A DNA stretch of 64,000 bases, taken from Rhododendron vialii. Taxonomy: Eukaryota; Streptophyta; Magnoliopsida; Ericales; Ericaceae. The notes under the pieces are model-generated. The model was given only the letters and a program-made list of their open reading frames with translations, ran no database searches and was not told where the DNA came from. Shown here in pieces: positions 1-64,000 of the stretch; position 1 is the first letter of the stretch; every line of letters begins with the position of its first letter. Where the stretch lies: contig NC_080560.1 of the NCBI RefSeq assembly GCF_030253575.1, forward strand, positions 31,919,501 to 31,983,500. Reading direction: 5' to 3'. The translations under genes and the position numbers were made by a program.

Positions 1-1610
1 AATGATTAGTGTTATACCTTGTGAAAATTTATGATTGTTTAACAAGTGTTTGATTGTGAAATTATTATTGATGATGCATTGTTAATTTGTATTTGAGTGG
101 ACGTTTACGTGTTTAATAAATTATTGGGGTAGATAAATGTTTATGAAATATTAATAAGAATATTTTACTAGTAAAAATTTATTTAGATTGTAAACAAGAA
201 ATATTTTAGATTATATATTAGTTAATCTTTAACTCTAATAAATATTGACTAGAATAGCCTCTCATAATTTTGTTGTTATAAAAATTTCATATTAATATTT
301 AATATAGTTAGTAAATACTAAATTTAGCAATAAGTATTTTTCAATAAAAAATTAGTTTGTAAAATCTATGAATAATATGAGAGTTAAAGATAATGTTTAA
401 ATAGTAAAAATGTTTTATAAAATTTCTAAACGAGAGAAATAGATTTAATTTTAAGTGTAGTAATTAATTGTTTGACTAAATATTATTTTGTTACTCGCAT
501 GATTAATTTTATGGCAGGATAAATTTTATCGCATGGTTATGTGTTGTTAGCATTTAGTACTTTTAGTTGAAATGTTGAACCGTGTGGTATTTTGTTGTGG
601 TTGTAGATTGGACAAATAGGTTCCCGGAGTGGTTACGAGTAGTGAATCATGTAGACGATGATAAGTAAATGGAAAATGGTAAAGTGTTGAAAGTGTGAGT
701 ACTGTGTGGATTGTGAATTGAGCCATGACGATGGCAAAGGTAACCTATGGGGCCTTGTGTTGAAATGGGTTACCTGCGGGGCCCAGTGTTGTGACACTAA
801 TGTATGATACGTCATGGGAAGTTTCTCTTCGAGAAAGAGAATGGGTCTCATGAGACGATTATAGTTAGTGAGACGTTAATGTATGATACGTCATGGGAAG
901 TTTCTCTTTGGGGAAGAGAATGGGTCCCATGAGATGGTTATAGTTAGCGTGGGGTAGTGAATGTCCGACCCTAATGTACAATACGTTATGGAATGACTCG
1001 ATCCTCTTGTTATGGTCTTAAGTGAGAACATGCTCGGTACATAACTTAGGTGAGCTCACTTAAGACCCTGGTGCAGGATAAGCAAGAGGAATGGTGGACC
1101 CATGAGACGATTGTAGTTAGTGGATGTGGGAGGAAAGGATCTCGCGGAGAGAATTCTTAAATTACATGTAAGATGATGGATAGTAAAGAAAAAGACGATG
1201 TGTTATTATTTTGTACCTTCTGTGTATTATGAATTATTATATTGTTGATCTGCACATTGTGGTATTGGGTTTTAGGATTTCTACTTACTGAATTATCACT
1301 CAGGATACGTTTGTATACTGGCAAATCGTTTGCTTCGGCGTTCAATTTGCCAGAGTGTACAGGATTCCACAGTGAAGTAGTTGATACAGGTGGGACCCTT
1401 GAAACGAAGTTTGGGCCAACGTTGCTTGAAATTCGTGTCAAAACTAGAGTCGCTCTAGAGTTGCTTTTGTTAAATAAATGTACATAGATTTTTGTATTAT
1501 TTTGAAATTGTAATTTTTGTATAAGGATAAATAAGGGCCTAATAGTTTGTAAAATTCAGTGTATTTTAGAGTTAATGTTTCCTAAATTCCTTGGAAAATC
1601 GGGACGTTAT
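1..1610. repeat. AT-rich repetitive DNA, possible LTR-retrotransposon terminal region
   Basis: No convincing gene is seen; the open frames here are short and unrelated to known proteins. The first 600 bases are very AT-rich. A 79-bp unit is tandemly duplicated at 801-879 and 880-958, and a third, diverged start appears near 972. The block ends in a stretch finishing with 'gggacgttata' at about 1600, which resembles the terminal bases of plant Ty3/gypsy LTRs. That assignment is an inference from the ending only, because the matching left end is outside the window. Confidence 0.35.
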
Positions 1611-2254
1611 AGGGCCCATAGTGGACCCTGCGTCGCCGTCGGTGCAAGATAGGTGACCCCCGGTTGGTGGCTATAGGATTTTCGATTTCGGAATGGAACG
1701 CTGCTACAGGTACAACAGATGATGTACAGCAGCTGCACATGGACCATTTTTGTGCCCGTTTCGGGTCTCGAAAAGATGATCGGAACTGCTCATTTTGTTC
1801 AAAATACTTCGTTTATGGTCCCTGTAAAAAATCGCCTCAATCCGATATCGGGAAGAGTGTTTACAAATCATCCAACTTTGCTTCAAAATTTAGCTAAAAC
1901 AAACCAGTGGTTCGTTCGGCATTTTTTTTAACGTAGATATCCACGTAAAATTAATTGGCATTCATCAAGAGGTAATTAGGGTTGTGATTTTAAATTTTTC
2001 AGTGGGAAACGTCTTAGATTTTGATCAATAAGACAAAATACGAACGTGGAAAACCATGGCCGAGAGATATTTACACCAAGTAAATGACTTTCTTAATTCT
2101 CTCTTTCGTTCATCTTAAAATTACCAACTATAATACTCCAGAAACGGAATCCTATCCTTAGAGATTGGCACATAATTTGATCCAGTAGAGCTTGGGAATC
2201 ACATGAACAAATTCCTGGATTTTCTTTTTGTTGAGGTCATTACTTCATGTGCTC
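1611..2254. other. intergenic, upstream of the first IDA-like gene
   Basis: No gene is supported. The left half is moderately GC-rich and repeat-like. The right half is AT-rich and leads into the TATA box at 2255, so it should contain the promoter of the downstream peptide gene. No other element was identified. Confidence 0.4.
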
Positions 2255-2262
2255 TATATAAG
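2255..2262 (+). promoter_or_regulatory. TATA box of the four-repeat IDA-like gene
   Basis: The sequence TATATAAG lies 52 bp before the preferred ATG at 2307. A start site about 30 bp downstream would fall near 2285-2290. That would leave almost no leader for the ATG at 2289 but a normal short leader for the one at 2307. Confidence 0.6.
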
Positions 2263-2306
2263 AAAGTTCATCTTACTTCAACATATACATGAAAAAGGGG
2301 AAACAA

Positions 2307-3068
2307 ATGGTGAAGGCAATGTTGTTAAAGGTGGGGATTGCCCTTGTGCTCATGCTCCTTGCTTTGAGCTTCACGGCGGAGGCCAGAAGGTCGGAAGCAA
2401 GATGGCTTTCGGTGCATTTTGAGAAGCTACCCAAAGGTGCCCCAGTTCCTCTGTCTACCCCGTCGGGGAGGACCAATTCCGTACCACCCAAGGCGCCTCT
2501 GCCGCCGGAAAGTTTGGCAAACTCCCGCATGATGTTTCAACACCTGTCAGAAGCAAGATCGCTTTCGGTGCAATTTGGGAAGCTACCCAAAGGTGCCCCA
2601 GTCCCTCCGTCTGCCCCGTCGGGGAGGACCAATTTTGTACCACCCAAGTCGCCTCTGCCGCCGGACAATTTGGCAAACTCCCGCATGATGTTCCAACACC
2701 TGCCAGAAGTAAGATGGCTTTCGGTGCATTTTGGGAAGCTACCCAAAGGTGCCCCAGTCCCTCCGTCTGCCCCGTCGGGGAGGACCAATTCCGTACCACC
2801 CCAGGCGCCTCTGCCGCTGGACAGTTTGGCAAACTCCCGCATGATGTTCCAACACCTGCCGGAAGCAAGACGACTTTCAGTGCATTTTGGAAAGCTACCT
2901 AAAGGTGCCCCAGTCCCTCCGTCTGCCCCATCGGGGGGGACCAATTCTGTACCACTCAAGATGCCTCTGCCGCTGGACAATTTGGCTAACTCCCGCATGG
3001 TGTTCCAACACCTCTATCTGGCCCGTCCTGTTCAATCCATCCCGACACCTCCGTTGACCCGACTCTAA
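2307..3068 (+). CDS. multi-copy IDA-like (IDL) secreted peptide precursor, four repeats
   Basis: This encodes a 253-residue secreted precursor. Residues 1-26 form a signal peptide ending in AEA. Four tandem 52-residue units follow (exactly 156 bp each, at 2391, 2547, 2703 and 2859) and a 17-residue tail. Each unit holds the extended IDA motif: residues 38-57, 90-109, 142-161 and 194-213. Units 2 and 3 read FGKLPKGAPVPPSAPSGRTN, matching the IDA-family pattern F-G-x-L-P-K-G-x-P-x-P-P-S-A-P-S. Known IDA peptides act outside the cell on HAESA/HSL2 receptor kinases in organ abscission and cell separation; the same role here is inferred. The usual C-terminal RHN is RTN here. Unit 1 is degenerate (FEKL, PLSTPS) and unit 4 lost the Arg (SGGTN). 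Each unit ends in a conserved LANSRMMFQHL-type linker. An ATG at 2289 is in frame, but 2307 has better context (A at -3, G at +4) and TATA spacing. A poly(A)-like AATAAA lies at 3179. Confidence 0.8.
   Translation: MVKAMLLKVGIALVLMLLALSFTAEARRSEARWLSVHFEKLPKGAPVPLSTPSGRTNSVPPKAPLPPESLANSRMMFQHLSEARSLSVQFGKLPKGAPVPPSAPSGRTNFVPPKSPLPPDNLANSRMMFQHLPEVRWLSVHFGKLPKGAPVPPSAPSGRTNSVPPQAPLPLDSLANSRMMFQHLPEARRLSVHFGKLPKGAPVPPSAPSGGTNSVPLKMPLPLDNLANSRMVFQHLYLARPVQSIPTPPLTRL
2391..3014 (+). repeat. four in-frame 156-bp tandem coding repeats
   Basis: Units start at 2391, 2547, 2703 and 2859. The anchor 'agctac' recurs at 2425, 2581, 2737 and 2893, exactly 156 bp apart each time, so no indel has broken register. 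The length is a multiple of three (52 codons). The long antisense open frames over this interval are shadows of the repeat. Confidence 0.92.
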
Positions 3069-3433
3069 ACGAAAGTTGTCGCATAGAAGATTTATTTGAT
3101 GACATTTGGGGTCATCAAGGCCAATTGAGTCATATGATCATCCACATGTATTTCTTTTCCTTTTTCTATTACAGCGGAAATAAATATGATTATCAAATTT
3201 TGACATACAATAGCTTGTTTATTAAGCCTTCAAATTTCTGGCCAGGCAAAGACCTAAAATCATTTATTTCACACGGCAATCCTTCATCAACTGCCGCCCG
3301 TACAATCCAAACTAACATCTCAAAAAGTACAATTGTCATGAGTTAAGAAAATTCAAAATTCAATAGAAAGGAGAAGCAAAATTAAACAAACTGGCATTGA
3401 AGTTCTGACCACGTCACTGTAAATAAAAAATGC
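3069..3433. other. 3' flank of the first peptide gene
   Basis: This holds the probable 3'UTR, with AATAAA at 3179-3184, and then AT-rich sequence. No further gene is supported. Confidence 0.4.
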
Positions 3434-3435
3434 TA

Positions 3436-3646
3436 CTTCCATCCCAAAATATTTGTCCGATCCGCAAAATAAAAACTAAAAAATAATGGATTTCTTTCAA
3501 GAAAAAATTCAAACTTTTTTCATAAATTAAAAAAACTCATCGATATTTAGTGAATTGTTGAAAAAACTTAAAATTTTCTTACAAAAATTGTATTATTTTT
3601 ACGTCCTCACTTTGCGGACCGGATGAATATTTTGGGACGGAGGGAG
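3436..3646. mobile_element. Stowaway-like MITE
   Basis: The ends are inverted repeats of about 38 bp: the left begins CTTCCATCCCAAAATATTTG and the right end, reversed, begins CTCCCTCCGTCCCAAAATAT. They are flanked by TA on both sides (3434-3435 and 3647-3648). This is the typical structure of Tc1/mariner-related Stowaway MITEs. It has no coding capacity. Confidence 0.8.
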
Positions 3647-3944
3647 TAGCATATCAGAATGTAGAAAAAGTTAAGTAATGAAAGCAATTTTCCCAAATGA
3701 ATTGCAACCGGTGGAAATCAAGGTTCTAAATACCGTATGAATAATGGTACCGTTTTCGTAGTGGTGGAATTCGCATCACTACATACCGGTGTAATTTTGG
3801 GTATCGTTTTGGATTTGCATTAAAATATTACATATTCATATGCGTATGCGTAGTAATGATGCATGGTTACTTCCTCCTTCCCAAGATGTTTGTCCATCAC
3901 ACAATACAAAAACTTGTCACAAATTGAAAGAACTCATTCATATC

Positions 3945-4170
3945 AACTAGGTTTAGCTCAGTTAGGCACTTTTGTACACTCCTAATTGGGAGGTCAAGGT
4001 GTTGAATATTGCTGAAGGCAAGAATCAATAATTTCTCCCCTTAGAGGAGCTCTTTCTCCCCATGATCGCTTATTTCTTGAGTTGGTTGAGTAACTTGAGT
4101 AATTGAGTTTGTTTTTCGTAATTCATATACATAATGAAAATGATCTCTTTCTATCGAGGAAAAAAAAAAA
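3945..4170 (+). mobile_element. tRNA-derived SINE
   Basis: It starts with a tRNA-like head containing an A-box-like TAGCTCAGTTAGGC. A diverged B-box region lies about 40 bp on, and the 3' end is CTATCGAGG followed by an A-run. The body (GGCAAGAATC, TTTCTCCCCTTAGAG) is shared with a second copy on the minus strand at 61111-61384. The two together define the family. Target duplications were not clear. Confidence 0.65.
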
Positions 4171-5620
4171 CCTATGGCGTTTAAGTTCATTACTGCAATA
4201 TCCAAATCACGTAAATGGAAATCGACTGGTGGTGTTGAATCTCCAAAAGTGGTTTCCACTGACTAGTGAGGACAAACCAAAAAAAAATCATGTTGGATGA
4301 AGAAGCCCTAGATCCTCGAAATCAAAGCAATCGAACCCAGTAACTTTGATCGCGATGCCGTTGGCGGGTTGATAGGGCGGGTTGGCAGCGGAGGGATGGT
4401 ACCGACTCCGCAATTGATGCAAGCCGTGTTGCACGTCGTGTGGGGTCCACTCTGACCCCGAACGGATGATACAAGCCGTATAATAATTAAAAAAAAAAAC
4501 TGAGAGAGCCTGTGAAAATTCAGCTCAATCCGATATGTGTAGGTACTCGATTCAATGATTTAACAATTTTTAATTTTTCGTAGTTTGAAAAGATGATGTG
4601 ACAAATTTTGGTTAACCAATTTTAATTATGACATTGTGGACAACTACATTGCTTAACCTTAGCAATCCCTTAAATGAATAACTAAAAAATGATGTGTCAA
4701 CTTTTGATTATCCAATTTTAATTAGGCCATTGTGGATGCTCTTAGTATATCATCCTGAATCCTCCCACAAACAAGCCCTAAGTGGACCAGAGAAATGTTT
4801 CTCAAGTAGAAGAAGTTACACCCTTTTATGTCGTAAAATTAGGTTTTGATCTCACAATTGTGATTTCTCTAACTTTCAATTTAAGGGATCATATTTAATA
4901 TGGGTGTCATACCCCAATACTCTTTTTTTGGTAATGCATGCAAGGTGTCTCGGGCCAATACCACTCTAAATCTCTGATTTAGAAACTGGGACATGGTAGA
5001 ACAAAGTACATTTCCGGAGTTCACTTTACATATACTCAAAGTAAAACATTCCATGAGATCTATTAATTTTGGCAAGTACATTTCATGCTTCTCTAAATTC
5101 GGTCTATCTGATTCGATTTAAGATCTTTTCATGTGACAATCTCTCAAGTAGTCATTCATGTGATGCAAAATAGGGCCTATGGTGGCCCATCTGCCGATTT
5201 AATCTATTCTTTTTTTTGACTTGGATGTGCATATTGTGCGGGCCGAAAATCAAGATGGTCGGACATTGATAAAGGTTTGGTTGAATCATGTTTGTCTAAA
5301 GAGAAATAAAATTTCAGAGTTTGAGTGCGATTATTCTTGTGACAAATATGCTACGTTTAGCTACATGTTAATGTCCGATAAACTTGAGTTTTGATGGATG
5401 ACAATTGATCAGCATTTTGAGGCTCACAAAATGAACGACTCAGATCTTCAAATAGAAGTTTGACGTAAAACAAACAAATGCAAAAAAAATTTGAATAAGA
5501 ACAAAAAAATAGGTCACTCAATTTTTTCGTGTGCTTTATAAAATTATTATTGGTATATCTGAATTTTACATTTTTATCTAAGATAAACAAAAAAGAACAA
5601 AAAAAAAGTAAAGTAAAACT
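4171..5620. other. intergenic, no gene seen
   Basis: AT-rich sequence with short open frames only. A GC-richer patch around 4340-4480 resembles dispersed repeats but has no recognisable ends. Confidence 0.35.
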
Positions 5621-5621
5621 G

Positions 5622-5790
5622 TAATTGGGTTAGTGGGCGGGTCGGATTTGATTTTAAATAAATGGGTCGGGTTGGGTATGGGTAGTTGAACTCATAATTA
5701 ATGAGTCTAAATGAGTCAATGACCCATTAAAGACCCAACTCACTTACAACTTACCCAATTTAATTCAAATCCGCCCATTTGACACTCCTA
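5622..5790. mobile_element. hAT-like MITE remnant
   Basis: An imperfect palindrome: GGGCGGGTCGGATTTGATTT near the left mirrors CAAATCCGCCCATTTGACAC near the right. The right end, reversed, begins TAGGAGTGTCAAATGGGC, close to the TAGGGGTG termini of the hAT elements elsewhere in the window. The left terminus is not preserved. Confidence 0.4.
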
Positions 5791-5901
5791 AATAGAACTA
5801 TGGTAGGTCTCATCTTACGTCACATGAGGACCACACAAAAAGTTATCAAAGGAGAGGATCTTAATTTGTGTGGTCCTGTGAAATAAAATTGTGTTTAGTT
5901 A

Positions 5902-6145
5902 CTGCTCCCTCTGTCTCATTTTGTTAGTTTGTTAGTCCTCTTTAGAAGTGCGTGTTATTTTTCAATTAATTATATCTTATAATCTATAATCTTTTAGGTG
6001 ATTTTAAATACTTTGTATGAAAGAGCTCATTGAGATTTATCAAACAAAATTCATTTTTGATATAAAAAATATTATAAATTAAGAGATATAGCCAATTCTG
6101 TGAGACTTCTAAAAAAAAATAAATAAAGATTTGGGACAGATGGAG
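5902..6145. mobile_element. Stowaway-like MITE
   Basis: The left end CTGCTCCCTCTGTCTCATTT and the right end GGGACAGATGGAG are imperfect inverted repeats flanked by TA (5900-5901 and 6146-6147). This is the CTCCCTCYGTC-type terminus of plant Stowaway elements. Confidence 0.65.
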
Positions 6146-6414
6146 TAATAATATCTATGTCTATGTATGTATAAAACGCTTGAAACTAACAGTGGCTCTA
6201 ATTCCAATGCCGTATATCGAGATAAGGTTTGGGCCAAAAAAAAGTTTCTGGTGGGCCGTGAGTAACTAGTGAATTGGCTGAGCCGCAGTGAAAATAAGAC
6301 ATGAAATCCAAGTCCCATTTGTTTTTTTAGTGAAAGAGCGAGAAATGCATTGATGATATGAAGGAGTGCAGATACAGGGTTCATAACTGAAACAAAAAGC
6401 GACAACCAACAAAG

Positions 6415-7330
6415 CTACAGACATAAACATAAAGCATGTAGATCCGCAGTAACGCCACTCCAAAACGGAGTGCCCCTGGCATCTGCTGAGGAAGTAGACG
6501 CTAGTGTTGCCTGCTTGGCCAGGCCATGGGCGAGACGAACATCTTGGCGGTCAACCTTGGTAATCCTGCAAAAAGCTAACTTCGAAATTTCCAATCCAAG
6601 GTTGCGCAACAAAAAGGTGTTGGCGAAGTGCGGCTCAGAGCGCCTTGCTAACTACATGACAGCATTTAAACAATCAGAATAAATGAAAACAACATTGAAG
6701 TTGTGAAGTACAGACCAGGCGACGCCCAAAAGAATGGCCATAAGTTCAGTTTGTAAGGGCGAGGCACTGTGGCATGCTACAGAACACTGTTGGAAGATAG
6801 TCCCATCATTATGGGTGGCATAGAAGCCCAGAACACTCCGTGGGTTGCTGGCTTTCCAAGCCCCATCAATATGCAAGTTAACCACTCGTTGTTCAAACAT
6901 AATGTAAGGAGGATAGGATTTGAGAACAAAGGTTGGTGGTGGCTGTGCGAGAGAGGGAGTGTGGTTCCGGTTGGTAAGAACGTTTTGAGTGTTCCATAGA
7001 GATGCTCGCTTAAACCAGAGAGAGCTGTAATGAGCCATGGCTAAGGCAGAACTGCAAGCAAAAGGCCTAGCGGAAAAGACTTGCTCATTTCTCGTTTTCC
7101 ATATCGCCCACAGAATTGCAATGAAGTGACGGAAGGCATCTAAGTCAGTGGCAGAGGTTGTGAGTTGTAAAATCCAATCCAGAAGCCAATTCTTAAAAGA
7201 AAAATTTGCCGTTTGGTCCGCCAAGGTGGTTAAGAATGGGGATCCTGCCCAAACCGGAACCGTGAGCGGGCATTGCAAAAAAAGTCGTGCAATTTTGAGA
7301 GAAAGTTGAAAGTCGTCAGACTCGATAGTC
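6415..7330 (-). pseudogene. non-LTR retrotransposon (LINE) remnant, zf-RVT tail plus RNase H
   Basis: Reading from high to low coordinates, the segment has a short zf-RVT-like stretch (QCPLTVPVW), the spacer typical of plant LINE proteins (AILWAIWKTRNEQVF), then an RNase H domain. The domain shows the D-E-D pattern: HIDGAW, LQTELMAI and IYSDCLNAVM. A stop follows (near 6652). The last helix continues in another frame at 6415-6612 (KVDRQDVRLAHGLAKQA). The reverse transcriptase and endonuclease are absent, so this is a 5'-truncated, disabled copy. A T-run at 6320 on the plus strand may be its reversed poly(A) tail. Confidence 0.75.
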
Positions 7331-7454
7331 CTATTTGTTGGGAATCCTTTTTCAGTAGGTAAATTATTTATGTATTGGCAATGTGTGGATAATTGTGGAA
7401 TGCATTAACTAAAGACAGCTCACATCCAAGGGTCCAATACAATGTTTTAAGAAT
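7331..7454. other. short spacer
   Basis: No feature is recognised between the LINE remnant and the next retroposon tail. Confidence 0.3.
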
Positions 7455-7640
7455 TTATTTTTTTCAATCGATAGAACCGAACATTTTACATAAGATATGA
7501 GGCATAAAGTACAAACCCAGGACACGACATCAATTGTGAAAGTTTACGAGACAACCAAGCGAACAACTCAACCAATATAAGAAATAAACCCATTATAGGG
7601 TAGAGAAACAAAGAAAGAAAGGAAATGCCCTCTAAGGGAG
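7455..7640 (-). mobile_element. SINE/LINE 3' tail fragment
   Basis: Reversed, the segment ends TCTATCGATTGAAAAAAA, the same tail as the SINE at 61111-61384. It also shares the CCCTTAGAG block and the phrase for 'caaagtacaaac'. The tRNA-like head is missing. Confidence 0.45.
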
Positions 7641-7857
7641 ACACCATCATTATATTCTAAATTTATAACTTACTCTCTGTGGAGATATCATCATTATACT
7701 TTAATTTACTTGCTAACTTTTCAACATGTAATTCACTTTTAGGGGCAAAATGGAAACGTACCAATTTTTACCCACTAACTTTACGAAATTAACACTTATT
7801 AAGGAACAATCCAAAATAAAATATTGGACTGTAAAAAAGGAACGCAGGGAGTACTAC
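7641..7857. mobile_element. degenerate Stowaway-like MITE
   Basis: The right part is close to the intact MITE at 22103-22372: 'aaaatggaaacgtacc', 'cccactaactttac', then a diverged end GGAACGCAGGGAGTA at about 7841-7855. The left terminus is not clear. Confidence 0.5.
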
Positions 7858-8264
7858 ATTTTACACACTCCATAGAAACAGTTGCTAAAGTTCAGCCTCA
7901 TATCTTCAAGCATTTTTGTCTTTGTACAGCCACCATACAACGAATACGGTAGACAGTCATTTCTTCCCTGTGGATCTTGAGAATCAAGCACACGGTGTAT
8001 ATTGTAGCCTTCAGGGTCAGAACCGTCGGTTGCTAGAAAATCATAGGTAGAAATTTTAATGGAACGCTCAAAAGAATATATTTTCTTAAATTATTTAAGT
8101 TTATGTACGGTGTGCTTGTGCGATGCAAGGTGAGAGTAACTACATAATTTCCTACCATTTGTAAAAACTACATAAACTATTTTTTTTATGTCATAAAAAA
8201 TGATCGATGTCTTGAAAGTTGAAAAGATATTTCATGTAGTAAAAACATAGGGGGGAAAAATCGG
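7858..8264. other. intergenic, no gene seen
   Basis: AT-rich, short open frames only. No element ends were recognised. Confidence 0.3.
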
Positions 8265-8609
8265 GGCATTTGATTTGAGACTAGCTCCTTAATTGAGAGG
8301 AAATTTACAAATACCTCTTACCCTAATTGTTAACTTTTCAATCAGTCTTAAGATTCACAATAATTCCCTCAATAACTACTAGATATTAGTCATTTGATTA
8401 CATTCCATAATCTCGCTCTCATATGATCTTCAAATTAAACCAATCTAGTAATATTTTTCTTCAACTTTTATGGGGGCATTTGAGTCTAGCTCCTTAATTG
8501 GGAGAAAACTTACAAATACCTCCGACCCTAATTTCTAACTTTCCAATCAGTCTTAAGATTCACAATATTCCTATAATACTACCATCAATAACTACTAGAT
8601 TGTATTTGA
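8265..8609 (+). repeat. direct duplication of about 130 bp
   Basis: Two copies, at about 8265-8391 and 8471-8609, share 'ctagctccttaattg', 'acaaatacctc' and 'caatcagtcttaagattcac'. The flank 'caatctagtaatatttttcttcaa' at 8443 is echoed near 8967. Non-coding. Confidence 0.7.
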
Positions 8610-8780
8610 ATTTGGTAGGTTAATATTTTCCTTACTAAACTTAATTTATTTAGAAATGAAATCTTATTTGTTAGGAAAGCTTTTATTTTCTTCCTTCATT
8701 TCCTATTCCAGCAGATTATCTTCCTATTTCTTTAATTTTATGAGTTCCTATTTTATAAATAAGTGTTTGGATGTTTATTG

Positions 8781-8949
8781 GATAGAACCGGAACCGAACC
8801 AAAACCGGACCGGTCTTCCGGTTTGGTTCTGGTTAGGTTTCATGCATATATTTGTTAGGTTCTGGTTCCCAATTTTCTAGAACCGTTTAAAATGGTCCGA
8901 TTACTGGTTTTTTAGAGAATCGGACCAATCCGGACCGTGTACACCCCTA
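8781..8949. mobile_element. truncated hAT end
   Basis: Dense AACCGGA/ACCGGT motifs are followed by a right terminus ACACCCCTA. Both match the subterminal and terminal pattern of the 4.4-kb hAT element at 16839-21282. No left terminus is present. Confidence 0.5.
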
Positions 8950-9463
8950 TGCCTTCTAACAAAGCCAATCTAATATTTTTCTTCAATTTTTACGTTTCTC
9001 TACCTAAAGTAGTAGTATAACTGAAAAAGAAAATGACTTAATTCAATATCTGTTCAAATTAAATTTTGAAAACGAATATTTCACAAAGTAATCGAATAAT
9101 ATCTACATTGCTCTAAAGAAAAATTTTATGGAAAAAAAAAAAAAGTGGTACCAAACATTTTGTCACAGTAGCACCGCATAATCTACCCACCACCCAAATA
9201 CACTAACTTGTCATAATATTTCTCTGCCTACATGACCCAATACCTTTTTCTCTTCAAAGTGAAAAGAAAAATATTAAACATCACAAGAAATAATGGTACA
9301 GATTTCGGGAATAATTACACTAATATTTCCCCAAAAAGGATATCCTCTTAAATGCCCAAATTCAATATTTTCCTATACTTACCAACATATATTAAACATG
9401 ACCAATCAACTAAGGCATTCATTCCTCAAGGACAAAACCGTAAGTCCGCACGCCAATGATGTG

Positions 9464-9471
9464 TATAAAAG
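9464..9471 (+). promoter_or_regulatory. TATA box of the three-repeat IDA-like gene
   Basis: TATAAAAG lies 68 bp before the preferred ATG at 9532. The implied start site near 9495 gives a leader of about 35 nt to that ATG. Confidence 0.6.
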
Positions 9472-9531
9472 GGGCACTGAAGCTATTTTCAAGTATATAA
9501 TCAAAATATGTATACCAAAGGGAAGCATACA

Positions 9532-9927
9532 ATGGAGGTCTGCTCGAAGCTTGTGGCAATGGCTCTTGGGTTGGTTCTAGCTGTGGCTATGGTTGCTGGC
9601 CCGGCCGAGGCCCGAATGCTCGAAAGGGTTCGATTTGGGATGTTGCCTAAAGCATTCGTACCTCCATCTGGACCATCTTGGAGGTATACCTATAGCCCGC
9701 CACCACCAACACGACAACGCTTGCTGCATTTTGGGATGTTGCCTAAAGGGATCGTACCTCCATCTGGGCCATCTTGGAGGTATACCTATAGCCCGCCACC
9801 ACCAGGGCGACAACCCTCACTACATTTTGGGATGTTGCCTAAAGGGGTCATACTACGCCCATCTGGACCGTCTTCCAAAAGCAATGTACCGCCGTCGCCG
9901 TCGCCGCCACCGCCACCACATCACTAA
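9532..9927 (+). CDS. multi-copy IDA-like secreted peptide precursor, three repeats with SPPPP linkers
   Basis: This encodes a 131-residue secreted precursor. Residues 1-27 are a signal peptide ending PAEA. Three units follow at 32-residue (96-bp) spacing, starting at F35, F67 and F99. Units 1 and 2 carry the IDA/IDL-type core (FGMLPKGIVPPSGPSWRYT in unit 2), followed by YSPPPP. Unit 3 is altered (VILRPSGPSSKSN) and runs into a proline-rich tail ending PPPPPHH. SGPS cores occur in some IDL and PIP peptides, so receptor choice may differ from the first gene. SPPPP is the extensin Hyp-glycosylation pattern, which suggests these linkers could be hydroxylated and arabinosylated (inference). The C-terminal RHN of classical IDA is RYT here. 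An in-frame ATG at 9508 exists, but 9532 has A at -3 and G at +4 and suits the TATA spacing. AATAAA lies at 10008. It is on the same strand as the four-repeat gene 6.5 kb upstream. Confidence 0.75.
   Translation: MEVCSKLVAMALGLVLAVAMVAGPAEARMLERVRFGMLPKAFVPPSGPSWRYTYSPPPPTRQRLLHFGMLPKGIVPPSGPSWRYTYSPPPPGRQPSLHFGMLPKGVILRPSGPSSKSNVPPSPSPPPPPHH
9634..9886 (+). repeat. three in-frame 96-bp coding repeats
   Basis: Units start at 9634, 9730 and 9826. The first two contain an identical 'ccatcttggaggtatacc' block. The third is truncated and diverged after the SGPS core. Confidence 0.85.
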
Positions 9928-10696
9928 CTGCATTTATCTCCATCTGGAGATTGGGAGCCAAAAGATGGGCCCATTGTAGGTCCTTCTGTCATCTATAAAT
10001 CACATTGAATAAATGAAATCCCATGCCCAAACCTTCTGTACATCTACTCATCTCTCTCTACTTGGATATCCTTTTTCTTGGGCCATTTAATTTACTTATT
10101 TGGCCGAGTTTGTAATGAATGAAATCATTGTCTTTGGTATCATTCTATCTGAAACTTTCGTTAGATTTGCATTTGATGTATTCAAGTAATCATTCATCTT
10201 GACAAGCTGAATCTAAGAAGTAATAAAATTATGACCTCAAACAAAAGAAAATAACCAAATATGAAAAAAGTTCGGAACATGTGCCTTTAGAATCATCTCA
10301 TCTTAAACTTTTCTCAAACTTCGGTGCATATGTTTATAGTTCTCTAATTCCTTTTGTCTGGGCAAGTTACAAAACTTAAAATTTTGGCAAAAAGTTGATA
10401 CTAAATTTTTTTCCAAAATTCGAATAACGCCAAATGTTTTTAAGAATAATTAATTTTGTCCAAATTCATCGTTACTGTTTTTGGAAGATTCAATGCACAC
10501 AGATCCACAGTGATGGGTGTGTGGGGCCCACTTTGGGTCCCACAAATATATCCAAACCATTCATTACATTTCAAATAGTCTTTTATTCATTCCTCCAAAA
10601 ATCAACTCAATATGAGAGTGTTTGATCCGATCTTTCAATTTATTGTTTATAGAGCTTTGGAGAAAAGTTAAACAAGTTGGTAGTGTTGTTTGGGAT
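9928..10696. other. 3' flank and intergenic
   Basis: Contains the AATAAA at 10008-10013 of the peptide gene. After that it is AT-rich sequence with no supported gene. Confidence 0.4.
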
Positions 10697-12370
10697 TGTA
10701 GACACTCAATCCAGGCCTCTAAGGTTCTTTAAATTCTTCGATGATGAAATAAAGGAAATAAAACCTTCTAGAGCATGAATGTGGACTCCCACAACCCAAA
10801 AGCATAAGATCCCAAAAACCCAGAAAAGCCCAAGATTGAGCTTGTAATACCGCACGAGACACCTCTACACCGCAGGGTGTAATAAAATTTGTTTCACCAC
10901 ACGAGGTCATGAGGTACACCGCATGGTATTTTTGGAAAAGTTTTGACTAGCTCAGAAAACTATCGGCCATGCTCATTTGAGCCACAGCTCAAAGTTTGCT
11001 TGGCAAGAAATACACTTCTAGCCGGCCTAGAAGATGCCTCCCCCATTTGCATTGCTAATCCTTGGCTCTTGCCTAAAAATCCCCCCCCGTCAGAGAAAAT
11101 GACACTCCTTACTCCTGGCCCATTGATTCTTGAATTCCCTCTTCTCACACTCATTATCCCCAAGTCTTGAGAAAGTTATTCTGACATTCTCTTGACTTTC
11201 TTTCTCTCTCTACAAAAATTTCATTCACCCTCGCTTCCAAACCTTAGTGCTCCACTAGCCTTGGGATCCCATCATTCCAAAAGCTCTAAACCCACACACT
11301 CATCATACTCACCCACACTTATCCATCCCCATTCAAGCTCAAAACCGAAGGTAAAGGCAAGTTTCTTTGGGCCAAACTTAGCCTTGGCCCTGAGGGGACT
11401 TTCTGTAGTCACACTTGACCTGTTTCATTTAGTGCTAACTTAAAAACTATTTTCAGAAACTAAAACCAGCTATTGTACTAGACCCACTAAACCGTGCGGT
11501 GTGATAGTACACCGCACGATTTAGTGTGGTACCATGTACGGCTTTTTAATGTATAGTTATTTGTTTTGACTGTCTTGATCATATTCACTCACTGTTGGGT
11601 CTGCTAATATTGCTTAGATATTGATTCGGGTGTATTTCATAATGTAGTTTATCCAAAAATCATGCCTTTGGCTTATTAAAATGGGTTTTTATGATCATTC
11701 ATGATGATCAAGTGCATCAAACAGGTCTTTGCAAACTATTTTTCATAAAAGACAGATGCCTGGGTCCATGGTTTGCTTCAGTCTGAAAATACAAAACATT
11801 TCAAAATGAGTGGGAAGTCATGCCGTATGAAGTTTTAAGGAACATTGTATGTCGTAGCTAGTATACCGTGCGAGGTTCTGAGCAATAATAGTGGACTGAC
11901 AGTAGGAAAATATTCCACGCGGTGTACCAAAAGACCGTGCGAGGTAATCAGGTACACCATGCGGTCTTGTTTGTGATCAAGACAGTCCATTAATAATGTG
12001 TTATTTCATTTCTGCTAGTCATCCATTTATTTTTCCCTGTACAGCCAGCATCACAAGCATGCCAATGTGATATATTCAATCCCATGTCCATCTCCCTTAC
12101 TTGTTTATTAAGAGTTTAATCTTCTAAAAGACATTTAAAGTTTTTTCCTTTTGAAAATGTTAAGTAGAGACCGGTTCTGATCGGGCGAATGAGGTGTTTT
12201 TACAACAAAACCTTCCCCATTCGTAACATGGCCTCCGAACCCAAAGTCTCAATGTTTTTACTAGATCAAAAGCCCTTTTTTTTCTTCTCAAACAAACTCT
12301 CGGTTTCTCAGATCATCCATCTCAAAAATCCGAGTGACGAATCTCGAGCATTCCGGTCGGGGAGCCCACA
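10697..12370 (+). mobile_element. long LTR, probable solo LTR (Ty3-type family)
   Basis: It starts TGTAGACACTCAATCC and ends GGGGAGCCCACA. It is homologous along its length to the LTR at 12867-14658, in the same orientation. Shared blocks include 'gatgatgaaataaa', 'cattctcttgac', 'aatgtgatatattcaat' and 'ccggtcggggag'. The flanks are GGGAT and TGGAT, a possible 5-bp target duplication with one mismatch. The sequence after it does not match the internal region that follows the second LTR, so it is best read as solo. Many copies of an ACACCGCACGGT-type motif occur inside it. Confidence 0.65.
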
Positions 12371-12526
12371 TGGATAACAAAATCGAGAAAGCTACCGTGA
12401 CCAGATTAGTATTGTTGTTTGCGTAATAAATTAAAAACGTTTCAAACCCATACAATTATCAAAAAATTTAATAATTCCTTGACAACCATTTTTCTAATCC
12501 AACATGTGAAATCAGACAATTACTAG
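12371..12526. other. short spacer
   Basis: AT-rich spacer between the first LTR and a small MITE; nothing else seen. Confidence 0.3.
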
Positions 12527-12652
12527 GGCCCGTTTCGCTAAAGGAATTCAAATAAGTACTTATTTTTTTAAATTAAAAGTGATGTATTGTAATTTGTCTC
12601 GTAAAACGAGAAATAACTACTTAAAATATAAGAACCTTAGTAGAACGTGGCC
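12527..12652. mobile_element. short MITE, Tourist-like
   Basis: Terminal inverted repeats GGCCCGTTTCGCTAA (left) and GGCCACGTTCTACTAA (right, reversed) bound 126 bp. The flanking trinucleotides are TAG and TAA, so the target duplication is unclear. The ends resemble PIF/Harbinger-type Tourist elements. Confidence 0.4.
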
Positions 12653-12866
12653 TAATTCATCAATTAACCATTTAGGTATGAATAACAATTACTAATTCGA
12701 AAAACTCTTCTTCTTTTTTTTCAAAAGTGAGAAAATTGTATTGATAACACCCAGCGGCACTTACAAAACGGAGAACAAAGAATTTGGACAAAGCCAAACT
12801 AATTGTCTATCAAATACAAACAAGTAAATCACAAAGCAATCGATATCTTTCATCCTAACCCAGACA

Positions 12867-14658
12867 TGATATTGACACCACAATCTGGGCATCTAAGTTG
12901 CTTTAAATTCCTTGATGATGAAATAAAGAAAACGATACTTTCGAGCTTAAATGTGGACTCTCATAACTCAAAAAGCCAGAATAGCCCAAAAAGCCCAAAA
13001 GCCCAAAAGCCAGCCAATGCCTAGAACTGGACCTAAAATACCGCACGGGATACCACTAAACTGTACGGTGTAGTAAATTTTACTACACCGCATGTGGTCT
13101 TGAGGTATACCGCAAGGTGTTTCTAGGAAAAGTTCTGACTGGCTCAAAAAATTCTCGGCTACGCTTGTTGGAGCCATAATTGAAAAACGACTTAGCAGGC
13201 TATATAACTTCTAGCCGGCCTAGAAGCCACCTCCCCCATTTACATTGATATTCCTTGGCTCTTGCCTTTAAATACACCCCCCATTTTAGATGAAAGGTAC
13301 CCTTCCAAGTTTTGAGAAAGTTACTCTGACATTCTCTTGACATTCTTTCTCTCTACAAAAATTTCATTCTTCTTCCCCGGCCTTTAAAGCTCAGTACACC
13401 ACTAGTTTTGGAACTCAACCACTTTAAAGCTCTAAACCCATACTCATCCATCTTAATCCAAGCTCAAAGCTAAAGAGGTATAAAAGCAAGTTTCATTGAG
13501 CTAAGCTCAGTCTTAGCCTTGGGGAGCTTTCTGCAGTCACACTTAATCTATTTGTGTTAATTGTTGGCTTAAAAATCATTTTCAGAAGCAAAAAAAAAAA
13601 AAAAAAACCCAGTGACCATACTGGAAACACTATACCATGTGGTTTTATGATACACCGCACGATGTAGTGGGATCCAACGTACGGTGTTATGCTGTTCATC
13701 ATTCGTTTGTGTTATTTGTCTTTATCACATCTATCTACTGTTAGCTACACTAATGTTACTAAGAGATTATTGCAAGTGCATTTCAACATGAAGATTCGTC
13801 AAAGAACCATGTCTTTATTTTCTAAAAGAAGTTTTTATGATCATTCTCAATGATCAAGCGCATCAAAAAGGGGTTTGCAAACTGATTTATGGAAAAATCA
13901 ACAAAAATGATAAGGAAACTGTTTGGATCAATAGTTTGCTTTATCTTGAAAATACGTAGCGATTATGAAATATGCCTGAAGCTACACCGTACGATGTTTT
14001 GGGGAAGAACGTACGATGTAGTCAATTATACCGTGCGAGGTTCTGGGTAACAGTAGTGGGCTGTCCGTAAAAAGGTACACTGTGCGGTGTACCATAAAAC
14101 TGTGCGAGGTATCTTGGTACACCGTGCAGTATTGTTTGTGATTGAGGCATACTGTTGTTATACTGTCATTTTATTTCTGCATATCATTCATTTGTCATTT
14201 CAATAATTTTATAACCACACCCATTTTACACACCCAAATACACACTACACACTCTAGTGTGTGGGGAGCCTACACACTTGTGTATAAGGGCGTGTGTTTG
14301 GGTGTGGTTGTAGAAGAACCTTGTCATTTACTGTACAGTAAGAACCACGGGCACGCTAATGTGATATATTCAATCTCACGTCCTTTTCCCTTATTTGTTT
14401 TCTAAGAGTTTAGTTTTCCAAATGATATTCAAAGTGTTCCCCCCTTGAAAATGTTAAGTAAAGACCGATTTTTACCGGGCAAATGGGGTGCTTTTTCAAC
14501 AAAATCTTCCTCATTCGTAACGTGGCTCCCGAACCCAAAGTCTCAACGTTTTCGCTAAGCCAAAAGCCTTCTTTTTCAAATCAAACCATCAGTTTCTCGG
14601 AACATCCATCTCAAAAATCCGAGTGGTGACTCTCGAGCGCGCCGGTCGGGGAGACACA
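12867..14658 (+). mobile_element. long LTR, 5' LTR of a truncated retrotransposon
   Basis: This is the second copy of the LTR family at 10697-12370. Its left end is diverged (TGATATTGACACC). It ends GGGGAGACACA directly before a primer-binding-site-like sequence, so it is read as a 5' LTR. It is longer than the first copy mainly because of a 120-bp MITE at 14201. It holds several ACCGTGCGGTGT-type motifs and an A-run at 13592. No long open frame. Confidence 0.65.
14201..14320. mobile_element. MITE with 9-bp target duplication (Mutator-like)
   Basis: The 120-bp insert is flanked by TTGTCATTT at 14192-14200 and 14321-14329. The ends are inverted repeats around AACCACACCCA. The homologous point in the first LTR (about 12025-12045) lacks the insert, giving a paralogous empty site. 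A 9-bp duplication fits Mutator-type transposition. Confidence 0.75.
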
Positions 14659-16010
14659 ATAGCGACTCTACTGGGGATCAATGGTTATTCAAAACTTTGA
14701 AATTTACGTTTATCTTTCAAAGAATTGAATAATTGTTCTCTTCCATTTTCAAAAAGAATTTTTCAAAAAATTCCCCCTAGATTCCTCATACTTCTAACAT
14801 TTTTCTCTCTATCTCTCTTCAATTATTACCTCCTACAATTTTTCAAAAACAATTTCAAAAATCAAACCAAACATGGCATTATAAGAGGGCCGAGTTTGAA
14901 AGACATTTTCAAAGGGGAATTTTCAATATCTTTTGGAAAATTAAACTTTTATTGTCTTGTACACTTTGCACCGCACAGCTTCACTAGTGTGTTCTGGCAA
15001 TCTTGCCCAGTTCGCCGATGACAAACACTCCCAGGATGCCTAGCAACCCTCGACCGTGATGAACCATCATACCGTTCGACCATTGTCTCGTCATACACTT
15101 GACAATGGGAGGTACATCTTGACTCTAATCCAAAGAACCCTGCTAAACCAAAACCGGCCTTTTGCACTTGTATATGACCGTAGAACCTTCCAAACTAGGA
15201 TAAGAGCCTATGGTTAGGACTTATGTGATATACCATGTTTATGTGCATATTTTTCATGTACATACATACCATTCATTCATAACCGCATTCATGCTGGCTA
15301 GAGGGTATGACTCTACTAGGGCGCTTCATTCTCGTCGTTTTCGAAAGGTTGCTGACACCCGATGAAGAGTCGTGCCCCTTGAGGATGCACATTCTTTAAA
15401 ATCATTTGATCCTTTGAAAAGTTGACGATCAGAAAAAATCAAATTTTACCAAAATTATGATTCATTGTGCTCAAAAAAATAAAAAATAAGAGAATAAAAA
15501 AAACGATCAAAATAATCAAAGGCACGGTGCTTGATGGATAATTTCATTTTGGCCCAAAAGCAACGTGTCGCTCTTGCCATTGTAATAATGCGTCTTTATC
15601 CTTTTCGATGACAATGAAGCCCAAAACTGCGGTTCAATTTCGCGTTCCCTGAGGCCTCAATAAAGCAAGGAATATCTCAATAAAGAAAACTCTGAGAATT
15701 GTTGCAACATAAAAACATAAAACCTTTTCCTCCAGTCGGTCTAAGAGACTGAAAATCCTTGGAGTATGTGATACCTCTGGTGTTTGCCGTGCCCGAACGG
15801 CTCCCCTGGTTAAGAACTAGCTTTAAGCGCACACAAATCTAAATTTCGGTAATCATATTGTTCTATCTCGGATGGTCAAGATAACAAAATTAGCTCTGAT
15901 TCCCTGATGGGCGGAATTTAACCTATCTGACAGTACCTACTCGAATTATCGAAAATCTTCTGTACAAACGCCTTAAGTGAGATCCGAGGCACAGTAGGTC
16001 CTAAGATTGG
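14659..16010 (+). mobile_element. primer-binding site and partial internal region of the LTR element
   Basis: Starts with AGCGACTCTACTGGGGATC just after the LTR end. This resembles the primer-binding-site region of large plant Ty3-type elements with a GCGACTCYRCTGGGGA motif. The rest is leader-like with no gag or pol frame that I can recognise, so the element is truncated. The exact right limit is not visible. Confidence 0.45.
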
Positions 16011-16838
16011 CATCTAGGAGGCATGTAAATGGTACAACAATTCTCCATGATTGGTTTTTGAGTCGCTCCTTTTTGCTTTGCTGCCAGTTCTGAAATATTG
16101 GTCGACCGCGAGAAGAGGTTGTACCCAATTAGTTTCATCCGCTTCGAAGACTGGTTCGCACAAACACCATGGAGGAAACCCAGTTGTTTGAGGTTGAGGT
16201 GTTGCATGAAGGACAGTTGTCAGTGGAAGTATTGCAAGAACCATCAGTAGCAAGAACAGAAATACTGCCCGAAGTTCCTTTACCAATGGCTAACCAAGGG
16301 AATGGGATGGATGAAATTAGGCAAAGCATGGTGCTCGATCCTATCTTTGTTACAAATTGGATTAATTTTCAGGTCCTCTTTTATTCATAGCATCTAAGGA
16401 AACCAAAAAGGAAAACTATTAAATACCATAAAGTGGAGACAGAGTTTTAGGACTTGCTTCCCATGGAGTATATCGAGGGCTGTATGCCCGTATGCTTCTT
16501 GTTGCTTTGGTTTTTGTTGATGTTTGATCCAGTTGTAGGGCCCAAAGTTTTCGTTTGTTCACGGTCAATGAATGAATGGTTAAGTTACAAAAAAAAAAAA
16601 ACTATTTCCAGAAGAGGACTCAATAAAACATACATGTCAACAAAAAGTAATGCAGCTTGAAAGGTAAAATAACCAGTTTAAAATTAATTAAAATCAAGAA
16701 TTCAAAAAGCATTTAAACCAATTGAAACCCATTATGCACTATTACGCTTACCAAGCAGCCAAACATGTGGATCGACATGACATTCATTGCTCTCAAACCT
16801 GCAGCGGTTATAGCATAGGAGAGGGCCACCATTAGCTC
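16011..16838. other. intergenic, with an exon-like stretch beside the hAT insertion
   Basis: Short open frames at 16169-16390 have no recognised homologue. On the minus strand, 16749-16838 could encode ALSYAITAAGLRAMNVMS with a GT donor after it. It might be an old exon interrupted by the hAT element, but I do not recognise the protein. The hAT target duplication ATTAGCTC occupies 16831-16838. Confidence 0.3.
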
Positions 16839-18410
16839 TAGGGGTGATACCAGTCCGGTTTCGACCGGTTTTGAATATTTTTTCGGTCGAAACCAGTTAT
16901 CCGGTTTTAGCATTTTTGAAACCGGAACCGGTTGAAATAAAACCGGTCCGGTTCCGACCGGTTCAACCGGTTTCAGTCCGGTTGATTCGGTTAATCCGGT
17001 TTTCATTCATGGGCCACATTTTGGGCCCAACACATCAAAAAATTCACAATTCAACCCACAAAAATTCATAATTCAACACTTTTTTTGGCCCAACAAAAAA
17101 GGATCAATTTTGAGCCCAATACATCAAAAAAATCCATAAAAACATAATTAAGCCCATTACACAATTTATAGGCTTTTAAATTACAAACCAAGGGCCAAGC
17201 CCAACAAGAAAAATAAAATGAATGTTCAACATTTTTAGTTCAACAACACAGTAAGCTGCGGCCAAAAAAAAAATGCATCCACCAACAGCAACACAACACC
17301 ACAGCAGCAGCAACATAAAAACAGATGATGCAGAAATACAATGCACAGATTCATGCAAAAGTTCTCATCTTTCGCTAGTAACCAGCTAAGAAGAACAAGG
17401 ACGACGATCAAAAGAAAGAAGAAGAACAAGGACATATGGTCAGTTGAATCAAGACTGAACTTCAGCAAACGGAATCGCCACAAGCAGATCGACCTCAATC
17501 TCTCCAACGATGGCCGCAGTTAGGGTTGTAGCAAACAAAGAACAACGTCATACCTTCTTCTCCCCTTGCAACTGCTTGCACATTTTCCTCAACGAAAAAA
17601 AAAATTCAGAATGATAGAAATTATCCCCAATTTGTGTACTTAGCAAAGGTATACAGGAAAATTGGAACCTACAGAATAGAGTTGCCAGATTAGCAAATCA
17701 ACTCCAAAACTGCAAAATCTCTTTGCAGCCATAAAAATATTCGCCATTAATTAGTAATTTCTAATTACTTTTCTCTAGATTCACACAACGCTATGCAATA
17801 TGGTTGTGAATAAAAAGAAATCCTGAGACTACGACATGCACTCCATGGTTAGATGCGAACACCAATCTAAGAGAATCAGCGGATGCGAACAAACATCTAA
17901 TTTTCTACTTTAGATACCCATAGCCAAAGGCAGAACAACAGTCAAAATGGGTTCAACTAAATCATAGGTTGAGAATAGAAATCTAATTGCTTGAACAGGT
18001 CGTACAATGTACTCCATGGTTAGATGCGAACACCACAAGTGGATAAAATGGCAAAGAGAATCAAAGAACATGGCATGAATGCAACTTTTGTAAAAGACAT
18101 TGACAAACAGAATGCACAACTACATAGTGTTCGGACATTAAAACGTTAGTCAACTGATTTCTTAACGTTCACTGGTACTTAAACGTATACACCAATTCTC
18201 ATGTACAGAAAAACGAATAAAAAGGAAAGTGACACATGATTCGAACTTACCTCTTTGTTCTTCACTCCTTTCTTTTTATCACAAATAAGTGACACATGAT
18301 TCATCCTCCTTCAATGCTTCCAAAACCTCTAAAGATGACAGAAAAATTTATAATGCAAAACAAGTTAAACCACGAACTAAAAAAACAAAACTCATACAGT
18401 TAAGCTATAG

Positions 18411-20602
18411 TTAAAGAGTATTACCGGATTCAAGTGCCTCCACCTCATCATCAAGTGCCCCTCGAAGAGATATATGAGTAGGACTCCTCAACCAATTTTG
18501 TGCATAAATAAGGGCCTCCGCTACTTTGGGAGAAAGAGAGGTCCGGTATGGATCAAGAATACGTCCTCCAGTGCTAAAAGCGGATTCGGATGCAACGGTA
18601 GATACCGGAATAGCTAGAATGTCTCGTACCATTTGAGAGAGAATGGGATACCTAGGAGAATTAACTTATCACCATGAACTTTAGAGTCTTCCTTACTCTC
18701 CAACTAATACCTCTCTAACTCCGATTTGCTCACCATATTATTCTCCTCTTCCATGTGTCGCTCAAATTCATCGTCCATTTCCTCACAAAAATTCATATAC
18801 TCCTTTGAATTCTTCTCACTTCTAAAGGACTCACCAACATTTTGTGTTTTCTCATGTTCAACACTCTTCTTCTCATACCAATTAAAAAGCTTTAGCATCC
18901 CCTCTTTTATCTCAATAACCTTCTTTTCAACAATACTTTTCTCATAGTGTTTGTTCAAGCTCCATCTCACATAAACAAATTTGTAACGGGGATCAAGAAC
19001 ATTGGCATACAACAATAAAGAGTTTATTTTGTCAAACTTACCCCAATATTTGTCATACTTTTTGTTCATGCCACTAGCCAAAACCTTCAACTTAGGGTTA
19101 TCACTATTTTCCAACTTAGCAATTGCAGTTTTTATGGTCATGATCTCTTTGAAAAATGTATTGCATGTCACATACAAAGAACCCGAAAATTTCTCGGCTA
19201 GAATGTAAAACACCTTAAGAACTTCAACATACATTTCCACAACATTCCAATCATCACTACTAGGAGTACCATGTGTTACTTGTTTCCCTCTCCCTTTCCC
19301 TTGACCCCTCTCATGTTGTTTCTCGAGATTCATAATGTCACTTAACCCACCATGTACTTCCCCTTCCAATTCATTATCTACAGATTCTACACCAATCTCA
19401 TCCTCTCTAACACCAACAATAAGTGAGAGATTATCTTCATCTTCTAGTCTCTCAAAAGCTTTTTGAAACATCAATGCTCTTTCCAACATAAAGTTTGTTG
19501 CATTCCAACGAGTAGCAACATCTAAACATGGCACAAGTTTAGAAACAATTTTTTCTTTATCACAACATGATCTAAACTTGGCATACCTTTGCGGTGAGGA
19601 TCTCACATGCCTCACAATGTTGCGCACTCTTGCAATTGACACATCAACATCTTTCAACCCCTCACGTACAACCAAATTCAATATATGAGCACAACACCTA
19701 ACATGTAAATACTCGTGGTCTAGAATAGTGGTGTCTCTTTTCTTGGTCTTCTTTTTCAAAAAATCAATTATGCCATCATTGGATTTTGCATTATCGATTG
19801 TGATTGTCAAAAATTTGTCAATCCCCCATTCCACCAAACATTCTTCCACCACCTTACCAAGTGTCTCTCCCTTGTGGTTTGGAACTAAACAAAAGTTAAG
19901 AATTTTTTTGTGAAGCTTCCAATCAAAATCAATGAAATGAGCAGTGAGACACATATAGTTAAGATTTTGAAGAGAAGTCCAAGTGTCCGTGGTAAGACAA
20001 ATTCGTTGGTCTTTAAGTGCTCTTTTCAAAGATTTCTTCCCATCTTGGTATATTTTCATACAATCTTTTGCGACCATTAATCTACCTGGCGGATTTTCCC
20101 ACTTTGGTTGCACCACATATATGAACCGTTTAAAACCTTGACCCTCAACAAAACGAAATGGCAACTCATCAAGAATAATCATTTCAGCCAAGGCCTTTCT
20201 ACATGCCTCCACACTAAAGCTAACGGAGGTAAGCTTTGGAACCGCGCCGGTGCCTCCTCCATTCATGGGTTCAAACGCTAGGGTTTTTTGTCTCTTACCT
20301 GGGTTCTTCTTCAAATTGTACTGGCTAAACTCATACTGTCTACATATCAACTTAATATGTGTTTTCATTGATGATGTCCCATTAGAATTTGAATCACAAG
20401 TATATATTTGGCCACAATGGTTACAAACAGCCTTTTGCTTTTGTCCTTCAACCTTTTCCAATTTCTCAAAATGATCCCAGACTTCAGACTGATTAGCCCT
20501 ACGTTTCGGACTACGTTTCGGACTCTGTTCATCCACTGTGATGGGTTCGTTATCAACATTATTAGATCCAATACCAGTAACAGTAACACCAGAATCATCC
20601 AT
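18411..20602 (-). pseudogene. hAT transposase (BED zinc finger, RICESLEEPER-type), disrupted
   Basis: The first 632 codons are open from the ATG at 20602. A BED zinc finger lies at residues 41-87 (C60, C63, H82, C87). The hAT catalytic core follows: TTDTWTS, TITIDNAKSND, the CCAHILNLVV motif and LDVATRWNATN. A TAG stop then interrupts at 18704-18706, right after ELERY. A small out-of-frame deletion lies just downstream, within 18633-18703. The C-terminal hAT dimerisation region continues in a shifted frame at 18411-18632 (SESAFSTGGRILDPYR). Transposases of this type bind subterminal repeats and cut the element out as part of a dimer; loss of the dimerisation region should inactivate it. No intron was needed to explain the frame. 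Confidence 0.92.
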
Positions 20603-20767
20603 CTACAAAAAAAAAAAAAAAAAAGAGCAGAAACACGTAAACAACAGATCAAAAGCCACCCCTCACAACAAAAACAACAACAGATCTATTCATACGAGAT
20701 GAGACAGCCGATGAAACCGTAAGGACTTGCAAAAGTTTTGATTAGGAAAAAAATAGAGCAAACAAAC

Positions 20768-20781
20768 ACACAGAGAGAGAG

Positions 20782-20812
<31 letters not shown>

Positions 20813-20956
20813 GACCTGTGTGTGAGTGGATAGAGTGGGAGACAGCCGGCCGGATCGCCACATGGATCGGTGGTCGTTCCTCGTCGTTGACAAGAGAAGA
20901 GAGACAGCTGGCCGAGGAACTCGTCGTTGATAGGTAGGAGAGAGAGAGAGAGATTC
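20768..20956. repeat. GA-rich microsatellite in the hAT 5' region
   Basis: GA dinucleotide runs at 20775-20815 and 20938-20952 lie upstream of the transposase start, within its presumed promoter or leader. Confidence 0.8.
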
Positions 20957-21290
20957 AAATCGTGGGTGGGAGCAGTGAGAACTGAGAAGTGGGAGTCTAA
21001 GACAGAGGGGATTGTGGGGTGCGGCGTAGAATGAAAAAAAAATTGGGAATTTAGGGCTCAATTGGTAAAGGGGTTAATATATATATGTATATATTATATT
21101 ATATATCCGGTCCGGTTTCGACCGGTTTTTAGAAGACGTAAACCGGAAACCAAACCGGAAAACCGGTTTGTAAAAATTTTAAAACCGGAACCGGATCGAA
21201 ATTATTCAACCGGTTTAAAAAATTCGGTCCGGTCCGGTTTTTCCGGTTTCGGTCAATTTTCCAGTTTCGGCTAACACCCCTAATTAGCTC

Positions 21291-21525
21291 TATTGGAGAG
21301 AGGAAAATGCGGCGGAAAAAATTACAAAATTCAACCCCCCACCCCCACCCCCAATTCGAAGTCTCGTTCAGAAGCAAACATGAAAAAACAACACAGATAA
21401 ATGACATCAAATCGTTTAAAGGAAAAGACAACCCCTCTAAAAACTCTCTTAGCAAATGCAATGTCATTTTTTTTTAATTGGATTCACTATTAGATATCAT
21501 TGAAAGTTCCATTGAAGTACAAATA
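21291..21525. other. right flank of the hAT insertion
   Basis: No gene seen. Contains a C-rich run near 21335-21352. Confidence 0.3.
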
Positions 21526-21533
21526 GGAATGAC

Positions 21534-22076
21534 CAGTGTTTTCAAAGACGTTTTCTGGCCTCGCCTTGGGGCGGTGAGGCAATGCCAAAACGCCTCAGTC
21601 GCCTTTTATGCCCCAATTGGTTACGCATCAGGAGAGAAATTTTCCTAATTTCCTAATTCAAACCCTTTCTCTTTGCTACCTTGTTGAAGTCGATCATCAT
21701 CTATAATCGTGCTCTGTTTTTTCTTTAAACAGTTGTACTCTGTTTTTCTTTACTAAGTGATGAATTGATGTGCTCTGGTAATAGCTAATAAAACGATATG
21801 TTAATAAGATAAAAAGATAACTAATAAAGTGATGTTATAGGGTTTCTCAATTAGTTATTAACTAATAAGGTAATAATGTCATTAACTGATAATCTACTTT
21901 ATGCTATCTTTTTGTATTAATCTATCTTTTATGAACTGCACATTTTTTGTATTTTTTATTTTATTAATTTAATTATTTAAAAAACAAAAAATCAAAAGGC
22001 TTATGCCTCAATGCCTACACCTCACCCCATGGAGGGTCAAGCGCATCACCTTGTGCTTTCGCCTCTGAAAACTTTG
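21534..22076. mobile_element. non-autonomous hAT-type element
   Basis: A perfect 8-bp target duplication GGAATGAC lies at 21526-21533 and 22077-22084. The ends are inverted repeats: CAGTGTTTTCAAAGACG on the left and CAAAGTTTTCAGAGGCG reversed from the right. The 543-bp interior has no coding capacity. Confidence 0.82.
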
Positions 22077-22102
22077 GGAATGACACTCCATTTAGTTAGC
22101 TA

Positions 22103-22372
22103 CTCCCTCCGTCCCTTTTTAAATGTCCCACTTCGTAATTCCAACTTATTAAAAAACATCATCATTATACCTTTCAAATCAACTTTTACCTCCACTTTCC
22201 CTATTTACCTTCTATGAAGGTACCATCTTTACACTTTTACTCACTAACTTATCTACTTTCAGGGGCAAAATGGAAAATGTACCTACTTTTACCCATTAAC
22301 TTTACAAAATAGACATTTATTAAGGGACAGCCCAAAATGGAATACTGGACTTTAAAAAATGGACGGAGGGAG
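22103..22372. mobile_element. Stowaway MITE
   Basis: The terminal repeat CTCCCTCCGTCC is matched by GGACGGAGGGAG on the right, with TA target duplications (22101-22102 and 22373-22374). It is the intact relative of the degenerate copy near 7641-7857. Confidence 0.88.
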
Positions 22373-22374
22373 TA

Positions 22375-23270
22375 CCTTCTATGGAATCCAACATATTTCG
22401 TATTTATGAGGTTTCAACCTCACTGAGCCCGCCCACTTCTCATCTTAAACTAATGGTTATGCTTCATACCATGTCTCAAATTATTTCTTTGACATAAGGT
22501 TCATCCACTTACGTGTGTGAAATGTAGAACAACTCAAAAAATACTTCATTAGAAGTTAATCCAACAAAGCAGTATATCAACGTGCCCAAATGCACTAAAG
22601 CACTCCAAAGTTTAGAATATTAAATGCACATGATAAAATTCTTCAGAGTTCAAAATATTAAATGCACACGAGAAAACAACCCCAAATCATTCTCACGACC
22701 ATAGGGTAACACGAAGAAAAGAAGAGAACAATGATACCTATATTGATTTAACCTTTTTAAGTCTTTAGATGATTTGCTTTTGTATATTTTCAACACACAA
22801 CGCAAAATCCAGCATCAATGCACATTCACAATTTCAGCACAATATGAAAATGTACTTGCGCAAACCCGTCTTTCTTATTTAGTCAACCTTCCAACTATGA
22901 GTATGGTTATCAAGAATGTAAAGCAACTACAGCAACTACAATAAGCAACTAAATTCCTATACTAAAGACAATCTTGATGGAACCTTTTTTTTGTAATGTT
23001 TTAGGTCGATGAAGATGGTGGTTTGACCAATGCCTGTTGAACCATGGGTTTGATGAAAATACTGGCAGAGATGAAGTTCCAGAGAGAGAGAATGTGGGTT
23101 ATTTGTGGAAAAGGAAGAAAGACATGGGGTCTGTTGAGAGCGTGAGGAGAGTTCGACTACAGGGGAAGGAGGTAATAGCTTATAATGAAAAAGACCTAGC
23201 TAAGAGGCTCGCCCAAAAGCCGTTTAACAACTAAGAACATTCACACAAATAAACCACAGATGGTTAAAAC
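22375..23270. other. intergenic with a small unrecognised open frame
   Basis: The open frame at 23037-23234 (+) has a basic stretch (LWKRKKDMGSVESVRRVRL) and could be an old exon, as a TTTTAG acceptor-like site precedes it near 23005. I do not recognise the family. Confidence 0.25.
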
Positions 23271-23295
23271 TGGATTAGCCAAAGTAACATTATTT

Positions 23296-23622
23296 GAGAA
23301 AAAGAGGTTAATCAAGGAAGCATACTCACTCAATATTGGCAGTGCCCAAACAGGTGCATTGTTGCTTGTGTATTGCCGTCCAAGTAGACGCGTGTAGCTG
23401 CAAAAATTTGAGAGAGAGAGGATGCCAGCCTGTAATTCCAGAAACCAAATAACATTAAACAGCGACAATATCTATGAAAATTTTACCTCCGTCATTTTAA
23501 CAACTTAACATTCCTAGCCTACTAACTCACTCAATATTAGAGAAAAAGAGGTTAATCGAGACAGCATACTCACTCAAAATTGGCAATGCCCAAACAGGTG
23601 CGCATGCATTGTTGCTTGTGTA
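23296..23622. repeat. duplicated segment of about 80 bp
   Basis: Copies at 23296-23372 and 23539-23622 share 'gagaaaaagaggttaatc', 'agcatactcactcaa' and 'gcccaaacaggtgc'. On the minus strand the first copy has an exon-like frame (LLGRQYTSNNAPVWALPI) after an AG acceptor, of unknown identity. Confidence 0.6.
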
Positions 23623-23907
23623 CTAGGGGCAAAGCACGTGCCTCGCACAAAAATATCGTGCCCGTTGGATTAAATTTGCCAAACACTCGGTCTTGCATCT
23701 CCAGTGATTAGTTCGACTTTTTTCTTTCCCTACTTTTACAGACATAAACATTGAAGGAGTTTGGTGTTAGTTTTGTGCACATGTAGCACGACATATTACA
23801 GATAAACATTGGAGGAGTTTGATGCTATATAACACTTGGAACCAAGATTACACAAAATAATTTCTGCTTCAATGGCATCAACTGCGACCATTTAGCCCCA
23901 AGAAAAT

Positions 23908-25351
23908 TCACCACCGAACTCGAGCTGCGCTGCAAATTCCCTTTCCATCATAAACAACCACGCCGTCTTTATTCTGAATACCAAGGGCTGAAAATTTAAT
24001 CATATAATGTGTAAACAAAGATGACAGTAATGTCTTATGTTTAACAATGCAGATGCGTAATAGCACCACTTTTTTTGGCAAATGTCATTTCCGAAACAAA
24101 TGAACATCTGTCTCCAAGAAACCTCTTACTTTAGTGGGTTGGTCTGATATTCCATCTACGTCAAAGAAAAGGGCACCTGGAATGTGCGCAACCTATTCAA
24201 GCAACACCAAAACAAGACCAAAAGAAACAACAGAAACGAAAATGAATTAGAGGAAAAAAGTAATTAAAGTCATAAAAAACCTTAAACAAGTAATCTTAAG
24301 TTACACTACCAAAGACGAATGAAAGCTCAGAAATAGATTAAGAGTATCATCGCATACAATACCTTATACTCTTGAAGTGGATTCTTTTGTTCATCTGTCA
24401 TGTACCAGGATGCATCCAGCACCTTAAAAAGGAAATAAAATGATCTCATCATTCTGATTAAATGCATTAAAACACAAAAATAAGGGTGCTGTAAACTTGT
24501 TCATTTCATATGTAAGGGTACTTTAAACTATTACAGATGTTCCAAGTAAAAAGTAACTACCACAGGCACACGAATGAGGTAAACTTTCAAAATCTAATTT
24601 CCTTGTGGCACCAAATGGGGAAAGTATCACAACCAAACGGGGCAAGTATCAAAATCTAATTTCCTTGTGCCAAGAGTACGCAACTACACTCACTAAAATC
24701 CACTGAGGGATCCTATCACTCTTTCGTAACGTTGCATCTACTGGGTATCATTGTATATGACTAAAGTCACCAAACTATCTTTGTGTTAGCTCAACTAATC
24801 CTCAATTGGTTTTACTCTTTCATTCCCCATTGTTATTTCTAACCATATTTCCTGGTTAGCGATAGGAGTAGCGGCTAAGGGAAAGGTATTGGTACTTTGT
24901 TAGCCCTTTAAGGCGATGGAAAACAATGCATTAAGAGGCTGCATTCTTCAATGGATCTTTGTTGACGTTTAGGTCCTGGGTTCAAACATGAAGGCAGCCA
25001 ATTAGTGCATATAATGGCAATGATTGGGCCACCACAAAATGTACCTGGGGTGAGTGGGGAAGTAGGCATTAAAATGGCCAAACTTCGGAAATCATACTAA
25101 ACTACTTACAATACGTTGAGACTTCTACCCTCCTAAAGATACAATAAAAACAAGCTCAATCGCATACCTTCATATCAGGCTCTTTGAGGTTAGCATGGAG
25201 CCAGTCAACAGAAACAACAGGTTCATTAGATGACATAGATTGAGTTGAAATAGAAGCTTTTGACCCAACAAATAATGTAGTGCAAGATGCAAGACCAGGA
25301 GGTCCTATACACCAAGTAGGCAGAGGAAGCACAAAAGTGAGACGGTCTATT
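23908..25351 (-). pseudogene. STR1: thiosulfate/3-mercaptopyruvate sulfurtransferase fragment, intron-containing
   Basis: Four exon remnants with GT-AG borders lie in order on the minus strand. 25351-25168 ends EPVVSVDWLHANLKEPDMK. 24422-24363 reads VLDASWYMTDEQKNPLQEYK. 24192-24130 reads VAHIPGALFFDVDGISDQP. 23987-23908 reads LGIQNKDGVVVYDGKGICSA and ends ARVRW plus a stop. Together these follow the N-terminal rhodanese domain of plant STR1, which transfers sulfur from 3-mercaptopyruvate in mitochondria. The piece between SDQPTK and LGIQ (about 17-20 residues) is missing. The WW pair is RW followed by a stop. The second rhodanese domain with the catalytic Cys is absent, so this cannot be a working enzyme. 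Intron retention rules out a processed copy. Confidence 0.8.
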
Positions 25352-26322
25352 CTGCAAGGAATAGTCAAGAATTATAGCAATGGTTGAAAGTAACTGATAG
25401 TCAAAGACCATCTCAAAATAGATACTAGATTTCACAAATCTATTTCTATTCCAGAATTGGATTCAAATGTTAAACCTCCATTGGATCAACTGAAGAAAAC
25501 GCTATAAAATATAGATTCCTAGAAACAAAAGACTTATGATTAGATCACTACTAAGATATGAAATGAAGGTCGTCCTGATTATCTATGGTAGAGAGAAAAG
25601 AGAAATGAAGAACAAAAACACATCGAACTTTATATCTTCTCAGACTTTAAAAAAGGTGACACAATGCAACAAGGCTCCCACTAAAGCTTCCGGATTGGGC
25701 AAGATGTATCAGCCTAACCCATTGCTGAAGAGGCTGCTCTGTGACGGGAACCCACACCAACAATGACGCTAATGGACAGCCTTAGGGTTGAGCCAAGGTT
25801 CCCTTTGAAATGGTTATATACAATTTGACCATACGAGTTGGTTAACAAAACAGAACTTGCCTATCAAAAAACAAAAACAAAACAGAGCTTACTCTTGTGT
25901 GCCATTTCACTTGTGGGACGGACAACTAATAGGTGACCTTGTTTTTGAAAATGATGATGAGTGCAGAAACAACACAACCAAAAAGTAATAATTTCTGTAG
26001 TGCTTAGGCTGACCTATTTGAAGCCATCAGTTCATTAATTTACTCATCTGACGATGGATTCAAAAACCTTAAGGTGCTGCTTGTTTACCTGATATACAGT
26101 TTGTCAATGTCAATCTGGCATTGTCTGTTTTGTATTTTTATAGTTTTTGCTCTTTATGTATCAAACTAGATTACTGGACACAGTATACATATAAGGAACA
26201 ATAAAATTGGACCACTATTATCCATGCTAAATTCCTCAGAACACATCCAATAAAAATACATCTTTAGTGTTCTTATTCTAAATGAAATGATACTTTAGTC
26301 TTTGTATATTAATCTGGGAGAG

Positions 26323-26687
26323 CCTAATGTTGGGATTTGTCCCACATTGGTTAATTATCTCCTCCAAAACTAGTATATGAGCTTGGACGGCCTCTCCACT
26401 CTTTGCCAATTGGTTTGGAGTTGGATGCTTTAACATGGTATCAAAGGTAGGGTTTCGGAGAATTTGTTCCCCCTTGTTTGTGCCATAAGTGCACCATTGT
26501 TTGTTGTGATCCAAGTGTTATGGATCCTTTGTTTACCTCTCCACGTGTGAGTCAGGGGTCGCATGTGCGGGAGAGTGTTGGATTTGTCCCACATTGGTTA
26601 ATTATCTCCTCCAAAACTAGTATATGAGCTTGGGCGGCCTCTCCACTTTTTGCCAATTGGTTTGGAGTTGGATGCTTTAACACCTAA
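26323..26687 (+). mobile_element. TRIM (terminal-repeat retrotransposon in miniature)
   Basis: Two direct terminal repeats, 26328-26435 and 26576-26682, start TGTTGG and end TTTAACA, with only a few differences. TGGTATCAAAGG, a primer-binding site of the initiator tRNA-Met type, follows the first repeat at 26436. A purine-rich tract (GTGCGGGAGAG) precedes the second. The 5-bp CCTAA occurs on both sides (26323-26327 and 26683-26687). The whole element is 355 bp and non-coding. Confidence 0.93.
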
Positions 26688-27310
26688 AACCTGCAAAATA
26701 TGACAAACAATTATAACAATCAGACAATAACAGCACCAAAGAAAATGAAAGCAAACCTAGTTACTCCCCCAGCTACAACTTGTATTTTGTCTAATTAATG
26801 GGATTTTTAACTCCCCTTGATATTCCAGTGGGCAAACCCAAAAAAATGTCATAATAATTGAAAAAGAGTACAGGAGCAGAAAATGAAAGCAAACCTAGTT
26901 AGGCATGATCAACAATGCAAACAGAAAAAGCAAAATCTTGGTTAAGGCCTAGGCTCAGATTAGTGTATGATCAGAAAAGAGTTCAAATCGCCATGGCTGC
27001 AACCACAGTTACTCTTGTGAGAATAAGAAGAAAGAAACCCCTCAATCTCCCACAGCTGTACATGCCCCGTCAAGAGATGATCAGGTCAAAAATTCCTCAA
27101 ACACGGACCAATTTACACTGCATACAAACAGAAACTAACCATAATCCACAACAATAAAGATTTAAAACAAGAAACAGCAATGCTTCGGAGAGTTTACCAA
27201 GAATAATCTAACTACAAGTACCAAAATAAGAGCGAGAAGCCCTAAACACAACCCATATTTTCAGTTCACATTCAATGAAAAAGGGTGAATGAGGCCCACA
27301 TATAAGGTAC
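26688..27310. other. intergenic, no gene confirmed
   Basis: A short open frame at 26915-27157 (+) looks basic and of low complexity. I do not regard it as a gene. Confidence 0.3.
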
Positions 27311-27355
27311 CTGAAACGTGTGAGCAGGTAGCTCCCACTCGTGACGCCTAGCCAT
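27311..27355 (-). pseudogene. possible first exon of a DHHC S-acyltransferase
   Basis: The 45-bp frame reads MARRHEWELPAHTFQ and is followed by a GT donor. It resembles the N-terminus of plant PAT19/20-type palmitoyltransferases (M-x-R-x-H-G-W-x-L-P-x-H-x-x-Q-V). No following exon was found within the window, so it appears to be an isolated fragment. The match is short and made from memory. Confidence 0.35.
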
Positions 27356-28069
27356 GTCAAAAACCCAGTCTAAGCTTGTCAATCAATAGAGTCTTATACA
27401 ATAAACCATCCAAAGAATGAAAGAACTCTTTTTGCTAACTAAACCCAGGCTTGCTTTCTACCTAATCAGATCATGGGGGAAAAAAGCTGCTAATGGGTTT
27501 AGTGAGACTTCCATCTTGACCCAGATATTCAAAGTCAATCATTGTGGGTACGTTCATCAGGATACATTCAGATCATGAACACATTGGGAACATTGGTTTT
27601 AGTTCAATGTCAGCTGAGATTCAAGATAAAACATTTGCACATTCCACATTTCCAAACATGAGGCCATTTGAAGACAAGCTTTGTTTTTGACCTTTTGTGT
27701 ATGCCATGTACCAGCTAAGCAAGACTTAATAGTGAGGCATGCGAAGATCTAAAAAATGTATATTTGATAAACAAGATCAAATAAGAAGAAAGAGGCCAAT
27801 AAAATAAAATTGCTCACCTCCATCTGTCCCTTCTTAACAAATCTTGCCCTTCCCAGCAACACCAGATTTCAAATCAAATCTTGTCCCTCGCAACAACCCC
27901 AGAACGTCATCACCGACTTGTGATCAGCGTGTCCAAAAACAAGCCATTTATTTTTTTTGGTAAGTTACATGGGCCAATCTCCATGCAAAAACTTCTTTTT
28001 TTGTTACTGGCATTTTGCAATCAAACGACGATCAACAAGTAGAATAGGGAGATGTTGACGATAAATTAC

Positions 28070-28633
28070 CTGCATTACTACATTGAGAACATGTTCACAA
28101 GACCTTGAAGAGGCTCCTGTGAGACTTGAGTCAAGTATCTCGGCTAGCTGCCACAAATCTTTTTGAAGTTAATGAGATTTTTGGCAAGCCAAAATATGAC
28201 TGAACAGAGGTTTAAGCATGAGACGAGCTGATCAGCATCTTGGAACAGTGTTACCTTATTTACTAAGCATGATAAACCTATCAGCATTTTTCACAATTTT
28301 ACGCGTAGCACTGCCTTCAAGGTCGCTAGTTGCCTGATCCAACTCAACGAATACAAGTTTCATTCCTTCAACAGACTGCAGCAAAAACATTTTACTTAGA
28401 ACTGGATGTTGGTTGAGAGAGAGAGAGAGAGTAAAAAAGGGGGGGAAATGTCAATGAGACCATAAAACAAAAACCAAAAATTAATGGCTCTAAACTCAAT
28501 CTAGCAACAGATTCTACACAGCACATATCTGAAAAATAAATGACACCAAAGGAGTACACCATTTATAAATTAAAAAAACCTGTTCAGGGGAGCCATATTC
28601 AATAATATTTAGTACTTCATTCCAATCTCTATT
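28070..28633 (-). pseudogene. three exon-like blocks of an unidentified protein
   Basis: Block 28633-28580 reads NRDWNEVLNIIEYGSPEQ between AG and GT. Block 28375-28278 begins SVEGMKLVFVELDQATSDLE. Block about 28160-28070 reads LWQLAEILDSSLTGASSRSC and continues to a GT donor. The composition and splice borders look like real coding sequence. I do not recognise the family. Confidence 0.4.
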
Positions 28634-28740
28634 CTGTGAATAAAATGTCTCTCCATGTGCTTCTCAAAATATCCTAAAGGTAGAGATTGTTATAAACCTT
28701 GAGCTTGGAATATTTCACATCTCTGCTTCCCATACTAGTT

Positions 28741-29100
28741 TCAGTGTGAGTTTGGCAAATCTTTCATTACAAAAATGGTTTCTATTTGGGGAATTCCATC
28801 CAACTTTTTTCCCTCCAACACCTTTTCCACTAATTCCGACTTTTGATGCTTGTAAAAAACTCCACTGGCAAAAACATTGGGAGGAACTCCGCTCCTCTTC
28901 TTTCCCCTAGCATGCTTTAACTTTCTTTTGATTTTAGTAAAAGAAAATTGGGAAGCAATTCTTTCAGTGCGCACCTTGTGATGAGAAGATTGCCCTGACG
29001 AATGCTTCACTTCAGGTTGAGAAATACGATCATTTGCCGGTCCAGGCTTCAAAAAGACAACCATATTTGATGTTTGGCAATTTCCATGTCCCTTCAACAA
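28741..29100 (-). pseudogene. DUF4378/VARLMGL-type protein fragment
   Basis: The 119-codon frame contains MVVFLKPGP and ERIASQFSFTKIKRKLKHA. These are the two hallmark stretches of plant DUF3741/DUF4378 (TRM-like) proteins: the 'VVLKPG' block and 'FSFTEIKRKLKHAMGK'. The VARLMGL N-terminus and the DUF4378 C-terminal domain are missing. In a full protein this is a middle segment, so this is a fragment. Confidence 0.6.
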
Positions 29101-30600
29101 TAATCATCATGTCCACTCCTTCCTACCCACATCTCCACGGGAAAAAAAAAAAAAAAACTATTATTCTGATTTGCAAGGGAGGATTACAATCCACTACAGA
29201 TTCAAGTTACCACTTACCAGCACTTACAAAAAAAACTCGAGAGGACCCATTTGGGTTTGTCAGCTTCTGCAGTTTACACCAGTAATATCCCAGACCTGTG
29301 GAAATGGAAAAGTATATATTAGATGTGGAAAGACGACGTGGAAAAAAGCTCAAACTCCTTAAGATATGAATCCATCTCTTTTGATTCAAAGGGAAGGAAA
29401 TCAGCTATGGAAAATAAATGAATCAATTGCATTAAAACAAAACTATTAGTGGCAAATGAGGACTGCTACAATTCAAGAGGAATGAAACACGGTGAGAGTA
29501 AGTGTAGCAAGTGAACAGTTTGAAAAAAAAGAAGAGAGTGAGAGATGTGATATGAGGAGACTGGAGTAGGTGTACTTCTCTTCTCGTGCCCCACACGACA
29601 AAAAAGTAAAGATTATGTAAGAGTGGTAGAAAAACTATGCTTTTGGATTTCGTAATCCAAACAAAGTTAACCGACGATTAGTTTAAAACCGATGTGCTAG
29701 AAAAATAAATAAACAAAAATCAAAGAAAACCCTTATTGTATATGAGTCCATGCTTTCGACCAGAGGAAAACAAAAACAACTAACAAAATAGGGGAATACA
29801 ATTGAGAAACAATAACTGGTTTCTGGAGAGTGGTTACTAACTTTGAGCAGGAGGATTCAATTGAGAGCTTGAAAGAAGTGAGATTTAGAGGAAATGGAAG
29901 CATATCTACAGACAAATAGAGTGACGTAACCTCTTACTGATTGAAAGGCACCAATGCCCAATACAGCTGAAAAATCAGTAAGGAGCACTGGAGCAACCTT
30001 TGGTTCTTCAAAGTAATGGCAAAAAAACATTAGAAACCAAACGACGGAGGAGCACGAAACCAATCCACTTGAAGATCCTATCCATCTCAATGACCAGGGT
30101 TGCTACATCATATGTAAAGCAAAATGATGGTCTAATTAAAGTCAGATATGCCATTTCAATAAGATTTTCAAAATTGGAGCAAAACCCGAATTGTAAAAAT
30201 TTTCTAGATATCCGGGTCTATTTGGCGCACATGGCATTACATGGACTGTACATCAATTAGCACAGGGATGGAGTGCTATGACGTGTAATGGAGCCGATTT
30301 CAATCCTGATTTGAATGCTTTAAGGGAGACAGGAGAACAGAGCGACACTTGAATGTTACAAAAATGATAAGCCAAATAATGTCAAAAGGTCGGGAAAATA
30401 CCTAGTATGAAAGAGCAGCCTGGTTTGACAATGGACAAGACCGTAGAGACGATGTCGTCAGAGAAAAATGAGATCAATGGATTGCAGATGAACTTCTACA
30501 AACGGAATAGGCAGGATGCCTATTAATCATTTCTTCTTTTCGGAAAACATAATGATCAGTAAATCATTTCCCCTCATTTAACAAGCAAAATCCTCTCTTT
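29101..30600. other. intergenic, no gene confirmed
   Basis: Short frames only. A minus-strand frame near 29860-30090 (HYFEEPKVAPVLLTDFSAV) has protein-like composition but is not recognised. Confidence 0.3.
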
Positions 30601-31385
30601 TTAATTGATGACTTGGCTATCTCAATGCCACATCATTCTGCTCATATATTCTATGTGGATGGCATTTCCCTGGATAATATTGGAGAATGCTGGATAGGAA
30701 CCAAAGAAACACACTTAGCTTCTCACTTCCATATCTTCATATGGTAGCTTGCTTACTCGCTAGCATCCCATTAACTCAGCGATCTTCCATCGCTTCATTC
30801 TTCTCTTTTAGCGATGGAAGGGGCAGTGCATTCGGCTGCTCTTTCTCTCTTCTATCCTTATGGACGAGGGGCCCTAAAGCTAGCTAGAACAAGGGCGCGA
30901 AGGGCCTCTAAGCTACACTTTCTTTATTCTTTGGAAAGAATGAATAACTACCCCAAAAAGCTATAGCAATAGAGCAGATGGACCAAATGAGCTAGAGAAA
31001 AAGGCATGTTGAAAGAGTGCCAGAAGCAAAAACGAAAATCTTTCGTTGAAAGTTTGAACGAATGTATGTTGATGGGCTTGGAGTTCTAGTCTAGCCGCTT
31101 GAGATGGGATCTTTCTTCCATTGCAAGGGTTAGGCTTTGAAATCGATGTTGAGGCCCTTTGAGTGATGGGACGACCACCAACCCGCGTCCTTTATATATA
31201 AACATAGCCAACAATAAAATATGGCGAAAATAGCCCAAGGGTGGAAGTTGAGGATTCCAATTCCAATCAGTGAAACCAGAGAAATGGGGGACCGGAGTTC
31301 ACATAGGTCGCTTCTATAGCTCAATCCAAGAGTAATCAATGGAGATAGAGTCCAACGGTTCAACCAATGCTTACCTCCATACAAA
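30601..31385. other. possible organelle-derived (NUMT-like) segment
   Basis: Composition changes here to balanced bases with tracts such as 'gcgaagggcctctaagctac' and 'gatggaaggggcagtgc', which look like plant mitochondrial intergenic DNA. A minus-strand frame at 31130-31405 is hydrophobic and unrecognised. The origin is a guess from style only. Confidence 0.2.
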
Positions 31386-31390
31386 TCCTT

Positions 31391-31555
31391 GATCCCAAGT
31401 AGCATTCAAGAAGTTTCTTCCGTTCAAAAAAAAGTACAGCATTCGCAAAACCCGTCACAGATCCATGATCCTTGATCCCAAGTAGCATTCGAGAAGTTTC
31501 TTCCATTCAAAAAAAATACAGCATTCGCAAAACCCGTCACAGATCCATGATCCGA
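31391..31555 (+). repeat. two-copy 83-bp tandem repeat
   Basis: Units begin with 'gatcccaagtagcattc' at 31391 and 31474 and continue through 'cagcattcgcaaaacccgtc'. They differ by a few bases. Non-coding on present evidence. Confidence 0.85.
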
Positions 31556-34500
31556 ACACAACCTCAATGGTCAAATACACGCAATCAGAGTCCCAATCAG
31601 CAATCCAGAAGTATGTGGAGGGTCTAACCACTGCTGAATGTGGACTCCAGTGGCATCCAAGTACATGCCAATACTCCCATGGAAGCCGACCACCTCCCAA
31701 GTTGAAATTATGGTACGTAATAGTTTGTTTAGAGAACGATGCCGCTTCCGCCAGAATAAGGAGAGAATGAGAAAAATATACAGGAAAGAAATGGAAGTAG
31801 GGAAGAAAACAATCCCAAAGTGATCAAAGAATAATACGTTTAGAGTTTCAGAAAGCTTATCAAGAGCAACATATTGGGATTCTGAAAATAGTCCTGTCAC
31901 TTGTCCCACAATGTTGCAAACCATACCAGTCTGCTGCTGAGATACAGGACGATGGTGAAAGAACAACGTAGGATCCATCATGTTTACATTTCAGAGCATG
32001 ATTGTCATCAGACATACCCATGCCAAGGAATATCTATGTACAAGGGCATCACTCAAACAAACAAATTCAGATAGCAATCTTAATTTCAAGAAAGTACATG
32101 AAACAGACACCTAGACCTTACCCTGAGTCAAGGTAATGTAGCCTACAGAAGGCATATATTTGATATGACACAAAATACCAAGAATGTACAACTACCAAAT
32201 AGTCAATATGTAAATAAAGTAGAAATATCTCAAAGCCCTTGACAATTTGAGTAACACTGAAATAGAAAATCCTTCACCGAGTTGATGTTTTCCTTAACTG
32301 CTCGAAAACTACACGTCAGTCTCTGTGAATACCAATTATCAATTTTCAAATCCGAAAATCAGTATATATAGTGTTTTCGTGTCTAATTGTTTGAGTGGTG
32401 GTGTTTTTTCCTTCGGTCACTTTACTCCTCAGATATTAAACTTCCCTACTATCTAAAACAATGTTGGAAATTACTTTGACATACCTTTCAACAATACAAA
32501 TCCAAGACGACTACACCTACATAATTAGCATTTTATTAAAATGGTCTAAATAGCATCATAATGCTTATCATTCCAATGTCAAGGGTAACATTTGCTTTAC
32601 ATTCCAACGTTGCTTGATGCCAATAAAAACAAAATCCCAAAGGGAAGAAAAGTCTTAGCATACAACAATTCAAAGAACCACAATGTTGGGACAACAATAA
32701 TCAAACTGTACCCTCCTAGACTGAACAATTAAAAGAACTAAACAATAGAAAGAAACAAAAATCAAGCTGAACATAACATATCACCTCCAATTTGTCTAAT
32801 AAGATCATATACACCAATTAGTCCCACATTACTTTTTTTTCATAAGTCCAATTAGTCCCAGATTACCTTAACTTGGCAAAGGGGAGTCCAACAATTCATA
32901 GGACTATCACATATCATTAGATCAATTCTACCATTAAAACATGAAAATAAAGGTTGGATAGGCAATAAGTAAGGCCATTTCACTTACTCACCAACCACTT
33001 GGGTTCTACTGCAGGCATTCTTGTTCTCCAGTACTAAATCCACAATGGTCTTGTCCTAAAATAACATACCAAGAGCAAGTTTTGAGTTGAAAGAGTACAG
33101 CACAAAGCGGCACTTTTTTGGGCAAATCTAACATGTGGCACTATGAATTCAAACCAAACACTTGACTTTTTAATTAAAGTGCATGAACAGAATATTGACA
33201 AAACAGGAGGGAAAAATAGAACAATAAACCTTCATGAAAAAAGAGGGAAAAATATATTCAAACCCCTTCTTTGATACCCTATTTAAAAAAAGTTGTATTA
33301 ACATCCATCCGAAACTACTAAAATTATAACGAGCAACAATGGGGATAATGACTCGAACAGAAGTTATCTTAGTTGCACATTGTTAAGTAGTATTATTTAC
33401 CTAGTCTCTACTTTTGAGTGCAGAGGTGAGTAACGAAAAATATTAAAACTCTAATTGCAAAGAGAATTTGAATAGACCAAACAGCATTCCATCGATTCAA
33501 CTTTGAAAGGAGCATCCAACCCAAAACTTTTTTCCTGACTATGGGCCCTCTCTTATTTCATGGAACCCAATTTATTAGCACAAAATTTGATAAATAAAGA
33601 AGTTGTAAAACAATTAGGTTGATTATGAACATAGACACATTCTGGAAAACAAAATTCGGAGTGAACCTACAATATTCAAAAAAATTAAATCGTCAAAAGA
33701 CTCAAAACTCAACTTTAAGTGACAGACAAAAAAAAAAAACTCAAAACTCCATGTTGTTTATTGGAGTGGGTAAAAATTGGTATTGATAGTCGGCAATAAA
33801 GAAAATAGTCATACCCCATCAAATAGCAATGCTCACTGCTAGAAAGTCATAAAAGCAATTCTCTGTGAACACAACTTAGTACATAAAAGCATTATGTGAT
33901 AGTCGGCACCTTTTTGGGCAAATTTTTTGCCCAGTTCGATGACAGTTTTGTTTTTGTTGGTGTATAGGTGATGGATGTTATACAAGTATAGTGTGTGAGT
34001 GGTTTCCTTTTCTTTTGTTGGGAATTTTTTTCCTTCGAAGGCAACGTATAGCGGAGGTATGCCCCTAAGAGATTGTATTGTGTTTGAGCTTTTGTGAAAG
34101 AAAGTACTTATCCAAAAAACAAACTTAGTATTGCCAAACATCTAACCGTAATCACTAAATTAGACCTTACAAATTTACACTTGGACATTTCATGAGAAAG
34201 GTCTACAGAATATATGCTTCAATTAGCAGCTTGATTTTGATCGGAATAAACTAATATATTGTATTTCTTACTGAAATTTTTTATGGTTTTGTGGGCACTT
34301 ATTTTCTCTTCCTACAACCGATGGGCTGGTTCTTAATAACATCAATATTTGTTACATGAATTACATCCACCCACCAAGACATCCATCCTAATTTCTAAAA
34401 GGCTTAGTTGACTGGATATAGCTATTGCATCCTAATGTAGTGTAATATCAAAATTCATCGACTACTCAACTTGTACATGAATTGGGCACCAGACCTTTTT

Positions 34501-35121
34501 TTCCCCGCATGACTCAAGTATGTCGAAGAGATGACCTTTGTTTTCCCATGTTGGATGTAGGAACTCATGGCTTCATTATCCTACAATGCATAATTGGAAG
34601 ACGCCTTTCGTAGCTCCCATTTTTTACAAAATCGGCATATTTCGAAGAGAGACAGGAAAATGTTCTATAGTACTCGAGTTCGAGCCTTTTCAATGAAATT
34701 AAACAAAGTCTTCCATTTGAAATCAGATACTCAACTAAATATGAGAATCAATCTATTCTTTTATCCCTTGCCAATTTTTTCACTTTAAATATAGTGTACC
34801 AATTCCATAGACATGTCGTTATCTGGTATGAGATGAAGAGAATCGAATAATAATAGAAAAATTAATGTATATTATATATACGTCCCCCATGTCTGAGAGG
34901 ATGCACCGAATCAAGTTGCAATGAGCATAACCCAAGGGAAGGTAGCACCTACAGCAACTGAATTTTGCAAACAGTCAACAGACACTGAAAATGGAAAGGA
35001 AATAACAGGAAACACAAAAGGGGGATATCGAAATACAGTACTTCTTAGTTCTTACCGAAAGGGAAAATATACTCTTCCAATCTCGAAACAAACCAAGAAA
35101 TAACCCTACAAATTCAGCGCA
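31556..35121. other. long intergenic stretch, no gene confirmed
   Basis: AT-rich with short open frames. A minus-strand frame at 31571-31981 (136 codons) is hydrophobic and not recognised. Around 32815-32870 'ccaattagtcccac/gattac' is locally duplicated. Confidence 0.3.
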
Positions 35122-35126
35122 ACAAT

Positions 35127-35644
35127 TGTTGGGTTGGTTCAAATTCCCAATAAATGAAAATTCTCAAAGTCTTGCACATGGTTGAGTTTCTGTTTTTCCC
35201 AGAGTGCTAGCTGTTGTGCTAGCTGGCTCATTTTGCCGTGTGACCTTCCATTCACTCATGGGAACATGTATTATGCTTTTAATGCATGGGTCAATAGATG
35301 TATATACAATGTCATGAGGGAATTCCTTTTCGGTAGAGAGAGAGCGAGGTGAGGTGAAAAACAGTGAGTGCAAGTGTCAAGTCTTGTGCTTGGTGTGAGA
35401 GTGGGTTCTTGGTGAGAGTGGGTGTATAAGGGGTTGGGTTTGGGTTTTCAAACTCGGGTGTTCTCTTGTACTAATTCTCTCATAGTGAAAGAACGGGATC
35501 CTCTCCGTGGAGTAGGCGTGTTTTGCCGAACCACGTAATTCTTGCGTCTCTCTCTATTTTACTTTTCATCGTACTTCCATTGGTTGTGATTGTGGTTGTG
35601 TTTCGAATCTCGGTTCTTGGGTGCTTCCGCGTTTAATCCCAACA
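35127..35644 (+). mobile_element. solo LTR, copia-type
   Basis: It begins TGTTGGG and ends CCCAACA. The perfect 5-bp duplication ACAAT lies at 35122-35126 and 35645-35649. At 518 bp with no internal region, it is the product of recombination between the two LTRs of a full element. Confidence 0.88.
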
Positions 35645-35649
35645 ACAAT

Positions 35650-37063
35650 GAAAATTAACATAAACATAGCAAAACAACTAAACTCTATTTTACCTAAAAA
35701 TGTAACTAACAGTCACATAAACTCACTTTTTTTTGCATCAAAACTCAAGAAATTAGAAAACCCTAGGCTGAAAAGTTTTATAAACTAAGAGCCATACTCC
35801 CAGCCATACGTATTTTTTGGTACCCTCTTCCATTTTCAGCCCCATAACAGCCGGACAAAACGCCCTGCCAATTTTGGTCCCAGCCATTTCTTTGGCCAAA
35901 TTTGGGGGGAGAAAATGGTTGTGGCCATTACTGACACTTCATATCTCCCCCCCCTCTTTTCACAACCACCGAATCAGACTACCCAAAAAAAAAAAATCAT
36001 CAGATTCATCGGAAAAAGTCATCCTGAAAAACCCTAAAAATTGGAAATCCTACCTAATCGGAAAATTTTGAACTTCATTCACTAGATCGTGTGGCAATTG
36101 AAGTCACCAAAGACATTAACAACGGCAGCCGTTGCTGTCGCCGGAGCGATTGACAGCTCTAGCCACCTGAGATGGATGGGTCACCACGACACGCCGACTT
36201 CGAACGGCAAAAAAGCACAAACCGCTGAGCCTTGTAAATCAAGCTGTGCGTGAATTTGTTTCAAATACCAGCAGTGAGCAACACCTAGAAGCAAGGAAGA
36301 AGCCAATGTAGAGAAGGAGTAAATGCCAATTTTTTTTTTTTGATAACCAAGTAAATGCCAACCTGAACGATATTAAGTGTAAAACCAAATAGTAATGCAT
36401 CACCTATACTGCTATAGCGCATGAACGAGTTATGAACCAGAGCATCTAACCACACTACCACCTGACTTTCCAGATTCCAGGTCAGATTATCAGCAAGACC
36501 AAGATGTTCGTATAGTCACGCTAGAAGTCATGGCAGGCTTGGTAAATCACATGATCCGTTCCTTGGTGCTCTGCTTGGGCAGCAATCCTTATAGAACCAA
36601 AGGATGAAGGGAGCATGAATCACCATAAGAATACTGCAGCACCAAAAGAACACGGACATAAAACACAGAACCAAAAAACTATCTGGGCTTATTAATCTGA
36701 TTATCTTGACTATTGGATTTAAAAATAAACTTAAGCACAGATGTGAACATTATCAGGTATATAAATAACAAATTATAAACGGAGAGAATGCTACATTCAT
36801 AGGGATATAAAAACTAATGCAATGGACGGTCTAATGCATAATTATTTTATTCCCACAGAGCATTCATATATCCACTTCTACATTTGTAATTAGCAACAGA
36901 CTTTGTTAATAAAAGAATCAATATACAAAGATAAGAGAGATAGTAGCACATGGTGAGAACCATATATGTTACTGATCCAAATTTGGGGAGGAAGAATCTA
37001 CAGAATTCTTCAGCAACAAAAAACATAGGGTTGTGTGCGTGGTTCATTCTTCACAAAATAATC
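35650..37063. other. intergenic, no gene seen
   Basis: A GC-richer patch at 36060-36260 could be an old leader or first exon, but no protein is recognised. Confidence 0.3.
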
Positions 37064-37440
37064 ATAACTCTTAAACTCCACCACAACGCATCCATCAGGG
37101 AAATCTGGTATGATAAACTTACAAACTAATTACAGGCCACAAACAAAACAAATCAGAAAGCACAGTGATAATAAATCCATGAAACTCTTTCTCTATGTGT
37201 GTGTGTTTGAGAAACACCACAAACAGGTCTATAACACGATCAATTGAAACTATATTACTAGGCCCAGAGTCACAACAATAACTTTCAAAATTTCACATTT
37301 CATAACTCTTAAACTCCACCACAACACATGCATCAGGGAAATCCAGTACAATAAACTTACAAACTAAGTATGCGCCACAGATAAAACAAATCAGAGGGCA
37401 TAAAAATAATAAATCCACGAAACTCTGTGTGTGTGTATAT
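37064..37440 (+). repeat. direct duplication of about 140 bp
   Basis: Copies at 37064-37205 and 37301-37440 share 'cataactcttaaactccacc', 'catcagggaaatc' and 'ataaacttacaaacta'. Both end in a TG microsatellite. Confidence 0.8.
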
Positions 37441-39060
37441 ATCTATATATTTGTTTTTCCTTGTAAATATATATATCGAAGAGAGAACCCTAGCAACAGA
37501 AGAGATGTCTAAATATTTACCGGATGAAGAACTATAGCCTCCGTCGAAGTCGGATATCAACGATCTACAGTGTACAACTGCGACAACTGCGACAACCAAC
37601 AGAGGAGATGCGTAAATATACAAACCAATCATTCGGGAGAACGTTTTCTCCGAGAAGTCAAGAGAGAAGAGACGTAGGGAGTACCTGTCGAATAAAGAGC
37701 ACAAACCCTGAGATTTCAACCGGCAGAGATCCCAATCACCAAGAACATGGGTAAATATCGTTCACCGGCTGAGGGGCTCTAGAAACATCTGGTCTCCTAC
37801 TTGAAGCGTGTATATTTAGAAATAGCGGTGCAGGTTGTGGATGGGGAACCGTGCACAATACAATCACAGTGACATCAGCATATGATGGATTTGGAAAGAC
37901 AAAATTGCCCCTAGAGTTATAAGGATACCCCGGCCTATTGACTATTGAGGGGTTCAATTGGAAAATTCGGACAAAAATTGGGCGAGCCATCAATTTAGCT
38001 TCAAGGTTCTTAGACTTAAGAGGTTAGATGAAGAGAGAAGATTGCAAACATCACATCCTTGAGGATAAATTAGAATATTCCTGCCGCAATAAGAAGCTTA
38101 CACTAGAACAGACAGAGTGCAGCAGTTTGCACATGATCGCAATTCACCGACACCTCTCCTATGCCAAAACAAACCAAAATGAGCCTTAAGTCTCAATCAA
38201 ATTGGGGTCGGCTAACACCTCTCCTATGCCTCCTAAAGAAAAATACAAGTAAATTTTTCCAGCCTCTAACTATAGAGATTTTTTACTTTTTTGATAACCA
38301 ATAAATTTATAGAAAAGGCCTCAAGGGGATGCCCGCCATTTACAAAAGAAGGCCAAGAGATCTAACGATGAGAGAGAGAGCATCTACATCATTTTCTTTT
38401 TGGTGCTTCGGAAAATTAGAGCATCTATGCCATTAAACAAAAGTTTTATAAGTTAAAATAACATGTTGATCACTCCATTAATGCCAGCTATTAATAGTAA
38501 GAAGAAAGAAAAGACCGTTTTGCTGGAAACAATTTACTCATCAGAAGTCCAATTATGAACAAGCATAGAATATCGGAATTATTATCCACTCCCCTAAATA
38601 TCCATTGCAGTAAACTCTATTTTGGAGGTTACAGAAAATATTGATTAAGGAAATTTATACCACAAACGTCACTCCATTCAAAACATTTTCAATGAATTAG
38701 GCAAAAGAATATCTCCAGAAAGGAAAAGAGAATTGCACTTCATATGTCCACATCTATGCAGTCAAAATGAACATAAGAGCCTCTTTTCAAACCTTTATGT
38801 CAAAGGACTTTGCTAACCCAAGCATCATTTATAGATGACATCACTGACCTAACAATGAACAGAATCAGCAACTACTTTTCTTTGTGGTTTATGTTTCTTT
38901 CAATGGTGGAAGAAACCAATTTCACATACGTGCATATCTCAGGGGAATATTAGAAGATTTCTTACCAATTGATGCCAAACTCTGCGGCCCAACACTTCAT
39001 ATCATCAACATACAATACAGAGACATAAATATGTTTAAATTTATGAGCCTATATGATACA
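37441..39060. other. intergenic; possible first exon near 37520-37650
   Basis: On the minus strand, 37648-37523 reads MIGLYIYASPLLVVAVVAVV and continues CRSLISDFDGGYSSSSG up to a GT donor. It is a plausible signal-anchor first exon but not a recognised protein. The rest holds short frames and a retroposon tail-like stretch near 38290-38350. Confidence 0.25.
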
Positions 39061-39068
39061 TATTACAT

Positions 39069-39255
39069 ACCTGAGAGGATCGCATTGGCTAAACACTTGC
39101 TGATTGGAGATCTACGCGAACTTGCCAGTCTTTTTATCAGCAGTCTGCTTCCAATAAAGAGCCCATACAGCCTTCATGCATAGTTGAAGATCCTCACAGA
39201 ATGCTGCAAGCATGTCTGCCTCGAACTCCCATTCCACATTGAGGCCTTTCCTTGT
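39069..39255 (-). pseudogene. decayed coding fragment, unidentified plant protein
   Basis: The minus-strand frame reads VEWEFEADMLAAFCEDLQLC followed by MKAVWALYWKQTADKKTG, then a stop. Further on, ISNQQVFSQCDPLR runs to a GT donor. The composition and splice border look like a real, now broken exon. I have a vague memory of similar stretches in uncharacterised plant proteins but cannot name the family. Confidence 0.4.
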
Positions 39256-39374
39256 TCAAATTCTAGATAGAAGTTCACTAAAGTTCACTCCAAGTATAAC
39301 TGAAAATTTGAGCTGCTTGTAAGCTGGATTCTGAAAAGAATTTGGACTCCAAATATCAATGAATTTGTAACATT

Positions 39375-39534
39375 TTACGAGCTTAGTCATGTCTGATTTC
39401 TCCCATGCATTTGCCTTGGCTTCTACACTTCTCCTTTTTGTTGAATTACCCCTTCGGCTTTCGTCTCCACCATTGCGCCTTGCAAATGATGCATGGCTTC
39501 CTCTCCTATCCTGTTCCATCCTCTTTCTCATCAA
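39375..39534 (-). pseudogene. remorin-like C-terminal domain fragment
   Basis: The frame is RRSVEAKANAWEKSDMTKL after a basic, Ser/Arg-rich stretch. EAKANAWEKSEM is close to the start of the remorin C-terminal domain (E-A-K-A-x-A-W-E-x-x-E). The remaining coiled coil and membrane anchor are absent. Remorins are plasma-membrane nanodomain proteins; this piece cannot function as one. Confidence 0.4.
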
Positions 39535-40790
39535 ATCTTCAAATGCTCACAAACATCATATTGATCATGAAATGATTTTGAAAAGTTTCATTAGTCGATC
39601 CAAGTAGATTGTAGGGAAAGTGGACGAATTTGAAATATAAATTGTACTTTTTCTCCCAATTTTCTTTTATTTTTGCAAGAAAATGAAAGTTGGAAATGGG
39701 TAGGAATTCCTATTTCTTCATGGATGAGACTCATAATGACACCTTATGAATGGAAAATTCTGACGTCAATTCTTGTACTATTTACTCTTTTTTTCCCGCC
39801 AAGCGCCTAGTATCAATCTAGCCTACTCCTAAGAGTTGGGCTATGGCCCGCTTTGCTAAGCCAAGGCCAACCAACTATTTTGGGCATTAGAAGCCTCCGC
39901 ATCAAAGGCTCAACTTAGCAAAGACTCGAAAGCAAGAACTCTCATATTTCTATAAAATTCTTTAATTGAAAATATAATTTTCCCCTTTGGTTTTTTTTTT
40001 TTTTGCCATTCCCCTACTTAAAGGAGCCTAGTAACACCATACATACATACATAATGGGGTTATATGTACATATACCTTAGTGATGAAAAGACAATGTGCC
40101 AGCATATTCAAGAGTACTTATACCTGAGTGATGAATAGAGGAAGAATCGAAGATAAAGCTCGAAAAATAGGCGAATACCTCCTGTATTGGATTCTCTAAC
40201 ACTGGGGTGTTATTCTTTCGAATTCTTTATGGAATCACTCCCTCAATTTTCTTGTTCTACTACAGAAAATATCACCAAAATGAATTAGCCATTTGTGATC
40301 TAGTTTCAACCAAGAGCAACGATGAAGGAGAAGTCATAAGTCAAAGTATACCTTGTTTGTTTAGCTGAATCTCCATTCATTGATTCCATTTACTGCAAAT
40401 GCACGATCAAAAAGAATTGCTGCAAATTTTGTTCTGATCTTCCAATTTTGTGTAAGGGAAAAACTGTTGGAGAGGGTGAAGAAAGAGAAGAAAATTCTTG
40501 CTAGAGCAAATATCAGAGCCACAAATAGGTTATTATTTTAAAAACTGTACAGATAGGCTATTTACTAAACAACCACTGCTGCAGTTAAGTTTGAACATGA
40601 CATTCTTCATGTCTATTGCAAACAGAGCCTAGTCAAATTAGATCCAATGAAATTTAATATCAAATTCACAAATCAATCAACGTGTAAGAAACAAACCAAC
40701 AACCAAATCTATGGAGCATCATCTAATCCACAACTACTAACCAGAGAACAATTCATGTAAGCAAGACACGCCATATTAAATGCACTAGAG
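39535..40790. other. intergenic, no gene seen
   Basis: AT-rich sequence, with short low-complexity runs and no recognised gene or element ends. Confidence 0.3.
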
Positions 40791-41118
40791 CAGTTGAATG
40801 TGTACAAGTATTTAGTGCTCAAAGTAAGAGAGAATAGCATATACTACAACTATGTTCGACTCAATTTGAGAATAGATTACGTGCAAAAAATCGGTAAAAG
40901 TACGATACAAATGGATGTATATATATTGTGTCAGACCATAAGTCATATAATCAGCGACGGAAACCAACCATCAAAACCATAATTTCATCGATTGAACCGA
41001 AACACATAAAACCCTAATTTCACCCCCCAAATTTTGATTCAAACAAAGACTCCACCAAACCTATCGATTCCGCAGAAACCTTTCCCAAATTTGAACCAAT
41101 ATCTATCGTCAGTAAATA

Positions 41119-41178
<60 letters not shown>

Positions 41179-41195
41179 GAGAGAGAGAGAGACAG
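40791..41195 (+). repeat. copy A of a three-copy duplicated segment, with GA microsatellite
   Basis: Contains 'gttgaatgtgtacaagtatt', 'gactcaatttgagaatagat', 'cataaaaccctaatttcacc' and a pure GA run at 41122-41170. The same order occurs in copy B (43862-44341), and its second half occurs in copy C (44896-45240). Confidence 0.85.
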
Positions 41196-41225
41196 AGAGA
41201 GAGAGATTACTCGCATATGCTTGTA

Positions 41226-42531
41226 AACATGCATTGCGAAGCCCAATGTCACAGGCATTCACAATCATGAGGCTGTTGAAGACATAAATATCTAAGAAAT
41301 TAAATGTAATGGCAGCATAAATATCTAAGAACACCTTCATGAACCAATCAAAATGCTAGTCAAGTATCTTTTGTGTAGATTGTCACAAGAGAATGGCATA
41401 TTGTGGGGTCAATTAATTTAAATTAATGAAATCACTGTCACATATTAAAGTAAACAATTCAAAAGATCATACGTTGTTAGGATTTTATATGGTGGCATAA
41501 AAGTAGTTCTGCATGAATTAACATGAATAGTTATGCAGAGTAAATAAAAGCCTGGAATGGCTCCATTGTGCCCAATTTTTCATTAGGCTTCGGTCCCTCC
41601 TTTGTAATCTGCATGTAAGACCTACCTCCTATTCAGTTATGTTGATCTTGTCAATATCGTAACCAAACACTACTTTAAATTAATCAGCTCTTGATGTTCT
41701 ATATAGCTAGAAGATTGGGACTAAAACAAAAAAATTATCTTCCAAACTACACAAACAACTTTGAAAGAACAACTAAAGGTGTACATCTGGATCTCTGCTG
41801 CTAATGGTTGCAGAAAGAGCTCATGCTCACATCCTATGATTAGTTAACTTATGCACATGGACTGACAATGTTTGTGCATCAAAGCATATAAATAAATGTC
41901 AAGCGTCATCACGATTCATGACAAATTTTCTATTTGGTAAGTTTGTCAGAACAACAATGTGAGGAAAGCCACCCTAAACCCACAATAGTATTGATAGGCA
42001 GTTGGCACCTACATAAACACAATGCAATCACTCTACAGAACACGAGGGACCAAACCGTACTGATCATCATCATTAAGAAACTCTACAATGTGATTGTGAA
42101 CCAAAATTTGCCTAAGGCCAAATAATTTAGGAGTCAAAAATGACAAAGACTGCAAAAGCAGCAATACAAGGACCATAGCCAATTGAAACATCAAATTTCC
42201 ACATACCAATTACTACACTTACACAGTAGTACATGGATCAACAAATTGCAGATAATGCCCAAAAGGAACCCGAAAAATAAATTTTGCCAATGAAATTAAT
42301 TTTTCGGAAGATTATCAAGCGAGTACATCAAAGATGGACCTAGATTTGAGGTAGTCCCCACAAAGACCACAAACATCAATTATTGTGCGGTAAGCATACA
42401 TATTAGGACCACTCAACTTCTGCTTGGAGGCTTCAAATACAGTCAATGCAGACATCATATCCCCTTTCTTCCCAAACTCATGAATAATGGTATAGAAAAC
42501 TCTATGACCATGAGGATGAATACACGCATAC
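41226..42531 (-). pseudogene. PPR protein fragment (At5g02830-like), broken
   Basis: Exon-like block 42531-42318 reads GHRVFYTIIHEFGKKGDMMS, then SALTVFEASKQKLSGPNMYA and YRTIIDVCGLCGDYLKSRSI, before a stop after SIFDVLA. Block 41310-41226 reads IYVFNSLMIVNACDIG. The two follow each other in chloroplast pentatricopeptide proteins like At5g02830, which bind organelle RNA. About 1 kb of unrelated sequence lies between them, and the linking residues are missing. The remaining repeats are absent. Confidence 0.6.
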
Positions 42532-43473
42532 CTACAAAATATGACAAAACACATTAAAGAATGATTAAAATAGTAACTCGAGCTATTGCTCAACAGTTAA
42601 CACCTTCCTGCAAAAAATAAGCATATTTAAACAGGTTATAATGAAAGAAAATAGCCTACATTTTAATGAACACCCAACCCTACATTTCTACTACGTACTT
42701 TAACAACACCTATTAAGCTTTCAAAAAAATACACAATTAGAATAGCAATCCAACAGTGCTTTTGCAGGGGCCAATACAATTCATGAACAGAACAAAATAT
42801 TTCACTCCATGGATATATGACAGAGACATAGCAAAATCATGCGGGCCGGGGATGATTGGTGGTTCAGTAGCTGCACCTCATTGTCCTAAGTCTACAGTTG
42901 CCTTGACACAGTACGCCACGCCGCTCTTTAAGAAAAAGGAACTACACTCTTACTTTCTTAGTTTATTTCAGCTTTCAAACAATGACTCAGAGTCTCAAAC
43001 GTACTCTGTTTAAAATTATGGTACATGATATTCATCTAACTTTGATCAAAACTCCGTCCTGCAAAATATTGGTTCTACTCAAACAGTGTGTAGCCAGTGA
43101 AACCTCCACAAACCTGAAGGACATCAGCACAAGTTGGTACTTCGAACTAGTTGAAGAAAAGGAGTATTCCCAAAGCTATAACCTAATATTTAAAACTTGT
43201 GATGTTGACTCGAAAGACTAAGAACAATGAGATTGGGGAAGACATTTGACAAAATCTAGCAGCCTCAATAAGCTAATAACATGAGGGAAGAGTTAACAAG
43301 CATGCTTGATAGGACTATTAGAAATAAGCCAGGTGGTTTATATTGAAAGCTCTAGTAGGAAGAGCTTGTCAAAAGATAAGAATGACAACTGAATTTGGAA
43401 CATATGGCACACTGTGATAGGCCAGATAAAGAGAAAAATTGAAAGCATTTATGAAGGTGATGGCGAATACTAT
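42532..43473. other. intergenic, no gene seen
   Basis: Short frames only, including 42756-43013 and 42982-43221 on the plus strand, which show no recognisable domain. Confidence 0.3.
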
Positions 43474-43622
43474 CCTAGATTGTGTGATCTTATATACCAT
43501 AGCTGTCTGCAAAATAGCTTGTCCTAGATTCCGTGCTCTTACATAACCAAATCTGTCTGCAAAATAGCTTGTCCTAGATCGTGTGCTCTTACATAACCAA
43601 ATCACTCTGCAAAATAGCTTCT
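43474..43622 (+). repeat. three-unit tandem repeat of about 50 bp
   Basis: Units start with 'cctaga' at 43474, 43523 and 43573. They share 'ctgcaaaatagctt' and 'gctcttacataaccaaatc'. Confidence 0.8.
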
Positions 43623-43861
43623 AAATCCTGATTATCATATCTATTGCTGCATACATTTGATAAAGCCTTTGACATAGTAATATATATGATGAACATCTGA
43701 AAGAAGTTGATGCGCATCTCTATGAACTTACCAAAAAGTCAAGTGCAGTCAAGTTAATGCATTTATCTCATGGCTACAAATTCAATAAACCAAGGAGAAA
43801 AACTAACATGAACAATAAGATTATCTAGTTATGCACACCGGAACCAGGAATTGCACCAAAG

Positions 43862-44341
43862 TAGTTGAATGTGTACAAGTATTTAGTGCTCAAAGTAAGA
43901 GAGAATAGCCAGATAAAAAGTTCAAGTACATGTGAAACAGTCAAAGTAGAAAACAAAATACTTGTATAGACATGGCGTTCTTCTTGGATTCGAACCGACT
44001 TCTAGCGCACATGGATCAAATCGTTGATCAAAGTCGCATAAACCACAACTACGTTTGACTCAATTTGAGAATAGATTACATACAAAAAAAAATCTGTAAA
44101 AGTACGATAGAAATAGATGTATATATATTGTATCAGACCATAAGTCATATAAACCCTAATTTCATCGACCGAAACACATAAAACCCTAATTTCACCCCCA
44201 AATTTTGATTCAAATAAAGACTCCACCAAACCTATTGATTCTGCAGAAACCTTTCCCAAATTTGAACCGAAAACTATCTATCCTCTGTAAACAGTAAGAG
44301 AGAGAGAGAGGAGAGCCGAGCGCTCCTGCCCTTTCTTCGAT
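43862..44341 (+). repeat. copy B of the three-copy segment
   Basis: Matches copy A from 'gttgaatgtgtacaagtatt' through 'ccaaatttgaaccg', with an insert of unrelated sequence at about 43910-44035. It ends 'gctcctgccctttcttcgatga', a phrase also present at the end of copy C. The COBRA-like fragment starts exactly where the match ends. Confidence 0.8.
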
Positions 44342-44342
44342 G

Positions 44343-44600
44343 ACACGCTTCAAATACAAAGGGAATATTCCCCACTCCTGAATGAAGAGTCCGACAATTG
44401 TCGACCTGTTGCCCGAAACCCCCTATAACGAGCAGGTGGCCAATTGCTGCAAGGGATGAGTAATTAGCGTTGGGGCGGAAGGAACATCGAACTCCCCAAG
44501 AACTTTACGCTGAGAACGCCGGGGCCTAGTTACACATGCGGTGCAGCAAGCGTTGTGACACCTACGGTCTTCAAAATTGTGAAGAGAACACTACACATAA
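44343..44600 (+). pseudogene. COBRA-like protein fragment, disrupted
   Basis: Frames on the plus strand read TRFKYKGNIPHS, then a stop, then SPTIVDLLPETPYNEQVANC ending CKG and a second stop, then remnants. After a frameshift the text resumes as KNFTLRTPGPSYTCGAASVV. This follows the conserved core of plant COBRA/COBL proteins ('RFKGNIPHCC...VDLLPG.PYNQQ.ANCCKGG...LPKNFTLK.PGPGYTCG'). COBRA proteins are GPI-anchored at the cell surface and guide cellulose deposition. About 25 residues are deleted between the two halves. No introns are evident in the piece. Confidence 0.85.
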
Positions 44601-44895
44601 AAAATAATGCATAAATCAAATCTAAAAAGCACTAGAAATCAGATCCACTAACTCAACCAACATAGAGAGAGGGAGAGAGAAAGATGGGTTTGTCAACAGG
44701 ACTTTCCTGGGCTTTCTTCGTCGTCGAAATACGGCACTCCGTCGTGACAAGAACCCACGAGGCCGCAGTTGCCTACTCTGTCGTGTATTTGATCGAAGCT
44801 CCTTACCCATCATTCCTCTTCCTCTCCTCTTCTTCTGAGTAGTCAATACCCTTCCACACCACCTTGTTGCGCTGCTCGAGGTTCGTCGAAATAAG

Positions 44896-45240
44896 CCATC
44901 TAATCAGCGACGGAAACCAACCATCAAAACCATAATTTCATGGACTGAACCGAAACACGTAAAACCCTAATTTCACCCCCAACTTTCGATTCAAACAGAG
45001 ACTCTACCAAAACCTCTCGATTCCACAGAAACCTTTCCCGAATTTGAACCAAAATCTATCCTCTGAGAACAGAGAGAGGGAGGGAGAGAAAGAGAGGAGG
45101 CGGATGCTCCTATGCTTTCTTCGATGAGAGAGAGAAAGAGAGGCCGATCGAAAAAAACAGAGAGAGAGAGAGAGCTGAGAGAGAAGAGGCGGACGCCTAC
45201 GCTCCTATGCTTTCTTCGACGAAACTCGTCTTTGATCCCG
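44896..45240 (+). repeat. copy C of the three-copy segment, GA-rich
   Basis: Begins 'aatcagcgacggaaaccaacc', identical to copy A at 40950, and ends in GA-rich blocks. The phrase 'gctcctatgctttcttcga' occurs twice (45103 and 45203), so the tail is itself duplicated. Confidence 0.8.
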
Positions 45241-48200
45241 CTCATAATTATTTAAGAACCGTTTGCAGTGTCTAAGCTGCTGCCTGTTTTGGCCCTCCAT
45301 TGATCCAACGGCTGAAATTTAAGAGCCGTTTACCCTATTAAATGGGCTCAGATCTGGAGTATCTACACTCACAACTGACAATGGGATCGCATAATTCAAG
45401 TTCAAGCTCATTGCTAAACTACTACAAAAATGGATTTCTTCCTAATCTTTTGCTCTAGTATTTTTTTAGGTATTCCTTTATTTTTAATAATATTGTGTAT
45501 TTAATTTATTATCGTAATTTTTGGAGTTAAGCATTTTTCTTGACGAGAAGAATCAGACAAGAATAAAAATGTAGACCTGAGTTGAAAAAAATCATATCGG
45601 ATGATACTAAAAATGACATTTGTGCTGGTAGTCTTTAGTGAAGTCTTTTTTTCTTTAGGTCACATTTTTGTTAATTTTAAACTCCCTTTCTTGAGACGAA
45701 TGACCAACTATAAAAAATTTACCACGAACCTACTAAAAATTAAAAACAAAATTAATACCAAAATCAAAATTTAGTAACTACTGGGCCTTAGTACTAATCA
45801 TTGTATTGGATGACATTCAATAAGTAGACATTTTGTTTTCTTCTTCATTACTATTTCTTTATCACTAATGTTAATTTATTTTCTTGTAAAAAGAAAATAG
45901 ATTGAAGGAGAATAAGAAAAAAACCTCAGACCAAATGCATCAATAAAGAATAGTAGTTTAGTTCTTGATAATAGAAGAGAGATTATTTTAGTTCTCCCAA
46001 AAGGGAAAAAATACTTTAGTGAGTGACTCTCAGCATCTAACAAATTAATTGACAACTTATGTCAAGAATGCTTTTTTTTTTTTTTAGGAGAAATTGATTA
46101 GGAGATTTATACGGACCAACCTTCTAGATTATGTTTAAATGTTAAAGAAAGAAGATCTTTACTAACTTAAGCAGGCATTTTATTTTTATTTTTTAACCAG
46201 CACCCTGTATACATATGAACAAGTATGAAGTAGTCAAGTACAGGTCTTTGAGTTCAGTAGAACGCACAGAAACGGCAGCGAGTAACATCCGCAATGTAAC
46301 ATAAATCTAATGCGACATTACCTTTGATGAAGAGTTTCTTTATTTTTTTTATTTGATTCGTTAATCTTAATCTACTCTATTCAAGGGGATTTCGAAAGGA
46401 GAATGGATGCTTGCGGGAATCGAACACTGCCCATGTACATGGGAGTATAATTGTATAAGGAAGACACCAACTGCACTCCACTCCACTTGTTGATGAACAG
46501 CTATTTGAGGAGTATTTTTTATGGGAAGGCATACGAGTTGTGAAGAAATTTGCAACAGTAATAGCTACATAAAGCAAAACGGAAGCAAACATCACGGCAG
46601 CAATGCTACGTAAAATTCTAAAATCATCTAATCCGTCATGTTTTTTTCTGGTCAATCAAAATCAGATACGCTTCGTATCTCAGAAAAACAAGGGCTTACA
46701 AAACAGATTCCAAAGCCGTAAAGAACATTGGGAAGTACTGTGTTATCTTGCCACAAAGTTATACTAGTAATTAGTAACATTACCTTCCTTGTCTTTTCCA
46801 CAGTCTGCCTGCTGGAAGTGAAGTCTTACACGTTCTTATAAATTCGCAACTTAGCAAGAGAGTGGTCAACAAAGACAACTCTCCAACTCCGACGAATCAA
46901 ATGCTGAATATAAACTGCAGTTTTCAAGGTTACTAAGTTTTATTTGATGTCCTTGAAGGGAGGACAAACTTCATAGCCATTCACTTTAAGTATGTCCAAT
47001 CGCAGCAGTTGGGCTTCCAATGTTACCGTTTCAGTTAATATAAGAACATTTAGCAGACAAAACAATCTAATTCGATAGCATATATAACATAAATCTGCAT
47101 TCCAGATAAACCCAAATAGAAACTCAAGGATCAGCATTCTACATATGCTGAGAACTTTTTAACATCCTTTCTGAAGAATGGCTATAAATGCAGTAAAAGT
47201 TTTGCATGCACTCAAGGTTGCATCCCTAATCATAGCAAGCATAACAAATCACACTTAAAAGCAATATATTGGCAGCATTTACATAGTTTGTGTAAAAACT
47301 GGGTGACTCATCTCAAGAGATTTTTGGAAACTCTTCATTATCCAGCAAGATAGACCAGTGACAGGTGACGAAGTCTTTGACTCTAAGTCACACTAATCCT
47401 ACAGTGTGCACGCCTCCTGGTCGACAACTAACCACAGTTCGCCACAAAAAGGGTATACACCAAACAGGTCAGCTCCAAACTTGAATGATACCATACCAAT
47501 ATATATAATCATACATGCGTGCATGGATTGAATACATACTATATATTTTGCAAAACAAGTGCAAGAGAGAAAGAGGGAATGAACTGAATTTTAAATTCTT
47601 CTCACGGGTTTTCATTTTCTAGGAAGTACTTCATATTTTAGCACTGGTCAACGTTTAGTTGATGCCAATTTGAAGCCCATGGACATCATACAGTCACAGT
47701 AAAAACACATGGAAGCCCAATATGAACCTTACCATTGCAAAACATGCGATTAAAATGCAAAGATCAGAAAGGAGAAATCACCAAATACTAAAAGGCAAAC
47801 AAGAAACTCTCAGTTTTATCCCCGAGTGCATGTGCATACATTTCCCTACAATACAAGTTCAGTTGGACTATGCTACACAGTGCGTCATTACTTTTGGGGG
47901 AAACCATGCGACTTCTAGGTCATGTCAAAAGTGAAGATGCATTGAGATCACTAATACAGATTACAAAGTGAAGGCAGAACAGAATGAAAGCGTAAGAAAG
48001 TCCCATCTATTCTGGAGATCTAATGAGCCAAGTCCCATGATCAATCATTCTCAGGGCATCACTTTCAACCATGTAAGGAAATTAGTTACTTAGAGAGAGA
48101 ATACATAGCTCCAATCATCCTAGTCTTCACTCGATTTGTTACGTCAACTGGTCTGGTGGTTTGTGCTGCTTCAATCATTCATGTGGATGAATTCTCCTTC

Positions 48201-49910
48201 AACTCAATATACTGATCCTCCCATGTCCCATATTCAAATGGGGAAACTCAATGACCCTTCAATGTTATCAGGTTTTCATTCTTCACATAACTACAAAAAT
48301 TAGCATCAATATTGGCATGGTCGGATGACAGCAAAAAATGAAAAGCCGTTAGAACTTTCTACATTGTGTGCTACTTACAAGCCTGCAAAGCTTCAGTCGC
48401 TCATACCTGACAATGCACTAAAAGATAAGTACAAACCACAAACATAAATCAAGTCCGTAGCAGGGGAACACACTTGTTTTATGTCTTTCAGCAGTCCGCA
48501 ACACTAGTAAGAAATCTCACTATCAAGCATAGCAAGAGAAATGGCACAATTCCATGTGATATTGATGAGATTCACAAAACGAAAAAAATAGGCTTTGGTG
48601 CAAGATAGCTTAACTACCTTTTCGTTTTTGTACATGGCAAGAGCAAGCTTTGATGCCAGATAGCTGTAAAGGACATCACTAATTTCCTAACGCAAAAATA
48701 TTACAAATTGAGATCCAAAAGCAGTGCTGGAAGGGCTTCATAATACTATCTTGACGGGTAAGATAACTTCGACGAAACAAACAATAGTAGCTAAGTGAAT
48801 TTAACAAACCTCAACTTTCCCCGAGGATTTTATGGGCTAATTGTCAGAGAGAATGTACATATTATCATAGAATCCTCCCTCTCTCATAATCACACGTAGT
48901 GAGATGTCCAACTATATAGGCCAACTAGAGGAGAGAGGATTTTCTACTGACTTAAAAGGAGAGCAGGCAATAATGGAAGGCCATAGGAGAAAGGATAAGA
49001 ACCGCAAGCCAACAAATCAAGGATGCTTGTTAATCAAGTTTGAGAAGTAGTGTGTCAGGATTGAGATAGAGATCATGCAAAAAGTTGTCACTTAGCTTTA
49101 GCCTACCAATTACTACAAAAGAAAAGAATATCTAGGCAGCTGTTTCTGTTCATTCAACGGTAATATCTTCCAGCACGAGTGAAACCAAAGGAAACACAAG
49201 GCTACTCAGCCCCAAAGAAGGCCGGAAGCTCAGTATATGTCATGCGCCTAACTTTGTAAACATGGGATCTTTCAACAGATCCCAATGAAGCAGTCTTGTT
49301 AAATACAGATGTCAAATTAAATTACATGCTTACACCATCCAACATATAAACTCCATAAAACCAACTTTCGGAGTATCAGTATATGATGCAGCTACCACAC
49401 AAATAATTGCCAGCTTATGTAAAGCAGACCTTCATGACAGACTAACACAAACAAAAGTGTAATTCATTCTCAGCATATCGGTCCAGAAGTGAAAACAAAA
49501 TTGAAGCATGCCATTAGAGGAAAGCACGAAAGCTGTCATATTAAATCTTTTCTCATTGGAAAGACAACTAGTGTATATTCCCTTCCTATACTAGTTTCAG
49601 ACCCATATAGGCATAAAGCCACTTTAACCAACCACAAAAACTTTCATTGACCATGATGAGAACTTTCCTACTCTATGGACGGTTATTGGAACCAGTACTT
49701 CCTTGGGCACACAGCTTGGGCGGGGGATATTGTCTTCGCCTTAGACTGTCCAGCTACACTTTCAAGAGAAAAAAGACCTAACATCCAATACTCGATCAGA
49801 GTAATGTCGTAAGAAAGAAGCTCAGTTTTACTTCACCCACCACAAACAATGAACTCCCAAGCAGCTATCTATCCACCATTTCTCAAACAGAATTTGATTA
49901 CCCCTATCCC
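45241..49910. other. long intergenic stretch, no gene confirmed
   Basis: AT-rich. Minus-strand frames at 46377-46655 (hydrophobic) and 46940-47137 are not recognised. The part nearest 49910 is the 3' flank of the plastid TPR gene. Confidence 0.35.
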
Positions 49911-50969
49911 TCAAGCTTTCGAAGCCGCTCTCTCCTTTTCCATCGTCTGCGCCAAAACCTTAGTTGCAATCATATTATCATCGAAATATTGCGCATACGG
50001 GTGCCCCTTAGGAACCAATCTCCTGTACTTCTGAAAATGCTTCTCTGCCTCATCTTGTTTCTTCAACAAAGTATATATGATTCCCTGACACAAATAAGGC
50101 CGGAAATCGCTCGGCTCCTCCTTCACAAGCTCCTGATAGACACTCAATGCATCATTGTAATTGCCCTCAATAACCCTCATTTGCGCAATCAAAAGCTTAA
50201 AGTCCCTCAATTTGTCCGTCTTCTTGTCTCTCTTGCACAAATCCATGACTTCCCTAACCCTCTCCTCAATCTCCTTCGACTCAAATTCCGAATCGGACTG
50301 AGACGCCGCCATTACCAGCCCGTGATAGGCCTCCACGAGAGACGGGTCTTTCTCTAGTATCTCATTAAACCCTACTTTCGCCTTTTCAAGCTCATCATTA
50401 TCCAAATGCAAGTAGGATTTCAACAATGCCCATTCTATATCAGAGGGTTCTAATCTTATCAGCTTCTCTACAATCGAAATCGCTTCTTTGAGCTTACCTC
50501 TCTTGATCTTCAACTCCATTAAGCTCCGGAGGGTTTTGATGTCATCCGGATTTGAGCTCAAGTACTTTTTTAGGCCTCTCTCTTTCTCGCCATCAGAAAT
50601 TGGTTCTTTCATTGCTTCAGTTTCCACTGTGGGCGGAGCGGAAAAGGCGGCGGCCGCAACAAGAGGTTTTTGGAGGTTGAAACGGGCGAAGAAGACGGCG
50701 GTGGCTGCGACTGCGGCGAGGGTGATGGTTTTGACGAGAGAGAAAGGGAGGGGGTTTGGGGTTTCTGCGAAGTAGGGTTTATGGGTTTTAGGGTTTGACA
50801 AGAGGGGGGCTAGTAATGAGGAGGAGGGTTTTGCTCTGACTGATGATCTGAGGGACGATGGAGGTGGCGGCGGGGTTCTTGCGAAGAGAAGTGAAATGGG
50901 GGTTGAGAATGGTGGACGGTGGTGGCGGAGTGGCTGGTGGCGGTGGTGGATTTTGGAGACAGCTTCCAT
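49911..50969 (-). CDS. SG1: SLOW GREEN 1-like plastid TPR protein
   Basis: The intronless 352-residue frame starts at MEAVSKIHHR. Residues 1-45 are rich in Ser, Arg, Pro and His and lack acids, like a chloroplast transit peptide. A hydrophobic stretch lies at about 80-96 (TITLAAVAATAVFFARF). From residue 142 to 322 there are four to five TPR-type helical pairs, with sequences such as GKLKEAISIVEKLIRLEPSD and QDEAEKHFQKYRRLVPKGHP. Order, length and tail match plant SLOW GREEN 1, a plastid TPR protein needed for chloroplast development in young leaves. The open frame extends 45 codons upstream to 51104, but that extension is not transit-like; MEAV at 50969 is the better start. This is the only intact housekeeping gene in the window. 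Confidence 0.8.
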   Translation of the reverse strand: MEAVSKIHHRHQPLRHHRPPFSTPISLLFARTPPPPPSSLRSSVRAKPSSSLLAPLLSNPKTHKPYFAETPNPLPFSLVKTITLAAVAATAVFFARFNLQKPLVAAAAFSAPPTVETEAMKEPISDGEKERGLKKYLSSNPDDIKTLRSLMELKIKRGKLKEAISIVEKLIRLEPSDIEWALLKSYLHLDNDELEKAKVGFNEILEKDPSLVEAYHGLVMAASQSDSEFESKEIEERVREVMDLCKRDKKTDKLRDFKLLIAQMRVIEGNYNDALSVYQELVKEEPSDFRPYLCQGIIYTLLKKQDEAEKHFQKYRRLVPKGHPYAQYFDDNMIATKVLAQTMEKERAASKA

Positions 50970-51104
50970 GGTGGCTCCAGAGAGAATCCTAAAACCCTGG
51001 TTTACATAGGGTGCGGGACAAGGAGAAGAACGGGGAGAGAGTGATGAGCATGTGATTTGAACCCTGAGATGGCCCGAAGGTTTTGGGCCTGCGAGGCCGG
51101 ACAT

Positions 51105-51235
51105 ACAGAGAGAATCGGGAAAATGACGGGAAAGTGGAGAAGACCAGGTTTTATTACCACCAGATGGTCTCCAATATTGAAATCACTCCTCTCATGACAA
51201 TAGCAAAAATATTCACCAAGACATGATGTGGTAAG
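51105..51235. other. upstream region of the SG1-like gene
   Basis: Short interval that should hold the SG1-like promoter and leader, next to a CT-rich leader-like block on the opposite strand. Confidence 0.35.
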
Positions 51236-51362
51236 TTGAATAGACAATTATACCCTTATATACAAGTACATAACCCTCATTTTTTTTTCTCAAACGTTTT
51301 TCTCTGCTCCTCTCATCGTCTCTCCTCTCTCCCTCTCTATCTCCCTGGTCGATTAGTACTAG

Positions 51363-51366
<4 letters not shown>

Positions 51367-51431
<65 letters not shown>
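51367..51431 (+). repeat. (CT)n microsatellite
   Basis: About 65 bp of uninterrupted CT. It lies in a pyrimidine-rich stretch that continues to a possible donor at 51544 (CCAAG|GTTTGT), as in a plant 5'UTR first exon on the plus strand. No downstream coding exon could be joined to it. Confidence 0.9.
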
Positions 51432-51435
<4 letters not shown>

Positions 51436-51544
51436 ACTGCAATAATCGAACGTACGTCGGTCCTCAAACCGTATTGTTTCGAAGCCACGCAAATAACCCT
51501 AAACCGAATTTTCTCACAACGCCGCAACAATTCAGGATCCAAGG

Positions 51545-54300
51545 TTTGTTGGGATTGTTTTTTTCGGAGGCAACCAAGGTCAAAGCCTCTTAGATACATC
51601 TATACTCACATTGTTAAATAGTACTTTTGGGGTTTGTCTTCTAATTTTGGGTTTTTTCATATCTCTGCTTCTTTTTTCATCTTGTATGTTTCTAGTCTGC
51701 TAAAAAATTGATAATCTCAAATTGGTAATGAAATGGGTTTCTCTTTTTGCTTAGCCATTTGTTTATGAGTTTTTTTTTTTTTTTTTTTGAGTCAACAAAT
51801 CTGCGAATGTGGTGACGGTAGCATTGCTTGTGCCTGGATTTTGGTTTTGTTTTCGGTTTGTGGTGCTTACTGATGACTAATGTTGCGTTCCCTTGTAGCA
51901 TTGAGTTTTGATGGATAAGTTTGATTTTGCCATTTTTTTAAAGTATTATTCAATGTTTGGGCTTCGCATCCCTTTCAATTTGGTGAAATGAACAAATATC
52001 ACCTATCCAATGTTTGTTGAAATGCTCAACCTAAAAATCAGTTTCAAAAAGTATTTGTTTGCACAAGTTGGAATCATATCTCTTTTATAATCCTAGGTTT
52101 CTTATTTTCTTTCTTGAATTGGTTAAATGAATCTACAATTGATCTTTGGTATAATAGTTGAGAGTATTTGTTTATCTTTCTATTTAACAAAAGCCTAACC
52201 ACATAAATCACAGCTTGATCGATTTGTTTGGATTCTGATAGTGTCGTAGATAGGGAAATCTGGTGAATTTTAGCAGCTTGAGTGATGTCTGAATTTTCAG
52301 GAAGCTGAGTTGATGAGCAAGTATGGAGTAAAATTGTTTTGATATGGGGGAGGGTTTGATCTGTATTATATATATTATAGAAAGACGATTTCACACTCAC
52401 TTTGTTACTTCTACTCGCGCTCACACATGCACATTATGTGACTAAGGTTGCAGTAACTCCCTAGCAAATTAGCATGATTCACGAGTCCAAATTAGTTTCC
52501 ATTTTCTTTTCTTTCTATACGATGTATAATCTTGATCTATGACCAATTTTCTTTCTAGTTTTTACAGAATTGATGCTTTTGGGATTTATCTCCCTTCTTT
52601 TAAATGTGTCCCAAAGTCTTATAAGCCACATATGCATCCCTAGTCATCTTGCAACCTACATGCTTCCATGCAAAGTGGAAACTAGTGCATCTGAGATGCA
52701 CCAAGAACATCATTTTCAGCCAACAATGACAAATGGACGTCGGCTTTTTACCACAGATATTGAACCGAACCATTGTAAGCATAAGGGATCTTCTATTGAT
52801 TTGTTCAATTTGCCCGTTCTCACTACGAAGTAGAAAAGATTGGAAAATTTATATTTTTCTCTCATCATCTCTTGTAACATGCAACAACATTGGTTGATTG
52901 GTTTGATTGTGTAATGAACATAACTAGTGCCTTTCTATTCCTTTGAGCTACAGATGTACCAAAAAAGGAAGCTAAGGCCATTTTTTTAATATGTGACTAC
53001 TGAGTACCCCAAAGAGAGAACGGATTGTATTTTTCAAGAGTTATATGCATTGAGAAAGATATGTAGATTGTCAGACAAAATAATTGCAAAGTAATAGTCC
53101 TTTGACAAATTCCACTAATTGTTCTAAAACTTGAGCTACTTTGAGACATTGATGTAGTGGGGTTTTCCCGAGTAAAGGAAAATACACTAGAACACGTGTG
53201 GAGTAAAATACCATGTAGAGGTGCACCGCAGAGGATAGAAGCCGGCCACAAGGTAAGCACGGGAGCACTACATAAGGAACATCCCAAATGGAATACGTGG
53301 CGTATGTAGCACCACGGCAGGGAGCATAAGGCCGAACAAGGCAGTTGCATGGGAGTGACATGTAGTCGCAAGTGGCATGAATGTCGTGCAAGGGGTGACC
53401 ACGAGGATGTTACCCGAGTTAAGCCAACCAACAGGAAGGGTGTCTAGACTATTCTGGAGTATTATGTGATAAGGACTGAACCCGCGAATAAGGAGTAGTA
53501 TATTTTGTTGTGTTAAACAAGGAAAAAACCCTAATATGGAACGAATTCCATATAGAGGGGTATCCTAGCAAGAATGGAATCTGGGCTTATTGGGGAAGAG
53601 AATCCCAGAAAGGCTAAGTTTCCTATGCAAGACAGGAAACTTAGGGCAACGAGGGTGCTTGAAGGGCAAGTTACGAAGAGTCTATACCAGAATTTATGCA
53701 TAGCTTGTTTTAGTTTTGTCCATTTTTGGCTAGTTTAGTATTGGCCTGTGTTGTTAGTAAAATGTTCATTTGAGTCTGGTAAACAATGATAAGAATTGCC
53801 ACTTGCAAATAAATCAGCAAAGTAGCCGTAATAGTCTGTCATCCTTTTCATTTCGTACACACTCGCTTCCTTCCCAAACCCAATAGTGTCCTTTATTTCC
53901 TTCAAGATGAGCTCATTTCTTTGTCTAATAGCTGAAGAAGTTATATAAGCACCACGATCATGAACTTCAAAGTTCAGAAACTAGTAAGCAAACTTTGGAT
54001 ATTCCTCGCTGAAACTAGAATATAGAGTTTTTTGGTAGATTGTTGATATTCTAAAATGGAAACCTGAAACTATGATAATTAGGTTCACGAAATTGACGAT
54101 AGAGGCTGAAATTTTATTTTATTTGCTGAAAAGTGCATGAACAATCATGTTGGATGCTGAAAGCGTTGAAAAAACCTTAGTTAGATTTCCAAATCTTGCT
54201 ATGGTATGTACGGGGTTTATATACATGATGCATGCTAGATTAGGCTATACATTTGTAATCTTTGTGGTTTGGATAGTTTTAGCCTGAAGTGTTTTTGTGA
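51545..54300. other. intergenic or intron-like, no gene confirmed
   Basis: AT-rich and T-rich on the plus strand, intron-like. A GC-richer repeat-like block at 53140-53460 has no recognised ends. No coding exon is supported. Confidence 0.3.
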
Positions 54301-54301
54301 A

Positions 54302-54391
54302 GGTCTACAAGTGATATGCTTTACATTGATGAAGTTGTTGGAAGTACTATTGCATGGCCTGCTGACAAGGTTCTTATGGACTCTAAGCCAG
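54302..54391 (+). pseudogene. CACTA-type or plant-transposase C-terminal fragment
   Basis: The frame reads SDMLYIDEVVGSTIAWPADK and ends at a GT-like border. 'VGSTIAWPKDKV' is a stretch common in the C-terminal exon of plant CACTA-derived proteins. It is only about 30 residues and not joined to other exons. Confidence 0.35.
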
Positions 54392-55240
54392 GGTAATGCT
54401 TTTTTTTTTTTTCCCGCTTATATACATATCAAAAAGGAATATGATTTGTTCTATTCCTTTGTCTATAAATTTTATTTAGTTGAAATTTTTATGGCTCCAT
54501 CAAATTACATATTTGCTTCTACCAAATGTAGGTTCATGGGCTGATAAAGAAGAAAAGTTCTTTTGTGACTTTTTGCTGAAGATGTAGATATCATCTAGCT
54601 AGTGTGCTAGTTGTCATGATCTCTTGGTTGAAGCCTCTTTGTTGATATTTTGGTGGCAAGGCTTATACTCCACTTTTGGGATACATAGTTGTTTTGGTTG
54701 AAGCCTTTTTGTTGGTATTTTTTGACTAGGCTTGTACTCGACTTTTGGGATAGACGAATGTTTTGGAAGGATGTAGTACTCTAATTTTCTTCTATGTAAT
54801 GCTAGTCATTTTGTTCTACTCATTGGTTTTCGTAGCCTTGGTTGTATGTGTTAATAAGGTGGTTTTGTAGTGGATTCTGAAGGCTATCCCGTTGAGCCTT
54901 CCGTTTGGTTGATAATGTTGGTTATACAAGAAAACTTTGTTTTTCTTGGCTATTCAATTCAATTTTGGGAAATATAGTGCTATATGGATTTAAGTAACAC
55001 CAAAGCCATCAATTCAGGTCAAAAGTAATTATTTCAAATCAATTCTAATAGTTTTGACTTGGTCTTTTATACCTCAAAGAAGGTTGAGGTTGAATGTAGA
55101 TGCCTCCCCAACATTCCACAATCCGATGTAGACTGATCTTTATGCAAATTTATATTGGTCTTCATTTATATTAAGTGTAGTTATAATTTTGACTTGTTTA
55201 TAAATGCATGTTAAATAGATGGTTCAACTAACTTTTCACA
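54392..55240. other. intergenic, no gene seen
   Basis: T-rich. A phrase 'ttggttgaagcctttttgttg' is repeated at about 54626 and 54697. No gene. Confidence 0.35.
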
Positions 55241-56115
55241 CTTATCACTTGCCAAAAAATATGACGTGGTCTTTTTACAACAAAGATATGGTCCACAAAG
55301 GCATACAGTGTAGTCTTTTAGCAATATGGACTTTGTCTTAAAAGAACCTCCACGTAACTTTGAACGCTTATCACTTGCTAAAAAATATGACGTGCTCTTT
55401 ATACAATAAACATATGGTCCACAAAGACTTAGAGTGTTGTCTTTTTGCAATATGGACTTGGTCTTTGTCTTCAAAGAACCATTTCCTAATTTTTCACCCC
55501 TTCACACTTATCACTTGTCAAAAAATATGACATGCACTTTATACAATAAACATGTGGTCCATACAGAAATAGGGTGTAGTCTTTTAGCAATATAGACTTG
55601 GTCTTGGTCTTGAAAGAACCACCAACTTTCCACGCTTACCACTTGCCCAAAAATTTGACGTGTTTTTTATACAATAAACATGTGGTCCATACAGACATAG
55701 AGTGTAGTTTTTTACCAATATGGACTTGGTATTAAAACAACCTCCGCCTAACTTTGAACGCTTACCACTTGTCAAAAAATATGACGTGCTCTTTATACAA
55801 TAAACATGTGGTCCATACAGACATAGTGTGTAGTCTTTTAGCAATATATACTTGGTCTTGGTTTTGAAAGAACCACCAACTTTCCACGCTTACCACTTGC
55901 CCAAAAATATGATGTGCTCTTTATACAATAAACATGTGGTCCATAGAGACATAGGGTGTAGTCTTTTAGTAATATAGACTTGGTCTTAGTGTTGAAAGAA
56001 CCATCAACTTTCCACGCTTACCACTTGCCCAAAAAATATGTCGTGCTCTTTATACAATAAACATGTGGTTCTTACAGACATAGGGTGTAGTCTTTTATCA
56101 ATATAGACTTGGTAT
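55241..56115. repeat. seven-unit tandem array of about 128 bp
   Basis: Units begin with 'cttatcacttg/cttaccacttg' at 55241, 55367, 55507, 55635, 55761, 55889 and 56017, so spacing is 126, 140, 128, 126, 128 and 128 bp. Each holds 'aaaaatatgacgtgctcttt', 'ataaacatgtggtccata' and 'tagtcttttagcaatat'. The minus strand gives short repetitive open frames, but the 128-bp spacing breaks frame, so coding is unlikely. Confidence 0.92.
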
Positions 56116-56672
56116 TGGGTAAATTAAAATTTGGTCGTTAAAGATAAAAAGTGTAGTATTTAGAAACCCATAGACTGTCTTTCATGATGGTGTAATAGAA
56201 AGTCTTTTGTATCTTTTTAGTTGCCCTTTTTGGCCCAAATAAACTTGGTTGAGATTGAATGGAGGGTAGGTCTCATTAGGGAGACGTAAAAAGCCGACAA
56301 AATACATAATCCCTGCATAATAATTTAAACCAAATAGGCCAACAAACTACATAATCCGTACATAATAATTTAAACCAAATGGCCCAACAAAATACATAAT
56401 CCCTACTTCATTGCCTATTCGATTATGATGAAGCATGGACAATTGAAGGACTCGAGCTAGTGAGGGAGACAATTAGGGGATGAAATTTGGAGAGCAAGGT
56501 CAGGGCGTCGTCGTAGGGGTAACTCCTACGCGGATGGGGAGCACAGAAACCCTAGAGAGAGGAAGGAGAGAGTTACGTTGTACTGGAGAGGGAGAAGGAG
56601 GGGGGGTGGCGTTGAAGGATACGACGTTGTCTAATAAGGGTAGAATGGTCCATTCCGGACATGGTTACCATG
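56116..56672. other. intergenic, gene-leader-like
   Basis: The segment 56480-56672 resembles 58900-59252 weakly ('ggatggggagca', 'aaccctaga/aaccctaaa', 'taagggtagaatggtcc'). It could be an old duplicated gene leader. No protein is recognised. Confidence 0.35.
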
Positions 56673-57023
56673 TAGGGGTGTGCACGGGTCGGACGGGCCA
56701 GGTTCGACCACGAACCCGACCCGACTGGTCGGTTATCCAATTTTTGGGCCCCGAACCCGAACCGAAGGAGGGGGAATAACCGTCCACGTAACCGATTTTT
56801 TTGGTCGGGTCGGGTCGGGTTTTTGTTGGGTCCGACCAAAACCGAAGTAATCTATAAGAATTGGTCAGGTTTGGTCGGGTAGGGTAAAAAAACAGCACCC
56901 CGAACCGAAAATTGATTTTTTTCAAAAAAATGGACCCGTACCCGACCGAACCACATGTTCGGCCCCGTTTGAAACCCTTCGGGTCGGGTCGGTCGGGGCT
57001 CGATTTTTTTGCACACCCCTATA
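56673..57023. mobile_element. short non-autonomous hAT element
   Basis: Ends are TAGGGGTGTGCAC and, reversed, TATAGGGGTGTGC. The flanks are TTACCATG (56665-56672) and ATACCATG (57024-57031), an 8-bp duplication with one mismatch. A related unoccupied site, TTACCATGTATTGG, occurs at about 59250. The interior is full of GGGTCGG/CCGACC motifs in both orientations, like the subterminal repeats of the large hAT element. Confidence 0.75.
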
Positions 57024-57458
57024 ATACCATGTATTGGTGAATAAAATAGAAGATACCATGTATTTGTAATTTGAAGAGTGGAGACCATGAAAGTGGTGAT
57101 AAAGCCTTGCCTGCTCCGCCTGCCGATAATTTTCCCTACGAATAAAGGACTACCTTCATTTAGTCTGACAGACCATCAAGTTTCTTTACAGAGAGAGAGA
57201 GGATGGGGGGTGGGGGGGACAATAGAAGTTTAATACATTACTTTCAAATTATAATATGAATAGGTCCCAATTCATTACATTCAACAAAAGCAAAAGTATG
57301 AAATAACGATACACATAATAGTACTAGTTAAATTTAACTTCAAATACAAAGTAACGCTTAGAGTGCATATCATGAATAAAGCGAAAGATTAAACCAAAGT
57401 AGCATGGAAATCAATAAAACATTGTTTGAGTCATTTGAGCAAGCTATTGCTCCCATGC
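57024..57458. other. intergenic
   Basis: Contains a short GA run and a G-run at 57180-57218. No gene seen. Confidence 0.35.
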
Positions 57459-57640
57459 TCACCCAGGCAAGGCAGACTTGCACGTGCCTCGATTGCGTCC
57501 GAGCTCGCAAAAACGGTAGCAAAAAACAGTTTGCTTATCTTGAAATTGCGACTCAATCCTCTTTTTTCTTCGGGCGCCCGACTAGTCGCTTTGTAGCATG
57601 AGGCAGAAATGGCGGCATGGGTGAGGAAGAAGAGGGAGCT
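57459..57640 (-). pseudogene. MULE transposase C-terminal fragment, frameshifted
   Basis: The minus-strand text reads ATKRLVGRPKKK, then after a frame change in an A-run, KRIESQFQDKQTVFCYRFCE and LGRNRGTCKSALPG with a stop at 57459. This is the 'PGRPKKKR' linker and C-terminal zinc knuckle (C-x2-4-C-x4-H-x4-C) of plant Mutator-like transposases. The His of the knuckle is Arg here (GRN instead of GHN). The catalytic part is missing. Confidence 0.55.
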
Positions 57641-58900
57641 ATATCAAGTAGATCGCAACCAAATTGGATCTCGTTAACGTTTGGTACCATGTCAGAAGAA
57701 GGCGGCATGTTATATATTGTATTGGTAACCCTTTATCGCGCGTACGACATGGTTGCAAGCGATTCATTTCATCTACCACTCCAAGCAGCTGGAATTTGGA
57801 AGGAAGAGCTTCATCGCGTGAGATTTCCAGGCAACGTCAAACACGATGAACTCCGTTGGAAAAGTGGCCCGATTAGTCAAACCTGCATGAACAAGAAAAA
57901 AATATTTCAAATTGAAAGAACAGTTTAAAATTTCAACTCATACACTTTATAGACAGAGTATACAAAATTAGATTCCTCTTCAATATGTAGAGGTAAACAA
58001 AAATGAATTACCAGGGTGAAGAGTCCACAATAACTTTGGTAGTAGGCCAAGCAACAGAACGTAATTCCAAACAACAATATTTGTAGATACTTTTCGGTTA
58101 AATGAAAATTCATTAAAACAACATCTGTAGATACGGCAATGAAAATCACATATCCCAACAGGTTGGTCCACTTTTTAAGTAAACCAGATGATTTACAACA
58201 AAAGAACATTAAATTCGTGAACTTTTTCATAGTTCCACTGCCCTGATTCACAGTTTCAGCATATTTCAATAGTAGCAATTCAATATTCAGTGAATTCAAT
58301 ACGTGAACTTCCAATTCCGACAATCATAGACTGCAATCTCAAAAGAAATACCTCATAATTGGAAAAGTAAAAGCAAGATTCATCACATTAAACATTTCAG
58401 ATGCAAGAATATGAAACTATGCAATCCTTTCCAAAGCCCAAAAATAAATAACATTCATACCAAGGGAGGATCAAAGGGTGTAGATGCTGGTCCTTCATTA
58501 TTCCCTGAATTTTGACTCTAGAAAGTTACAGAACAAATACAATATGGGACAGGACCAAGTCATTCTACAATACAGGTAAGCATATGGAAATGGACTGTGA
58601 AGTACTGTCGATTATGAACAGATATAAATATGGTACCTAAACGAGAAACTGACAAATCAATATTTTATATACTTGAATGATTCATAATCGAAATCTCAAA
58701 AAAAAAAAATCCTAATTTACTTTTTGCATTCGATAGAATGATTCGATGCCGTTGGGAATTAGAACTGAATGGAAAATCTATATTTATATAAAGATATCAA
58801 GTGGAATATCAAATAGGGTAAGCACAATACCCTAAGTTGCTAACAGTTGACTCATCACTAAAGTTTTGAAGATTAAGAAAACTTTACCTGATGATGAATG
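57641..58900. other. intergenic, no gene confirmed
   Basis: A minus-strand frame at 57925-58323 (132 codons) is hydrophobic and Cys-rich and not recognised. An acceptor-like TGTTCATGCAG on the minus strand at about 57880 may belong to the MULE remnant. Confidence 0.3.
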
Positions 58901-59820
58901 AGCCATATAATGATGGAGGGCGCAGTCTTCTCCGACTCCAATCACCAGAAACAAATTAGGGGAAATTGTCGTAGGCGTATGCGATTTGCTTCGAGGTATG
59001 AGGGTGAGGGAACCGATTAGCAGGTGGAGTTGGAGATATGATACGACGTCGGGGTATGAGGCAAGTCTCGCAAGGATGGGGAGCATGGAGGAAAAGCAAG
59101 GGAGGGGCAAACCCTAAACAGAGGAAACGGAGATATCATTCGAGAGGAGGAAGAGAAGACCATAAAATGGGTTTGGGGGACATGAATCAAAACTACGTCG
59201 TTTAAATATAAGGGCAAAACGGTCCTGCCTAGATATTTTTACCATGTATTGGTCATTAAGATAGGAGCTACCATGTACCGGTGATTTCTAAACTCGGTAC
59301 CATGTATTGGTGATTAATCCCAGTCAACTCCCCTGTCCGGTAATTCTCCCGAGAATATGCCTCATACTTCCTACCAACTTTTTGGGGGTTTGGATTTCGT
59401 AATTTTTATTTTTTTAGTTTTTCATGGTATTTTTTGGGATTCTAATGTGTTCTTTCGATGAGAGAAATTAAAAATAAAAATAAAAATATGGGTCGAAGTT
59501 AAAATAAAATTCATATAAGACAACACTTTGGCAAAAGATATCAACTGTTTGTTATTTTTTCGTTTTTAGTGAACTTTTTTATTTATATTTTGGTCATAAT
59601 TTATACTTTTTAATTTTTCACGTCGAAACGAATAGTTAATTCAAAAATATTACGCAAATGTAACAATAGTTCAGAAAAGACGAAGGAAGATATGCCCTGT
59701 TCAAATGTCAAGAAAAGACAAAAAATGGTGAAAAGGTAAATTTTGCATCATATTCAGTATTTTGTTTTTTTGGAAGTATTTTTTAGGGTAAAATCAGAAA
59801 TACCCCTCATCATCTATGCA
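58901..59820. other. intergenic with a related empty hAT target
   Basis: GC-richer at 58910-59230, then AT-rich. 'taccatgta' recurs at 59250, 59273 and 59302, matching the flanks of the hAT element at 56673-57023. Confidence 0.35.
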
Positions 59821-60262
59821 CAAGACCGGCCCAAAATATTTGGGGATCTAAGCCAAATTGTTAAGTTGGGCCCTATGTCTGAACACCAATAACGGATAAT
59901 TTGTTTGTATAACAATTTTAGTGTACATAGAATAGGCTTTGGTTCTAGCGGCTTTGGTGTTTCGTTGTGTTCTCTTAGATGCAAGTTCAAAACACAACAA
60001 CTACGTACAAATTTCCACATGAAATCCTTTTTCGAAATGGAAACACGAAAAAAAAAAAAGACTTAGAGCAGGACTTGAACTCGACCATCGAGTGTGCACT
60101 GAGATCAATCTTACAACTGAATCAACAAAGGTTAATACAATTACAGTATGTTGCAAACTACTAATACTTATGCATATTCCTAACGGGGGGCCCATATTGG
60201 GCTGCCAAAATTTTAGTGCCCTAGGCGGCAGCATCTTGGGCCTTGCCCTAGGGCCGGCTCTG
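59821..60262. mobile_element. non-autonomous hAT-type element with perfect target duplication
   Basis: TCTATGCA stands at 59813-59820 and 60263-60270. Ends are CAAGACCGGCCC and, reversed, CAGAGCCGGCCC. The 442-bp interior is non-coding. Confidence 0.82.
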
Positions 60263-60270
60263 TCTATGCA

Positions 60271-60683
60271 TCGGCCTTGCTATCACTTAACATCTTTTAT
60301 CCTTAAAAAACTGGCTGAAGGAGACCCTTCCATCTATCATCCACTCTCACTTAAAACCCTTCTCTCGCTATTCCGATCGAAAGCGGTCACATGACCATGC
60401 GACTTAATAATGCACACAATTAACACATATATAATGAAGCAACACATTTTGTATGTTTTCACTTTGCCTGTTTCAGAACCTTGTTTGGTCTTCCAATCTC
60501 TTTCATATTTCAAAACCAGGTTCTGGCTTTCTATTTAGAGTGACTCATTCTTGGCCTCTCTTTTTTCTCAAGGACTGGGTGAATCCAGTAGAAATAATTG
60601 CATGCACCTTGCTTCTGCCAAAATTTTACTACATCATTGTGCATGTACTAGGTAAGGAAAATGGAGGATAGTTTAGGTGAGAT
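60271..60683. other. intergenic
   Basis: No gene or element recognised. Confidence 0.3.
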
Positions 60684-60686
60684 TAA

Positions 60687-60906
60687 GGTAGTGTTTCGAT
60701 TTACCTCCTTAAAAAACAAGTACTTATTTGTAATTTTCAAGCTTAAAAATAATAGGTTTACTAAAATAAAAAAATATACAATATGGATATTGTTTTCAAA
60801 CCCTGCAAAAAAAAAATGAAAAATTATTTTCGTAAATTCATTATTTTTAAACTTAAAAATATGTCTTTATTTTTTAAGCACTTATTTTGAAATGTGAAAC
60901 GTAGCC
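60687..60906. mobile_element. Tourist-like MITE
   Basis: Ends are GGTAGTGTTTCGATTT and, reversed, GGCTACGTTTCACATT. They are flanked by TAA on both sides (60684-60686 and 60907-60909), as expected for PIF/Harbinger-type MITEs. Confidence 0.7.
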
Positions 60907-61110
60907 TAAGTGATTACCTTGTAGTTCAGAGAACCTAGGAATCTTCTTCTAGGATTTGCTTCGGTTCCTGATTTCCTTATGGATGCTGGCTTCCCAACGA
61001 GACAAAAGGAGAACATCAATTCTACAGTACTGGTTAAGGAGCAGATGGAGGCCATTAATGGAGGCGAGCTCTGGTTTTAAGTTTCTCAGAGGCGAGGGAT
61101 AGTGTGTTTT

Positions 61111-61384
61111 TTTTTTCATCAATCGATAGAAGAGATTATTTCAATCATGTATAAATCACAAAGTACAAACCGGACACTATATCAATCGGATGAGAATTCC
61201 CAAGATAACTAAGTCCAACAACTAAACCAAAAAAACAAGCTCATCACAAAAAAGAAAAAAGAAGGGAAGAGTCACTCTAAGGGGATAAATTACCGATTCT
61301 TGCCTTTGACAAGATTCGATCCCTTGATCACCCAATTAGAAGTGTACAAGAGTGGTCGAATGAGCTAGACCTAATTGGCGTTTA
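61111..61384 (-). mobile_element. tRNA-derived SINE, second copy
   Basis: Reversed, it begins CCAATTAGGTCTAGCTCATT (A box). A B-box-like GGATCGAATCT lies about 45 bp on. The shared body has GGCAAGAATC and CCCCTTAGAG, and it ends TCTATCGATTGATGAAAAAA. It is homologous to the plus-strand copy at 3945-4170. Confidence 0.7.
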
Positions 61385-62590
61385 AGGGATAATGCAATGG
61401 GTGGGGTGTCCATGGTATCACATGGTGATCGATCACAATACTTTGTAATCTTCTTTTTTAAACGATTGATTTTAGAGTTGCATGATTATTCTCGAGTATC
61501 ATTTTGCATGTATTAATTAATTTTCTGAAAACATGGTGACGAAATATTTAGTTCCCAAAATAGTTATCAAAGAAGTTTTTCATAAGTTTCTTTTTCTTGG
61601 CGAATAAACAACTACATTTCAAAATTTTTTTTTTTTTTTTTTTTTTACAGAATTCTCTTATCAAATGAATACTCAATTTTCTTTTTCTTTACTTTACTTC
61701 AATTCATTTGTTCAGATTAATTTTCTTACACAATATTTCTGACAACTGAACGAAGCTATTGGAAAAAATATGGGCAGTGAGGGGAGAAAAATTCCGACCT
61801 AAAAAAAAAAGGAGTGTTTCTATTTGAACAATACATTTTGTTTCTAATTTCCGTTTGACCCAAAAAAAAAAAAATTACATTTTGTTTCTAGCCCCGTGTT
61901 CGATTCCTTACACTTACACACCCAACTAAAAATAAAAATTTGTTTTTACACCCAAAATTATGATGTTAGTTACCTTTCATTCACTTAATCATAATCTTTT
62001 AACCTTGAATACTCTTTCTAGCCACATTATTTCGCTTAGCCCCCAAATATTCCCCAATGTAAAGTGAATGAAAACAACAGGTAAACAATTCCTACTCAAA
62101 ATCATTTGAGCGTGAAGCTTTAATCCTGAACAATGAAGAAAGCAACAGATAAGCAATACATAAGATCCCAAGGTTCTTTGTCTTTTAGGGTTCCACTTCT
62201 TCATCCAATTCACGTTTCATTTATATTTTTTAAGTTTCTGCCAAAAAAAATATTTGAAGAAAAAAATTTACAAACCTCAAATAATTCATTATCTCGACTT
62301 TGACTTGATAAGCTCATGTTTTGAGCTCCCCAGGACCCCATCTAAGCTCAATTGAAGCATGTTCAAGTCTAATGAACAATGAATGAATTTAAGTTTGAAC
62401 AAAATTTCATGCTCATTAAAATTTTAAACAAAACTTGGAACAGTCATGAGAAGTTTTCGCTAGTGAATTAAACAACAGTTGCAACCGTCACCAAATTGAT
62501 AAAATCAATAGATTAAGGACCGACTTACAAAAGAAATACCAAATCTTCCAGGGTGCAAAACATAATTTTCTTATCAAAATATAAAATGTC
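61385..62590. other. intergenic, promoter of the ribosomal-protein-like gene at its end
   Basis: AT-rich with long T- and A-runs (61626-61646, 61861-61873). No gene seen. Confidence 0.35.
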
Positions 62591-62592
62591 TT

Positions 62593-62609
62593 CACGTGAA
62601 TGGCACGTG
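62593..62609 (+). promoter_or_regulatory. paired G-box cores
   Basis: CACGTG occurs at 62593-62598 and 62604-62609, just upstream of the presumed leader of the ribosomal-protein-like gene. Confidence 0.5.
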
Positions 62610-62665
62610 CTCGACCTTCATATTAGGGCTCCGGTTTCTCACCTTTCTTTTCTTCTTCTCCTCGT

Positions 62666-62692
62666 AAACCCTAGGGCGGCAGCTTGCAGCCG

Positions 62693-62729
<37 letters not shown>

Positions 62730-62816
62730 ATCTTTGTTTACGTGATTCACCTTCTGATGCCATTTTTGATTGTTTTGTACAGGAAATTACATATACGTAT
62801 TAGGGCTTAGGGTTAG
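62666..62816 (+). promoter_or_regulatory. telo-box-rich leader with a 5'UTR intron
   Basis: AAACCCTAG at 62666-62674 and TTAGGGCTTAGGGTTAG at 62800-62816 are telo-box-type motifs typical of plant ribosomal-protein and translation genes. A GT-AG intron is likely at 62693-62782 (CCG|GTACTC ... TGTACAG|GAAATT), containing a CT microsatellite. Confidence 0.6.
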
Positions 62817-62827
62817 TTTGCTCAACA

Positions 62828-62843
62828 ATGGCTCCTGCTAAAG
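62828..62843 (+). CDS. first coding exon of a probable ribosomal-protein gene (partial)
   Basis: ATG GCT CCT GCT AAA G is followed by the donor GTATGC. It encodes MAPAK plus one base of the next codon. MAPAK is the start of plant cytosolic large-subunit protein uL23 (L23a) and a few other translation proteins. The telo-boxes, 5'UTR intron and very short first coding exon support a ribosomal-protein gene. The rest of the gene is not found before the window ends, so the identity is provisional. Confidence 0.5.
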
Positions 62844-63250
62844 GTATGCACTCCATTTCGTATTATATATTCATTTACCCATTTATGTTTTTATAGCTTG
62901 CGAGTTGTGTAGGTCGATTTCATTTTTAATCGTCCCAATTTTCAGGTTCCATTATCTTAGTTTTCTCTGAATTAGCTGAAGGTGTTTAATCTGATTGAGT
63001 ATGATATTGAAAATGCTTTATCTCACCACTATTTTATTACTGTATCATGCCCACTATAATACTGCTTGTTACTATAATACTGCTACTAGAGTTTGCAATT
63101 CTGTCCACTTGAAAAATCAAGTGGACTGCGTTCGGGTTTGTGTTTCTTAAAACCGATTTTTGAGGCCAAAGTTCTCGAAAGCCCAATCTTGTATTTCGTA
63201 AAACACACCAATTTTGGGGGCCAAAGTTCTCAAAACCACAAAATCATAAA

Positions 63251-63447
63251 GGGAAGTGATTTTCTCACTCCCCTTTTTATGATCCACACTGCCTTTTTTT
63301 TTTAATCTTCATTCATGTGAATTTACTATGTTGCCCTTTTGCCAATACACTTTTTCACACATTTGAGGGCAACATTGTAAATTCACGTGGATAAAGACAA
63401 AAAACGGAGTGTGGATTGTAAAAGGGGGAGTGTGAAAATCATTTCCC
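63251..63447. mobile_element. palindromic MITE with 40-bp inverted repeats
   Basis: The left end GGGAAGTGATTTTCTCACTC is matched by GGGAAATGATTTTCACACTC reversed from the right, and pairing continues to 'gatccacact'. No convincing target duplication, so the superfamily is open. Confidence 0.7.
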
Positions 63448-63922
63448 GATGGACAATCCCAAGTTGGTAATTATATTCTCTGTGGCAAGGGAAATAAATT
63501 CTGCTTTCCCACAAAAAGAAATGATAATAATAAAAAGATTCAGTAAAAATTGCAGCGTACCCATTTTTCTTCACTAGTTGAATTCAGTTTTTCGAGATCA
63601 AAATTGAATTATATGTTGCTTCAAGATCTACACTTTTCCTTCTTTGCTTGTAGTTCTTCAAATCATAACCATTTGTTTTCCTTGTTAAGAATGCGAGAAC
63701 AGGAGTGGGAGAATGGGGTTTGAGGGAAGCATATGCTCTGAGATTTGGTAACTGAAACGGTTAAACAAATTTTGAGGATTTTGACTTCTTTACCCATTGC
63801 AGTTATTTAGAAGAGAAGGCAGGCAAGTGGTAAAAACAATTTTAGAATGGGTGATTTTGGAAACTAAAAGTGTGAACCAACTTCATTTTTTAGTCCACAC
63901 CAAAGGGTGCTCTCCCTTTATA

Positions 63923-63925
<3 letters not shown>

Positions 63926-63968
<43 letters not shown>
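63926..63968 (+). repeat. (AT)n microsatellite
   Basis: About 43 bp of AT repeats. Confidence 0.9.
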
Positions 63969-63970
<2 letters not shown>

Positions 63971-64000
63971 TGTCATCGTTTAGTAGGATGGTCGTGTTTG

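Follow-up and report, generated by a model that had tools for sequence, protein, structure and literature searches.

The textbook IDA precursor carries one copy of its peptide, and the locus considered here raises the question of whether a single plant transcript may deliver several IDA-like ligands. The locus lies in a 64,000-nucleotide stretch of Rhododendron vialii DNA (contig NC_080560.1, G+C 37.7%), hereafter the window, in which the first-pass annotation had read, from the letters alone, a polyprotein-type IDA-like precursor. This reading fits both the sequence and its relatives, with the qualification that the predicted peptides are not plain IDA, given a Thr at position 11 and the loss of Arg-10 in unit 4; the same annotation missed a second gene at 9532-9927 and an out-of-frame motif, termed here motif B. 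Taken together, the two genes (gene 1 and gene 2) probably encode secreted multi-ligand IDA-like prohormones.

Organization of gene 1

The open frame proposed at 2307..3068 (+) is present and corresponds to the CDS of a four-motif IDA-like precursor of 253 aa; a second in-frame ATG at 2289 would give a product of 259 aa, the stop ending at 3068. The start at 2307 is favored because the Actinidia protein P0005 begins MVMARLLCVG and the R. simsii protein P0004 has MVKTMLLKVG at this place. The signal peptide claimed for the precursor agrees with a hydrophobic N-terminal stretch (best 10-residue Kyte-Doolittle mean 3.3), and is predicted from hydrophobicity at 2307..2384 (+), with a putative end after ...FTAEA. 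A TATA-like box, TATATAA, lies at 2255..2261 (+), 52 bases 5' of the ATG at 2307, and is at most suggestive since the plus strand of the window holds 80 TATAWAW matches; a polyadenylation-like signal, AATAAA, is found at 3179..3184 (+). The precursor is probably disordered. Pfam returned only sub-cutoff matches for genes 1 and 2, to Cytochrom_B559 and RHS_repeat, which are taken as chance, and the Pfam set used also misses P0122, a protein named 'Protein IDA'; the single match among solved structures, MITSUBA-1 by name (E 0.61), was likewise taken as chance.

The four in-frame 156-bp units are recovered by TRF as 4.0 copies at 2394-3013 (matches 91%, indels 0%, score 1007), but they are not exact, as had been stated, the pairwise identity being 132-146 of 156 bases. 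Delimited by TRF and unit alignment, units 1 to 4 occupy 2394..2549, 2550..2705, 2706..2861 and 2862..3017 (all +), each of 156 bp, with the TRF array stopping at 3013 within the last. Every unit carries one motif, scored with a leave-out IDA-like profile of 139 motifs built without Rhododendron and Actinidia sequences: A1, FEKLPKGAPVPLSTPSGRTN, at 2418..2477 (27.2 bits); A2 and A3, both FGKLPKGAPVPPSAPSGRTN, at 2574..2633 and 2730..2789 (38.5 bits each), exactly as noted earlier for units 2 and 3; and A4, FGKLPKGAPVPPSAPSGGTN, with Gly for Arg at position 10, at 2886..2945 (36.0 bits), all on the plus strand. All four are IDA-like, and units 1 (FEKLPKGAPVPLSTPSGRTN) and 4 (FGKLPKGAPVPPSAPSGGTN) differ from the other two inside the motif. 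In the unit-1 motif, Leu takes the place of Pro at position 4, Thr that of Ala at position 6, and Glu that of the Gly in FG; position 9 of the gene-1 peptides is Gly, not Lys; Arg-10 is present in units 1-3 and missing from unit 4; and 4/4 units carry Thr instead of His at position 11, giving ThrAsn at 11-12. The residues after Asn are SV in units 1, 3, and 4 and FV in unit 2, and the last Asn is followed by 40 residues to the protein end, while the earlier units precede further units. The conserved Pro/Ser of the PIP motif and the upstream FGxLPKG are found, by leave-out profile bits, in both genes, and an SGPS-type core ending in Asn in 4/4 gene-1 units and 1/3 gene-2 motifs. A chance origin of the motifs is ruled out, as shuffled sequences stay below their scores: the top value was 10.7 bits in 1,000 dinucleotide shuffles of 2289-3400, versus 27.2-38.5 for the gene-1 motifs, and 8.4 bits in five shuffles of the whole window.

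A neighboring precursor gene

Gene 2, at 9532..9927 (+), is the CDS of a three-motif IDA-like precursor of 131 aa built on 96-bp units, which TRF reports as 2.5 copies with 86% matches, and its N-terminus reaches a best 10-residue hydrophobicity of 2.9. The motifs are FGMLPKAFVPPSGPSWRY at 9634..9687 (28.3 bits), FGMLPKGIVPPSGPSWRY at 9730..9783 (31.3 bits), and FGMLPKGVILRPSGPSSKSN at 9826..9885 (15.0 bits), all on the plus strand and scored with the leave-out profile. Positions 11-12 read TyrThr, TyrThr, and SerAsn, respectively, so that motifs 1 and 2 lack Asn-12; motif 1 is also without the Gly of LPKG, and motif 3 is followed by 13 residues to the protein end. A TATA-like box, TATAAAA, lies at 9464..9470 (+), 68 bases 5' of the ATG, a further one, TATATAA, begins at 9494 (+), and AATAAA, a polyadenylation-like signal, is found at 10008..10013 (+), all by sequence match. 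The nearest relatives of gene 2 among the matches listed are P0006 of R. molle, with three motifs, and P0007 of R. griersonianum, with two. In the latter species, RHGRI_011633 and RHGRI_011637, both placed on contigs of 66,263,584 bases, suggest that genes 1 and 2 are linked there likewise. Beyond the two genes, the best six-frame profile score in the window was only 3.8 bits.

Other features of the window are, on the minus strand, an ORF between the two genes (6652-7278) with a weak, sub-cutoff RVT_3 match, possibly a retroelement remnant; a 632-aa ORF (18704-20602) with a BED zinc finger and a hAT-like RNase H fold, that is, a hAT-type transposase; and a tetratricopeptide-repeat protein of 397 aa (49911-51104). 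A tandem array of a 128/254-bp unit lies at 55227-56118, with 6.9 copies of 128 bp at 79% matches by TRF.

A second motif outside the gene-1 frame

Off the gene-1 frame, each unit is accompanied by what we read as a relic of a second motif. The copy after unit 4, at 2981..3028 (+) in the third reading frame, is whole and contains a stop, FG*LPHGVPTPLSGPS; for its part at 2990-3028 the full profile gives 14.0 bits and the leave-out profile 14.3, values that 0/1,000 shuffles reach. The copies in units 1, 2, and 3 are halves: FGKLPHDVSTP at 2513..2545, identified by reading and carrying no score of its own, and FGKLPHDVPTP at 2669..2701 and at 2825..2857, both at or below 3.9 bits (all +). These halves are without a significant score of their own and are recognized by their likeness to the last copy; since they break off midway, the repeat junction lies inside motif B. 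In P0005 of Actinidia rufa, FGKLPKG-type and FGMFPYGG-type motifs alternate within one frame, and the equation of this second type with motif B is a visual one, because the second-type motifs fall below the profile threshold. We infer an ancestor with two motifs, of which a frameshift displaced the second before the 156-bp unit was amplified; the frames of the R. griersonianum and R. simsii proteins, compared at the protein level only, are consistent with this order. Motif B would then be a frozen record of the loss of a ligand from a polyprotein hormone.

Relatives, unit turnover and selection

The closest proteins to gene 1 among the matches listed are those of R. griersonianum and R. simsii, and a multi-motif relative occurs in Actinidia. 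The number of units is four in the window, two in R. griersonianum P0003, and one in R. simsii P0004, whose model may be truncated. The repeat frame, whose conservation in related genomes had been named as a check on the precursor, is kept in R. griersonianum with its two units and in Actinidia rufa with other unit lengths. Unit 1 of P0003 shares FEK with unit 1 of the window, and the last P0003 unit shares Gly-10 and the MVFQHLY end with unit 4, marker residues which suggest that the first and last gene-1 units are the old ones. This age assignment rests on marker residues and no tree, as overall identities do not favor those pairs: unit 1 of R. griersonianum is 81% identical to window unit 1 and 87% to unit 3, and its unit 2 is 81% identical to window unit 4 and 83% to unit 3.

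The other sign that had been looked for, more synonymous change among the units than expected, is not significant and has been set aside as proof of selection: approximately 19 nonsynonymous and 11 synonymous changes were counted between the gene-1 units (P = 0.28), with 4:4 in the core (P = 0.20) and P = 0.47 in the linker. Pairwise pN/pS values, from pairs that are not independent, are smaller for the core (0.047/0.115) than for the linker (0.121/0.152), and among units 1-3 Ka is about equal to Ks, slightly over or under. Two 'stop' cells in the between-unit count are judged to reflect hypothetical intermediates at a codon that changed more than once, because the gene-1 frame itself has no stop. 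Asn-12, by contrast, is present in 12/12 A-type motifs (four in the window, two in R. griersonianum, one in R. simsii, and three plus two in Actinidia rufa), and this conservation across genera is a stronger sign of selection than the changes between units.

Predicted processing and perception

We infer the secretion, cleavage, hydroxylation, receptor, expression, and effect of the gene-1 and gene-2 products, and the proposed scheme would run as follows. The precursor would pass into the secretory route; a subtilase-type protease would cut every LPKG at its K/G bond, and with trimming behind the Asn of ...GRTN, up to four 14-residue peptides, GAPVPPSAPSGRTN and its variants, would be freed from gene 1; after hydroxylation of their central Pro, these peptides would be perceived by receptors of the HAESA type together with a SERK co-receptor. 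One identical peptide would come from units 2 and 3, and the variants of units 1 and 4 would probably be weaker. The number of units differs between species, probably by unequal exchange.

The LPK/G-x-PxPPSxPSxxxN spacing in gene 1 equals that of IDA. Three subtilases cleave IDA at the K/G of LPKG, and SV commonly comes next after the IDA/IDL1 peptide (PMC6681299, excerpt); the gene-1 units, which read LPK/GAPVPPSAPSGRTN/SV, fit this processing. In the HAESA complex, the receptor is contacted by the Asn carboxylate and encloses the hydroxylated Pro; peptides that lack the Asn or are extended at the C-terminus no longer bind (PMC4848090, excerpt). Binding of IDA mutants with Lys/Arg or Lys/Arg/His changed to Ala is 10- to 30-fold worse (PMC4848090 and PMC8847575, excerpts), the Lys/Arg/His change lowering HSL1 binding approximately 15-fold, and approximately 30-fold with SERK1 (PMC8847575, excerpt). 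From this loss of binding, Thr-11, and the Gly-10 of unit 4, may weaken the ligand. Gly-9 by itself may be of less consequence, given that AtIDL1 complements ida with a Met at position 9 (PMC4627355, excerpt). On this analysis, gene 1 would be expected to give active peptides mixed with weaker ones.

Relation to known peptide families

The two precursors resemble IDA and IDL1-8 in a hydrophobic N-terminus that may be a signal peptide and in FGxLPKG followed by PxPPSxPS, together with Arg-10 and Asn-12 in gene-1 units 1-3; gene 1 differs from them in its several motifs, its length of 253 aa, and Thr-11 for His. Its TN tail is shared with IDL7 of Arabidopsis, listed with a KKTN tail, SRPGSGPSKKTN, in a table of PMC5853212 (excerpt). 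An angiosperm survey used as rules a length below 120 aa, a C-terminal motif, and HisAsn (PMC4627355, as excerpted); genes 1 and 2, with 253 and 131 aa, spread motifs, and no HisAsn, fall outside the rules so excerpted, and such a survey would therefore omit them; by that definition, their make-up is IDA-like without their being filed as members. In a wider sense of IDL, 4-13 residues follow Asn (PMC5853212, excerpt), compared with 40 in gene 1 and 13 in gene 2.

Several motifs per precursor are also found in PIP2, PIP3, and PIPL1, which carry two SGPS motifs (PMC4526919, excerpt), but PIP/PIPL motifs end in GxGH, which is absent by eye from both translations. Tandem ligand motifs in one precursor are equally a trait of CLE and CEP precursors of the multi-domain type and of some secreted peptides of wheat: an excerpt of PMC9532867 cites 59 multi-CLE genes in 27 species and describes a pair of wheat genes that encode seven and eight domains, and a predictor places one of the pair in the IDA family. 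In contrast to the IDA-like motif of genes 1 and 2, those wheat domains are closer to CLE save for the last two residues (same excerpt). Nematode MAP/CLE-like proteins also repeat plant-ligand-like motifs in one gene (PMC5972575, excerpt), although theirs are CLE-type. Apart from the wheat remark in PMC9532867, no other multi-EPIP IDA-like precursor appeared among the open-access literature matches listed, a set mostly outside of which subscription papers lie.

A wider multi-motif family

Three protein searches, of which the first and third scored the best 7,995 and 7,988 candidates sharing most words, gave 3, 33, and 111 rows and 125 different proteins, including the two of the window. Among the matches listed, 92/125 proteins have at least two motifs and 33/125 have one (cut-off 6 bits), in a set biased by its multi-motif queries, a counting profile drawn from the same proteins, retained redundancy, and many possible fragments; 2,500 residue-shuffled versions hold seven motifs in total, with a maximum of one per protein. 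The architecture that the first-pass annotation had set apart from single-motif IDA is not special to this locus, whose uniqueness is ruled out by the other multi-motif proteins among the matches listed. When only listed proteins with a named organism are considered (n = 77), 54 have at least two motifs, and these come from 38 of 46 genera, including the monocot Dioscorea and the fern Ceratopteris, the latter matching at E 3e-4 only. The number of repeats per multi-motif protein is 2-5 at 6 bits, and a hydrophobic 10-mer begins within the first 60 residues of 83/92.

Motif likeness has a mean of 0.65 within proteins versus 0.48 between proteins, and exceeds the protein's own mean between-protein value in 48/61 cases, the other 31 of the 92 being without two alignable motifs; this higher likeness within proteins fits repeated local amplification. 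In the multi-motif proteins, 196 of 248 motifs have readable tails, of which 69 are [TS]S, 9 are HN, and 33 have Asn-12, the corresponding figures for the single-motif proteins being 4, 15, and 17 of 32 readable tails from 33 motifs. With Asn-12 in only 33/196 tails, much of the multi-motif set may not use HAESA in the manner of IDA. Solanaceae IDA-like peptides with CRSS tails are nonetheless listed in PMC6971993 and PMC12903503 (excerpts), so that other authors, as with the KKTN tail of IDL7, already treat tails of this kind as IDA-like. The profile search also brings in single-motif proteins named 'Protein IDA' (Capsicum, P0122) and 'Protein IDA-LIKE' (Quillaja, P0100), and precomputed Pfam PF27884 is found on both, as well as on P0002, P0003, and P0004, and not on P0005.

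Individual members of the set vary in appearance: P0043 of Corchorus olitorius, with 134 aa, has three identical 20-residue motifs, FEMLPKGVPIPPSGPSTRTS, and P0113 of Ceratopteris richardii, at E 3e-4 only, has three PPSxPS cores without FGxLPKG. Neighboring locus numbers are seen for P0027/P0030 in Camellia, P0005/P0067 in Actinidia, P0059/P0066 in Hibiscus, and P0072/P0077 in Sesamum, which suggests that multi-motif genes can lie in tandem clusters.

More tentatively, and somewhat short of an even chance, the matches may represent a large, mostly unnamed multi-ligand IDA-like subfamily with R-[TS]-[SN] rather than R-H-N tails, in which units are born, lost, and frame-shifted, so that how many ligands one transcript yields, and in what mix, varies from species to species.

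Alternative explanations

The substitutions within the gene-1 motifs bear on how many units are productive. Leu-4 and Thr-6 in unit 1 and Gly-10 in unit 4 may mean that only units 2 and 3, with unit 1 as a further candidate, supply ligand, and that the peptides from unit 4 and gene 2 are weak or compete with it; the outcome would be a mixture and not the raised dose that the first-pass annotation had put forward as one option. This possibility deserves weight but is less likely than not. Shedding was delayed by overexpression of Lys/Arg-to-Ala IDA, for which a weak dominant-negative effect was suggested (PMC4848090, excerpt), and multi-domain TDIF-like genes expressed in Arabidopsis did not raise TDIF-like activity (PMC9532867, excerpt), both in line with this partition; nevertheless, Gly-10 also stands in the last unit of R. 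griersonianum and may be tolerated or useful.

Two further explanations would deny the precursors a hormonal role. That the tandem array drifts without function, in a gene decaying since a frameshift removed its second motif, is unlikely: motif B is indeed out of frame, the between-unit ratio of nonsynonymous to synonymous changes is near neutral, and copy number varies among species, but the frame is maintained in the R. griersonianum and R. simsii proteins, Asn-12 is retained in all 12 A motifs, those of Actinidia included, and TATA-like and AATAAA signals are in place. The four units are also without in-frame stop or indel, a weak point, since with 32 inferred changes the absence of stops has a chance expectation of 44%. 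Slightly less likely still is a proline-rich cell-wall protein of the extensin or hydroxyproline-rich glycoprotein type, with repeats that are structural. Names such as 'proline-rich protein HaeIII subfamily 1-like', 'Hydroxyproline-rich glycoprotein', and 'Extensin domain-containing protein' among the relatives point in this direction, as do three SPPPP in gene 2 and at least one SPPPP in 29/92 multi-motif proteins; gene 1, however, has no SPPP, just 12/92 multi-motif proteins have at least two, repeats per protein are few, and FGxLPKG and the PPSxPS core recur while the sequence between cores varies.

Biological implications

If genes 1 and 2 are multi-ligand prohormones, as seems probable, their products would join the IDA-type peptides, which govern the shedding of organs, the emergence of lateral roots, and responses to stress. 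Rhododendron offers a ready series of one, two, and four units, the single-unit model being possibly truncated. Should multi-ligand precursors prove common, ligand counts per genome would be too low, and effects of dose and mixture would become testable. If the subfamily tentatively outlined above is real, the IDA pathway would have a second input, coded by mixture or dose, which the criteria of at least one family survey, on length and on tail, would have excluded.
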